A DNA stretch of 64,000 nt, from the NCBI GenBank assembly GCA_020002185.1, contig CM034544.1, positions 35,540,483 to 35,604,482 of the forward strand, in the 5' to 3' direction. Every line of letters starts with the position of its first letter. Within the stretch, counting starts at the first letter, position 1. The notes under the pieces are model-generated. The model saw only the letters and a list, made by a program, of their open reading frames with translations, ran no database searches and was not told the origin of the DNA. Positions 1-64,000 of this stretch are shown here, piece after piece. The DNA comes from Paraescarpia echinospica (Eukaryota; Annelida; Polychaeta; Sabellida; Siboglinidae). The position numbers and the translations under genes were made by a program.

Positions 1-1545
1 AATGTGTATTGTGGGGTGTATGGGGTGTTCAGATAGAGATAGTCCCGTTGTCTCCTGGTAGCAGCATCACTCGGGATGGACGGGAACACTGGCTCTCATC
101 TGACACTCAACTCTCACTTCTGGCTCCCGGACCATTTCCCAGCCACACCCCGGTAATCGCGTCTGCTGGCGGGCGAAACGAAGTGAGGGCTGGCACGATT
201 CATCTGCCAGTACGTGACCTGGAGAGGAGATTGGCGCCACCAGGTTATCCCAATAGCAGACTTCAAACAGGGGCCAAAGGAATGGACATAGTCACTCATT
301 ACCTAAGAAAGGAAATCTCCGGAAGTGCGAAAACTACCGAACCATTAACCTCATTAGCCACCCATGCAAAATCCTGTTACGCATAATTTCAAACCGGTTG
401 AAAAAAACAATCAGGAGAACTACTAGCAGAAGAGCAGGCCGGATTCAGATCCGGAAGAAGTACCACATAACACATATGCAACTGCAGAATTATGATCAAA
501 AACACCTGCAACACCAGAAGAGCCTGCTCCACAACTTTATAGACTTCAAGAAGGCTCTCGACAGGGTGTGGCATGAAGGTCTGTGGATTGTGCTAAGGCG
601 CTTCAACATTGAAGAAGGCATCACTTAAGTCATCAGCGCACTGTATAACAACGCCAGCAGAGCGGTCCTTCTCAACAGCCAAATAAGGGAGTACTTCAGG
701 ACCACAGTCGGAGTCCGTCAAGGTTGCTTGCTGTCGCCAGTTTTCTTCAACATCTACCTCGATAACATCATGAGAGAAACCCTCCACAACTTCAACACCG
801 CCATCTCTGTGGGTGGCAGACCTGTCAGCAACCTGCGATTTGCAAACGATAATTTTATAGATCTTCTTGGAGGAAGCAACAACGAGCTCCAAGATCTCAC
901 CAATAGTGGATAGAGCAGGCGCTTACGGCATGGAAGTAAGCAACGAAAAGCAAGGTGATGGCCAGCAGCACTGAAAACATCACTATTGAAATCACGATGA
1001 ACGGTCAGAAGCTGGAGGAAGTGGTTGCGTTCAAATATATCCGTTCCACTCTCACCAAATATGGACGGTCGGACAAGGAGATCCAGATCCGAATAACCCT
1101 TGCGACAACAGCAATGACCAAACTCAGCAAGATATGGAGAAGCATTAACATCAACTTCCAAACTAAGATCAAACTGTACAGAGCCCTTGTTGTCTCCATC
1201 CTGCTCTACGGCTGTGAAAGTTGGACACTGACGGCTGCAATGACGAAGAAGATGCAGCCGTTTGAGATCGAGTGCTTCAGACGCCTGCTGCACAAATCTT
1301 GGGTCGAGCACAAGACCAATGACTTTGTCCGAACTCTGGAGGGCAGCAGACGGAGAGGCAGGCAAAAGAAGACCTGGATGGACAACATACGGGAGTGGAC
1401 CGACCTTGACGTACAAACACTACTGAGACTTGCGTAAGACCGCCCCGGCTGGAGAGCAGTCGCTGCGACTGCGTCCCTCGTGTCTCCCCTAAGACCTGAC
1501 AGGTCTCTGGATGAACTGAACTGAACTGAACTGAATGTGTATTGT
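1..1545 (+). mobile_element. RTE-type non-LTR retrotransposon copy, broken
   Basis: This is a remnant of a LINE whose reverse transcriptase copies its RNA at a nicked target. Reading through several frames from about 330 gives the order expected of RTE-type RT: FIDFKKALDRVWHEGLW (near 536), VGVRQGCLLSPVFFNIYL (near 711), a YADD-box remnant FAND (near 841), then ILLYGCESWTLTA (near 1197) and RRRGRQKKTWMDNIREWT (near 1350). The catalytic box has lost its second Asp, a TAA interrupts the RT near 626, and about 40 residues normally found between EHKTNDFV and the basic RRRGRQ stretch are missing, so the copy is dead. The 3' end carries a short TGAAC tandem tail (1511-1535). The 12 bases at 1-12 recur exactly at 1534-1545, just after the tail, and look like a target-site duplication. 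The endonuclease half is absent, so the copy is 5'-truncated. Confidence 0.8.
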
Positions 1546-1589
1546 CAGATTAATCAATACAGCATGTTCCTAAATGTGAAATCTGAGGA

Positions 1590-1621
1590 GGTCCCTTTAG
1601 AGCCACCTGGGCGCGAGATGG
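1590..1621 (+). repeat. Isolated piggyBac-like transposon terminus
   Basis: This segment is the inverted, about 85% identical counterpart of the terminus at 2519-2550, and resembles the one at 2999-3030. Read from the right it starts CCATCTCGCGCCCAGG and runs to CTCTAAAGGGACC. It may be the right end of a second copy, or pair with 2519-2550 as the inverted ends of a ~960-bp element. Confidence 0.45.
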
Positions 1622-2039
1622 TACGCGAACATTGAGAGCTGTACTGGCCTGCTTGAACTATATTGGCACTATATCGTACACATAAACTATATCACTAACC
1701 TTGTTTTTACAAAGTACATTGTTGAATAATTATGTCACACTAAAAAAAAGTGAATTCTTATCAATGTAAATTACTTTATAGCGCATTATCCAGTTAATAG
1801 AACTGTTGAAGCACTTCAAATGTTACCCTCTGGCAGACCTGGTCATTTCAATACTAACGTGACTTAGCTGGCCTCGCAACAATTACTGCGTTAGGGCTAT
1901 TTCACCATTGTCAAAGCTTATTTAGATAGCTGAGTAAACTGAGGCAACGTGGAGTGAACGAAAGTGCCGAAGCTTCAAAATGGCAGCGAGAAGTCGGACA
2001 CGTCAGTCAACGTGTTCGACTGATATCTACCTGTACACG

Positions 2040-2335
2040 TCTCATCGGTCACATCAGTCACACCTGTCACATTTGTCACACGTGTTACACCTTTTCCATT
2101 TGTGATACCTGTCACGCCAATTACACCTGTAACGCCTGTCACATATCTCACTTATCACACGTGTTACGAGTGTCTCACCTATCACACACGTTACATATAT
2201 TATATCTGTCACACGTGTTACTCATGTCACATATGTACCTGTCGGACTGTCACCTTTGTCACACATGTCACACATAATATACCTGTTGCATATATTAAAC
2301 ATGTCACACGTGTTTCACCTGCTACTTGTTACACC
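2040..2335 (+). repeat. Degenerate short tandem repeat (TCACACCTGT-like)
   Basis: About 300 bases consist of loosely repeated 9-11 base units of the form TCACACCTGT / TCACACGTGT / TTACACCTGT. The open frames across it are repetitive (Cys/His/Thr-rich) and have no gene features, so this is simple-sequence DNA. Confidence 0.6.
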
Positions 2336-2518
2336 TGATAAAACAAAGCATTTTGAAGCGACAGTGCATCCCACACTGGAAATAAATCAAACAACACTTC
2401 CACACACAAATTAATATTATTCATGGTGTGCAAATAAACTGAAAGTTGTACGTGTATTTTTAATATAAGTAGATTGTTATATAAACTACACTATAACTCA
2501 AAATTATATTTACATGTA

Positions 2519-3030
2519 CCCTCTCATGCCCAGGAGGCTCTAAAGGGACCATTACGTAGAATTTCACTTTCCCACAGTAAAAACTAATGCTAGTCTTTTG
2601 AAAATGTATGGCTCAGTTTATGCATTTGTTATCTCAAAAAAAAATATTAGCTTTATTCAAAGACTTAACTCCCTAGCTTCTTAGCACATCCATCCAATTG
2701 TTGACCTTTGGTTTTGTTTGCGCCACTAAGCTCGGATTGTCTGATAATATTGGAAGAAGTAAGACGTAGGTTATTTATAAGAAGTAAATTATTTATTATT
2801 ATTATTTTGAAGGATCTTATCACAGACGTTCGGCTTGTAGTCATGGCGTTTTGGAAGAAAACAAAATCCACGATAAATGACGTCACTGGTGTAATGTCAA
2901 TTAACAAAAATCATGTTTTATTATGCACCTATATTGGCATACTCTCCCTGGTAATAACACAAAGACCTGATTATTTTAGAATGGTGTTGTTAGTACGTGA
3001 GGCCATTTACAGCCCCCGGGCATGAACGGG
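2519..3030. mobile_element. Candidate non-autonomous piggyBac-like MITE
   Basis: The left edge reads CCCTCTCATGCCCAGGAGGC. The right edge, on the opposite strand, reads CCCGTTCATGCCCGGGGGCT, giving inverted termini of about 30 bp that match at roughly three quarters of positions. The right end is followed directly by TTAA (3031-3034), the target-site sequence of piggyBac transposons, and CCC-starting termini are also typical. The left flank is TGTA rather than TTAA, so the duplication is imperfect or the left edge is misplaced. The ~510-bp interior contains no transposase-like frame. A MITE is the best reading, but the boundary pair is uncertain. Confidence 0.4.
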
Positions 3031-3035
3031 TTAAT

Positions 3036-5765
3036 TAGTACAAATACAAATGTTGTGAACTTACCAATTTATACGTCATGTTTTCGGTGCTGTAGTACGA
3101 GAAAGGTATGTTACTGCAAAGCATGTTTACAACACATATCAGCGTGTGTTTATACAACCCTAAATATTTGTAGTTTTAAAACTACAATGCCAACATACTA
3201 AAACGCCAGAGATCAGTGGCGCATTAAAACCAGATTGATAGGTAATCTCCAAATTGATACAAAATATCAAAGTCAACATGGGCACAAATGTGCAATGAGG
3301 CTAAAGATGATCAGACAATTAAGCAGACAATTCTTCAGATAACGGCTTCATGATAATATAATGCCATTTGCGTACTTTTGTTATTTGTCTAACATAAGTA
3401 CCAAAAACGTATAAGATAATTCTTACGTAAAACATATTTACATTGTAAATTTAAATATCACAACAAATATTATATTATACGCCTAACAATTCATACATAG
3501 TATGTATTAGTAAACAAGCAATACATACGTGTTTAGAGATCCACTCCTTTAGTCTGATTTAATCGAACATGGCTACACTATTTAGGAAGACGACGCACAT
3601 GCGATCTCACTCAAGTAGATGAAATCAAGTATTTACAAACGGACGGAACGGCCGCAAGAATGTCAAGAGGGTCACGTATTGAATTTCGAGTTATTTCTAC
3701 TGTTAAAGCTTTAGGCGCAATTGACGTTGCCTTCTGAGATCCTCCATCTTATAAATACAAATCTCCAGTCACAGGAGAATCCAAGGGGAGCCTGGGGGCA
3801 CGTGTCCCCTACACTTTTTGCAATTTGGTGTGCCTCCTAGACCTTTTTTTAATGTGTCCCCGTTATGTGTTCCCTAGATATTTGGGATGTGCCCCCGTTC
3901 AATGAGGTGAGAAGAAGCTGGAGTTATGGCGGCGCGGCGGAAAGAAAATCTTTTAGCAGCACCCCCCATCTTCCGATGTCATAATCCATCAGCGAGACTG
4001 CGCGATAGCATGACAGCGGAATCGTGCTGAAGCTCTGGCTCAGACCACCGAATATGAATATGGTTCAGACGCCAGTGGAGGTTTCTTGGCGAGCATCAAG
4101 GGGTGCAGTTGGAGGGTGTTGCCTTCACCCAGATTATCTTCTCTGCATTCGCCTCTGCCAGTGAATCGACATGCTGCATACACTACATATATCACTTTCG
4201 ACATCATCAAAATTATTACACTTTTTATTTCACCTAATATTCAATATTAAGATAAAATGGCTCTAAAGACACGAACAAATATACCTGTGTGCCATATGTC
4301 TGTTATATTGCTCATCGGGTTTAGTATTTTGTGTTGTGAATAGACTAACTACCACGGGAAATCGGCTTAACGAAACAGTGTTTGAGCAAGCACACTATGT
4401 TCCATGTTGAAGATGCGAATTTATATTTTCCTTCTATTGTATGATGGCTAGGCCTATTGTGGTGTTGCGATCAAAATTACTGTGTACAGGAACAGTCATA
4501 TTTGCTAGGTCAAAATCCGCATATCTGATTAGAAATTGTGAATAAAATCGCATATACCAGTAAACAATACGAGTAGCCGTTATTGCAGCACCCTTATGCC
4601 GATCGACTGGCGCCATCTACTGGCGAAATAAACGTTTTGCCAATACCTCGGTACCATAAACCTTCATGGATGTGGGACAAATGTTGTCCAGCTATCTACG
4701 TACGAGTAAAATATTTTAATTAGGTAAGATATAACATACTTTTCATAGGTGATCGTAAATAGTGTGTTTTGTGCCATCGTGAACCAACGCTAAACAATAA
4801 ACAAATTGCACTATTTAAACGTCGACAACGTCTAAACAAAATGGTAAATATACTAAATTTGTTATTTAAAAAACTAGACCTACAACTGCGTAAAGAGAGT
4901 AGAGATATCGCAAGTTGAAAAACAACTTTCAAACAATATCGAAGGTTTTGGGGGGATTCGTCATTGCGACTCCCAATATCGCTCAATTAAATGCAGGAGA
5001 AATATAATCTATTTCTGCAATGTCAAAAATCGGAATTTGTGTCGCTCGTAAAATCGCGATGTTGATTTTCATTGTGAAACATTTCTCTTTCCAAAAACCT
5101 TATATTTAAAGTATCGTGGAACCACTTGCACTATCCACCGTGATGAAGGTGGTTGGTTGCTCTGAATCACAATATGACTCTCACGATAACAGATAATATA
5201 ATATATATTCACTTTAAACACTCAAAACAATTAATTTAACGGCAACAAAATACATTTATTATAGTGTGGGCTTATACGCCTAAAAGAGTTAATAAAATGT
5301 AACAATTTGCAACTACAATCAATAATATAATGCTTGTTGTTAACTCAAAATTAATTTTCGAAGTGGACTATTCTAGTGAAATCTGATAGTTCCCGACTGC
5401 TGACGAATTGAGACATGCCCCCGATGCTTGACCGATAAATGTCTGCAGCTACTCTGACCTTGACGCTGCAGTAATTTGTCGAATGCCCCGGTTTCCTCGA
5501 CATATATAAGAATATGTCAGCTCATACGTTGGTTTCGTGTATTCCCTTCAATTCAAAGTTACACTTGTAACAACTGTTAATATGTCTTACAGTGCGCCAT
5601 GCGAACGTAACACTTCAATTAGTTACAACGCCAAACAAATTCGGCGACGCTAACTAAAGTAATATTATCAGTTTGACAATTGGCTAATTGGGAAGAGAAG
5701 GCATTGGTGACATCAGAGTTCTATCACAATGGCGTTGCCCTTCAGTTTAAGTGATGTGTCTTCAA
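3036..5765. other. Unassigned AT-rich DNA
   Basis: I see no gene here. Open frames are short and lack splice context. The only recognisable piece is the C-rich dispersed repeat at 3780-4090, listed separately. A TATA-like string lies near 5505-5512 without any credible coding exon after it. Confidence 0.5.
3780..4090 (+). repeat. Dispersed C-rich repeat, copy 1
   Basis: The stretch around 3905-4080 (mixed-purine lead, then AGCAGCACCCCCCATCTTCC, then GTGCTGAAGCTC) matches 32480-32630 (AACAGCACCCCCGTCTTCC, GTGCTGAACCTC) in the same orientation with moderate divergence. The upstream part (GTGTGCCTCCTAGACC, TGTCCCCGTT) resembles the reverse complement of 43560-43650. It is therefore an old interspersed repeat family with no coding content I can recognise. 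Confidence 0.5.
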
Positions 5766-5769
5766 CAAG

Positions 5770-6065
5770 GTTATTATAATAGACAAAATTAAACTTACGT
5801 TACAGCTGCATTTGAAACATTCAACATTTCGATCCGTCGACAGCGGATCTTGATCACGCACTGACTTTGGCGGAATGATCTGGTTGTAGATGGCGGGCAG
5901 GTGGTATCCCTGATCTAGAATCATTGGAGGTGCTCTCTGTTTAATGCAAATGGCCTCCTGTACTTTCCTCTTGTGCCAGTTTTATTCTCTGGCCAAAATC
6001 GTGGTGTTTTCCATGAATATTGAGTGTCCATTGGCCAAACAATAGTATCTTACTTCTGTAGGCTT
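5770..6065 (-). pseudogene. Penelope-like element, GIY-YIG endonuclease C-terminal remnant
   Basis: Reading the minus strand from about 6065 gives a short frame with NGHSIFMENT, then after one TAA, NWHKRKVQEAICIKQR, then DQGYHLPAIYNQIIPPK. This order (xGHxIxW/MExxxI, (R/K)xxxEAIxI, NRDxGxxLxxIY) is the C-terminal signature of the GIY-YIG endonuclease of Penelope-like retroelements. The canonical NRD is ILD here. RT and the GIY and YIG strands are absent, so it is a short 3' fragment. It abuts the 3' end of the LINE that starts at 6075. A GTAAGT string follows the last Cys codons and is probably chance. Confidence 0.6.
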
Positions 6066-6074
6066 ATGCAGGTT

Positions 6075-7650
6075 GGTATGTTATAATAATAATAATATAT
6101 TAAATTTTTTATAGCGCCAGATCCACAATTGTTCGTGGCGCTTTACAGTACATCATGCGGCATGATCATTAACCTAAAATATTAGTACTAACAGTCATTA
6201 AAACTAAAAATTGTGCCATACAATAGTAAAAAAATATTAATAAATAAATTAAGTAAAAGGCAACAAAATATTTGGAATATGGTAGTAAGACGATAACTTA
6301 AAATAAACGCGGTACAGTATAATATAATTAATAAATTACAATGTATAAGGTAATCACTAAAATATACCAGTATAAAATAAAATAAATAAATAAACAATTA
6401 TAAAATATTACTAATATAAATCTGTTCACTGGATCACCGGGGGAAGTCACAAACAAGCTACTAGCGTTCGTCTAGAATGATTGTATATGATTGAGTTGCA
6501 ATAGTCTAGCCGCGATGTTATTATGGCGTTGACTATGCGTTCCTTCGTTGTTTTAGGCAAAAATCAGCTGATCTGCATAATGTGGTGTAGGTGGAATACG
6601 CACACACTAACGGTTTGTGACACCTGTTTGCTCATGTGCAGGTGTCTGTCCACGTAGACGCCGAAATTCCGGACACATCGTGAAGCTGCAATCGTAGAGT
6701 CACCATCACGTATTACGCTGCCATCCACAAATGCAGCGGCCGACTTAGGCAGCACCGGAATGTATTCGGTCTTGCTGTCATTCCTGCACAATTCAGCGCC
6801 ATCCAATGTGTTATGTCATCCAGGCATGCTTCCATTCGACGTAAAACAGCAGCGTAAGCGGTTGTACTGAGATAAACGTGGAAGTAGAGTCGTAAGTCAT
6901 CAGCGTAGTGGTGGTAGCAAAGGCCATGTTTTCTGATGATATCGCCAATTGGTTGCACATACAACGAGAAGAGCAGTGGGCCTAGGACGGAGCCTTGCGG
7001 GGCACCTGATGTCAGAGGAGTTGTACCCGAAAATGTGTCACCAATTACGATGCGCTGTGTCCGTCCCTGCAGGTACGAGACCACCCAGTCTAATGCATTG
7101 TCAACAAAGCCGTAGCGCAATCGTAGTCGTCGAATTAAGATGGCATGGTTAATTGTTTCAAAAGCCGCACTAAAATCGATGAGAACCAGTGATGTGCCTT
7201 GTTTGTTGTCCATGGCTGATTTCATGACATTGGTAAAGTATAGTAAAGCAGTTTCCGTCGAATAGTATTTTCGATACGCCGATTGGTAGCTGTCATTCAT
7301 TCCCTGATTAGAGACGTGTGTGGATAGTCTAAGCGCCTCTTCTTTCTCAACTACTTTAGACAAATGTGTGAGATTACTCACTAGACGATAGTTATTCAAG
7401 ACGTCTTTGTTAAGCGATGGCTTCTTCAACAAAGGGCGGACAATAGCCTGCTTAAGCAGTATTGTCATGACCGCGTCTTCGAGAGATGCATTTGTGATTA
7501 GTGCTACAATGGAAACAAGACTGGGGGCATTGTCTTTCAGCTGGTTGGCATGTAGAGGATCTAGCACACAAGTTTTGTTCGTGATACCAAAAAGTGTTGT
7601 GATGTCTTCGGCTGTTGTAGGATGAAAGATATGTATAGGATCTGCGAAAC
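6075..7650 (-). mobile_element. CR1-superclade LINE (same family as 39243-42475), 5'-truncated
   Basis: The minus-strand RT frame (7567 to 6713, continued after a frameshift to 6564) shows NNYRLVSNLTHLSKVVE, IDFSAAFETINHAIL, GAPQGSVLGPLLFSLY, PIGDIIRKHGLCYHHYADD and CVRNFGVYVDRHL. These match, motif for motif, the element at 39243-42475. The catalytic YADD is kept. The 3' end (6170 to 6078 on the minus strand) reads GTAAAGCGCC...GGCGCTATAAA and ends in an ATT-rich tail, again as in the other copy. The copy lacks the endonuclease and the thumb/C-terminal region after VFHLHHI is mostly missing, so it has an internal deletion as well as 5' truncation. Further upstream frames (to 7650) are broken. 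Confidence 0.75.
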
Positions 7651-7654
7651 ATTA

Positions 7655-9200
7655 CTTTTCATCACACGTAGCCAGATCACTGAACGACTTTTACAGCAGA
7701 TTTGACAAGCTTAACTATTCACCAGAGCAGCGCCCACTTCCAGCAGGTACCACTCTGTCTCCGCTTTTATAGTCCAGGATTCTGATGTGAGGAAACTGTT
7801 CAGGAGACAGAGCACGCGGAAGGCCTCGGGTCCAGACAACAACTCCACATCTACCCTGATGAACTGCGCCGACCAACTCTCTGCGGTATTTACGGACATC
7901 TACAACTTCTCTCTCCAGCAGTGCAGAGTTCCAGTCTGCTTAAAAACTTCCACTATCATACCCATTCCCAAGAAGTCCAACATCACCGGACTGAACGACT
8001 ACCGTCCAGTGGCACTGACCTCAGTCGCCATGAAAGTGTTCGAGCGCATAGTACTCAAGTACCTGAAGTCGGCCACCGACGGCGTCCTGAACTCGCGCCA
8101 GTTTGCATATCAAGCAAACAGATCAGTAGACGATGCCGTAGCTTTAGGTCTGCATCACATTCTGAAGCACCTGGAAAGGCCAGGAACATATGCCAGGATC
8201 CTGTTCATTGACTTCAGCTCAACATGTATTGCCATCATCCCATTCAAGCTGTTCAATAAACTTTTATTGTTGAATGTACATCCTGCCAGATGTCACTGGG
8301 TCCTTAACTTTCTTCTTCACAGGCCTCAATCTGTCTGAGTCAACAACTCTATCTCCATACCTCTTATCCTATTTACAGGTGCCCCACAAGGTTGTGTGCT
8401 ATCCCTTTTCCTGTTTGCTATCTTAACAAATGACTGTGTCTCCGTGGACAAATCGGTCCTTGTGATCAAGTTTTCTGATGACACTACTGTGGAGGGCTGC
8501 ATTGAGAATGCGAATGAGACGCCATACAGGGAGGAAGTTCAGAGAATGGTCGGCTGGTGTGCGGATAACAATTTCGAATTTAACGTTTCAAAGACTAAAG
8601 AAATTATTGTTGATTTTCATAAAAAGAAGACTCCCATCCACCCTCTTTCGATAAATGGCGTGGAGGTCGAGCAGATTGAATCTTTTAGAATCCTTGGAAC
8701 AACAATTTCAAACGATCTCAGCTGGTGCACAAACACAATGTGCATTACAAAAAAGGCACAACAACGCCTGTTCTTCGTGAGGCAGCTCAGGAGATTCGGC
8801 ATTGTTCAGGAGATTATGATACGATTATACCGTGCAATCATTGTTGAAACTATCCTCACTTTCTCGAGTGTAGTGTGGTTTGGCCGCGCCAGTCAGGAGG
8901 AGAAACAACGGCTAGAAGTTATCGTGAAGGGCACATCTAGAATCATTGGTCGCGAGTTGCCATCCATTAAATCTATTTACTATGCTCGCTGTGCGCAAAA
9001 ATCCAAGAGCATTGTACGGGATACTACCCACCCAGCCAACCATCTCTTTGAACTTCTTCCCTCTGGCAAGCGCTATAGAAGTATTAAGACAAGGACCACT
9101 AGACGAAACAATAGTTTTTATCCGCAGGCTGTGAGTCACTTGAACCGCGAGATGCCATGATACTGTTTTCAGTCGGTTTAGATTGTATGTCGCCATGCTA
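7655..9200 (+). mobile_element. L2/Rex1-like LINE, RT region, broken
   Basis: Two + frames form one RT. 7787-8338 has [57 protein letters not shown] and [15 protein letters not shown]. After a stop near 8338 it continues as FTGAPQGCVLSLFLFAI, then VIKFSDDTTVEG (the YADD box as FSDD), SFRILGTTISNDLSWC, and an end TTHPANHLFELLPSGKRYRS. This is the L2/Rex1 branch of LINEs, distinct from the two other CR1-superclade families here. Endonuclease is missing and one stop interrupts the palm, so the copy is inactive. The stop at 9158-9160 is followed by AT-rich 3' UTR. A scrap of the same 3' coding end recurs at 59793-59895. Confidence 0.75.
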
Positions 9201-9464
9201 AATTATTTATTTACTATTTTTTTAGTTATGTATTAATTTATAATTTGTTTATGTTTTATTTATTAACTTGACTACATGTATGTACATACCTTTTAACTGT
9301 CAGCTTAGTTTTTATATCGTCAGCTAATTTATTTATTCATTTATTTATTATTTATTTACGTACATGTATACCTTTTGTTTTATTTTAGGTAATGATCAGA
9401 CGGTATTAATATTATTTTCATTTATGTCAATAGATGTACGACTGTCTTAAAATATGTTGGCAGT
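9201..9464. other. AT-rich stretch between two LINE copies
   Basis: A TTTATTTATTTA-rich stretch, probably the 3' UTR of the L2-like copy on its left. I see nothing else in it. Confidence 0.4.
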
Positions 9465-11645
9465 TTAAAAAGATTTAACAAGATTGCCTCCCAGAGAATT
9501 AACTCTAGGTGGCAGGTGGACAAGGAAGCCCTTTGGCTTATCGAGAGTCCGACCCTTTTATCTATGTGTATCCCGCCCGTCTGAGGTATATGTCGATTTT
9601 ATTTGTAAACATATTCACGCTACTAGCAGCCACACAATCAGCAGGTAATCTGTTCCATTCATTTACAATCCTTTTGTGAAAATGAAAACTTTCTTATATC
9701 CAATCTACTCTGCTCCTTTGCCAATGTAAGTTCATGTCCTCTAGTCCTTCTATCTTTCTTAACTGAGAAAAAAATATTTCTATCAATATTTTCATAACCC
9801 TTCAATATTTTAAACACTTCTATCTGATCTCCTCTCAATCTCCTGGTCTCTAGTGTTGTTAAACCGCATTTTTTTAGGCGTATTTCGTAACTAAGATCCC
9901 TCAGTTTTGGTATCATTTTAGTTGCTCTCCTCTGCACTCTTTCTAGCATATCTATGTCCTTCCTGCGATATGGCCTCCACGCTTGAATACAATATTCTAA
10001 ATGAGGCCTAACTATTGTTTTGTACAGCGGTATTATTAGTTCTTTTTCCTTATACGTTATGTTTCGCCTAATTAATCCAAGGATTTCATTTCCCTTTGAA
10101 GCTGCAATTCCGCACTGCTCTGAAACCTTCATGTCAGCACTAATTGTCAGCCCTAAGTCTTTTTCTTTTACAGTAGTATTTAGTACAGTTCCCCCCATTG
10201 TATATTCTACATATTCGTTCCCATGTCCTGTGTGAAGGCATTTACATTTCCCAAAATTGAACAACATTTGCCACTTTTCAGACCATTTTGATCAACCTGT
10301 CAAGATCATCTTGTAAATGCTGTCTATCTCCATCACTTTTAATCCTTCTAAACACTTTTGTATCATCTGCAAATTTCAACACCTTGCTTGTTATTTCATC
10401 ATGCAAATCGTTGATATATATTAAGAATAATATAGGACCTAATACTGATCCCTGTGGTACCCCACTCAATACCGATTTCCAGTTTGAAGCCTCCCCATCA
10501 ACTACTACACGTTGTCTTCTGTCAATCAGCCATTGTTCTATCCAGTTTATTATACCATTTCCTATGCCATGGGCCTTTAGTTTAAGCAGTAATCTTTGAT
10601 GTGGTACTTTGTTGAAAGCTTTTTGAAAATCTATGTAGACGATATCTACTGGTGATCCCTCATCTACCCACTTAGTGATGTCTTCCAAAAAACATAACAT
10701 ATTTGTTAAGCATGACCTCGATTTAAAAAAACCATGTTGAGATGGGTTTATCAAGTTTTGTTTAACAAGAAAATCCACCATGTGATCTTTAATTAGTCTT
10801 TCTAACAATTTACAAATCACTGATGTTAAACTCACTGGTCTATAGTTCTCTGACTTGTTTCTCGAACCTTTTTGAATAACGGTATAATGTTTGCTTCTTT
10901 CCATTCTAAAGGAACCACTCCCTCTTCTAATGACAAATTGAAAACTGTTGCAAGCGGTATGCTAATTTGTTCTACAATTTCCAATAGTAGTTTAGGTGGA
11001 ATACCATCCACTCCAGGTGATTTATTATCCTTCATAGCCCTTATTTTCTTACCTACCATTTCCGGGGTTACAATTAATTGTCCTAAATAGTCTGAATCTG
11101 CCCCCTTGAACTTAGCCTCTGGTACTGGCAGTGAACTAATATCTTCCCTGGTAAACACTGAACTAAAGTACTCATTCAGGTCTTCTGCCATTAAGAATCC
11201 TCTGATATTATATTTCCAGCACTATCTTCTAGAGGACCGACCTTATCTTGAACTTTCTGTTTGCTTCGAACATACGCATAAAAACTCTTGCTGTCATGTT
11301 TTATATTACTAGCTAATTGTTGTTCATAGCTTCTCTTTGAATTTCTAATTTCAGCTGTAGCTTGGTTAAGTGCTTCTTTATAACTATTGTAGTCTTCTTC
11401 ATTTCCAGTACATCTATATGACTTCCACATCATTTGTTTGTACTTAATTTTTCTAATGGCTTCTTTCGATAAGTGTTTCTTTTTGGACCGTTTTCCTTGT
11501 TTTTTGAAGGGTACAAATTTATCGACTATGCACTTAATTTCACTCTTTAATACATTCCAGCATTCTGTTGCCGTCTTATTTTTCAGTGTGTTATTCCAGT
11601 CTATCTTTGCTAAATATTTCCACATGTCCTTATACCTTCTGGGCC
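9465..11645 (-). mobile_element. CR1-like LINE copy, 5'-truncated and frameshifted
   Basis: Minus-strand frames in order: 11640-11191 (linker with MWKYLAKIDWNNTLKNKTA and SFYAYVRSKQKVQDKVGPLE), 11191-10832 (EYFSSVFTRED, NKSPGVDGIPPKLL), 10904-10278 (NYRPVSLTSVICKLLE, IDFQKAFNKVPHQRLLLKLK, LSGVPQGSVLGPILFLIYIN, LKFADDTKVF) and 10267-9659 (KDLGLTISADMKVSEQC, RPHLEYCIQAWRPYRRKDI, DMLERVQRRATKMIPKLRDL). The FADD catalytic box is intact. The element is split by at least two frameshifts (near 10870 and 10270) and one stop between linker and RT. The 3' UTR (9640-9480) ends in a repeated ATCTTGTTAA tail. Homology to the copy at 26245-29375 stops near 11640, so the endonuclease and ORF1 are missing. 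Confidence 0.8.
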
Positions 11646-11699
11646 ACCCTAAGCGTTGCTGCTCGGACCAATTGAGTTTACACAAAGTCTGTCACTGCC

Positions 11700-13870
11700 G
11701 CTGTGTTTGCACAAGTCAAATCGATGCTGCATCTGAACTCCGCTAATCTACACCATGAATGTGGTCAAACGCGTGTGGCAAGGGATGCAGAAATGGTCCT
11801 TAATGTTGTGGCAGCCGTAGAAACAAACACGTTCACGACAACACTCACAGGTCTTATCAATATATCAACCAGACAACGCGCAGTGCAAGAAGTGGAGGGT
11901 CACCTGACCAATGTGAAAGAACTTTGTATCAAGGCATTGTCTGATTCGATATCAGGTGATCAGAAGAAGACCACCATAGTCAGACTGAAGACATTTCACA
12001 CACAGAATGTGAAGCCCAAGAACTCAAAAGACCAGTATGCCGCTCTAAGGAAAAGCGACGAAGTTGTTGCCCTCCTGCGGATGACCCGGATCATTGCTAG
12101 TGGTAACAAAGTCGACATTGTCGACTTCATTGGCAAACATGAATGCAGCAAGATTCCCCAGTCACAGTTCAATGGAGATGGAACTATGAGGTCTGCAGGT
12201 GCAAAGGCTAGCCTTGTTAAGACTCTGAAAGAAGAAACCAAGGTGGTCAGTGCTCCTGGTCTACCAAAGGAGATGCGGAAGACGATAGTGGTGGTGAATG
12301 TCACGTATGCTGTTTGCCGTTGGTCATTCCACAAAGTCGAACCCTTTGGGCCATTGCAACATGTTACAAGAGGAATCTTACTCAATATGTACCTGCTGGT
12401 ACAAGTATCATACATTTCTGCTGTGACCGGTACAATTCCCAAAGCCTAAAGTTATCCGTACAGCTACACAAATATGCCCGGTCACGACCAGCAAGGCTGT
12501 TTGAGGTCAGTGAGCAGTACAACGGCCGGACTGCTGAACTTTCTATGTGAGACATGGAGTAAGGAAGAGCAGCCATCACCAACGATGGGCTTGACGCGAC
12601 TGTACCTGGGTGGCGGTTTCAAGGTTAAGGAAAGGTTAAGTTGGGTTCAGTTATAGATGTGCCTGACCTGGAGTCAACTCAACAGGAGGCAGACACCACA
12701 GTAATTCTTCACACCATGTACAGTGTCCGGAATGATGGTGTCGATTGAGTGATTATCCACGCCAATGACACATGCATCATTGCCATGTGGGTCCATTATG
12801 TTTGCACGCTTCTGAAAGATCTGCCAGAACAGTGGGTTCGAACTGCACCCGCGCAATGCCTTGCATTTCCCTTCCTGCACAGGCTTAGTCTGCGAGACAC
12901 AACCAGCTATCCATATTTCACTGGTAAGAAGGTGTGGATGAATCGCAGCAAGGAAGAGCAGCCATCACCAACGATGGGCTTGACGCGACTGTACCTGGGT
13001 GGCGGTTTCAAGGTTAAGGAAAGGTTAAGTTGGGTTCAGTTATAGATGTGCCTGACCTGGAGTCAACTCAACAGGAGGCAGACACCACAGTAATTCTTCA
13101 CACCATATACAGTGTCCGGAATAATGGTGTCGATTGAGTGATTATCCACGCCAATGACACATGCATCATTGCCATGTGGGTCCATTATGTTTGCACGCTT
13201 CTGAAAGATCTGCCAGAACAGTGGGTTCGAACTGCACCCGCGCAATGCCTTGCATTTCCCTTCCTGCACAGGCTTAGTCTGCGAGACACAACCAGCTATC
13301 CATATTTCACTGGTAAGAAGGTGTGGATGAATCGCAGCAAGGCAACGGACATATCTGCAAATGAGAACTTTGCCGAACAAGATGACGCTCATATAACAGA
13401 TGTGATCAACCAGGCAAGGGACCTTACGATCGCTGTGTACACCAACAAAGACGATGCTTTCGAAGAATCTGATCTTGGAAAGCTTCGAGTTTACAAGTTC
13501 CTGAACAACAAGTCAACGCTGTTGAAATTACTTCCTCCAACAGAAGATGCATTTCTTCTGCATCTGAAACGTGCAGCTTTGGTGACTATGATAGACAAGA
13601 GTGCTCATGTCAGCAAGCCTATTTATCCTCCGTATGAAGAGTATGGGTGGGTTCTGGATAACGGCAAGCTTGTTCCAGTGGCATCCGCACAACCTGCCTG
13701 CCCACTGCAGATGATAAAGACCATATTCTGCGGCTGCACCAAAGGATGCAACAGAAACTGCTCATGTGCCAAGAAAAAACATTGCCTGTTATATTAGTTG
13801 TCGCTGCCAGGTATCGGTCAAAAAGTGCAGCCGTGCAATGTATGCTGGAACAAGGTTTGACAGCAGCGAA
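11700..13870 (+). pseudogene. FEN/XPG-nuclease-like transposon protein gene (Academ-like?), degenerate
   Basis: A + strand protein can be followed through three frames. 11703-12449 holds HHECGQTRVARDAEMVLNVV, LVNIxT-type GLINISTRQRAVQEVE and YAALRKSDEVVALLRMT. 12314-12550 continues with TSIIHFCCDRYNSQSLK. After stops, 12660-13797 has QQEADTTVILHT, VIIHANDTCIIAMWVHYV, FLHRLSLRDTTSYPYFTGKK, then LLPPTEDAFLLHLKRA, YEEYGWVLDNGKLVPV and a Cys cluster CGCTKGCNRNCSCAKKKHC before the stop at 13797. The EAD, (N)DT and (GC)DTTS positions parallel the acidic motifs of FEN1/XPG nucleases; here GCDTTS is worn to LRDTTS. I know this arrangement from a protein family abundant in invertebrate genomes. Assignment to Academ/AcademX transposons is inference from memory. 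It is broken by stops and the 389-bp duplication. No inverted repeats were found around it. Confidence 0.6.
12561..13338 (+). repeat. Recent 389-bp tandem duplication
   Basis: 12561-12949 and 12950-13338 are two head-to-tail copies of one 389-base unit that differ by only a couple of substitutions that I can see (for example ATG/ATA and AATGATGG/AATAATGG). Both carry the EADT to DTTS part of the nuclease-like gene. 389 is not a multiple of three, so the duplication shifts the frame. The junction is at AAGGAAGAGC. Either a very recent event or an assembly/haplotype artefact. Confidence 0.9.
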
Positions 13871-15640
13871 AGCAGCGTATCAGAGTGACAATTAACAGAA
13901 ACTGGCAGCACATATAATGCTGAACTGTTAACCTTCCAGCAAATAGGCTTATGCACGACCTACCTTCAAACATGTGGACTTAGATAACTACCATTTTGTT
14001 AAATTTACGTTTGCTGAGCAACAATAAGTACTTTCAGGGAAGAAATCGATCCCTGTTGTGGTTATGCGTGAGAAATGGTTGTTTACGCCCTACCTGACTT
14101 GTAATGACAAGATTGTCTTATGTTCTGTTAATTTGGAGGTAAATATTTTCAGACTATTAAAAAAAGAACTGTTAACATTTGAACACGACGATTCTCCTTT
14201 ATTTTGCGTGACGGTGGTGTTTAGGGAGTAGGAGAAAGAAATCGCCTACATTTTAGTTTAAAAGTCATGGATTCTAATACCTTTCCTTCCTCTGTAAAGT
14301 AGATTCATAGGAGAAACAAATTTAGTACAAATGGGTCATATGAGACTCATCGTAACAAACATGTGTGAATTACATTCGAAAAATACCCAAACAATTACCT
14401 GAAAAGCAATGCATTTTGAACCACTATTTCTTATCTGGCCAAGTCGATTCAATTTTCATTTGGCACACTTTAGCTGCATTAGTAACACTGACTTAACTGG
14501 TACATATATACAGAGTAAGAATATCACCATACTTTCAGAGGAAGTGTAAATAACATATTTGATGATGACTACAAAATTCACCTATTAGCATATAGGGGCA
14601 TGTTGTTTAAGTGCTGTTTATATGTTTCCAGTAACATTTTGTCAAATTTATCCACCTGGGTTACGATCCTAGATATATGGAGATATCATTTTTGGGGGCA
14701 AACCTTTTACAGCATTCCAGGACTGGGTATTTGAATTCAGCAACTTGATTTATTCACAATTGAAAAAACATAATTGTGGAGCGATCTATTGTTAAAGTAG
14801 GGTTAGTAGACCTTGGGCGCTCGCGTCGTTCTCTCTCTTTACATCACATATACTATATATTATACATAGTCTATATTATATGTGATGTACGCAAAGAGAA
14901 TGACACCCATATGTGTTGCTACCCACAATAAGACGCGTTCCCTAGAAAACACAACAAGGGATCTCTATGTGAAAACTTTAATTTTTAATTCGATATAGAT
15001 ACATTCGATTAAACGTTAATGTCGTGTTATTACTTACTACCACTCTCGGGCGCCAGGGGCGCTGCTGGTTACATCCTTATCATACCCCCTGGCAGATCGC
15101 CTGGCGAAATGCTGAAATTAAACTCGGCCAATGAAAATGTTTGCCTGAGTGTTTGGTTCGTTTTCGTTTCTGCCAATAGGTTCGCCCATGTTATGTCCAA
15201 TGCTCGTGAACTAGAAGTAATCATTTGAAAACACATTACTGCTCAGCCGCTCGTGAGAATGTTGGGAATCGGGTGGAGTAGGTGTCTTGTGTCACTAATG
15301 TCTATGTCATTTGTTTTGTAGTAACCATAATGCATATGTATTGTTCTAACGGGAGGTACCGTCGCGACCGGTGAAGTCAGCTACAAGTTTGATTCAGCTG
15401 GATCTCATACATTGTATATGAGATCTGTCAGGGATAGCAGGTAAAGTCATCACCACTAGCTTGCGAGAATGCGTTTTATTAGTTTTTTCTTTCGAGTTAT
15501 ATTAAACGTAGAACAAAAGACACAGTGAACGTGCTGTTTGTAAGTTGGATCATTGCTATGATAGCTGCATGCTTTAGCTTAGTTTTTCTTTCATTTCCCA
15601 TTTTGTGCCTGATTTTTATTTTTGTTAAACGTATACACGT
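13871..15640. other. Unassigned intergenic DNA with hairpin and CCAAT boxes
   Basis: No convincing exon is visible. A ~30-bp-arm imperfect hairpin lies at 14826-14903 (listed separately). Two CCAAT boxes (GGCCAATG near 15127 and TGCCAATAGG near 15172) could belong to a promoter of the membrane-protein gene whose exons begin at 16287, but no TATA box or first exon can be fixed. Confidence 0.4.
14826..14903. repeat. AT-rich imperfect hairpin
   Basis: CTCTCTTTACATCACATATA on the left is mirrored by the reverse complement of TATATGTGATGTACGCAAAG on the right, with a short centre around TATACATAG. The arms are about 30 bp, with a 3-base bulge. It could be a foldback relic or a transcript hairpin; nothing decides between them. 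Confidence 0.6.
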
Positions 15641-15678
15641 ATTATTTTGCTGAGTATTTATACTTTTTTGTGCAAGGG

Positions 15679-16198
<520 letters not shown>

Positions 16199-16286
16199 AC
16201 GCCCTTTGAACAGACCAATCTTTCCGTGTATACAAGTTATTGCTCCACTGATACAATCACAATTACAACAAGTATATATTTTGTAG

Positions 16287-16404
16287 ATTACGAAGCAAGT
16301 CGACAGCACCCAGACTTTATGCCGTGTTTGTAGCTTGCGTTGTCCTCGTCTTAACATGGATCTTCACCTTGTTCTGAACGCAAGTGGAATTAAACCCAAC
16401 TATG
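16287..16404 (+). pseudogene. DUF1647-like membrane protein, signal-anchor exon with in-frame TGA
   Basis: Acceptor TATATTTTGTAG ends at 16286 and a strong donor, TATG|GTACGT, follows 16404. In the frame that leads into the next exon at phase 0, the exon reads LRSKSTAPRLYAVFVACVVL, then VLTWIFTLF, a TGA at 16375-16377, then TQVELNPTM. Basic residues followed by about 20 hydrophobic residues are a type II signal anchor, as expected for a Golgi-type glycosyltransferase. The TGA directly after the membrane segment would stop translation, so this is either a dead allele, a pseudogene or a wrong exon call. The first exon and start codon upstream were not found. Confidence 0.4.
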
Positions 16405-16864
16405 GTACGTATTTCAGTTTGCTCAGAAAATGCAAATTCGACAGACGTTGGAATGCAAAGACAAAGACAGTTTATAATCGTCACTATAAAATGAAAGGTG
16501 TCAAGATTTCATAAAATATAATTGTTGCAAAATTTTGTTTAAGCCAAATGGCATATTGGAATTATTTATATCCGGTTTGTTAGGGCGTGTTTACCCATCT
16601 GGAAACAAGTATATGCTTATTAGTATATGATTAGTTCGTTAAACATAACTTAAATACATATTGACAAGATGAAATTTGATACAATTTTCCTAGAGCAAAT
16701 TGAAAAAAACGTGGAATCAAAAAGGTTCCGAAGCACTGAGTAAGATTACTGTTATATTTACAAGTTGTATTTTATACAGTAGACACGATGATTGTGTTTG
16801 TTTCATAAGCACTAATTTCAATATGTTTTGTTCAGTGTTGACGTAGCAATAATTGTAATTTCAG

Positions 16865-17134
16865 AATAATGATGTCGTTTCGATGGGGCAGCGATACAAG
16901 CCGGAAGGAAAACCTTTCAACGTCTGGCGTAAGCTGCTGACATCTATCGGGCTTCCACCATCCCAGTTCACTGACTACTCGCTAGAGACGATGAAGCAGT
17001 TTGTCGTCGCCACCGCAAGCAGCGGATATCACTTCAAAGAGGCATTCGACGTCATTGCTTCCGTGCAGGCAAATATGCCAGGCAGGCCAATATACTTCTA
17101 CGGTCTAGGATTGTCTGACTCACAAATACAAGAG
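16865..17134 (+). CDS. DUF1647-like (glycosyltransferase-like) protein, internal exon
   Basis: Acceptor TGTAATTTCAG ends at 16864 and donor CAAGAG|GTAAAC starts at 17135. The 270-bp exon is exactly 90 codons, phase 0 at both ends, with no stop. It contains MGQRYKPEGKPFNVWRKLL, QFVVATASSGYHFKEAFDVI and IASVQANMPGRPIYFYGLGL, ending SDSQIQE. The pattern V(T/V)A(A/T)SSxHFxE...IASVQ...P...I..YDLGLS is how I recognise DUF1647, a family of predicted type II glycosyltransferases in nematodes and marine invertebrates. Here the usual YDLGLS is YGLGLS. Its partner exon is at 20114. The part with the expected WKP motif, which should lie between them, was not found. Confidence 0.6.
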
Positions 17135-17447
17135 GTAAACACTCACCGTTTTAAGCTGTTGCACTTTCACGCAACTTTGACCGATTACGCTGCAATACGG
17201 GGTGCAAATGCTGTGTTTAATTTTGTTTAGATTTTATGTTTCCTGTATTATTAAGGGGAGTAAATGTTTTTATTTGCTTCGTTTTTCGGCTCACAGCAGA
17301 GCGATAAGACTATAATATCCTGGTTAATGTCGACGTCGTACATTCAAACGTGTCTTCTTTACATGCCTCGGTCTTGTTACCGTGTCTTGAGAAGGGTGAA
17401 GATTATAATTATATTCACTGAGTAATATTTTTAAAGAACCAACAATT

Positions 17448-18318
17448 TTTTTAACAAGATTTAACAAGATTGCCATCCATAGAATTAACTCTAGATGGCA
17501 GGTGGACAAGGAAGCCCTTTGGCTTATCGAGAGTCCAATCATTTTATCTACATATATCCAGCCCTTCTGAGGTATGTGTCGATTTTATTTTTAAACATAT
17601 TCACACTACTAGCACCCACACAATAATCAGATAATCTTTTCCATTCTTTCACAGTCCTTTGTGAAAATGAGAACTTTCTTACGTCTAATCTACACTGCTC
17701 CTTTACTAATGTAACTTCATGTCCTCTAGTCTTTCTATCTTTCTTAACTGAAAAAAACATATTTCTATCAATATTTTCATAACCATTCAATATTTAAAAC
17801 CTTCTATCTGATCTCCTCTCAATCTCCTGGTCTCTAGTATTATTAAACCACATTCTTTTAGGCGTTTTTCATAACTAAGATCCCTCAGTTTTGGTATCAT
17901 TTTAGTCGCTCTCCTTTGTACTCTTTCTAGCATATCTATGTCATTCTTGCGGTATGGCCTCCACGCTTGTATATAATATTCTAAATGAGGCTTAACTATT
18001 GTTTTGTACAGCGGTATTATTAGTTCTTTTTCTTTATATGCTATATTTCGCCTAATCAATCGAAGGATTTGATTTCCTTTTGAAGCTACAATTCCACACT
18101 GCTCTGAAACCTTCATGTCAGTACTAATTGTCAGCCCTAAGTCTTTTTCTTTTACAGTAGTACTTAGTACAGGTCCCCCCATTGTATATTCTACATATTC
18201 TTTCCCATGTCCTGTGCGAACGCATTAACATTTCCCAAAATTGAACAACACTTGCCACTTTTCAGACCATTTGATCAACCTGTCAAGGTCATCTTATAAA
18301 TGCTGTCTATCTCCATCA
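17448..18318 (-). mobile_element. CR1-like LINE 3' fragment in an intron
   Basis: Minus-strand frames 18182-17787 and 17790-17548 give KEKDLGLTISTDMKVSEQC, YIQAWRPYRKNDIDMLERVQ and KKDRKTRGHEVTLVKEQCRL, near-identical to the copy at 9465-11645. The 3' UTR and the repeated AAATCTTGTT tail at 17470-17448 are also the same. Only the C-terminal third of the RT ORF remains, split by a frameshift near 17788. At its 5' edge (about 18318) it is joined directly to an RTE endonuclease fragment on the same strand. Confidence 0.8.
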
Positions 18319-19180
18319 CATTCTGCATGTGCATCGGCTCCCACTTTGGCATTCCAGTCTCCCCGGACAATCAGAATGTCCTTCTTGTCTACCCCGTCGA
18401 CGATGTCCCGGAGTTGATTGTAGAATTCTTCCACTTGCTCATCATCATAAACTGATGTTGGAGCATAGACTTGTACCACCGTGATGTTGAATGGTGTTGC
18501 TCTAAGGTGGATGGTTATGAGCCTGCTTGATGTTGGGTGGCACCATAGTACCGAGTTCTTTATGTTTTAGTTTACAATATATCCTACTCCCTTTACAAGT
18601 TTGTCATTTTCTCCACTGTAGTAGAATGTATTTCCTTCATCTGTTTGTACTTCACCACAGCTCTTCCACCTGGACTCACATAGTCCAAGGAGGTGCCATG
18701 TATATCTTTCCATCTCATGTTCAAGTTATTTCATTTTTTCCTATTTGGTTAAGTGTTCTTACGTTCCATGAGGCAATAGTGATGTAGTCCCTCCCACGGA
18801 TCGTTTTGTAGCATATATGTCACGTCCGTCCTGATGGGAGACGGATGGCGCGGTCATTGGTAATCCGGGCTGCGACAGACTTTGGTGCTTTGTTCATCAT
18901 GTAGTGTGTCTGGGGCAGATTTTCTAACTAGGTGGAGCCCATCCTTCTCCAGCCGGCTATTTGACCCACAGATGGAACATGATTTGTGGGGGTCGGGACA
19001 TGTCCACACACTGGTGGGCCCTGCACTCCGCACATATCGGGCTCATGCTACTCCGCCAAGATTTTTCGTGGCTGGACAACTAGATCCCATGCAGGTTTGG
19101 CCTGGAGCCGCAAGGTGTCCAGTTACCAATCTGGTGTCGAAAGGAGGCACTGTATGAGTCTTAATTGAGGAGAGACTATC
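18319..19180 (-). mobile_element. RTE-type 5' region and endonuclease fragment
   Basis: On the minus strand, a GC-rich leader (19160-18810) is followed by LEHEMERYTWHLLGLCESRW, YYSGENDKLVKGVGYIVN, then VVQVYAPTSVYDDEQVEEFY and ILIVRGDWNAKVGADAH. These are the N-terminal motifs of an RTE apurinic-type endonuclease; the GDWNAK motif carries a catalytic Asp/Asn pair. A stop lies after GYIVN. The leader has the CGVQGPP / PVCGHVP type of sequence common before RTE ORFs. The element ends abruptly at about 18319, where CR1 sequence begins, so RT is missing. Confidence 0.7.
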
Positions 19181-19390
19181 TACCAGAAGGAAAGACTGAC
19201 GCACTCGGCTTTCTTTTCACCTCAGATGAGACTAGCTGGCGGCTGAAGCTGAAAGCGGAAGGTCAGAAGCAAGCTACTAACCCCTACACTACGTTACGAC
19301 ACTAGGCGCATCACCCAACCCTGGTGATAGAGTCACACACCACATAATACAAGTGAGTGTAAACAGTTAGCAGAACATCGCAATTAAAGC

Positions 19391-19439
19391 TTGTGCATGT
19401 GTGCGTGCGCGCGCGCATGTATTTGTGTGTGTTTGTTTG

Positions 19440-19488
<49 letters not shown>

Positions 19489-19600
19489 TGTGTATGTGTG
19501 TTTATGTATGTATGTGTGTGATGTGTGCGCGTTCTTGTGTGCGTGAGTTTGCGTTCGTGTGCATGCGTGTGCATGCGTGTGCATGTGGCTGTTATTGCGT
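19391..19600. repeat. (GT)n imperfect microsatellite
   Basis: GT-rich tract with a pure (TG)n core at 19441-19480 and interrupted GTAT and GTGC units on both sides. No coding value. Confidence 0.95.
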
Positions 19601-19741
19601 TTGTGCCTGCGTTGATTTGCGTTCACTCTTTGGTAACTGCGTTTATGCATACGTGCACCTGTATTTCTAGACGAAACCATGACTTATATAACATGTTGTT
19701 CTATATTATATTATACTACCACTTGCAACAAAAACAACAAC

Positions 19742-20062
19742 ACTACCACTTCCACGACCACCACCACAACCACCACCACCACAACCACCACCACCACCAT
19801 AACCACCACAACCACCATAACCACCACAACCACCATAACCACCACAACCACCACCACCTTCATGGCAACCATCACCACCACTTTATACACCGCCACCATC
19901 TCAACTACCACCACAACCATCATCACCACCAAAACTGCCATTATCACAACAACAGCCATCACCACCACCGCCACCAGCCCCACATCAGCACACATAATCA
20001 ACAACAACAACAACATCTACAACAACAGCCGTTATCACCTCCACAACAACCGCCATAACAAC
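19742..20062. repeat. (ACC)n / (CAA)n trinucleotide repeat
   Basis: Imperfect ACC/CAC triplets with scattered CAT, CAA and GCC triplets, open in several frames (poly-Thr, His/Asn-rich). It lies just before the acceptor at 20112-20113 and belongs to the intron. Confidence 0.9.
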
Positions 20063-20113
20063 CTTCACCCAACACTTGCAACCACAACAGTCGCTGTAAT
20101 GTTTTGATATCAG

Positions 20114-20606
20114 GATGTACTGCGTGTTCATGCTGCCGTTATGTGGATGGACGCATCATTTCGCTGGCTCTCGCCCAATCTTACCCTCCTGTTTGACAAG
20201 ACGATCAGAAGCGACGGATTATTGGTGTTCGGCAACACCGGTCACTCAAACTTTGCCGTGACCAGCGGCGGTATGTACCAGCGGCGGTATGTACCAGTGT
20301 CTTATCACCGACATCGAAGCACAGAAACGCACAGAACAATATGGCGCGACCGAACTGTTTGTGGTAAACACCAGCACAAACTACCGCGACGTCCTTTGGT
20401 GGTATTACCTGTGCGCACTGACAGAGAAATGTATATCGTCAGGGGGCGGCATTGCATGCAGATTTAAAAAAGATCGTATGACCGCGTACGCGGGTTGTCA
20501 CCGGTTCGACCAATCGCTGGCAAACATCCTACTGGCCAACAGGTGGCGCTACAACGTAATGCATTACGCTGTGCACATGTCTGCAAAATTGTTCACGTGT
20601 GTGTGA
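20114..20606 (+). pseudogene. DUF1647-like protein, C-terminal exon with frameshifting 16-bp duplication
   Basis: Acceptor TTTTGATATCAG ends at 20113 and phase 0 matches the exon at 16865-17134. The frame gives DVLRVHAAVMWMDASFRWLS (W(M)DAS is a family motif) up to SGGMYQ. A 16-bp tandem duplication at 20262-20293 then shifts the frame. In the shifted frame the protein resumes as MYQCLITDIEAQKRTEQYGA, VLWWYYLCALTEKCI and ITAYAGCHRFDQSLANIL-like YAGCHRFDQSLANILLANRW. The W..CAL...CI and CHR(Y/F)DQS..N motifs are the usual C-terminal signature. Removing one repeat copy restores one frame, so the lesion is a single clean event. The ORF ends at 20606 inside a GT tract. Confidence 0.6.
20262..20297 (+). 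repeat. 16-bp tandem duplication inside an exon
   Basis: CCAGCGGCGGTATGTA occurs twice in tandem (20262-20277, 20278-20293) followed by a further CCAG. Because 16 is not a multiple of three, it causes the frameshift described for the surrounding exon. Confidence 0.95.
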
Positions 20607-20810
20607 GAGAGTATGTGTGTGTATGTGTGTGTGTATGGGTGTGGTGTTTGAGTGTGTGAGTGTGTGAATGTGTGAGTGTGTGAGTGTGGGTGTGTGTGTG
20701 TGCCCGTGTTTGTATGCGTGTTCGCGTGCGTGTGTGTGTGCGTGCGTCTCTGTGTGTGCGCGTGTGTGCGTGCCTGCGCGTGTGTGCATGCGCGTTTCGT
20801 GAGTTTGTGT
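20590..20810. repeat. (GT)n imperfect microsatellite
   Basis: Interrupted GT/GTGC/GTAT repeats directly after the last codons of the membrane-protein exon. Confidence 0.9.
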
Positions 20811-21185
20811 CTCTGTTAACCTTTTCATCCTAGACAGTTTTCACATCGAACTCTAAAGTGTTAGGTTTCAACTACGCCCTTCTGAAGAAAATAAACGTGT
20901 CCATTTGTTTCGAAATTCACTGTGCATCACGTATTTTCACACAAAGACACTAGCCACCGCGCTGGCTATGATATCCACTATGATAACAATATACTTTAGA
21001 AGGAGACAATCATTATTTTCATTGTTTTTCATTAGTTAATTAATACAATGTTCGTTAGACTATAATTAATATATTGAACGTATTGTGCTGGCCAAAGAGT
21101 GTTAAGTTAACCCGTACAAACGTTCTGAATTTGGAATGTACGAACCCAGAGCATTTTAAAATGGTAAACAAATCATCCAGTTTCA

Positions 21186-21705
21186 ATGCCAGTTTTGTTG
21201 ACAGCATTACCCAAACGGACAGATGTAAATGCAATACCAATACCTGAAATTTTAGAACTACTTAAAATTTCCTTTGAACACATCGACTTTTTATTCAGAT
21301 CAAACTGGTACCTTCAAAGTTTCAGCACTGCAATGGGGAAACGATTTGCCCCCAACAATGCCAATCTTTTTATGGCTGAGTGGTAGAAAAACACTTCAAG
21401 GAAACGCAACAAATTACCACTAATCTATGTACGATACTTGGACGAAACCTTCGGAATCTGGACACATGGGAATGATGAATTTCTAGTTTTCTTGGACACA
21501 AAATTGCCATCACAATTACGTAAATTGAACGTAAGTTACGGGTAAACACTCAATAGATTTCATGTACACTACGAATTTGAAAGACGAACGTTTAATTTCG
21601 ACGGGACATCCTGACAGCAAGGTTTACTTTAAACCAACAGATACACATCAACTACTACAAAGCCTCGTTCCATCCGAAACATACTTTCTTTGCTATCCTC
21701 AAGTC
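21186..21705 (+). pseudogene. Penelope-like element reverse transcriptase fragment
   Basis: Successive + frames give FRSNWYLQSFSTAMGKRFAP and NNANLFMAEW, then LIYVRYLDETFGIWTHGND and FLVFLD, then DSKVYFKPTDTHQLLQS. The series Y-(L)Q-x-x-G/S-TAMG-x-x-x-AP-x-x-ANLFM, Y(I/L)D(D/E), and Y-x-KPTDTHQ-(Y/L)-L is diagnostic of Penelope-like retroelement RT. The catalytic YIDD has become YLDE and stops separate the blocks, so it is inactive. The GIY-YIG half is missing; a GIY-YIG tail of a similar element lies at 5770-6065 on the other strand. It runs into a (CA)n tract at 21728. Confidence 0.75.
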
Positions 21706-21727
21706 GCAATTATTGCGATTTCACAGG

Positions 21728-21826
21728 ATGCATACATGCATACATGCATGCATGCATGCATACACACATACACACACACACATAAAAACATACACATACA
21801 CCTATACACACACGCATACACACACC

Positions 21827-21885
<59 letters not shown>

Positions 21886-21972
21886 ACATACACTCACACA
21901 CATTAATACATGCATACACAAATACATATATATATATATATATGCACGCACACACGCACGCACGCACACTAA

Positions 21973-22003
<31 letters not shown>

Positions 22004-22030
22004 CTTGCAATCATACATGCATACATGCAT
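21728..22030. repeat. Compound microsatellite (CATG)n, (CA)n, (TA)n, poly-A
   Basis: CATGCATG and CACATA units, a pure (CA)n core at about 21831-21880, a (TA)n stretch at 21926-21942 and a 19-base A run near 21971. Confidence 0.95.
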
Positions 22031-22544
22031 AACAGTGAGAGTTTCAGTTGAGGAGTCATTTAAATTGAGCTGGAAATCCTGTCGCCTCTAGCTAGCCTGA
22101 TATCGAGGAAAAACGTTACATTTTGCTTTACGTTTTTCGTATATCATATCTATGTAGATCTACTTTTATAGCAGAAACAATAGTTTTACGTACTTAATTT
22201 GACATAATAATTTTTTTATTTAAAGCAACGTAATTAACATAATGATGTTTACACAGTACTATCTTCTTTTATTTATCCTCATATTTAAATTCGTGGGAGT
22301 TGGGATGGGAATGGAGAATGAAAGTGATAGATATTGGGAATACACATGGGCATAGCTTTATATAGAAACACACCCACTCGGATGCGTATATCTACATACA
22401 CATGTTTTGGCTGGTAACACCCTAATCCTGCATAAAGGCCTAGAGACGGTGAAACTGTAAGAGAACAAAACGACGAGGACCCGAATCGAGCCTCACCGTG
22501 GCTTTTGAACTAGTAAAGGACAGCAACATGTAGATGGTTCTTAC

Positions 22545-22672
22545 ACAGTAGGCATACATCCGCACGGGAAGTCGTCCGTGGTAAATGTTTTCACGATGCA
22601 TGTCTTTCCAATGCCTCCGTCACCGACCGAAACACACTTGATAAGCCGATTTCTCGCCGTGGCATAGCAGTC
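22545..22672 (-). CDS. Rho-family GTPase-like P-loop exon (orphan)
   Basis: The minus strand reads RNRLIKCVSVGDGGIGKTCI followed by VKTFTTDDFPCGCMPTV. IKCVxVGDGxxGKTC is the Rho/Rac/Cdc42 start of the G domain; GDGGIGKT is the GxxxxGK(S/T) phosphate-binding loop, and TTDDFPxxxxPTV corresponds to TTNAFPGEYIPTV of Rac-type proteins. The frame ends at ACTGT|GTAAGA, a good splice donor at 22544, placed where Rho genes often have an intron (after PTV). A TAA stands in frame at 22675-22673, so the exon must start after it; CTCTTCCAG just upstream is a possible acceptor but would include that TAA. No switch-II exon was found downstream. It may be a true exon of a gene with distant exons, or a relic. 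Confidence 0.5.
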
Positions 22673-22689
22673 TTACTGGAAGAGCGTCA

Positions 22690-23505
22690 GCAACAGTAAC
22701 ACTTCCTGGAATACTGCTTATAGATTTTAAGATTGACAAATCCTTTTGTTTTGATGCACCTCTGAGCTCTGTTTCCAAGGATTTAGGCGCAATAGAAGTT
22801 ATCTTATTATTACTATTATTATTAAACAAATAAACACATTCCACACGTCTGTCTTATATGTGTAGGCCGTTGTGTAGTATAATATTAAGTATTCGGTATC
22901 TCCGGAAATATGTACCGGATTTGTTATTATCGGCAGTAATAATTGACCTAACTTATAAATGTGTTATCAAACAACCGAACCGCCCCTGATGTTTAAAACA
23001 ATTGTCATTGTATGAACAAAACTAAACACACAATTAACGAAATTGTCCATCGTCCACTGTCAAAGTAGTTTGCTATGCAAACAATTCTTGAAATCATTGT
23101 CTATAACCATATATGTAAATATAAAATACACACACAGTAAGGTACGATAATAGTCCAACAAATTTGCTGTTTAAAATACAATGACGATATTATCCCCGAT
23201 GATAAGACTTGTGTTAGGTTTCTTCATGGATGATGGCCTTTATCAAGGAATTATAGTGCTGCTGACATGTTTTCGACGTGCTTGATATTAATCTATCATG
23301 GGAAATAAGTAAAAGTCAGAATTTATGACAAACCTTCAGTAACATTATTTAAAAAAAAAAAATGTTCAGGAAAAACTTATTCAAAAAATCCGGATACTTT
23401 TCAAAGTTTAGAAATATAAAGTTTTTTTTCATAGTTGTATTCATATAGTGAAAACTAATTGTCACCACCTCCGCGCGAGACAGAGGCAGGCAGATACACA
23501 CACAA
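22690..23505. other. Unassigned DNA
   Basis: No open frame with splice context, no repeat I can relate to others in the window. Confidence 0.4.
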
Positions 23506-23507
23506 AC

Positions 23508-23522
23508 ATATATATATATAAT

Positions 23523-23562
<40 letters not shown>
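23508..23562. repeat. (TA)n microsatellite
   Basis: TATATA runs interrupted once by ATTACA, immediately upstream of the RTE copy. Confidence 0.95.
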
Positions 23563-23563
<1 letters not shown>

Positions 23564-23569
23564 GGGCAG

Positions 23570-25380
23570 AGATTATACAGGACTATTTAATAACACGTAC
23601 ACTTCATGCGAAAAGATAGAACTATGTATGAGAAGGAACGATAGTCGTAGTATGTTCAAGGAAATCAAGTCTATGACACAGTCGTTCAAACGTAGACTTG
23701 GCATTATTAAAGATGAAACGGGGATGACTCTGACAGAAAGCAATGACATACTTGAAAGATGGAAGCAATATTGTGAAAGCATGTTTAAGAAAGAAGAAAC
23801 AGAAGAGGTAGACATGGATGAAAGCAGAGCGAGAACAGAACCAGTAGATGAACTTGAGCCTTTGTGTTCAGAGGTGGAATGGGCAATAAAAAGTCTAAAA
23901 GACGGAAAATCAACTGGCACTGATAACATCACTGCAGAGCTAATAAGAGCAAGTGGAGAAGCAGGCGTGGATATCTATCACACATTATGCAAGAAAATAT
24001 GGAGAAGTGGAACATGGCCCATGGACTGGAGACGAGCCATCCTTATACCAATACCGAAAAAAGGTGACATACAAGAGTGCTCAAACCACAGGACTATATC
24101 CCTCATCAGCCATGCGAGCAAAATGATGCTAAAAATAATAATGAAGAGAATCACAACAAAATTAGAATGTGAAGTCAACAGAACACAAGCTGGTTTCCGG
24201 ATTGGAAGAGGAACAAGAGATCACATTTTCAACCTGAAGATGTTAATTCAGAAATGTAGAGAATTCAACCATGACCTTAGGATATGTTTCATAGATTATT
24301 CAAAAGCTTTTGATAATGTTAGTCATCAACAACTCTGGAAAACCTTGATACGCATGGGATTTGACCAGAAAATTACATCACTTATCCAAATTTGTTATGT
24401 TGGACAGCAGTCTGCAGTGAGATTAGAGCGTGGTACCACAGATTGGTTCCCAGTCGGCAAGGGAGTGAGACAGGGGTGCACTTTGTCCCCCCACCTATTC
24501 AGTCTATACACAGAGAATATCATGAGAGAAGTCGAGACTGACACGAGAAGCAAGTTTGTTAATGGACTGAAAGTGAATGGACAGGAAATATATGAATTGA
24601 GATATGCCGATGACACAGCGTAAATATCCGATAAAAAAGAGGGATTGGATAAACTGATAACTACTGTTAAATAGCACAGCGAGATGAAAGGATTGAAAGT
24701 AAAACTGTAAAGAAGACTAAGATTATGGATGTGAAGGGATGTCGAGAACCATCAGAGGTCACAGTAGATGGCGAGGAAATAGAACGAGTGGAAAGTTTTG
24801 AATATCTGGGTCACTGATAGAAGCGGATGGAGATGGGATGAAAGGGATCAAGCGGAAGTTGGCAATGGCGAGTAAAAAGTTGACGGAGATGAAGAAGCTG
24901 TGGAAAGCAACGAACAAAGATATAAAACTACGAATTATCCGAGTCTGCATATTTCCAACGGCTACAAATGGATGCGAAACCTGGACTCTTAATTAGAACA
25001 TTACTAAACGTATAAATGCATTTGAAAACAAGTGTTATAGAAAGATATTACGAGTTTCGTGGACTGAACGCAGAACTAACGAATCCATCGCAGAAGAGAT
25101 TGGTGTTATACTCGGGACTTTATTGAACTTTGTAAATAAACAGAAACTAAGTTATTTCGGCCATGTGAAATGGCATCAGTCTCTAAAGAGACTAATAATG
25201 GAAGGAAACGTGGAAGGCAGAAGAAGCAGAGGAAGACCTAGGAAACAATGGGGGAAGGACATAGAGGAATGGATGGGAGCCGACGTCTGGCGAGTGGGGA
25301 GACTGGCAAACGAAAGAGCTGTCTATAGACAATCCGTCAAGGCTGCAACGTACGGAAATGGATAAGCAAAACCCAACCAA
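23570..25380 (+). mobile_element. RTE-type LINE copy with nearly complete RT
   Basis: A long + frame to 24623 encodes the RT fingers and palm: LKDGKSTGTDNITAELIRAS, ILIPIPKKGDIQECSNHRTI, RTQAGFRIGRGTRDHIFNLK, FIDYSKAFDNVSHQQLWKTL, VGKGVRQGCTLSPHLFSLYT and LRYADDTA. A TAA at 24621 follows the YADD box directly. After it, broken frames continue (EVTVDGEEIERVESFEYLG, NGCETWTLN, CYRKILRVSWTERRTNE) and end with 25123-25365 containing LSYFGHVKWHQSL and GRRSRGRPRKQWGKDIEEW, the usual RTE C-terminus. The endonuclease is missing and the 5' edge abuts the (TA)n tract. It is a different subfamily from the RTE copy at 1-1545. Confidence 0.8.
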
Positions 25381-25439
25381 CACTTCATGCGGGTGGATCA
25401 AATGTTTCCTTTTTCCATATCTTGAGTTGAAAGAGGGAA

Positions 25440-25590
25440 TGGTATTAAGTGAACATAAGAGAGAGGTGGGGAGAGAGAGGGGGAGATAGAGATGGGAGGG
25501 GAGGGGGTATGGAGGGAGGGAGTGAGGCAGGGATGCAAGGAGAGAGGGAAAGGAGGGAGGGAAAAGAAAGGTAGAGGCTTACAAACAAAA
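25440..25590. repeat. GGAGA-rich purine tract
   Basis: Imperfect GGGAGAGA repeats on the + strand with no coding signal. Confidence 0.8.
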
Positions 25591-26244
25591 CCCTTCCTCT
25601 TCTGTTAAATAAATACCAGTTATTGGAAACGAATTTAATAACTACATTAGCCAGTTTAACTAAAATACCACCTGATTATGTGTTGTCGCAACACCTGCAC
25701 ATTGACGTATTTATTATGAAAGGGATATTAGGCTCGCTTTTGATATACGTTGTATTTGTGATCGTGTATAACTTAATGTGCCATATAGTGGTAGCTGTAC
25801 AAGGAATGACCGTGTTGCCGCCAGCATAAACATTCAACATTCAATGTAAACAACCATCGCCTGCCTACGAACAGACTCAAAACGTTACAATTGATTGAAA
25901 CGCAGCGCAACGCACAGTCCGATATATGTACCTTATGGAACAGCTGTACTATTCATTTCTCTGACTCGCAGTGAAACGTGGTTAAGGTATGGTTTTAAGA
26001 TATGCATTTTTGTTAATATTCCGTTGGCAAAGGTTAACCAAAAACCGTTAACTGCACGCCCCTGGGGCTCACAAAAACCTCCATCTGCAACCCTCCTTTT
26101 AGAAATATTGGGGGCAAGACATAACTATCCAGCCCCCTCCAAACGTGTTGGGGGATCAGCCACCAGAATACCCCCAATTTCGACGCGTATGTAAATGTAA
26201 GGCAAACACACCGTGTGAGAATCCGTTTTTGATATTCTTCTCTT
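25591..26244. other. Unassigned DNA before the CR1 copy
   Basis: A hydrophobic frame near 25716-25829 lacks convincing support. 26040-26180 has C-rich sequence that resembles, on the opposite strand, parts of the dispersed C-rich repeat near 32330. Confidence 0.35.
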
Positions 26245-29200
26245 CGAGTTGGGAATATTGTGAGACTGAAGGAGCAGAGTAGTGGCAATAAGACCGAGGA
26301 AAGGAGGTTGAGAGGAGGGAAGGTGATCGGAGGAAAAGAAATTGGAGGATCGAAGACAGGAAATATGACAGACGTGATGGTGATAGGGGAGAAAGTGACC
26401 GTAGAGAAAGAGGTAGGGGGAAAAAGGAGAGGAGAGACGGAAATGCAATGGGAGGAAATATAACGGGAAGAAAGGAAGTGAGAGTAAATGTGACAGAAGA
26501 TAAGTTGGGAGGGACGATGATAGGAGGAAAGGTGACAAGAGAAGCAGCGTCAGGAAAGAATGGAACGGACGGGATTGTGACAGGAGAGCAGAAGACAGGG
26601 GACCAAGACTACAACCAGACAGATGCAAACCGGAGAAGGAGCTACTCTGAGGCAGTGATTGAGGGGGCATTGAGAAAAAAGAGGGTGTTTATGGGCGACT
26701 CTATTCTGAGAAAGATGGACAAGACACTAAGCGAAGGCGGGCATCGTTGTTTGTTTGCCGGGGGCTAGGATAGAACATGTGACTGAAAGGGTAGAGAAGG
26801 TATTGGGGCATGGCAAGGGAGGGTCTATACTAGTACACGTAGGGACAAATAATACTGATAGGGAGGGAACAACTGGGATAGTACAGAAGTACAGACAGTT
26901 AGTGAGGAAGTTAAAGAAGACAAGAGTCGAACAGATTATTCTGTCAGGATTGTTGCCAGTAATGGGAAGAAGGGGGCCAACATATAGAAACTGCAAGAGG
27001 ATGGCGATCAACGCACTAGTTGAGCAGATGTGTAAAGAAGAGGGGGTGGGATTCGTAGATTAATGGGGATACTTTGTTGGGAGGGAATATATGTACATGA
27101 TATATGGCCTCCATCTAAGTGGAAAGGGGGCAGCAGTTTTCTCAGATAACTTGCTGCAATCTGTTGACAGTGGGACAGGCTGCATCTATTTAAACTAGAT
27201 TCGCAGGGGGATTCATATGGTAAAGAATCTACCCAGGCTTATGAATTAAAATTAGAAAGAGAAACATATTGCGAAGAAGCTTTTTGGTGTAACATAGTTA
27301 CAGGAAAATCAACGTTAACGGTGGGGTTAGTTTATCGAAGTCCAAACATAAGTGTAGAAGATTATGACAAAGTACAAAAAGCAAACGGGACTGTATTATT
27401 ATCGGAGATTTTAACCATGGTCATATACAATGGAAATCTCTACAGAGTACGGGGAGTGAGGAGCCAACCAGGGGTGAGAATGTGTTAGATATAGTTTTGT
27501 CCTCACAGAATGAATTAGTTGACAATGTCAAATTATGTGAGCCACTGGGAAGTAGTGATCACAACCAGATACATTTTACCGTCAAAGTGAAATCAGAAAG
27601 AAATAACAAAAAACAGTTCAAGAGAAATGTACACAAAGGAAGATATAAGTAAATGAGGAAATATTTAGCAAAGATAGACTGGAACAATACCCTGAAGAAT
27701 AAGTCAGCAACAGAATGCTGGAATATCTTAAAGAATGAAACAAAGTGCCTCATCGATAAATTTGTCCCCTTGAAAAAACAAGGGAAACGGTCCAGAAAGA
27801 AATACTTATCGAAAGAAGCCATTAGAAAAATTAAGTACAAACAAACGATGTGGAAGTCATATAGACGTAGTGGAAATAACGAAGATTACAACATTAATAA
27901 AAAAACACTATTCTAAGCTACAACGGAAATTCGAAATTCGAAGAGAAGCTGCGAACAAAAATTAGCTTGTAATATAAAACAAGACCGCAGGTGTTTTTAT
28001 GCATATGTTCGGAGCAAACAGAAAGTACAGGATAAGGTCGGTCCTCTAGAAAATAGTGCTGGAAATATAAGATCACAGGGATTGTTAATGGCAGAAGATG
28101 AGTATTTTAGTTCAGTGTTTACCAGGGAAGATATTAATTCACTGCCAGTACCAGAGGCTAAGTTCAAGGGTGCAGAATCAGACTATTTAGGACAGTTAAT
28201 TGTAACCCCGGAAATGGTAGCTAAGAAAAGTAGGGCTATGAAGGATAATAAATCACCTGTAGTGGATGGGATTCCGCCCAAACTACCACTGGAAATTGTA
28301 TAACAAATTAGCATACCACTTGCAACAGTTTTCAACTTGTCATTAGAAAAGGGAGTGGTTCCTTTAGAATGGAAAGAAGCAAACAGTATACCGTTATTTC
28401 AGAAAGGTTCCAGAAACACGTCAGAGAACTACAGACCAGTGAGTTTATCGACAGTGATTTTAAATTATTAGAAAGACTAATTATATATCACATGGTGGAT
28501 TTTCTTGTTAAACATAACTTGTTAAACCCATCGCAACATGCTTAACAGGTCATGCTTAACAAATATGTTATGTTTTTGGAAGATATCACTAAATGGGTAG
28601 ACGAGGGATCACCAGTAGATATCATGTACTTAGATTTTCAAAAAGCTTTCGACAAAGTGCCACATCAAAGATTAAAGGAAATGGTGTAATTAACTGGATA
28701 GAAAAAATGGTTAATTGACAGAAGACAACGGCTAGTAGTTGATGGGGAGGCTTCAAACTGGAAATCAGTTTTGAGTTTGGGGTACCACAGTGATCATTAC
28801 TGGGACCTATATTATTCTTAATATATTTCAACGGTTTGGATGATGGTATAACAAACAAGGTGTTGAAATTTGTTTAGAAGGATTAAACGTGATGAAGATA
28901 GACACCATTTACAAAATGATCTCGACAGATTGATGAAATGGTCTGAAAACTGGCAAATGTTGTTCAATTTTAGGAAGTGTAAATGACACAGGACATGGGA
29001 ACGAAGATGTACAAAATACAATGGGAGGTTCTGTACTAAGTACTACTGGAAAAGAAAATGACTTAGGGTTAACCATTAGTGCTGATATGAAGGTTTCAGA
29101 GCAGCAGTGCAGTATTGCTGCTTCAGAGGGAAATCAAATCCTTGGATTAATTAGGCGAAACAGAACGTACAAGGAAAAATAGTTAATAATACCGCTGTAC

Positions 29201-29375
29201 AAAACAATAGTTAGGCCTCATTTAGAATACTGTATTCAAGCGTGGAGGCCATATCGCAGGAAGGACATAGATATGCTAGAAAGAGTACAGAGGAGAGCAA
29301 CTAAAATTATACCCAAACTGAGGGATCTTAGTTACGAAATACGCCTAAAAATGTGGTTTATCAACACTAGAGACC
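26245..29375 (+). mobile_element. CR1-like LINE copy with ORF1 esterase, endonuclease and RT remnants
   Basis: The same family as 9465-11645 and 17448-18318, but with its 5' part. Order on the + strand: purine-rich ORF1 (26260-27180), then endonuclease relics (GLVYRSPNISVEDYD near 27327; in another frame a GDFNHG motif near 27403; NVLDIVLSSQNELVDNV near 27480; EPLGSSDHNQIHFTVK near 27540). The RT linker follows (RKYLAKIDWNNTLKN, 27655), then FSSVFTREDINSLPV, DNKSPVVDGIPPKL, and broken palm motifs (LDFQKAFDKVPHQR near 28630). It ends in RPHLEYCIQAWRPYRRKDI and ATKIIPKLRDLSYEIRLK (29315). Numerous stops and indels make it inactive. The copy is cut exactly after ACCAGGAG, where a (GT)n tract starts; the family's 3' UTR is missing. 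Confidence 0.8.
26448..27180 (+). pseudogene. CR1 ORF1 with SGNH-esterase domain
   Basis: Read with one frameshift near 26757 and one stop at 27061, the ORF gives KKRVFMGDSILRKMDKTLSE, then ARIEHVTERVEKVLGHGKGG, ILVHVGTNNTDREGTTGIVQ, VEQIILSGLLPVMGRRGPTY and, after the stop, WGYFVGREYMYMIYGLHLSG. GDS (block I, nucleophile Ser), GTNN (block III) and xxLHLS (block V His) are the motifs of SGNH hydrolases. Such a domain is known in ORF1 of some CR1 elements, where it is thought to act on lipids or membranes. The usual Asp before GLH is Tyr here. The N-terminal half is Gly/Lys/Glu-rich and low in complexity. Confidence 0.75.
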
Positions 29376-29380
29376 AGGAG

Positions 29381-30465
<1,085 letters not shown>

Positions 30466-30532
30466 TTTACTTATAAAGGTGAGAAAGCCAAAGCAGTGGC
30501 ACCTCTAACTTCACCGCCATCACGACATCAAC

Positions 30533-31380
30533 GACATATCACTGTCATGGATGAATGCCTCAACAGAACGACACATCACTGTCATGGATGAATGCCTCAA
30601 CAGAACGACACATCACTGTCATGGATGAATGCCTCAACAGAACGACACATCACTGTCATGGATGAATGCCTCAACGGAACGACACATCACTGTCATGGAT
30701 GAATGCCTCAACAGAACGACACATCACTGTCATGGATGAATGCCTCAACAGAACGACACATCACTGTCATGGATGAATGCCTCAACAGAACGACACATCA
30801 CTGTCATGGATGAATGCCTCAACAGAACGACACATCACTGTCATGGATGAATGCCTCAACAGAACGACACATCACTGTCATGGATGAATGCCTCAACAGA
30901 ACGACACATCACTGTCATGGATGAATGCCTCAACAGAACGACACATCACTGTCATGGATGAATGCCTCAATAGAACGACATATCACTGTCATGGATGAAC
31001 GCCTCAACAGAGCGACATATCACTGTCATGGATGAACGCCTCAACAGAGCGACACATCACTGTCATGGATGAATGTCTCAACAGAACGACACATCACTGT
31101 CATGGATGAATGCCTCAACAGAACGACACATCACTGTCATGGATGAATGTCTCAACAGAACGACATATCACTGTCACGGATGAATGCCTCAACAGAACGA
31201 CACATCACTGTCATGGATGAACGCCTCAACAGAACGACATATCACTTTCATGGATGAATGCCTCAACAGAATGACACATCACTGTCATGAATGAATGCCT
31301 CAACAGAACGACACATCACTGTCATGGATGAACGCCTCAACAGAACGACATATCACTGTCATGGATGAATGCCTCAACAG
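30533..31380 (+). repeat. 37-bp minisatellite, about 23 copies
   Basis: Head-to-tail copies of a 37-base unit that begins GACACATCACTGTCATGGAT and ends CTCAACAGAAC. Most copies are identical; variants (CATATC for CACATC, AACGCC for AATGCC) cluster in the right half, from about 30970 on. The unit length is not a multiple of three, so no frame runs through. There are no spacers between units. Confidence 0.97.
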
Positions 31381-32200
31381 CAGTCACTGTTATTTATTAC
31401 CATTGTACGGTTGTTTGCCATCTTCAGTTACTTCATGATCTTATTTGTAGACAAAGAATAACGAACGTTTTATGGTGACCTCTACTGTTGTAGACTGTTG
31501 TGCGATACCTGACGTGGCTAGAAAGTTGAAATGACATAAATATGCAGCCTTGTTTATTTACCTTACTGTGATAACTAAATTATGATATAATAATAAATAA
31601 TATTTACGGCAAAGTCCATTTAAGGAGGTTGTATGTGCTTGGGTTATTAGTTAGTTAGTAATTGATATAATAATATAATTTGTATATGTTCTTAAGAAGA
31701 GACTATATAGGTTGAATGTATAAACCACACAATTTCCGTTTGATAACTACATAGCAAGTTTCATACAAGTTGAATTGGTTAAAAACTGTATTGGCAAATG
31801 GTATCAAAACACTCATACTTCAACAACAGAATAAAGTTAGGCGGTCTGTATGTTAAAACATATATTTGTATGCCGTATAACAAGATGTTGTGTTAATAAA
31901 ATAAATAATACAACTGACATTTTGGTAAATAGGAAGAACAGTAGGCATAGGAATAGGGGAGGTACTGCGGAAACGGAGAGAGGCTTAATACATGATTGAT
32001 TGAGATGTGTGACATCACTATCATAAAACAATTTCAATGTTTATGCTTCTGCTTTTGTACCCGAGATGAGGTTGGAGCCTTGCATTTATAGTCAGCTCTT
32101 TCTTCTTCGTCTTCTTCCCCCAAGCTGTGAATCCGGTATCTGATACGTAGGTGCTGTACACCGCAGGTCTTCAGAGGGCCAGAAATCCTTTCTGATGTCT
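31381..32200. other. Unassigned AT-rich DNA
   Basis: No gene or recognisable repeat seen. Confidence 0.4.
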
Positions 32201-32209
32201 CTGTGGGCC

Positions 32210-32640
32210 AGGTCCATAGGCACGGGTGCAGGGGCGGAGGGAGGGCAACTCTTGGAATTTCGCTGGGTGGCAGACATATGGTTCTGCCCCCCAGTAAATG
32301 TGAGCGTGAATGTCGGCTTTCTGTCGAGCGTCAAGGGCGGGTGCAAATGGAGGTTTTCTGAGAGGATTAAGGTGTTGTTTTGGCGACCGTGAAGGGGGGG
32401 GGGTGCAATTGGGGGACGGAACTATGGTTCTGTGCCTCCCCACCCGCCGCCTTCCGATGTCATTAGTTCAGCCGAAACAGCGGAGAGAAGCTCAAGTTGC
32501 AGCTGCGCGGCGGCGAAACAATTTTCAACAGCACCCCCGTCTTCCGATATTATGATCCGACAGTGGAATGGTGCTGAACCTCCAGTTCATAACCCCTCCC
32601 CCAATATTAATTTCGTTCGCGCGCCACTGGCCAGGTTGCC
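32210..32640 (+). repeat. Dispersed C-rich repeat, copy 2
   Basis: Shares with 3905-4090 the ordered blocks GCGGCGG, AACAGCACCCCCGTCTTCC, GTGCTGAACCTC and GCGCCACTGG (SAGTGG in copy 1). The left part (GGGTGCAAATGGAGGTTTTC near 32339) resembles the reverse complement of 26060-26095. No coding content is recognised. Confidence 0.5.
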
Positions 32641-33179
32641 TTCCTCTAGTTCGGTTACGTTGACCAGTCTTGAAGGTGTTCTTTTTATTGTTGACCTCCA
32701 CTGTTCACTACTGGCATACCTCTCTTTCTATCTTTCATCTTTCTTCGTCTTTCTAAAACAATCCTCTTACGCAGTCCTCCCACCTCAGCTGTAGATTCCC
32801 TTTTGCTGGCTGCGTTGAAAATTAAAATTACAACATTTATTGTGATTGATAATCTTAGCCTCCATCTAAGATACCATATATAATTAGTCCCACTTGGCTC
32901 ACGGAAATCCTGTCTAACCCTCGTGGTAATATACGCATGGTAAATATTACCAACTGTTAGTATCTACGTTATATCTTTCGTATCAATACAATAGCTGCTT
33001 AATTATATCGTCAAGGCGCGTAAAGCGCGTACAAAAAAATTCGCGCATTATTTATAGCGGCCCCGTGCAGACAACGTCAACAATAACATTTTGTTTTCTC
33101 TTTTGGCGCCGGTTGAAATATTGTTCGAATGAACCAGTATTTACCATTATGCAACTTTGAGCGTACATTTACTGGATAC

Positions 33180-33270
33180 CAGCCAATCAGTGTGCACGAG
33201 CATCGATATCCGGCAACCGGATTTAAAATTCAGCCGTAACCAAGGCGACGGACAACGGACGTCATTTAAA
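33180..33270 (+). promoter_or_regulatory. Putative promoter: CCAAT box, X-box-like site, CRE-like site
   Basis: Upstream of the ATG at 33413 stand AGCCAATCAG (33181-33190, a full NF-Y-type CCAAT box), GTAACCAAGGCGAC (33236-33249) and GACGTCAT (33258-33265). The middle site fits the RFX X-box GTNRCC-N2-RGYAAC with one mismatch. The combination lies 150-230 bp before the start codon. It suggests an RFX/NF-Y-driven promoter, as at many ciliary genes, but this is inference from motif matches alone. Confidence 0.4.
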
Positions 33271-33412
33271 GATGGTTGCGTTGGCCGGTTCTGAGCAATC
33301 GCCAAAAACCTGACAGTTCCTCGAACGATGGAACCTCAAACGAGACAAGAAATACTTTTTGTAATATCGCACCATGTCTGAGCGTTGAAGTCATCGCGAG
33401 CGTGTGACATCA

Positions 33413-33517
33413 ATGGCAGATGTGAAGAAGTTATTCGAACATGACTCGATTTTTTCCTCCTCCTGGTTCACGAACGGGTGGACACAAGTTGCCACCTGGA
33501 AAAAGCAAAAGTACGCG
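33413..33517 (+). CDS. Novel transmembrane repeat protein, exon 1 (start)
   Basis: The ATG at 33413 is the first after an in-frame TGA (33386). The exon encodes MADVKKLFEHDSIFSSSWFT and NGWTQVATWKKQKYA (35 codons), then donor GCG|GTTAGT at 33518, phase 0. There is no signal peptide. Two short upstream ATGs (near 33325 and 33374) read into a stop at 33388 and could act as uORFs. The phase fits the exon at 33984. I do not recognise the protein. Confidence 0.5.
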
Positions 33518-33699
33518 GTTAGTATGCAGTTATGTCAATCAAAATACAATGTCGTGCGTGTCTGCAATGCGATTTCCCCGGGTGTAGCCCGTAGTATTTT
33601 TTTAAGCAATTCCAACATAAGTGTAGGAAATAACTGGGCAATCCACATTTTTTTGGCAGTATATAGGAATGGCAAGAGGTGATGCTACGTACATTCATA

Positions 33700-33733
33700 C
33701 ACACGCGCGCACGCACGCACGCACGCATGCACG

Positions 33734-33774
<41 letters not shown>

Positions 33775-33960
33775 ACACACACACAACCTGCAGCATAGCG
33801 TGCTCAGCTGGGTGGAAATTCTTCACAAAAGCGTACGCTAGCGTATGACATATACAGGGTCGTATGTACACACACGCACACGCACATACACACGCACACG
33901 CACATGCGCACGCGCACATAAGCACAAGCAACCAAATATATATATATATATGTGTGTGTA
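33700..33960. repeat. Microsatellites (CACG)n, (CA)n, (TA)n
   Basis: CACG/CA repeat at 33700-33785, a second CA-rich tract at 33868-33930 and a (TA)n/(TG)n stretch at 33937-33960, all inside the first intron. Confidence 0.9.
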
Positions 33961-33983
33961 TGGCTGCATTTTCTTTACAACAG

Positions 33984-34143
33984 GTTCAAAGCAGCGTCCC
34001 ATCATATCAGTCGAAGACTTCAGGGCTGCATTGCAATAACCAGCAATATGTCAAGGGTATGGACGCCTTTTCTTTGACGTTTGGGTTAGCAATGGCTGTC
34101 CTAGCGGCTGGAGTTATTTTCACGATTATCCGACGTGTCTACG
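33984..34143 (+). CDS. Novel transmembrane repeat protein, exon 2 (membrane segment)
   Basis: Acceptor TTTCTTTACAACAG ends at 33983; donor CTACG|GTAAGC follows 34143. The 160-bp exon starts at phase 0 and ends at phase 1. It reads VQSSVPSYQSKTSGLHCNNQ, QYVKGMDAFSLTFGLAMAV and LAAGVIFTIIRRVY. A hydrophobic segment of about 21 residues (FSLTFGLAM to FTII) followed by Arg-Arg predicts one membrane span with the C-terminal side in the cytosol. The phase-1 donor can join either the small exon at 43298 or the exon at 54850, suggesting alternative splicing or one wrong exon. Confidence 0.6.
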
Positions 34144-34149
34144 GTAAGC

Positions 34150-34295
34150 TTTGTGTGTGTATATATGTTCACGCGTGTGTATGTGTGTGTATGAGTGTTT
34201 GTGCGTGGGTACGTAGTGTGCACGTGCGTGCGCGCGCGCGCGTAGCCGCAGGGTGTGTGCGCGCGTGCGAGCGTGCGTGCGTGTATTTATATAAA
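34150..34295. repeat. GT/GC-rich imperfect microsatellite
   Basis: Interrupted GTGT, GTGC and (CG)n repeats starting just inside the intron after exon 2. Confidence 0.85.
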
Positions 34296-34299
34296 TTAT

Positions 34300-37100
34300 A
34301 TAAACACTGTAACCTCACAATTAAAGTCGCCCTCGGCAAAGGTTACCTGAATAACGATATGACCCTATTAACATGAATAATGTTCAATACCTTACTCTTA
34401 TAGATTTATTAGGATTATATATGTATTTTTTTATGTAGAACGCTGGGAATTTTTTTAATATTATGTTTTTAAAAGTATTATTATTGTTTTTATTTTTATT
34501 TTATTTGGAAATACAGCTTTCTGTCTGACTTATTGTTATTATTGTTATCTAATTGCGTCAGTCCATCGTTCATATTTGTGCCTTAATATGGCTTCCACTA
34601 GAGTACGCCACAGCATTTTGTCTGTAATCCACATGGTTGTCTTTTCCCTGTTTCCAATCTCATTCAGCCTGTTTTCTTAAGTCGGTCAAGTCCGAAACTT
34701 TATTAACGTGGGGTCGGTGGTTTCTTCGTCATCTCGTATCGCTGGAACACATTAAGACAGAGGCTTCTCCATCACAGTGTTTTGTAACATAATATAATTG
34801 TATTTTATGTTGTTAGTATTTTTAAACGATTTTAGGTTTAAGTATTTGTTTTTTAATTAATATTAGTAGGGCTAGTAGAACATTTAATTAGTATTAATTG
34901 GTATTATTGGCTAACAGTTCAGATGTTTTTTTTATAAATAGTTTAAATGTTGAATAAACATCAGATTTATTTTAACATTGGTGTAATTTATATATTGTTA
35001 TCCTATTGTACTGTTTTGCTTGTTTTATGTTAGTTGGTGTTAGTAGTTAGTTAATGTTAGTGAGTGAGTTAGTTAGTTAGTTAGTGTTAGACATTGTCAA
35101 TTAATGCTTATTACTTATTAAATCATACTTAATACAATAATTATTGTTATATTTTAACTTTGTATTAAAATTGTACATTTAACAACTGGGTGGCTCTTGT
35201 GTTAGCGGCATGCATAATGTCTTAATGAGAGTTTCCCTGACCATACGTTTCTTTGCAATTATTTGCTGTATATAATATGTATTTTATTGTCGAATACAAT
35301 TATTCTGATTCTGATTCCTAGCGCGTGAAAGACAATTTAATGCAAAGTAACACAAATGTCATTTGTGGATCATAAAATGTTACGTCCCACTTCGCGTGTT
35401 AATGGAGGATTGAACCAATGCGTCACGCGTAACGAGTAAGCACTTTCATAATCCTTTTGGGCGATCCCATTTCTTTCGGCCGTCAGCCGTCCAGCGGCTG
35501 GCTTTCTTGGCTATCTCCAAGTTCTCTCTACTTCCATCTTATCTTTGTCTCTACTGACACCGATGTCGTGTTTGTTTTGAGGTGTAGCTCTTCGTTGCTG
35601 ATCCCATTAGGCATATATACTTGAACATTATTAGGCGACACGTGCTCTGGGATGTATACTGTACAAGAACAATTAACTTACTTAGCCTGGATTAACTATA
35701 TGATACGTGAATGAAAGATGCTTAACACTAGGTTGTACGAATATTTGTTGCTTGAAATATGGATTGGCACCACTTATACACATCGCTACTTAGCTCCGAT
35801 ATCGTAAAGGCAAATTACCTTATAACTGTAATGGATAAAGAGTCTACAACGCGAGGCATGCTTATCAATATTTTCAATCGTGTCAGTTATTGAGATTGTA
35901 TTTAGTTAGAGACTTCTTTATTGGAAGACGTTGTCATAACGAACGTTTAGATTTTCTTTTAGTAGGCATGGCAATATAAATTATGTTAACGTATTTATTG
36001 CGACTACCGATTAACGTTTCTATATAACAGGCAGGTGTCATCTGTATATTAATATGTAACGAGTTTCTGCAAGCGTCCCGACTTCAACCCCCTTTATCTG
36101 ATCACTACCGCGTGACGCGCTCGGTTCAATTGTCCAGCAATTGAGACGAACACAATGATGTGATCGGAACCGGGATCGGGGCCCTTACAAACACCCTCTA
36201 TTGTCAGCGTATCCCCTTGTAAGTCTTGAGGTCCATTCGTATCTTGGTGTATTAAATCGCCTCGGTTAATCATTGGCCTACTAATTGGCGAACTATTTCA
36301 TAAAACACAACGATTGTCACTTAGAGTCATTTACTGGTGGTCCTGTACATTCGGCTGGTCAAGCATAGATCGAAACAATGATGAACTGGTGTAGCCTTTC
36401 GGTGGGTGTATCACGTGAATGTGTAATTGCATGAGTATATATATTTGTTGGGGTAACGGCTGGATAGTAACACCCTTACATTTTAGGCAGCCACGCCCTC
36501 AATGCGAGGCGTGCAGCATTGGTCCAGCCAAACCACTCAACTTGCATATAGAGGACTCCGAGTGGCCGCGTAGACACGTACCGCGGCGGCTATCCCGGCT
36601 GGCTGGCTAAACTATGTGCGGGTTAGCTGCCTTAAGGCAGTGAACTGGGGCATCTACCCCTCTTATGTCTGAACACGTCACCGGCGAAGAAGGCATATAT
36701 ACCCTCCTTGTGAAAGATCTATTGTGGCTCCAAATGCACGGCAGAGTTTGGATAAGATATCCACACGTTTATTGAAAACTGGTTAGCCACTGCCTGCAGT
36801 CGATCGTCTCAGACAGCATAAGCCAGTTAACAAATGGGGGCTAGGTCTGGTCAGTGAGATACATATGCACGAAATTACTCCACGCGGGACTTTCTGGCGC
36901 AGGTACACTGTCAGAACGCGTTTTCTCTCTTTCTAATCTCTATCATACTACTCTAACAGAAATGCTGCGGCGATGGGGAGATGGAACAAGGAAAGGCGGA
37001 GGATGCGGCTTAGAATATTTTAGTCACGGACACGTATGATGGCCATAGTGTAAAGAACGCTTCGCAATTTGGTAGAACTATAGCGATGCGTAAACACTGC
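34300..37100. other. Intron sequence, unassigned; possible retroelement tail at 35280-35318
   Basis: AT-rich DNA without convincing exons. TTGTCGAATACAATTATTCT followed by a GATTCT repeat (35303-35318) resembles the 3' tail of L2/Rex1-type LINEs, with a worn AT-rich 3' UTR to its left. 36420-36640 is GC-richer but has no coding signal I trust. Confidence 0.4.
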
Positions 37101-37121
37101 TACTTACGGACATTGATATTG

Positions 37122-37650
<529 letters not shown>

Positions 37651-37679
37651 ATCACCCACGATGGACGGGTAGTATAGTG

Positions 37680-38335
37680 AAAGCCATAACTATGACACAC
37701 CCTGGGCTTAGGAAGGTTGATCTCATAAGTGATGAAGGCTACAATAACTTCCAAAAACATAACTTATCACTGATAAAAACTCACAAAATAAAATAGTATA
37801 TGTTGTGACAAGGTACTTTATATTGTGAAATTCCCCAATCCTTTATATTATGAAATTCCCCATATAGTATAATCTTGGCCAGGGATTTTTCACTGAAATG
37901 CCCTTAGTTCTGATTGTCCTCCAGACATTGGTGAAACGTGTATTATAAGAAAGTTTGCAATTCGACAAACTTCATTACGTGTCTGTTAATTTTTTTATTT
38001 CTATCCGATAACTCCAAAATTACGCATTCAGCAATCGTTCAAAGAAACGTATGAAACCAGGATTAACTGGCCGTGGCGACTTGCTGCCTGTTCTAAGATG
38101 CTATGTTGTTACTGGCGCCGAAAGAGTGCATCGAACAGATCGATACACTCTACTGAAACTATACTATCTTCACAGACCTCGCGCACTGTCAATGTTTCTC
38201 CGATTCAACCAGAATAAAGTTTATTTTGAAAATAAATAATTGCTCTATAAATCATAGACATAAACACAATAGACACTAAACTGAATGAATAAAAAATCTC
38301 CGGCAAACATGCGTATAAATACTAGTCTTAGCGTG
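37680..38335. other. Unassigned intron DNA
   Basis: A 62-codon frame at 38051-38239 lacks splice context and known motifs. Nothing else seen. Confidence 0.35.
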
Positions 38336-38339
38336 GCGG

Positions 38340-38860
38340 TTATGTTTTTTAGTAAAAACTACACTATTTCACAAAACTACGCCTAGTGTGTAGCACCAAC
38401 CGATTTGGAATTAAATTTGCAATAAAATGGATGTTGTCTTATGAATATTACATGTGATTTGAGGTCGTGCGTCACTAAAAGCTTTGAATTTTCCCTCCGA
38501 GTATCGACGCTTAGCGCGTCTTCGGCAGCCGCCACCAGTCGCACGGTAACACAATCTATTTTTTGAAGATTACATTTGATTTGATGCCGCGCCGTTATTT
38601 AAATTTGAAAGTTTTTCGAATTTCCCTCGTGTGTCGACGCTTTTTGCGTCTTTGACAACGCCGCCAGTGGCATGCAAACAACTAAACATTTCATAAAAAT
38701 TCGCTTAGTGTGTAGCACCAATCGATTCGGCATGGAATTTGCAATACGGCACATGTTTTTTGTTGAATATTATGTTTGATTTATGGCGCCGACACTAAAA
38801 AGTGAACGTTTTGCGAATTGTTCTGGGTAACGACTCTTAGCGCGGCATCGATAGCTCGGT
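38340..38860 (+). repeat. Diverged tandem repeat with GACGCTTAGCGCGTC-type palindromes
   Basis: CGCCTAGTGTGTAGCACCAA (38380) recurs as CGCTTAGTGTGTAGCACCAA (38702), about 320 bp apart. The module ending in a GACGCTTAGCGCGTC-like string occurs three times (near 38507, 38633 and 38827), with a GAATATTACAT...GATTTGA lead each time. The copies have diverged strongly. Possibly an old satellite or the subterminal part of a DNA transposon. Confidence 0.55.
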
Positions 38861-38869
38861 ACGCGTATC

Positions 38870-39242
38870 AATACGAAAGTTGCTGATGTTTTATTCTAAG
38901 AGTACGTAAGTTATTTCAGCGTATTGTGCTATTTAATTACAAACAAATACGATCAACATAACATATTATATTGTATTAATAAATGATAGTGAATAATTTG
39001 AGTATTTGTTTATTGTTGAACGTGGATCTCCCCGTTTCGACAAAATAGGCTAATCCACGTCAGGTTTGCAATGGTTGGCTGAACTAGTCAACCTTTGGTG
39101 TGAGGGGCGCGCGATTCCCGTTGTAAACTTGATGTTTATTAAACAAAGTATATTATATTTTCGCTGCTTGTTATCCATAAGATGCTTTAAATATTAAAAC
39201 GCGTTTGAGTTAATGAATAACGAAATATAGTAGAGTCAGTAA
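38870..39242. other. AT-rich flank, perhaps 5' UTR of the LINE
   Basis: No features recognised. The open frame of the LINE endonuclease begins after the TAA at 39240. Confidence 0.3.
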
Positions 39243-42200
39243 AGGAATGTCCAAACACGCTGCCATGCATATGTCCACCCGGCGGGAATACATTGGCGTT
39301 TTGACATTTTTCTCGTGATCGACCACAACATTGACATCTTAGCCATAACGGAGGAAACGTGGCTGAAAAAGAACAGCGACAAACCGATTATCGCGGAACT
39401 GACGCCGAACGGATATACGTTCATCAATTTTCCTCGTGCGGCTGGACGCATTGGTGGTGTCGGCGTCATCCACAGGAACACGTTACCGTGCAAGATGCTC
39501 CCTAAAACGAACTATGAATCTTTCGAACTGATGCGTATCCAATTTACTGGAGCCACATCTAGAACGTTCAACCTGTGTATGCTCTACCGCCCGCCACCAT
39601 CGGCTAAGACTCCCAGGCCGATGGTGGAGTTCTACCTGGAACTAAAACACCTGTTCCGAGAGATGTCGACATGCATAACACCAACGTGCGTTGTTGGAGA
39701 CTTCAACATCAGATACGACGTTGAGGCAGAGGCCTGGCCGCTCGTGCAACTACTGGACTCATACAATTTCACTCAACACGTCACAGAGCCTACACATTCT
39801 GCAGGCCACACATTGTATTTTGTGATAACCCAAAACAATTACAATCTCGCTACTTCTGTTGACGTTATTCCGATGTCTATATCAGATCACCACGTAGTGC
39901 GCTACGTCATGAACATCCAAAGGCCAGCTAAGACATCGACACATATAGTAAAACGCAATTACCGCTCGTTTGATGCCGATTTTTTCAACAATGACATTCG
40001 ATAAACTTGCGAGTTACTATCAGCCATGGTGTCAACATCCAGCGTAGCGGAACTGGTCACTGGCTACAATTCTTCACTAAGAACAGGTTATCGACAAACA
40101 TGCACCAGAGCGATGGACTGCCATGCGGGGTAATATGCCTTACCTGTGGTACAACAGCAACATCGATGACGCGAGGAGACGACGGCGAAAGAACGAGTCA
40201 TTGTGGAGACGCACAAAGCTTGAGATCCTTCGACAAATGTACGTTGATGCACGCGATGAGTGCAACAAGCTCATTGCCCTCTCGAAAACCAACTACTATC
40301 GAGATAAACTTCTGAACGCTGACAACAAAAGTATGTTCAACTAAGTGTGAAGCCATCACGTTCGTATCCCGAATAAGACTCCGTCGTTGCCTGTTGCGAT
40401 TTATTTTCAGACTATTTCAACAACAATGTAGCTAAAATTCGACTCGGGTTACATGCTGTCAGACATCGCAAGACACCGCCGCGTGAAACACGTCGCTTTG
40501 TCACACCAATTGACACATTTACACCTACAGCAACACGTGAAATAACGGGTATCATCGCTAGAATGTGTACGTCTTGCACACTTGATCCGTTACCATCCGA
40601 TCATGTAAAACAGAACACTGACGCACTTGCGATCATTGTTGCCGATATAACAAAAGCGTCTTTAGCAGAAGGAACAATGCCGGGTGAACTAAAGCGAGAA
40701 ATTGTGCATCCTCTTCTGAAGAAGCCGTCACTGTGTCAGAATACCTTAAGTAACTACCGCCCAGTTAGCAATATGTCCCAACTATCGAAAGTGATTGACA
40801 AGATTGTGGGCAACACATTGAACATTCACCTAGCCAAGGATTCACTTAAGGACACATTTCAGTCCGCATACAAGCGAAACCACTCGACCGAGATAGCCCT
40901 ACTGTGGGTAGTCAACGAGATCAGGACTGCGCTAGACCGTAAACAAGGTACAATCGTCGTACTCATCGATCTAAGCGCCGCATTTGACACGGTAGATCAC
41001 GCAATACTACTGGATCGCCTACAACGACGCTACGGCATCACCGGAGTGGTTCTCCATTTGTTGGAATCTTACCTAAGTAATCGCAAGCAGAGTGTCGTCA
41101 TCGACCGCGTGTTATCCAGCGAGACGACTTTGTTAACGGGGGTGCCGCAAGGGTCAGTGTTGGGACCACTATTATTTTCGCTATATGTGCAGCCGATCGG
41201 TGATATCATTCACAAACACGACTTAAGATATCACCACTACGCCGATGATCTACAACTGTTCTGTCATTTCGACTTGGATGCATCTTCTCTGGTGACTGCC
41301 GTGCGTCGGAACGACCGATGTATTCATGACGTGAAGGAGTGGAATTATCTGCTCATGGATGACACGACAAAAGAAATTCTACCGGTTGTCCCCAAATCAG
41401 CTTCTGCCATTGTAAGTGGGCCCCGTGTGCGCGTCGGGACAAACGAAATCTGTGCAACTGAACATGTTAGAAATATCGGCGTCCACCTTGATAGACACCT
41501 GGATATGACAATGCAAGTCTCACGTACTATCAGCACTTGCTCGCTGCACCTGCGCAACATCGGGTTGATTCACCGTTACCTCACTCAACCGACAGCGGAA
41601 CGCGTAGTCAATGCTATGATTACATCCCGTTTGGACTACTGCAACTCTCTACTGTTCGGTACCTCAACCAATAACATCAGCCGATTGCAGCGACTCCAGA
41701 ATGCTGCCGCTCGCCTTATTACTCGACAGGCTCGTTGTGAAAGTGCGACCCCTATTCTTCACGAACTGCACTGGCAACCTAGTCAACAGCGCATTACATT
41801 CAAGATCGCTGTTCTTACGTACAAGTCGCTGCACGGAGACCTCTCGCCTGTCTACATGCATAAACTCGTGCGTGTCTACATGCCAGCCAGACGTCTTCAG
41901 TCTGGTGACTCGAACGCACTAGTTGTCCCGAGAACTCGCAGCAGAGCCGGTGACTGTACATTTGCTCACGCAGTGGCAGCAGTGTGGAACGCTCTGCCGT
42001 CATGTGTTACAAGCAAAACATCACTGGAATCATTTAAATCTGTCTTGAAGACTAACCTGTACACTTCAGCGTATATGTAACTCTGACCCTAACCGACACT
42101 GTTTTACCATAGCTGATTGATGTTTAACGTTTATTTATTATTTATTGATCTATTTATTTACTTTTCGTATACATTTTAGCCTAATTTATTGATGTTTACA

Positions 42201-42475
42201 TTAATTTTAGTTTATTTATAAAATAAAATAAAATAATTATCTTAACTATTTTATTTTATGATATTTTACATCATGTTCCTTTTCTACTTCTACTATATTT
42301 ATTGTTTTAATTACTATTATTATCAGTTCATTTTATCTATGATATTATAACAACTATTGTTTTATTCAAATGCATTATTTTTAACATACACTTGTATATT
42401 GTTGTAAAGCGCTGTGAACAATATTGGATGTGGCGCTTAAACTAAATAAAATATTATTATTATTATTATTATATC
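39243..42475 (+). mobile_element. CR1-superclade (Crack/L2-like) LINE, nearly complete copy
   Basis: This is the best-preserved retroelement here. The endonuclease frame (39243-40004) has DILAITEETWL (catalytic Glu), GGVGVIHRNTLPCK, LYRPPPS, CVVGDFNI and SISDHHVV, the metal-binding and catalytic motifs of APE-type endonucleases. The linker (40123-40344) carries PYLWYNSNIDDARR. The RT frame opens near 40400 (DYFNNNVAKIRLGLHAV) and runs to 42080. The 3' end has GTAAAGCGCTGTGAACA, GGCGCTTAAAC and an ATT tail (42449-42472). Visible lesions are a TAA at 40002-40004 and two frameshifts (near 40080 and 40350-40400), so it is probably not autonomous. Same family as 6075-7650. It sits in the long intron of the membrane-repeat gene. 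Confidence 0.85.
40563..42080 (+). CDS. LINE reverse transcriptase ORF, intact part (505 codons)
   Basis: Open without a stop. RT motifs in order: LKREIVHPLLKKPSL, NYRPVSNMSQLSKVIDKIV, FQSAYKRNHSTEIALL, VVLIDLSAAFDTVDHAIL, LTGVPQGSVLGPLLFSLY, YHHYADDLQLF (catalytic YADD, near 41236) and VRNIGVHLDRHL. The C-terminal domain has LDYCNSLLFGTSTNNISRLQ, RLQNAAARLITRQ, PILHELHWQPSQQRITFKI and SLESFKSVLKTNL. The real ORF begins further upstream; the Met at 40563 is internal. It copies the element RNA at the target site in the nucleus. Confidence 0.85.
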   Translation: MCTSCTLDPLPSDHVKQNTDALAIIVADITKASLAEGTMPGELKREIVHPLLKKPSLCQNTLSNYRPVSNMSQLSKVIDKIVGNTLNIHLAKDSLKDTFQSAYKRNHSTEIALLWVVNEIRTALDRKQGTIVVLIDLSAAFDTVDHAILLDRLQRRYGITGVVLHLLESYLSNRKQSVVIDRVLSSETTLLTGVPQGSVLGPLLFSLYVQPIGDIIHKHDLRYHHYADDLQLFCHFDLDASSLVTAVRRNDRCIHDVKEWNYLLMDDTTKEILPVVPKSASAIVSGPRVRVGTNEICATEHVRNIGVHLDRHLDMTMQVSRTISTCSLHLRNIGLIHRYLTQPTAERVVNAMITSRLDYCNSLLFGTSTNNISRLQRLQNAAARLITRQARCESATPILHELHWQPSQQRITFKIAVLTYKSLHGDLSPVYMHKLVRVYMPARRLQSGDSNALVVPRTRSRAGDCTFAHAVAAVWNALPSCVTSKTSLESFKSVLKTNLYTSAYM

Positions 42476-42479
42476 CATG

Positions 42480-43290
42480 GTGATCGTGGAAAGGTAAACC
42501 AGTCAAACAAAGTCTAATAAAAACCACACAATATGACATAGTTTAATAAAACTTATTGAAATGTCCACATATCACATGTCACATTTATCTTCCATTTTTC
42601 ATATTTTTAGTTGTCTAAGTTATATTTGTAAATTTTGTGATTGTCTTTTTCCAGGAGCTAAACTGCCCAAACAACACATTTCCTCGTTTTCAAAACATGA
42701 TATCTCGAAAACTATAATTCTCATCCAACTCATATTTTGCATACTTATTGTTTATGTTGTTGTCCTTGAACAATAACAGAAATTGTATTAGGTCAAAAAT
42801 TGCATTTTTATAACAAAATGCTTGCCCGATCCTACCTAGTAACAAACGAATTATATTTACAGTGTTTTACATGGTTTTAGAAACTGTGCTCTGTGTAAAA
42901 TAATATTTTAATTTAAATACGAACGATATATGGGACCCTAGCTACATGCTAGTGAACCCATAAAAAGGGTTAATATTTGAACTTTTTGATTTTTAATAAA
43001 CAAACATGAACGTATAACTGAAGATTATTTTTCCAATTGTTTTAAACACTGTACATTATTATATGTATAATATTCGCATACGAATATAATTTTATATTGC
43101 GTTCATTGACGTTGGTGCACACGTAAAAAACATCACAGCCGGAAAAGAATACGTGTAGAAAGTATACAAAAGAGTGCGCTGTTGTTCCTCGCGCTGCCAC
43201 TATCCGACAGAGTGCGCTGCTGCTACGTACACGTTTAACGTGACGTAGAACGCCGTATTATGAAATAGCACGATAAACGTCTGACGCTAT
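42480..43290. other. Unassigned intron DNA
   Basis: AT-rich, no repeat or exon recognised except two related GAGTGCGCTG(T/C)TG(C/T) strings near 43170 and 43210. Confidence 0.35.
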
Positions 43291-43297
43291 TGTGCAG

Positions 43298-43353
43298 GTA
43301 GGCGACCCGTACCCATGAGCCAAGACCGGACATGTGAATACTCGCTGCCTGAG
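43298..43353 (+). CDS. Candidate small exon 3 of the membrane-repeat protein
   Basis: Acceptor ATTGTGCAG ends at 43297 and a perfect donor, GAG|GTAAGT, begins at 43354. Entered at phase 1 the 56-bp exon reads (G)RRPVPMSQDRTCEYSLPE and leaves at phase 0. The entry phase matches exon 2 and the exit phase matches the exon at 44636. It also contains an ATG (43315), so it could instead be the first coding exon of a nested gene. Confidence 0.4.
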
Positions 43354-43439
43354 GTAAGTACATCAGTGCTCACGATGTAACTGTTCAAATAATGTCCGCA
43401 GCGAAAAAACTTACAGTCAGGCAACTTATACTTTAACCA

Positions 43440-43660
43440 CATCTTTTAGCACTTTTGCACTTTTGAAACCCCTGCCCCTTGTATACAAGGTAGTCCGGGG
43501 TCAAAACGCTCCAAGTACACCCCTTGAGGCTCGCCAATATGCAAACACGTCGATCCAAAAACATCCAATTGCTTCCCCTTGAAGCTCACTAAAACGGGGA
43601 CACTTTCAATAGGTCTAGGGGGACACCCCTCTAGAAACAGTTCGTTTTGAGAAAGACCCT
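43440..43660 (-). repeat. Dispersed C-rich repeat, copy 3
   Basis: On the minus strand, GGTGTCCCCCTAGACCTAT followed by GTGTCCCCGTTTTAGTG parallels GTGTGCCTCCTAGACC...TGTCCCCGTTATGTG at 3830-3870. Only this part of the repeat family is shared. Confidence 0.4.
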
Positions 43661-43789
43661 CCAGAACAAACTCACGTTATTCAACGGGATCGTATTCACA
43701 TTAAATAATTATTCTCTCCACGTTTATGCCTTGAGAGTCATGCTAACTGTACATGCATGCATGTCGACATATGCACGAGAAATAGCGGT

Positions 43790-43875
43790 CAAATTCGGCC
43801 TTACTTATCAAGATGCGTGAGAAATAACGTTCATATTCGGCGTTATTTCTCGAACTGCTAGAGAAATAGCCTAAG
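43790..43875. repeat. Short palindrome with GAGAAATA motifs
   Basis: GAGAAATAACG and CGTTATTTCTC flank a 12-base centre near 43822-43855, inside a tandem of CGAGAAATAGC-like words. Probably an AT-rich foldback scrap. Confidence 0.5.
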
Positions 43876-44030
43876 CGTGCCTATATAATGTTATAAATAA
43901 AACAAGTGCGCTAGCATGGCTGGGGTTAAAAGTAGAATGTCAGCCTGTTTTTATCGTTGTATAACTTCATACAGTAACAATAATTCGGTGTTGTTACACT
44001 TTATAGCAAAGTGAAGAAAAAAAAACTTTT

Positions 44031-44360
44031 GTGGAGCGCTGTGGTGCAGTGACTAGAGCTTCGGACTCTCGACCGAGAGAACCCGGGTTTGAATCCTGTG
44101 CTGCCGTGTCGAATCTTGGGCAAGCTCGTTAACCCTACGTTGCTCCAGTTTTCCCAGCTGTATGAATGAGTACCTGGCTGTAGGCAATGGTGGATATTTG
44201 TGTATGAATACTTTTCGCGCATTAATTGCAGCGTGGCTGGATGCTTCCCCGAGAAGTTGAGATAGTGCTTGATTGATTGAACAGGTCTGCCAAGGAGTAA
44301 TGTGTAAATCGCTTTGAGCTGTCCTAGGTACTGGATACTGCGCTATATAAAAACATACCT
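44031..44360 (+). mobile_element. tRNA-derived SINE
   Basis: The head has an A-box-like TGGTGCAGTGACTAG (44042) and a good B box, GGTTTGAATCC (44086-44096), as in pol III tRNA promoters. The folded part is not a functional tRNA, as no proper acceptor closing is visible. The body contains CTTGGGCAAGCTCGTTAACC and CAGCTGTATGAATGAGTACC, similar to the conserved core of V-SINE/MIR-type SINEs. The 3' end GTAAATCGCTTTGAGC...GCGCTATATAAAA resembles the 3' end of the LINE at 39243-42475. An A-run precedes the element. Confidence 0.75.
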
Positions 44361-44635
44361 TTTTAACTTACCTTTAGCATACGCTGGTTATCTTTGCCAG
44401 CCATATAGCTTTCTCGGGCGGGAAAAAGTGTCGGGGTTTCGAGTGGATTCGAGTAAGCAGAGCACGGTCGTAAAAAAGCACCAGCCCCTTTGTTTCAAGC
44501 TCTACCAAAAAACGCCCCGCCCCCCGATTGACTTATCAGACCTTCACATCAACCAGTGGTGAGAAGGCTATGTTACCAGATGTCCATAAGTGCTATTGGT
44601 CTACATGTGATACTTCGTGCTGGTCTCGCTTACAG
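44361..44635. other. Intron sequence
   Basis: No feature apart from the polypyrimidine lead into the acceptor at 44634-44635. Confidence 0.3.
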
Positions 44636-44689
44636 ACATCGGATGGACTAAAGACAGAATGTGCTGGGGCGAATGATCACACCAGCCTG
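44636..44689 (+). CDS. Candidate small exon 4 of the membrane-repeat protein
   Basis: A strong acceptor, GGTCTCGCTTACAG, ends at 44635 and a strong donor, CTG|GTAAGT, begins at 44690. The 54-bp exon is 18 codons, TSDGLKTECAGANDHTSL, at phase 0 on both sides. Phases agree with 43353 before it and 48438 after it. No domain is recognisable in so short a peptide. Confidence 0.45.
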
Positions 44690-44989
44690 GTAAGTGCTTG
44701 AGCGATAGTCGACAGTTTCAGCTATACGTGTGTCGCTATACGTATTGCTAATGTTGCATTGCGAACAAATGGCAGAATAATAAAACATGAACAACTATTT
44801 ACCAATAATACTGCTCTTATTTGCCGCCATCGTTTTTCGGTGAAGATGAAGGTCAATAGCTCTGACCAATATAAGTTCATGATATTCGTTTACATTTCCT
44901 CAATAGGCGAGCGATAGGCACTACTTAACGGACTGATTTAAATGCCCCCCTCCCCATAAAAACACCCAAATTGTATATAACAAGGCCTA

Positions 44990-47900
44990 TCGTAGAACTA
45001 GCGTGACTCGAAGGTCAAACAAGGTCACCATCAAATAATAACATTTCGAAATCCGCAAACGTATAGTAATTACAGTGGTTGCATATCTAATTTTATTAAT
45101 AATCAAATAGCCATGTCATATATTTTTGGAAATCTTATTGTCTCGTGGTAAAAACGCGATATGATTAGGAACTATTTCCCTGTGTAAAAAGTGTGGAGCC
45201 AAGGTGAAACAAGGTCACCGTGAAATGATGAATATCCGAACATTTGCAATTACCGCGAACGCCATTAAGTTACAATAACTCTGTTTCGATTTCATTTCTA
45301 TAGACACATCGCGAAAGAACAATTTCTTCCCGTCAAAATGAGATATGATTTGGAGGTGTCAGTTGATGGAGTTTGTGTGGAGCGGTGACTAAACAATGTC
45401 TCCGTCAAACGATAAATGTTCGAAATTGCATCATACCGCAAACGTTATACAATACCAATGGTGACTTATAGTCTAGCTACGTTACCTACTTACTCGTGGC
45501 CATGTGATATACATGTTGAAAGCCAACTGTCTCCACGTAAATACAGGATACCACGGGGGACTATCAAGTGGTGCGGTAAGTTGGAGTGAAGGTCAAGCAA
45601 GGTCATCACAAAATCATGAGTGTTTAAAACTGCGCCATTCCGCGAACGTTGTACAATTACAATGTTTGCATAATTATGTACGTTTGTCTACCTACACAGG
45701 GTCATGTTATACACCCATGCTGTTCAACAATGTCACAATCAAAAGATGCATTTTATAAATTGTGCTATTTCACAGATAGTAGGTAATGTTATACTTCTAC
45801 AGCATTTTTGCATCAACCACGGGATGAAAAAATAGACGTTGGTGGATGCCACTCTCAATCTTGAATTTGAATGTCATTTTAAGGGTCACAAACTCAATCG
45901 TGTGTCAATTGTTTTTTATATTAATTAACTAATATGTTCTTATGCACATGACAGCCTCTTCACGTCCTATGTCCACCCCCAGCCATCTAGAGTGGGCGTC
46001 TGCTGATGAACCATTTGACTGGTGTACCAAATAAAAGCTTGTTACGCTATGTGCTCTGAATACTGCTAAAGAACATACGGGTTTATTGGAATATCTTAGT
46101 GATATTATTCCTTTGACAGAATATCTTTCTCTTTGCCTCGATAACGGAGACCACGCTCGCTGCAACTCTACTTACAGAAGACAATGGTGGTGCGTCCAAT
46201 GTCAATGCAGCTGGATATAAACTTGACAACCTCATAACTCCTAACGATCGAAACCACATTGCGAATCATGCATGGCTTTGATCCCTTTTCTACAAAGCAT
46301 TTTGCACAAGGATCAACAGTTGTGTGTCAGGTTCCTCATGGTCATACTAGATGTAGCATGTCATAGTTCCACCTTGTGACGACAGCTGAAGTGTCTGAAG
46401 TGTCATACACTTCTTTTCAACCTAGATAGTGGAGCTTTGCAACCTTACTGAAGAGAAATGCAAATAGCTCTTGTATGTCGGTAACATCGCGTTGAAAACA
46501 TTTCCAGTTTATTGGCACCTTGTTGTCCCGTTTTAATTTCCTCGGAAATGTTGTTTGATGCATCTTTTGATAGTGACCTTCAACCCTCACTTTCAACCTT
46601 CACTCCTTACTTTGACCACCACTTTACAACTCCATGTGTCATGCCTCATTTTGACGGGGATACAGTACACGTAGATGTATAACATGGCCTAGTGTAGGTA
46701 GACAAAATATATGCAAACATTGTAATAGCACAATGTCTGCGGAATAGCGCAGTTTTGAACATTCATCATTTTATGGTGTCAATGCTTGACCTTCACTACA
46801 CACTCACTGCACCCCTTGATAGCTCATCGTTTTTACGGGAGGTAGTAAGCTTTCCAAAGGTATATGACGTGGCCATGAGTAGAGAGGTAAAGTATATAAG
46901 CCACCATTTATTTTGTATAATGTTTACGTGACAGCGTAATGTGGAACATGTATAACTTGATGGTGATACTGTTTGATCATCGCTCCACACAAACTTCATC
47001 AAATGACACTTACAACTCATACCACATTTTGACTAGGTCGAAATTGTTCTTTTGTAGTGTAGATAACATAAAAATAAAGTAGTTACAGATTTACTGTAAC
47101 TTAATGACGTTTGCGGTGTTACAGAAGTTCGAATATTCGTAATTTCACGGTGACCTTGTTTGACCTTAGTTCCACACTTACTACACCGGCTAACACCTCT
47201 ATGTCATATCTCATTTTGACGGTGACCTTGTTTGACTTTAGCTCCACACTTACTACACCGGGTAACACCTCTATGTCATATCTCATTTTGACGGTGACCT
47301 TATTTGACCTTAGCTCCACACTTACTACACCGGGTAACAACTCTATGTCATATCTCATTTTGACGGTGACCTTATTTGACCTTAGCTCCACACTTACTAC
47401 ACCGGGTAACAACTCTATGTCATATCTCATTTTGACGGTGACCTTATTTGACCTTAGCTCCACACTTACTACACCGGGTAACAACTCTATGTCATATCTC
47501 ATTTTGACGGTGACCTTATTTGACCTTAGCTCCACACTTACTACACCGGGTAACACCTCTATGTCATATCTCATTTTGACGGTGACCTTATTTGACCTTA
47601 GCTCCACACTTACTACACCGGGTAACAACTCTATGTCATATCTCATTTTGACGGTGACCTTATTTGACCTTAGCTCCACACTTACTACACCGGGTAACAA
47701 CTCTATGTCATATCTCATTTTGACGGGGAGACAATAATCTATCAAAAATGTATTACATATTATATTATTTGATCGAGACCTGTTTGACCTTGGTGCCACG
47801 CTTACTGCATCACTTGGCAGCACTACGTCAGACCTAGTTGTGATGGGGATATCTTGGGTTTTCAAATGATATACCATTTTGGCGTTTGCACGTAGGTGAG
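44990..47900. repeat. Inverted array of diverged ~185-bp units
   Basis: Left arm: a unit with AAGGTCAAACAAGGTCACC followed by CCGCGAACGTTGTACAATTA-like sequence occurs at about 45011, 45201, 45383 and 45588 (spacing 180-205). Right arm: the same unit in reverse orientation (GGTGACCTTGTTTGACC..., TTTGACCTTCACTACACACT) at about 46590, 46788, 46971 and 47156 (spacing ~185) and again near 47780. The two arms are separated by ~750 bp (45790-46560) without the unit. One right-arm unit has expanded into the 72-bp minisatellite at 47147-47722. The symmetrical layout suggests a foldback transposon or an inverted satellite. Confidence 0.65.
47147..47722. repeat. 72-bp minisatellite, 8 copies
   Basis: Eight near-identical 72-base units start at 47147 and step by 72 to 47651; a ninth is diverged. 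The unit begins ACGGTGACCTTATTTGACCT. As 72 is a multiple of three, frames stay open on both strands (period 24 residues, e.g. LSSTLTTPGNNSMSYLIL). Copies differ at TTG/TTA and ACC/ACA positions. No start context or conserved motif supports translation. Confidence 0.95.
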
Positions 47901-47907
47901 GGGTCAT

Positions 47908-48437
47908 TAAAGTTGGTGCGTTAGGCTGGGTCTACCGCTGGCCTATTGAGGAGATACACACGAAAAGCGTGTGGTTTTATGGGTCAGAGCTAATTTGCAT
48001 ATTCATGTAACAAATTTGCATACCATGATTTATTCACTGACGTAATCTTAACCAGATACCCTGAAAACATGCGTTTGGACCCATCATTTTGATTGTTTAG
48101 ATGTTTGCAATTCGAGATATTCAGAAAAGTAGTATATATTTTAATGGCGATACCTAATTTGCATATTAATGAGTTTCTTCAAAAAGGCTCAAGGGTGCCA
48201 AGGTGGCATCCGTCGGATCATTGATCTAGAATGTTAGATGATCACAAAAATGCAATAAAACAACGTGCATACCTTAATGAACGGGTCCACCTTCAAAAGG
48301 GCGTTTGACTGACGGACTAGCTGGTGGAAGATCACTCCGGCGTAACATAACAATTAACATAACTCTATTGCCGATGATAATGAAGATAATGGTTTGTTTG
48401 TTATCAACGTCGATTACGACTTCGATGCTTGTAACAG
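47908..48437. other. Intron sequence
   Basis: No feature seen before the acceptor at 48436-48437. Confidence 0.3.
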
Positions 48438-49178
48438 ATAATGAGCCTGCAACCGCCAATAATAATTGGATCGGAGAAGAATCCGCGACAAAAGCAGCAG
48501 ATGATGTACGAGTCACCGCTGTCACAGCAGCAACATCCACACATACAGAAACAGCAACAACAGCAGCGGCAGCAGCACGGACAACAGCGGAGGCAGCGAC
48601 TACATCAGCAACAACAACAACAATCAACACCACTTCCATATCACCGCCAACAACAACATTATCATCAACAACAACTCCATAATCAACAACAACATCAAGA
48701 CGAACAGCAACGACAACAACAACTAGATCAACAAAAACAAGCACAACAACTACAAGGACATAAACAACAACGACAACAACAGCTACATCATCAGCAACTT
48801 CAACAGCAAAAACAACAGTTTCAGAAGAAGCACCAGTGCAACTTCGATGAACAACAACTTCAGATTCAGCAACTATTTGAGCAAGAAGAGCAACAACAAG
48901 ACATAATGTGCTCAGCAAGCGGCGAAATGCTCAGCAAATCGTCCGCCAACCCACTGCCTGACGTTTTGCGTATTACCGTCAGCTCTTCTGGCACGATGAC
49001 CGACAAAGATTCGAGTCAGAGACTGCAGGAGAAGCAACAACAGAAGCTGGAATACCTACTTCAGAAGACGGAACGGAAGCTGAAGAAATTCACAGCGAGA
49101 ATAAAGAAACCATCGGACACGGAAGTTGCAAACGCCAAAAAAAATGCAGCACCGAGTTCGTGGATGACGCCATGGCAA
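48438..49178 (+). CDS. Candidate exon 5: Gln-rich, coiled-coil region
   Basis: Acceptor GATGCTTGTAACAG ends at 48437. The frame starts at phase 0 with IMSLQPPIIIGSEKNPRQKQ and is open for 247 codons. Residues ~25-150 are CAG/CAA-coded Gln-rich blocks (QQHQDEQQRQQQLDQQ). Then come FDEQQLQIQQLFEQEEQQQD, a Ser-rich part (ITVSSSGTMTDKDSSQ) and a likely coiled coil, QRLQEKQQQKLEYLLQKTER, followed by the basic KLKKFTARIKKPSD. Donor options are CAA|GTATCA (49179, phase 0) or ATG|GCAAGT (GC donor, 49175). A late CAC|GTGTTA (49186) would leave phase 1 and could join 54850. The choice is open. It is a polar, cytosolic-type segment. Confidence 0.5.
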
Positions 49179-49189
49179 GTATCACGTGT

Positions 49190-49253
<64 letters not shown>

Positions 49254-49312
49254 TCCTCTATCTCTCTCTACTCTCGCTCTTTCCTCTCTCTCTCTCTCTC
49301 TCTCTCTCGCGT
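49190..49312. repeat. (CT)n microsatellite
   Basis: Two near-pure CT tracts (49194-49245, 49284-49309) directly after the Gln-rich exon. Confidence 0.95.
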
Positions 49313-49445
49313 TCGGGCTACAATGTCGCCGGTATGCCAAGGAAATTTTGCCCTCGCCGATGCGGCGGCGTCTTTTACAAGATCTCATTTTATTTGTTGT
49401 TCGCATAGTTAGCAAACAATGTGTATGTTTTTGAGAAGTGTTCGA

Positions 49446-50031
49446 TGAAACATATAGGCCATGGGCCATATATGCCCCTCGTGCACCCCCACAACTCTAC
49501 CAACCCATGTTTTTTTAAAGCTTTGGGGTCCCTTGAAGATGATTGCAAGTGGTAACAGTGAAAAAGTTGGGTCTCACTACCCATTTCCAACCTATCTTGG
49601 ATGGTACCCTGAAATATCGTATTTGTTGTTAATGTCGCATGGTCTTTAATCACCCACACCACAATCATCATTGTATAATCATATATGTCTCAATATGTAC
49701 TTATGATATGTCGAGTTGAAGGGTTTCATCAGCTGATCATAATAATAGCATTCATTGGATATTTGCTATTATGGCCTGTGCCGTAATTAGCATAGAATAA
49801 CTATACCCTATTCTCACTCGTGACCGCATAGATGACATTATTATGTTTGTCAAATATACAAATTTCCGTTGATCCCATCGCCTCTTTAAGATCAAAATAA
49901 TAATAACGCATAACACTCTGCAGCATCATATCTTTCATTTGATACCAGAATTGTCTTTCTGTCATTACAAATGGATTATATATGATGCTTCAAAGATAAC
50001 CGTAGTGTCCCGGATCAAGAGGCGTAACGCA
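49446..50031 (+). repeat. Left terminal inverted repeat
   Basis: Starts near ATATAGGCCATGGGCC and ends at CGGATCAAGAGGCGTAAC. It is mirrored at 53226-53795. It includes a 62-codon frame (49461-49649) whose sequence is matched by the frame on the opposite strand in the right repeat (MGxICPSCTPTTLPTHVF, YPFPTYLGWYPEISYL). Confidence 0.85.
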
Positions 50032-50439
50032 AAGATAACCATGGATATGGATGACATACATGTCAAAACTGTCTAGATTATGTGTGTGTTTTCCAGTATA
50101 CAGTTACACCAGATTAATTCCAGATGCATAAAACAAAGCACTACATATTTCATATAATGTGCATGTATATTAGCTTAATATGGTATCCAAAACTCGTGAA
50201 TTAAGATGTGACAAAAGTCAACAGTTCAGACAAATTGAAAGCCAATATCTCACAATATGATCATTCAGTGTAAAGCGAATTACTTACGTATGACATGCAT
50301 TTAGATGGTAGACATTGATAAAACAAAATGTAGTTAGATGCCAAAAAGTTATACACATCTTAATTGTATGCAATGACATTCGATATCTAGGTTGATGTAC
50401 GGATACTTCCAAACATTGACAGCTACATAACCAATTATA

Positions 50440-52836
50440 TTAGTCACATTTTGATGGTCGGTCATAATCACTGTCATTGTCAACATATAGTTCCATCCCA
50501 TCAGACATGTCCATGTCAGACTCGTCATCACTATCAGTGTGGTCGGGGTCTACCTGAGCTATATCAGCCAGTCCACGTGGCAGCACACCTCCATCGTACC
50601 ATAGTGGCTCAATGCTTCCATTACTGATGTTGCAGCCTTGGTTTCTGCTCACTTTGGAGACGTCCGGCTCAGGTATGTGTGCTTTCTTCCATATGCCAAC
50701 TTGATTGTTGACTCTTCTGTCATGCTGGGTGAGACTGCGCTTGCATGATGGTGGATTGGCCATGTCAATATTACCTGAAGGAATAACACGGTTATCCTTG
50801 GTACACAACTCATTGATACGAATTAGCATGAAGTCATCAACTTTTGACACCTTTGATGCTCTACCGTACACAGCACAAGTGAATCTGTCCAGATAATCAA
50901 TCCTTTCTTCAGGTACGTCCCAAGTATCCCCTAGTTTCTTCAGTACACGAATGCATTGATGAATCTTCAGTAGAGTTTTCACTGGTTTGCCAATCCCTCG
51001 GAAAGCACTAGTGCTGTCACATCCACTGAAAGCATGCAGAACCATCAGAGCCATACATTTGTCTAGGCCGACATCAAATGCTAGTTTGCTGACAACAATC
51101 AATCTTTGCTTATTTCCTAAACCAGTGCCAAACAAGATGATGATGTCTCCAATTGATGCAGCATAGTGCAGAAGAACGAAGAAGATGTGTGAATCTCGCG
51201 TAATTAACATAGAGGACAACTCTTGAGTTAGTTTCCTCCTGTGACGTCAGAAGGGGCAGTTCATGGATTACTGTTGCCCGGCCATCATTGGAAGTCAGCA
51301 GAGAGGCATTTTCCTCACATATGAAGATAACTTGTCTTCTTTGCGGTTTTGATGCGTATCCATCACTCTGCCACAGCTTCAGAAGCAGTTTGATGATCTG
51401 ACACTTGTTTTCACCATTGAACAATAATGAATTCCAATCGGATGGCCTCTTGGTTGCCTTTCCTTTCAGGATCATCTTCTCTCCCGTGTGGCCGACACCT
51501 TCAGGTTCAGCGATCTCTCCTTTTCCTTGTTTGAGATGGTATCTCAGGACAGTCACCAGATTCTGCAGAATGATCATCCCTGCCAACTTCCTGTAACAGG
51601 ATGCCATGAGCCTTGTGAACTGATCGTATCCTTTTCCTGTGAGATCATTCAGAAGCTGTTCGAAATTATCAAATTCTGAATGGAATACCGTTGGTCCTGG
51701 TGGTGACCTGACAATCTGGTTGGAGAGAAGAATGGACGACTGCATAACAACTTCAGCTAGCGCTGTCTCCAGCTCTAACGAAAAGGAGTAGCTTTTACAG
51801 TGTCCCATTCTATTCAGAAGAGTTACGAGTTTTTCACTTCTGAACAAATAACGGATGAACATGCTCAAGAAGAGGTGCTTCAGCAAACACATCCTGGATA
51901 GTCTGTCGAAGAGATGTATAAGTGGTCTTGATAACATCAGTTGATCACAACTGGAAGGCATGTTTCACGGCTGTGTTGATGTTAACCTTTGACTCATAGA
52001 CTATGCTTGACTGGAACTTTCCCATATTGTAGAAGGGCAGTTGGCCATTGAAGGGTTCATAGCTTTCAAGTTTGAGTTTTAATTTCTCACTCCGATAGTC
52101 AGGATTACTGTGCTCTGTATTCTCTATGCTGGATATGTACACTTACAGGTCAGCCAATTTCACCATCTTCCGATCATGCAGGACATCCTTCTCCACCATG
52201 CAATAGACTATGTCAAATGTCTTTTCATGGGCTTCCGTTAAGTTGAACACGCCATTTCTCTGGTTTTTGCATATATTTCATGCGTGCGGCAATTCTTGTG
52301 GAACTTGGCTTCACAAGCAAACGGATCAAAACCTCGTATTTTTGTGAGGAGCTTCTCATCCTGTTTTATTTCTGTCATCGTCGCCACAGTCTTCCATCCA
52401 TCAAATTCAAACTGACTCATGCCTTGACTGGTCCATTCGCCTTTCACTTTTACCTTCTTACGACCCTCTGGTCCACAGAACATACAGTCCGACATGAAGA
52501 ACGTCGTGGTGTGGAGGCATCAGATGGTTGTGATGAGGTGAACTTCAGCCTGTCCATATTCATGGTGAAACTTTTGTAGCATTCCCAAAGGAAGCCAAGA
52601 TATTCCATCACTGTGTTGGGGGTGAGCTTGCACGTCGTGTCCTCTATCCTGAGGGTTAAAGTTGGATGTTCTGAACGTCTCTTCTCTTTGATCTCCTGCA
52701 ATTTTGCCAACTTCTCTGCATGCCGCATGCCAGACATGAGTTGAAATTCTCCATATTTTAAACCCTTTACATGAACTATACAAGTAGGCTCGGCAGTTTG
52801 ATCACTTGTTCGTTTTCGTTTTAATGGTAAATACAT
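50440..52836 (-). pseudogene. FEN/XPG-nuclease-like transposon protein, frameshifted
   Basis: Minus-strand order: 52836-52450 (basic start, then CTVCSVDQRVV); 52495-52238 (Zn-type MSDCMFCGPEGRKK ... FACEAKFHKNCRTHE, the CxFC...EAKxHxxC module of the family); 52142-51945; 51961-51110 (FEQLLNDLTGKGYDQFTRLM, WNSLLFNGENKCQIIKLLL, LLTSQEETNSRVVLYVNYA); and 51219-50440. The last frame has TRDSHIFFVLLHYA, LHAFSGCDSTSAFRGIGKPV, TCAVYGRASKVSKVDDFML and an acidic tail. SQEE(T/A)D, (S)DSD and GCD-x(6)-GIGK line up with the EAE, DxD and GCDYCxxIxGIG motifs of FEN1/XPG, which bind metal and DNA. A deletion with frameshift near 51190 removes the strand between the first two motifs, and other frameshifts lie near 52480 and 52150. 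A transposase role is inferred from the TIRs. Confidence 0.65.
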
Positions 52837-52969
52837 ACAAAGGTAGGTATGTAATATCAGCAGGTCAAATTGGGGTAAGTAACAAAGCTTATCATTTATC
52901 GTTATCTAACTTAAATAAAAAATTTGCTTATCGATATCTGTGAAGTCGACCTGAGGCATGTATAAAAGC

Positions 52970-53045
52970 TGCAATTGAGATTTAAATAATATAATATGAG
53001 ACTTAGGTAATATAATATGAGATTTAAATAATATAACATGGGATA
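52970..53045. repeat. Short tandem repeat (~27 bp, 3 copies)
   Basis: GAGATTTAAATAATATAATA-like words are repeated three times (GAGATTTAAATAAT, GAGACTTAGGTAAT, GAGATTTAAATAAT), just inside the right inverted repeat. Confidence 0.75.
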
Positions 53046-53225
53046 CAACCTTGTGATCCCCACATACCATAATGTAAGAATACTAGTATTCCAGCTGCAA
53101 ACATGTTTCTAGATTCTGCAGAAAGAACTTAAATGACTTATAAAAAACAATATTATAGTCACTTCTTCATTACATTTTAAACAATCCATTGCTGATGAAG
53201 TGTGTAATCATTAAAAATGCCATGA

Positions 53226-53795
53226 GTTACGCCTCTTGATCCGCGACACTAGGGTTATTTTTGAAGCATCATATCTAATCCATTTGTAATGACGGAAAGA
53301 CAATTCTGGTATCAAATGAAAGACATGATGCTGCAGAGTGATATGCATTATTATTTTGATCTTAAAGAGGCCATGGGTCAAAGAAAATGTATATATTTGA
53401 CAAAAATAATAATGTCATATATGCGGTCACGAGTGAGTATACGTTATAGTTATTCTGTACTAACTAGGGCACAGGCTATAATAGTAAATATCCATTGAAT
53501 GCGATTATAATGATCAGCAGATGAAACCCTTCAATTTGACATATCACAAGTACATATTGAGACACATATGACTATACATTGACAATTGTGGTGTGGGTGA
53601 TTAAATACCCATTGACGACAAATAGGATATTTCAGGGTACCATCCAAGGTAGGTTGGAAATGGGTAGTGCGACCAAACTTTTTTACTGCTACCATTTGAA
53701 TTCATCTTCAAGGGACACCGAAGCGTAGAAAAAACATGGGTTGGTAGAGTTGTGGGGGTGCACGAGGGGCATATCTGGCCCATGGCCTATATTTT
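53226..53795 (-). repeat. Right terminal inverted repeat
   Basis: Reverse-complement partner of 49446-50031. It contains on the minus strand the frame 53783-53601 equivalent to the left-repeat frame. Confidence 0.85.
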
Positions 53796-53815
53796 CAACC
53801 CTTTTGGACAACTTT

Positions 53816-54370
53816 TCAGTCTGTTTTGTCAAATTGTGCAAACTTTGTAAATTGTCGATTACCATGACGGAAATATTTATAATTAGCTTATGACTGAGTT
53901 ACTGAGTACATTAGTGAAATGCATATTTAAAACGCTACTTAAATTAAATGCTTTTTTCTCCTTAATGTTGAGGTCAGAATATTAGTGAAACGGTCACCTG
54001 ATATCATCCCGTACAGCTGACGTAATGTCCGTAAAAGGGTCTACATTAGTTTTATAAACGTGATCCGAGATGAAGACATTGTGTTTAAATACATTGCATA
54101 TGAGGCCATTTTGATTGTAACGTAGGTTTGTCTACGTCAAATCAAAATTATATGCGTGATTTGTGTCAAACATGGCGTCGCCAGCACTGTTAACAACATT
54201 AATGTAACGCGCAATAATTACTAGGGCGGCGTAATTTAATTTAATTCAATTTGTTTATTTCCATAATATATTCTAGATCAAACTTTCCCACATGCAGTTC
54301 TCACTAAAATGGGTTATGTTTCTGTCATAAAGCATAAGTTTAAAGCAAGAAATTCCAACAAAAATATACG
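53816..54370. other. Intron sequence
   Basis: No exon or repeat recognised; AT-rich. Confidence 0.3.
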
Positions 54371-54375
54371 ATAAA

Positions 54376-54613
54376 AAAACGCACACGCACACACACACGC
54401 ACACAAACACGCACATACACACACACACTCACACACACATATACACACACACCAAACACACCGCACGCATACGAACACGCACGCACACACACACACAAAC
54501 ACACACACACACACACAAACACACATACACCACACACTTACGAACACGCACACGCACACTCACACGCACACACACATATACACACAAACACACACACACA
54601 ACAAAACAAACAA

Positions 54614-54644
<31 letters not shown>

Positions 54645-54680
54645 CATACACACACACACGCACGCACGCACATACATAGC
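54376..54680. repeat. (CA)n imperfect microsatellite
   Basis: CA repeats interrupted by CACG, CATA and CAAA units over ~300 bp. Confidence 0.95.
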
Positions 54681-54849
54681 AGGTCATGTCTACGCGCTTA
54701 ACAAGTATCCATAAGCGATGTTGAACGAAGCCTTATTCAATTAATATATACTTATTATTGCACTTGTCTTACTTAAGCAAGTTGGCCTACTGTTGATTCT
54801 ATTAACACCACGACAAACTAGTGCCCATTATGTTTAAGCCTTTCATCAG

Positions 54850-55159
54850 AAACTGATATCGAGAAGGAGCTGAGAGCCGTGAATCGTCTTCATGAATTGG
54901 CAAAGGAAATCTCGATATCCCGCCATGAGAAAGAGAAATATAACGCTACAACTTACGAACAAAACGTCGAGAAGCCTGACGTAACGAACGATGTACACGA
55001 ACAACCAACGACCGTCGGTTTGACAGTCCGGTTGGCATCGGGAAACTACGACGCCTCACGGATATCGGCGAAGGTTAAACAAAGAGACAGTGGCAATGAG
55101 AACGAAACCTCGCAAACTCAGACTGCACTAAGCTACTACATCCGGCGAGATGATGACAG
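54850..55159 (+). CDS. Novel membrane-repeat protein, polar internal exon
   Basis: Acceptor GCCTTTCATCAG ends at 54849 and donor GACAG|GTAAAT starts at 55160 (the last exon base is 55159). Entered at phase 1 it reads TDIEKELRAVNRLHELAKEI, SISRHEKEKYNATTYEQNVE, then a Thr/Asp/Asn-rich part and ALSYYIRRDDD, and exits at phase 2. The first 35 residues are charged and helix-like and may form a coiled coil. The entry phase matches the donor of the transmembrane exon at 34143, and the exit phase matches 60735. That gives a minimal four-exon transcript (33413-33517, 33984-34143, this exon, 60735-63417) whose total, 3258 nt, is exactly 1086 codons with the stop. Confidence 0.55.
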
Positions 55160-55164
55160 GTAAA

Positions 55165-57100
55165 TGCGCACACCGGAAGTCGTTCGTTAGAAGTCAATGC
55201 AAAACCGTTCTTTTGGACAACTGATTATCTTACTTATCGTAGTTAATCTAACCTAGATAGTTATTTCGTATTGATACCTGCAGTTGTTCTTACCTTAGTA
55301 AATGCAGACGAATACATAGTTAAAAACTGCCGAATGTTAGGCATTTTCCTGACCCATACCAACACTGTTGAACAGAAACGATATACCATATGGATTGGAT
55401 CATAATTCCAATTTTTTGCAAGGAACAGTCAAATCTCAATATTCATGCAGAAACATGTTTTAATATCAGAAGGAAACGGCGATATGAAGCGATACGTATT
55501 TGTATAGTAACGATAGTCAATTGTATTATCAAAAGCAGCGTAATAACGCTATAATGGTGCAACAGGTGCAGTTACACGAGTGACCGTCTTTCCATATTTT
55601 GCTGGTTATGTACCATTGTTTGTAACGCTCTATGCATATTCTACGTGCATTTCATATCAAAGGTCCGTATTGAACCAGCAGGCTGCAGCACTATTTATTC
55701 ATGCGTGCCTACCAGCGAACAGTTTCACTACATTAACTTCTGCTACTCATATTCCTCTTATCCACAACGAAACATTTTTTAAGAATACCAAATCACTTTT
55801 ACATATGTTTAATAGTATGTGGATATTTTCTGCTAGATTGTGTCGCAGTTTCATAAATAACTATTTAGAACGTTCCGGTCAACTTTTAATTTTGCTGCAT
55901 TTGATATTTTCGGACAACTGAAGGAAACAGTGAGAAATATCTCAGCAAAACTAAATAAGACTTCGCAGTCCAGTCAATCTACGCCAACAAGGGTCAACCT
56001 CAGACAATGCAACATTAAACACGCTTGTATATTATTTTGTACTACAAATTATATTACCAGAAAAATAACCGAAATCCTCAAAGTGGAAGTTCGCCAGTTT
56101 TGACAACAATGATAAATTAGTTATGGTGGACTTTGATCTGGTTATAATTGTAGTAATATAGGCATCATGCGGTCTCGTGAGACCATGGATATGTGCTCTG
56201 TTGTCGAATATCAGGTGGTAGAACTACGACTGCTGTGGTTGTAGAGGTCCACTCGTGAGTGAATGTCCTTGCGACATCTGCTACACTTGGAGGTGCTCGC
56301 TGCTTTGCTTTCAGACTGATTTTATTACTGCGGCTGCGTTTTTCTTCAGCTAGCCTGCGGAGGCTCCCCTCTCCTTATTTTAATTTCCTGCTTAGTTCCT
56401 GTCTCTGCACGGATTTTCAGCAAGCTCTGTGTCAACATACACGTCTATTGCCTTCAAGTATCGCTTGCATGTGTTTGTTGAAGCGCAAACGGGGTACGTC
56501 CAGTGGCTCTCTTTCCAATGGCCAGCTCTCCGTAAAGGATGCATTTTGATAGTTTTCCGTCGCAATTCGATGTTCGTGGCAGAGCCAGCGGAGGCAGCAG
56601 TGCCTTACCGGAGTCACCAGACTCACAGACTAAGCGCGTGAGAGGAACTCTGTGTTGGGGACTCGGTTCTTCAGCTGATCCCGAGGATGCGCCATGTGCA
56701 ATGCATTCAGTCGCAGCAATCAGCACGTAGGTAGTGTACACTGCCACCTTGAGTGTTCCACCAGCTTTTCGTAGCTCTCCCTGTAAGCCTGACGAGTGTT
56801 CAGGCGGCTCTCCAAAACCTTCTACTGATTTGTGCTTCTAAGGAGAGGTTGGCGGCACTGGTGCACAACTGTATATATACAGTATATACATGTATATATA
56901 TATATATATGTTATATAAATATATATATATATATATGTATGTATGTACGTATGCAATATGCTTCGAAGTTCTTTTAATTCAGTCATGTTGCTTCTGATTT
57001 CAAGCCACTTAAAACAGTGTTGTAATAATTACAATTAGCTATTACCAATCACTAGTTACGATCCGAGTTTTTTTTAGAGATCTTTAACATTCTTCGCCGA
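55165..57100. other. Intron sequence with short (TA)n tract
   Basis: Open frames at 55580-55921 and 56259-56740 lack matching splice sites and motifs. 56880-56945 is a (TA)n-rich stretch. Otherwise nothing recognised. Confidence 0.35.
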
Positions 57101-57102
57101 AA

Positions 57103-59670
57103 AGATCAGCCTACTACTCATTAATATTGTCACAGCTAGACGAAGTGTTACTCAGCAACAGCTACTGCTCCTAATATCTGTCCTTCTGTCCATGAACAAC
57201 ACAAATAAATAAAGATCAGCCTACTACTCATTAATATTGTCACAGCTAGACGAAGTGTTACTCAGCAACAGCTACTGCTCCTACTATCTGTCCTTCTGCC
57301 CATGAACAACACAAATAAATACAGATCAGCCTACTACTCATTAATACTGTGTCACAGCTAGACGAAGTGTTACTCAGCAACAGCTACTGCGCCTACTATC
57401 TGTCCTTCTGCCCATGAACAACACAAATAAATAAAGATCAGCTTACTACTCATTAATACTGTGTCACAGCTAGACCAAGTGTTACTCAGCAACAGCTACT
57501 GCGCCTACTATCTGTCCTTCTGCCCATGAACAACACAAATAAATAAAGATCAGCCTACTACTCATTAATACTGTGTCACAGCTAGACCAAGTGTTACTCA
57601 GCAACAGCTACTGCGCCTACTATCTGTCCTTCTGCCCATGAACAACACAAATAAATAAAGATCAGCCTACTACTCATTAATACTGTGTCACAGCTAGACC
57701 AAGTGTTACTCAGCAACAGCTACTGCGCCTACTATCTGTCCTTCTGCCCATGAACAACACAAATAAATAAAGATCAGCCTACTACTCATTAATACTGTGT
57801 CACAGCTAGACCAAGTGTTACTCAGCAACAGCTACTGCGCCTACTATCTGTCCTTCTGCCCATGAACAACACAAATAAATAAAGATCAGCCTACTACTCA
57901 TTAATACTGTGTCACAGCTAGACCAAGTGTTACTCAGCAACAGCTACTGCGCCTACTATCTGTTCTTCTGCCCATGAACAACACAAATAAATAAAGATCA
58001 GCCTTCTACTCATTAATACTGTGTCACAGCTAGACCAAGTGTTACTCAGCAATAGCTACTGCGCCTACTATCTGTCCTTCTGCCCATGAACAACACAAAT
58101 AAATAAAGATCAGCCTACTACTCATTAATACTGTGTCACAGCTAGACCAAGTGTTACTCAGCAACAGCTACTGCGCCTACTATCTGTCCTTCTGCCCATG
58201 AACAACACAAATAAATACAGATCAGCCTTCTACTCATTAATACTGTGTCACAGCTAGACCAAGTGTTACTCAGCAACAGCTATTGCGCCTACTATCTGTC
58301 CTTCTGCCCATGAATAACACAAATAAATAAAGATCAGCATACTACTCATTAATACTGTGTCACAGCTAGACCAAGTGTTACTCAGCAACAGCTATTGCGC
58401 CTACTATCTGTCCTTCTGCCCATGAACAACACAAATAAATACAGATCAGCCTACTACTCATTAATACTGTGTCACAGCTAGACCAAGTGTTACTCAGCAA
58501 CAGTTACTGCTCCTACTATCTGTCCTTCTGCCCATGAACAACACAAATAAATAAAGATCAGCCTACTACTCATTAATACTGTGTCACAGCTAGACCAAGT
58601 GTTACTCAGCAACAGCTACTGCTCCTACTATCTGTCCTTCTGCCCATGAACAACACAAATAAATACAGATCAGCCTACTACTCATTAATACTGTGTCACA
58701 GCTAGACCAAGTGTTACTCAGCAACAGCTACTGCTCCTACTATCTGTCCTTCTGCCCATGAACAACACAAATAAATAAAGATCAGCATACTACTCATTAA
58801 TACTGTGTCACAGCTAGACGAAGTGTTACTCAGCAACAGCTACTGCTCCTACTATCTGTCCTTCTGCCCATGAACAACACAAATAAATAAAGATCAGCCT
58901 ACTACTCATTAATACTGTGTCACAGCTAGACCAAGTGTTACTCAGCAACAGCTACTGCTCCTACTATCTGTCCTTCTGCCCATGAACAACACAAATAAAT
59001 AAAGATCAGCCTTCTACTCATTAATACTGTGTCACAGCTAGACCAAGTGTTACTCAGCAACAGCTACTGCTCCTACTATCTGTCCTTCTGCCCATGAACA
59101 ACACAAATAAATACAGATCAGCCTACTACTCATTAATACTGTGTCACAGCTAGACCAAGTGTTACTCAGCAACAGCTACTGCTCCTACTATCTGTCCTTC
59201 TGCCCATGAACAACACAAATAAATAAAGATCAGCCTACTACTCATTAATACTGTGTCACAGCTAGACGAAGTGTTACTCAGCAACAGCTACTGCTCCTAC
59301 TATCTGTCCTTCTGCCCATGAATAACACAAATAAATAAAGATCAGCCTACTACTCATTAATACTGTGTCACAGCTAGACCAAGTGTTACTCAGCAACAGC
59401 TACTGCGCTTACTATCTGTCCTTCTGCCCATGAACAACATAAATAAATAAAGATCAGCCTACTACTCATTAATACTGTGTCACAGCTAGACCAAGTGTTA
59501 CTCAGCAATAGCTACTGCGCCTACTATCTGTCCTTCTGCCCATGAACAACACACATAAATAAAGATCAGCCTACTACTCATTAATACTGTGTCACAGCTA
59601 GATCAAATGTTACTCAGCAACAGCTGCTGCGCCTACTATCTGTTTTGCTGCCAATGAACAACACAAATAA
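57103..59670 (+). repeat. 112-bp satellite array, about 23 copies
   Basis: Head-to-tail units of 112 bp starting AGATCAGCCTACTACTCATT and containing CAAGTGTTACTCAGCAACAG; the first two units are 110 bp (ATTGTCACAG for ACTGTGTCACAG). Diagnostic variants fall into blocks: GACGAAG against GACCAAG, ACTGCGCC against ACTGCTCC, AATAAAG against AATACAG. Each unit has several stops in each frame. The array lies in the last intron of the membrane-repeat gene. Confidence 0.97.
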
Positions 59671-59789
59671 ACAAAACTAGCATAGGTACATCACCTAAGA
59701 GTGGAAAAACAGCTGAGAAGATAGTCGGTAGTGAAGTCACCCCTCTATCAGCTATATATAGTGTAAGAACCAGGAAGAGAAACAGCTCC

Positions 59790-60190
59790 AACACATCCCG
59801 CCCACCATCTCTTTGAAAAACTCCCTTCAGGGAGGCGATTCAGACAAATCGCTTCCGAGACAGTTTCTTCCCCCCGTGCCGTCTTATTGGGGATTAAATA
59901 TAGACTTTAGTGATAGATAGAGACAATGGAGTGTTCATTTTGCCAGTTGAGTTTTATACTTCTTTTTTGTGTGTTAATATTAGCTTATTATATTAATTGT
60001 AATTTATGTTTTGGAACAAATTAGACTTAATCATGTTTAGTATATTCATTTTGTATTGTATGTTTGTGGTATGCTTGATGTGGCCGTATGTTTTATCACC
60101 AAGTCACATTCCTAATTGACATGTATTTTAAATTATCATATGTTTTCATGTATTACGAACTGAGGAAATGAAGTAAAACGTCAAAATAAA
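59790..60190 (+). mobile_element. L2/Rex1-like LINE 3' scrap
   Basis: 59793-59895 encodes PAHHLFEKLPSGRRFRQIAS followed by PRAVLLGIK, parallel to PANHLFELLPSGKRYRSIKT at the end of the LINE at 7655-9200. An AT-rich 3' UTR-like stretch follows to about 60190. It lies immediately after the satellite array. Confidence 0.6.
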
Positions 60191-60294
60191 TACTTTCATA
60201 CCAAACAGGTTTACCAGTGAATAACATGTTAACGGTCATACTAACTATGCAACATTGAAAAACGTAACGCGATCTATAACTCTGTTGCTATTTT

Positions 60295-60440
60295 CGTTAT
60301 TATTATTGTTATAAATCGTAATAGTGTTGTTGTTATTGCTGCTGCTACTGCTACTGCTACTGCTGCTGCTGTTGCTGGTGTTGTTGTTTTGTTTTGTTGT
60401 TGTTGTTGATGTCGTTTTGTTGTTGGCAGCAATGATGACG
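60295..60440. repeat. (GTT)n/(GCT)n trinucleotide repeats
   Basis: GTTGTT, GCTGCTACT and GTTTTGTTGTT stretches, imperfect; GAT-rich triplets continue to ~60665. Confidence 0.85.
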
Positions 60441-60734
60441 ATGACAATGGTGTTGTCTAGTTTCTACGTCGTAATGTGATTGCTGTTGTTGCTTGACTGC
60501 AGTGGTTTGTTGTGGAGATGCATCACAGTATTGACATTGATAATGATGGCGTTGTTGGTGATGATTATGACGATACTAACAGCGTTGCCTTTGGTGATGA
60601 TAACGATTATGATGATAGAAATATTAGTTGGACTGCTAATGGTGATGATGATAAGGAGGATGGGATGAACATAGTCAATACCGGAGATCCTATTTTTAAT
60701 ATTTGTATATAGCCTGCATTCCATCTACTTAAAG

Positions 60735-63417
60735 ATGCGCGTACAACAAGCTGGTTCGACATCTCGGCGCCGACAAACCATGTGCGACGACGACTCAGCC
60801 AACAGACGACGAATCCTTGGCCGATACATCGACGACTTCGATCCAGGCCTGGGCTCGCTCGGGCTCGCGAATATCCACACTGCTGAACGGGGTCACGTCG
60901 CCGCGTGATCATAGACCGAGACAGTGGTCAATGCACCGGCCCAAACGCGACCGGTCACGGCGACGATACAACGACAGCAGCTCGGAAGACGACAGAACAT
61001 TGCCGAGCAGGATTTCTGGTCTGTCTGATGACGTCATGCGGCTGAACGGCGCGGAGAGCGCGCGAGTGGCGAAACGGACGCAACGAACCCACGGAAGGCA
61101 CGTTTCGCAGTCGGTGCACAGGCCCGTGTCTGATGGGAACGTTCGTTCCCGAAGGACTGTAGATGCCACGTGGAATCTACAATCGCAATCGTTCGCGCGG
61201 TTACAAGAGACTAGGCCGTACGGCAACAGGGAACCGGAGCGCGATAGTGCGCAGGCGTATCGCGTTCACCGGAAAACCGAATCGGACCCAGTAGTGGCGC
61301 TATGCGGCGTGGGAACAACACCGGAAGATTACGAGTCACACGTGCCGGAAAAAGACTGTGACGAGTCACTCGATTGTTTCCGGAGCCAGCACATCAACGA
61401 GACGCGTTTCGCTTGCGAGCAGGAACCAAACGCGATAATTAAATACAGCCTCGGGGACTCGAAGTGCGAACAGAATCAACAAGGCGAACAGACGATGGCC
61501 GAATGTTTTTGGCAAAGCGACGTCAGCTGCCGATCTGCGTCACCAGAGAGCGATGAGACAGCGCCGCGTCGCGACATTTGCGCCCCGACGTCTATACCGG
61601 CTCCGATACCGCAACGCGGCCACCGATATGTCTCACATCGACGTGACAACGTTCGGCTGACGCAGCATTGCGAACGTCGACTCTCCAAACTTTTTCGCCC
61701 TGTTAATTCGGCATTGCAGCTGTGCGATACAACACCGCGACGAGATCTTTGCGATACATCGCCGCGACAGGATCTTCGCGATACACCGCCACGACAGGAT
61801 CTTCGCGGTACATCACAACGACGGAATCTTAGCGATACATCACCACGACTTGATCTTCGCGATACATTTAAACGACGGGAACTTAGCGATACATCGCCTC
61901 GACGGGATATTCGCGATACAACACAACGACAGGATCTTCGCAATACATCGCCACGACGGGATCTTCGTGATACACCACAACGACGGAATCTTAGCGATTC
62001 ATCACCACGACATGATCTTCGCGATACATTTAAACGTCGGGAACTTAGCGATACATCGCCTCGACGGGATATTCGCGATACAACACAACGACAGGATCTT
62101 CGCAATACATCGCCACGACGGGATCTTTGCGATACATCTGCACGATGGTATCGTCGCGATACATCGCCACGACGGGATCTTAGCGATACATCACCACGAC
62201 ATGATATTCGCGATACATTACAACGACAGGATCTTCGCACTACATCACCACGACGGGATCTTTGCGATACATCACCACGGCGTGATCTTCGCGATACATC
62301 ACAACGACGGGATCTTCGCGATACATCACCACGACATGATCTTCGCAATACACCGCCGCGACACTATCTTCGCGATACATCGGCGCGAAGCGATCTTCAC
62401 AATATATCGCCGAAACGCGATCTTAGCGTTACATCGCCGCGAAGCGATCTTCTTGATACATCGCAGCGACACGATCTTCGCGACACATTCCCGCGACGCG
62501 ACACTCGCGTTAAATTTTCGGTAAGCGACCGTAACAATATATTGCCGCGAAGAGTTTCTCACAATACACAGATGCGAAGCGATGATCAAGACATGTTGCC
62601 GCGACCCGCTCTTCGCGATACATCGACGAGACGGGATCTTTACGATACATCGCCGCGACGCGATCTTCACAATACATTGCAGCAACGCGATCTTCCACGT
62701 GGTCTTCGCGATATGTCGCCGCGACGGAATCTTCGCGAAATATTGCCGCGACGGGATCTTTACGATGCATCGGCGCGACAAGATCTTCGCGATACATCGC
62801 CGCCACGCGAACATGAACATGCTTTGTCCCAAAACTGCCTTCAACATGCATCAACACGAAACGACGTGCCACGTGACCATCCCGCTTTATCACAGCAACA
62901 AAACTTTTCATACAAATCGTATAAAGGGGACAGTTCGCCACGGGACAAATGCCGTAAGACCTTACCACAACGAGAGAAACTGCCACGACGCGACATCCGC
63001 GAGATTTTGTCGAAGGTTGAAAATAATGGCACGTCGTCTCGAAGCTACGTCAGTGATACGTCGCCCCGACGTGATATTCGCGACAGAGTCGTGCTGCGTT
63101 GCGACGTTTGCGGCATCTCTCCAAAACATGATATCCGTCACACGTCGCCTCGACGCAATATCCATATTTCGTCGCAGCGACGGGAATTGCGACGTACAAT
63201 GCCACAAAACGATGTCAGTGCTCTGTTAGTCCTACACGATAGAGACACGACGCAGCTAGGTGACCTCGATGTACATGGTGGTACCTCGACGACGGCAGGA
63301 TACGACAGATCACTGCGACATCCAGGCGACGCTAAAGCGCTACGTAATAGACGAAGGTACAAATCTGAAACATACCATATCAGTGATACAGTCAAGCTAG
63401 GCCAAACCGTCGCGTAA
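60735..63417 (+). CDS. Novel membrane-repeat protein, last exon with Arg/Asp nonapeptide repeats
   Basis: A weak-to-fair acceptor, CCATCTACTTAAAG, ends at 60734. Entered at phase 2 the frame is open for 894 codons to TAA at 63415-63417, with no suitable ATG near its start, so it is an exon and not a whole gene. N-terminal part: CAYNKLVRHLGADKPC, then basic and Ser-rich (RPKRDRSRRRYNDSSSEDDR). Residues ~330-690 are nonapeptides of consensus DTSPRRDLR, about 29 contiguous near-perfect and ~9 worn ones; relics continue to ~63190 (DTSPRRDIR, HTSPRRNIH). The alternating Arg/Asp and S-P-R pattern suggests a disordered or charged-helix scaffold with many SP phosphorylation sites. It resembles no family I know. 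By the model it lies in the cytosol behind the single membrane span. Confidence 0.65.
61720..62810 (+). repeat. 27-bp coding repeat with 162-bp higher-order duplication
   Basis: The DNA unit is GATACATCGCCACGACGGGA plus TCTTCGC (27 bp). Six-unit blocks are themselves duplicated: the string GATACATTTAAACG at 61861 recurs at 62023, exactly 162 bp later, with the following ~100 bases matching. Because 27 is divisible by three, the other + frames and the minus strand are also open here; those frames are shadows. Confidence 0.95.
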
Positions 63418-64000
63418 CCTAGACTACATTGCAATAACACAATAGCAAGCTCCCAAACAGATATTTCCGGACTAACTGGCGGCCATCTTAAACATGAGTG
63501 CCGTGTTTGAATTCAAGTTGACTAAACAATTTATTGTAACCAATTATGTCATCATATATGTCATCATATATGTCATCATATATGTGCCGTTCTTATCTGA
63601 TCAATGTTTAATTCTTGTCATTCCTCCCCCCCTCACAATAGTCATTATGACAGCGATTAGTGGTACGGGCGACAACGTGAAGAATAATGCAAATTACAAA
63701 CTTTACTCTACCTAGATTTTGTTAGACACTTGACAGGTTGTCTGGGAACGGTTGGGGAGTCTGATATAGGAAACCGCAATGTTGTCTAAGTCAAATTACA
63801 TACACAAATGATCATAATTGTGCCGTTCAATCCAACTATAACCGAGTTAGCGTGTATGCATCTTACCGTTTTCCTGCTAAACGATTTCCATGCAGGGCAC
63901 CAAAATTTCAGTGATTACTGTTTTACACCAAGAATGAAACGTAACCCATTTATTGTTTTTGAAATACTATTTATGTCATGGGTTCTTATTGCTTTTAGGA
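63418..64000. other. 3' flank of the last exon
   Basis: No clear AATAAA within the first few hundred bases. GTCATCATATAT is repeated three times at 63547-63582. Nothing else recognised. Confidence 0.4.

What the first reader, a model, noticed from the sequence alone, without database searches (positions are those of the whole stretch)
49433..53815. A long-TIR DNA transposon encoding a FEN/XPG-nuclease-like protein rather than an obvious DDE transposase
Seen: ~570-bp inverted repeats (49446-50031 and 53226-53795) exactly frame a minus-strand gene. The gene has a CxFC...EAKxHxxC zinc-type module, SQEE motif, DSD-type strand and GCDSTSAFRGIGK. Known: FEN1/XPG nucleases have EAE, DxD and GCDY..I.GIG motifs at the same relative order. 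Inferred: the large orphan protein family with HALTGCDTTS-type motifs in invertebrates is transposon-borne, and its nuclease-like domain takes part in excision. From memory, Academ/AcademX elements can carry an XPG-like domain; if this is one, it would be a divergent member, otherwise a new group.
Basis: partly seen in the sequence, partly recalled or inferred. Interest (0 to 1): 0.85.

Follow-up and report, generated by a model that had tools for sequence, protein, structure and literature searches.

The report
Broken jumping gene with flap nuclease
This is a decayed, internally deleted copy of an animal DNA transposon whose fuller relatives carry both a probable transposase core and a flap-endonuclease-like domain in one large protein, so the copy in the window only seems to lack a transposase because that part was cut out.

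The parts
49455..53789 (-). whole element, 4,335 bp, internally deleted copy
   Evidence: ends fixed by the TAGGCCATGGGCC terminus of other copies
49455..50031 (+). left TIR (downstream of the gene's 3' end)
53223..53789 (-). right TIR (upstream of the gene)
49452..49454 (.). left flank ATA; no 3-bp duplication match with TAT at 53790-53792 (only TA)
50440..52905 (-). remnant of the transposon gene, broken frame
52579..52782 (-). N-terminal module 1: CIVH ... WECYKSF (the first His of the relatives' HxxC reads Leu here)
   Evidence: frame 2; relatives
52289..52486 (-). module 2, zinc-type: CMFC ... FHKNC
   Evidence: frame 1; C138, C141, H200, C203 in 40 of 41 relatives, the other a gap
51876..51881 (-). 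junction of a second deletion of about 187 bp, not seen in the other loci that span it
   Evidence: 2040|2227 of the L061 element
51483..51490 (-). junction of the shared ~2.1-kb deletion that removed the middle domain and the first half of the nuclease
   Evidence: the same join in 21 of 21 loci compared (this copy among them; one two bases longer)
51221..51244 (-). SQEETNSR (relatives: QEETDSR; by order answering to FEN1 E158/E160)
51187..51195 (-). DSH (relatives: DSD; by order answering to FEN1 D179/D181; second Asp lost here)
50986..51024 (-). GCDSTSAFRGIGK (by order answering to the FEN1 D233 region)

Best explanation
The element is a decayed, non-autonomous, internally deleted copy of a long-TIR DNA transposon, most likely of the AcademX lineage. 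Longer copies here are ~6.6-6.8 kb. The complete protein, seen in relatives as one frame of ~1,530-1,630 aa, has two N-terminal Cys/His modules (probable DNA binding), a conserved middle domain with a DDE-like order of acidic residues (probable cut-and-join core, inserting with a 3-bp stagger), and a C-terminal FEN1/Exo1/XPG-type nuclease with an apparently complete active site. Shown: TIRs, 3-bp duplications, copy number, shared deletion, predicted nuclease fold of a relative, conservation of the acids. Inferred: that the middle domain is the RNase-H-fold transposase, that the nuclease trims 5' flaps or ends during excision, integration or gap repair, and that the deletion class is moved in trans by full-length copies.
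Confidence: 0.82

Rival explanations
1. A separate, so far unnamed transposon superfamily that resembles AcademX only by also having recruited a FEN/XPG-type nuclease and by its 3-bp duplications; the transposase core is of another type.
For: No Pfam transposase domain among the 22 families listed for 30 members scanned at E 1; only a weak DUF6589 match in 8 of 30, best E 3.4e-5, with the one score shown (17.5 bits) under the cut-off of 27. Foldseek gives no significant match for the middle domain.
Against: TIRs, 3-bp duplications and a nuclease agree with what is printed of AcademX and recalled of it (XPG type). Academ is printed as expanded in bivalves, and several named relatives are molluscs.
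Confidence: 0.15
2. The FEN/Exo1-like nuclease itself makes the transposition cuts, and the middle domain is a DNA-binding or structural part; transposition would be nuclease-driven rather than DDE-driven.
For: The nuclease keeps its active-site residues in 41 of 41 and has a confident fold, while the fold of the middle domain is unproven.
Against: A fixed 3-bp duplication is what staggered DDE strand transfer gives; flap nucleases are not known to leave one (recalled). The middle domain has conserved D, D, H and D/E in an order seen in DDE transposases with a helical insertion, and its only transposase among the structural rows is Hermes, though weakly.
Confidence: 0.05
3. A host gene (multigene family) that happens to be flanked by inverted repeats, or chance repeats.
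For: Few of the listed relatives have names; those are mostly 'uncharacterized' or 'hypothetical' proteins.
Against: Same ends on 108 exact copies with 3-bp duplications and different flanks; 147 scored matches to the C-terminal piece, many with stops.
Confidence: 0.01

Closest known systems
AcademX lineage of the Academ DNA transposon superfamily
   Same: TIRs; 3-bp duplications (AcademX: 3 or 4 bp, PMC10045372 passage); a nuclease beside a transposase ('XPG' type recalled); large size (curated bivalve Academ mean 5,565 bp)
   Different: Sequence relation to Academ transposases not tested. In relatives the nuclease is fused in one ~1,530-1,630-aa protein, and the TIRs here are ~570 bp; whether AcademX shares these two traits was not checked.
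Exonuclease 1 / FEN1 / XPG / XRN superfamily of structure-specific 5' nucleases
   Different: About 10-13% identity in the structural alignments; E160 of FEN1 answers to Asp; part of a transposon protein.
AcademH
   Same: Same superfamily as AcademX by the literature
   Different: AcademH has a helicase and 9-10 bp duplications; here 3 bp, and no helicase domain appears in the scan of 30 relatives.
hAT transposases (Hermes)
   Same: Best, but not significant, transposase match of the middle domain; D...D...H...E order with a long helical stretch before the E
Pfam DUF6589 (PF20231)
   Same: Weak local match around P0139 681-873; 8 of 30 members match at E 1
   Different: Member 1 scores 17.5 bits against a cut-off of 27; function of DUF6589 unknown; no paper in the library names it.

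Membership tests
AcademX (Academ superfamily) | terminal inverted repeats shared by many copies | tested here: met
AcademX (Academ superfamily) | 3- or 4-bp target-site duplication | tested here: met
   3 bp in 16 of 19 elements; the window copy is one of the three misses
AcademX (Academ superfamily) | encodes an XPG/FEN-type nuclease | tested here: met
   model and structural matches of relative P0001, acids 41 of 41; only a remnant in the window copy
AcademX (Academ superfamily) | DDE/D transposase of the Academ type | tested here: inconclusive
   conserved D/D/H/E pattern but fold not established; Academ reference sequences not at hand, Kojima 2020 not held
AcademH | 9-10 bp target-site duplication | tested here: not met
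   0 of 18 match at 9 or 10 bp
AcademH | helicase domain | tested here: inconclusive
   none among the 22 Pfam families listed for 30 relatives at E 1
FEN/XPG nuclease superfamily | FEN-like fold | tested here: met
FEN/XPG nuclease superfamily | seven metal-binding acids in order | tested here: met
   D1165, D1202, E1304, D1306, D1330, D1332, D1389 of P0139 in 41 of 41, assigned by order of motifs; not met by the window copy itself (two deleted, one D to H)
FEN/XPG nuclease superfamily | 5' flap or 5'-3' exonuclease activity | not testable with these tools
   needs purified protein
hAT/Kolobok/MuDR/P/Dada group | C/DxxH motif between second D and E | tested here: not met
   G687 and H690 invariant in 41: GxFH; definition of the motif from a PMC10045372 passage

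The most novel reading that the evidence does not exclude
The fused FEN/Exo1-type nuclease is an essential catalytic partner in transposition: it trims the 5' ends or flaps made by the transposase core, and this sets the short 3-bp duplication of this lineage (against 9-10 bp in the helicase lineage AcademH). In the extreme form it replaces the DDE domain as the cutting enzyme.
Probability: 0.25. Interest if true: 0.65.

Novelty: new member of a known kind. Interest (0 to 1): 0.38.

Why it matters
It gives an identity to a protein family whose named members are recorded mostly as 'uncharacterized' or 'hypothetical' in animals from sea anemones to fish, shows with a model and complete conservation that its C-terminus is a FEN/Exo1-type nuclease, and explains why copies can look as if they lack a transposase. 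It makes a concrete question testable: why this transposon group keeps a flap nuclease in its protein, and whether the nuclease sets the duplication length.

Tried and rejected
No empty site was found: the joined flanks of the C5 element matched its two own flanks, and the other rows listed (40 scored of 385 candidates) were partial copies of a repeat in the left flank; the joined window and C12 flanks were printed but not searched. Bacterial/archaeal genomes and viral contigs gave no relative (117 and 53 stretches matched the two or three peptide patterns used, none confirmed). Plasmids gave no near match to the TIR. Pfam on the window's six pieces gave nothing of use. The profile of A1 (N-terminal and middle parts, mainly) found no PDB sequence, and Foldseek no significant fold for the middle part. 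Chance or host-gene readings were rejected because of the copies and duplications.

Dropped before the duplication count: L061 (right end without the exact GGCCTA terminus) and L092 (second end rearranged). The 15 pairs are all the convergent pairs under 5 kb that I found by eye among the 100 places listed of 108; the other four elements are the window copy, C12 (L002/L029), C5 (L010/L003) and L093. Two couples (L066/L068 and L088/L090) share the 20 flanking bases shown on each side, so are probably duplicated loci; counting each couple once gives 14 of 17.

Full report
WHAT IS THERE. Of the 30 TIR loci L001-L030, 26 ends were printed (4 came out blank because the search word was absent); 24 of the 26 show TAGGCCATGG at the start, two have altered letters there (L011, L030), and the letters outside differ. 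The element is 4,335 bp; its TIRs differ at 55 of 568 ungapped positions (Jukes-Cantor 0.104; 0.058 for the longer copy L061), so this insertion is not recent. It sits among reverse transcriptase remnants of LINE type and simple repeats (RVT_1 in 5 of 10 ORFs scanned).

IT IS A FAMILY. The window lies in a 1.08-Gb genome of 3,111 contigs. A TIR search gave 441 first-look candidates, of which 40 were scored and matched at 91-100%. The exact 36-bp end occurs 52 + 56 = 108 times; the reversed control 0 times. The C-terminal protein piece gave 147 matches (1,993 candidates, 143 scored). In 28 of the 30 loci kept, a TIR lies near the gene's 3' end; L042 and L058 are the misses. So ends and gene travel together.

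TARGET SITE. With ends at TAGGCC...GGCCTA, 15 of 18 elements have identical 3-bp flanks; with the longer L093 it is 16 of 19. Pairing left and right flanks of different elements (18 non-identical ones) gives 7.5%. No element matches at 4 bp or more. The three misses are the window copy (ATA/TAT), C5 and the C9 element L082/L083. Counting two couples of probably duplicated loci once gives 14 of 17.

THE WINDOW COPY IS A DELETION DERIVATIVE. Against the 6,822-bp stretch cut from locus L061 as the element, the window copy matches up to position 2615 and resumes at 4755; it also lacks 2040-2227. At the larger junction 21 of 21 loci compared read the same join, L048 with two more bases; these include the window copy as L031, and L002/L029 are one element. 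Among L031-L060, 16 of 30 show this junction, 10 of 30 run through it (one is the L061 locus itself), 2 have other deletions and 2 are undetermined; some of these loci look like duplicates of each other. The deleted stretch gave 46 first-look candidates in the genome against 441 for the TIR; the queries differ, so this is a rough comparison. A deletion shared by many dispersed copies means that the deleted form was itself mobilised, as non-autonomous derivatives of other transposons are (inference).

LONGER COPIES. L061, L092 and L093 contain the missing part. L093 is 6,582 bp with both TIRs and a TAA duplication; L061 is about 6.8 kb with both TIRs; L092 is rearranged at one end. Matches to P0139 cover residues 15-1546 (L061), 15-1400 (L092) and 64-1559 (L093), in pieces; in all three about 160-230 bp without a match separate the pieces near residues 572-580, consistent with one intron. 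All three have stops or frame changes; I did not look for an intact copy.

THE PROTEIN. Searches found relatives in hagfish, fish, sea spider, brittle star, sea urchin, crab, prawn, bivalves, gastropods and sea anemones by the names that sources gave (the best 120 of 179 and of 155 are listed, most without a name). Many are 1,530-1,630 aa in one frame. In 41 long relatives (1,416-1,629 aa; chosen from the list for length, plus P0017) aligned (P0139 numbering): C30 in 39 and H33 in 38; H95 in 40 and C98 in 41; C138, C141, H200, C203 in 40 (two Cys/His modules); D405, E454, D489, D661, H690, E744 in 41; D911 and E915 in 40 with one gap; D1165, D1202, K1210, R1214, R1217, E1303, E1304, D1306, D1330, D1332, D1389 in 41.

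WHAT IT IS CALLED. PMC10045372 (passages read) says that AcademX makes 3 or 4 bp duplications and AcademH 9 or 10, and links the difference to the enzymes, helicase and nuclease, that they encode. That the AcademX nuclease is of XPG type is recalled. PMC10294476 (passages) reports curated bivalve Academ elements with a mean of 5,565 bp. Passages of PMC9587614 and PMC10799480 gave background only. The defining paper (Kojima 2020) is not held, and no Academ sequence could be compared. Paper searches for Academ together with XPG gave none as whole words and 26 by word start, of which the 20 listed looked irrelevant by title; 'AcademX' is in one held paper. I file it as AcademX-like, probable member.

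MECHANISM. Most likely the N-terminal modules bind the TIRs, the middle domain cuts and joins DNA with a 3-bp stagger, and the nuclease processes 5' ends or flaps during excision, integration or gap repair. Only the 3-bp result and the presence of the domains are shown. The finding's 'gene without DDE' is explained by the internal deletion.

Noticed in passing
L061:2-801: A truncated second copy of the same gene lies upstream of the longer element in C1.
   Followed up: partly
G000:C1:46639170-46652818 and C14:53006750-53133375: Neighbouring elements with the same 20 flanking bases shown on both sides, suggesting duplication of the locus with its element.
   Followed up: partly
G000:C11:49924300-49925074: A ~43-bp piece repeated 12 times at ~67-bp spacing just upstream of a full-type copy; a tandem array near the presumed intron.
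   Followed up: no
P0150, P0237: Entries named as Candidatus Thiodiazotropha MAG proteins encode this animal transposon protein, probably host DNA in the MAGs; a pattern-based scan of one genome per bacterial and archaeal species found no relative.
   Followed up: no
P0017, P0147, P0228: Relatives with extra domains: Tesmin/TSO1 CXC at the C-terminus, just under its cut-off (P0017), PF00567 (P0147) and PF13359 (P0228); possible fusions or annotation joins.
   Followed up: no
model of P0001: Top matches among predicted viral proteins include herpesvirus proteins such as Allo54 (Foldseek E 2.7e-6), besides viral XRN and FEN1 proteins.
   Followed up: no
window 6716-10961, 23412-24620, 39243-42077: Several reverse transcriptase and endonuclease remnants of LINE type (Pfam RVT_1, Exo_endo_phos).
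   Followed up: partly
G000:C8:44509697-44512141: A 2,445-bp element with perfect ends and CAT/CAT duplication: another, shorter derivative.
   Followed up: no
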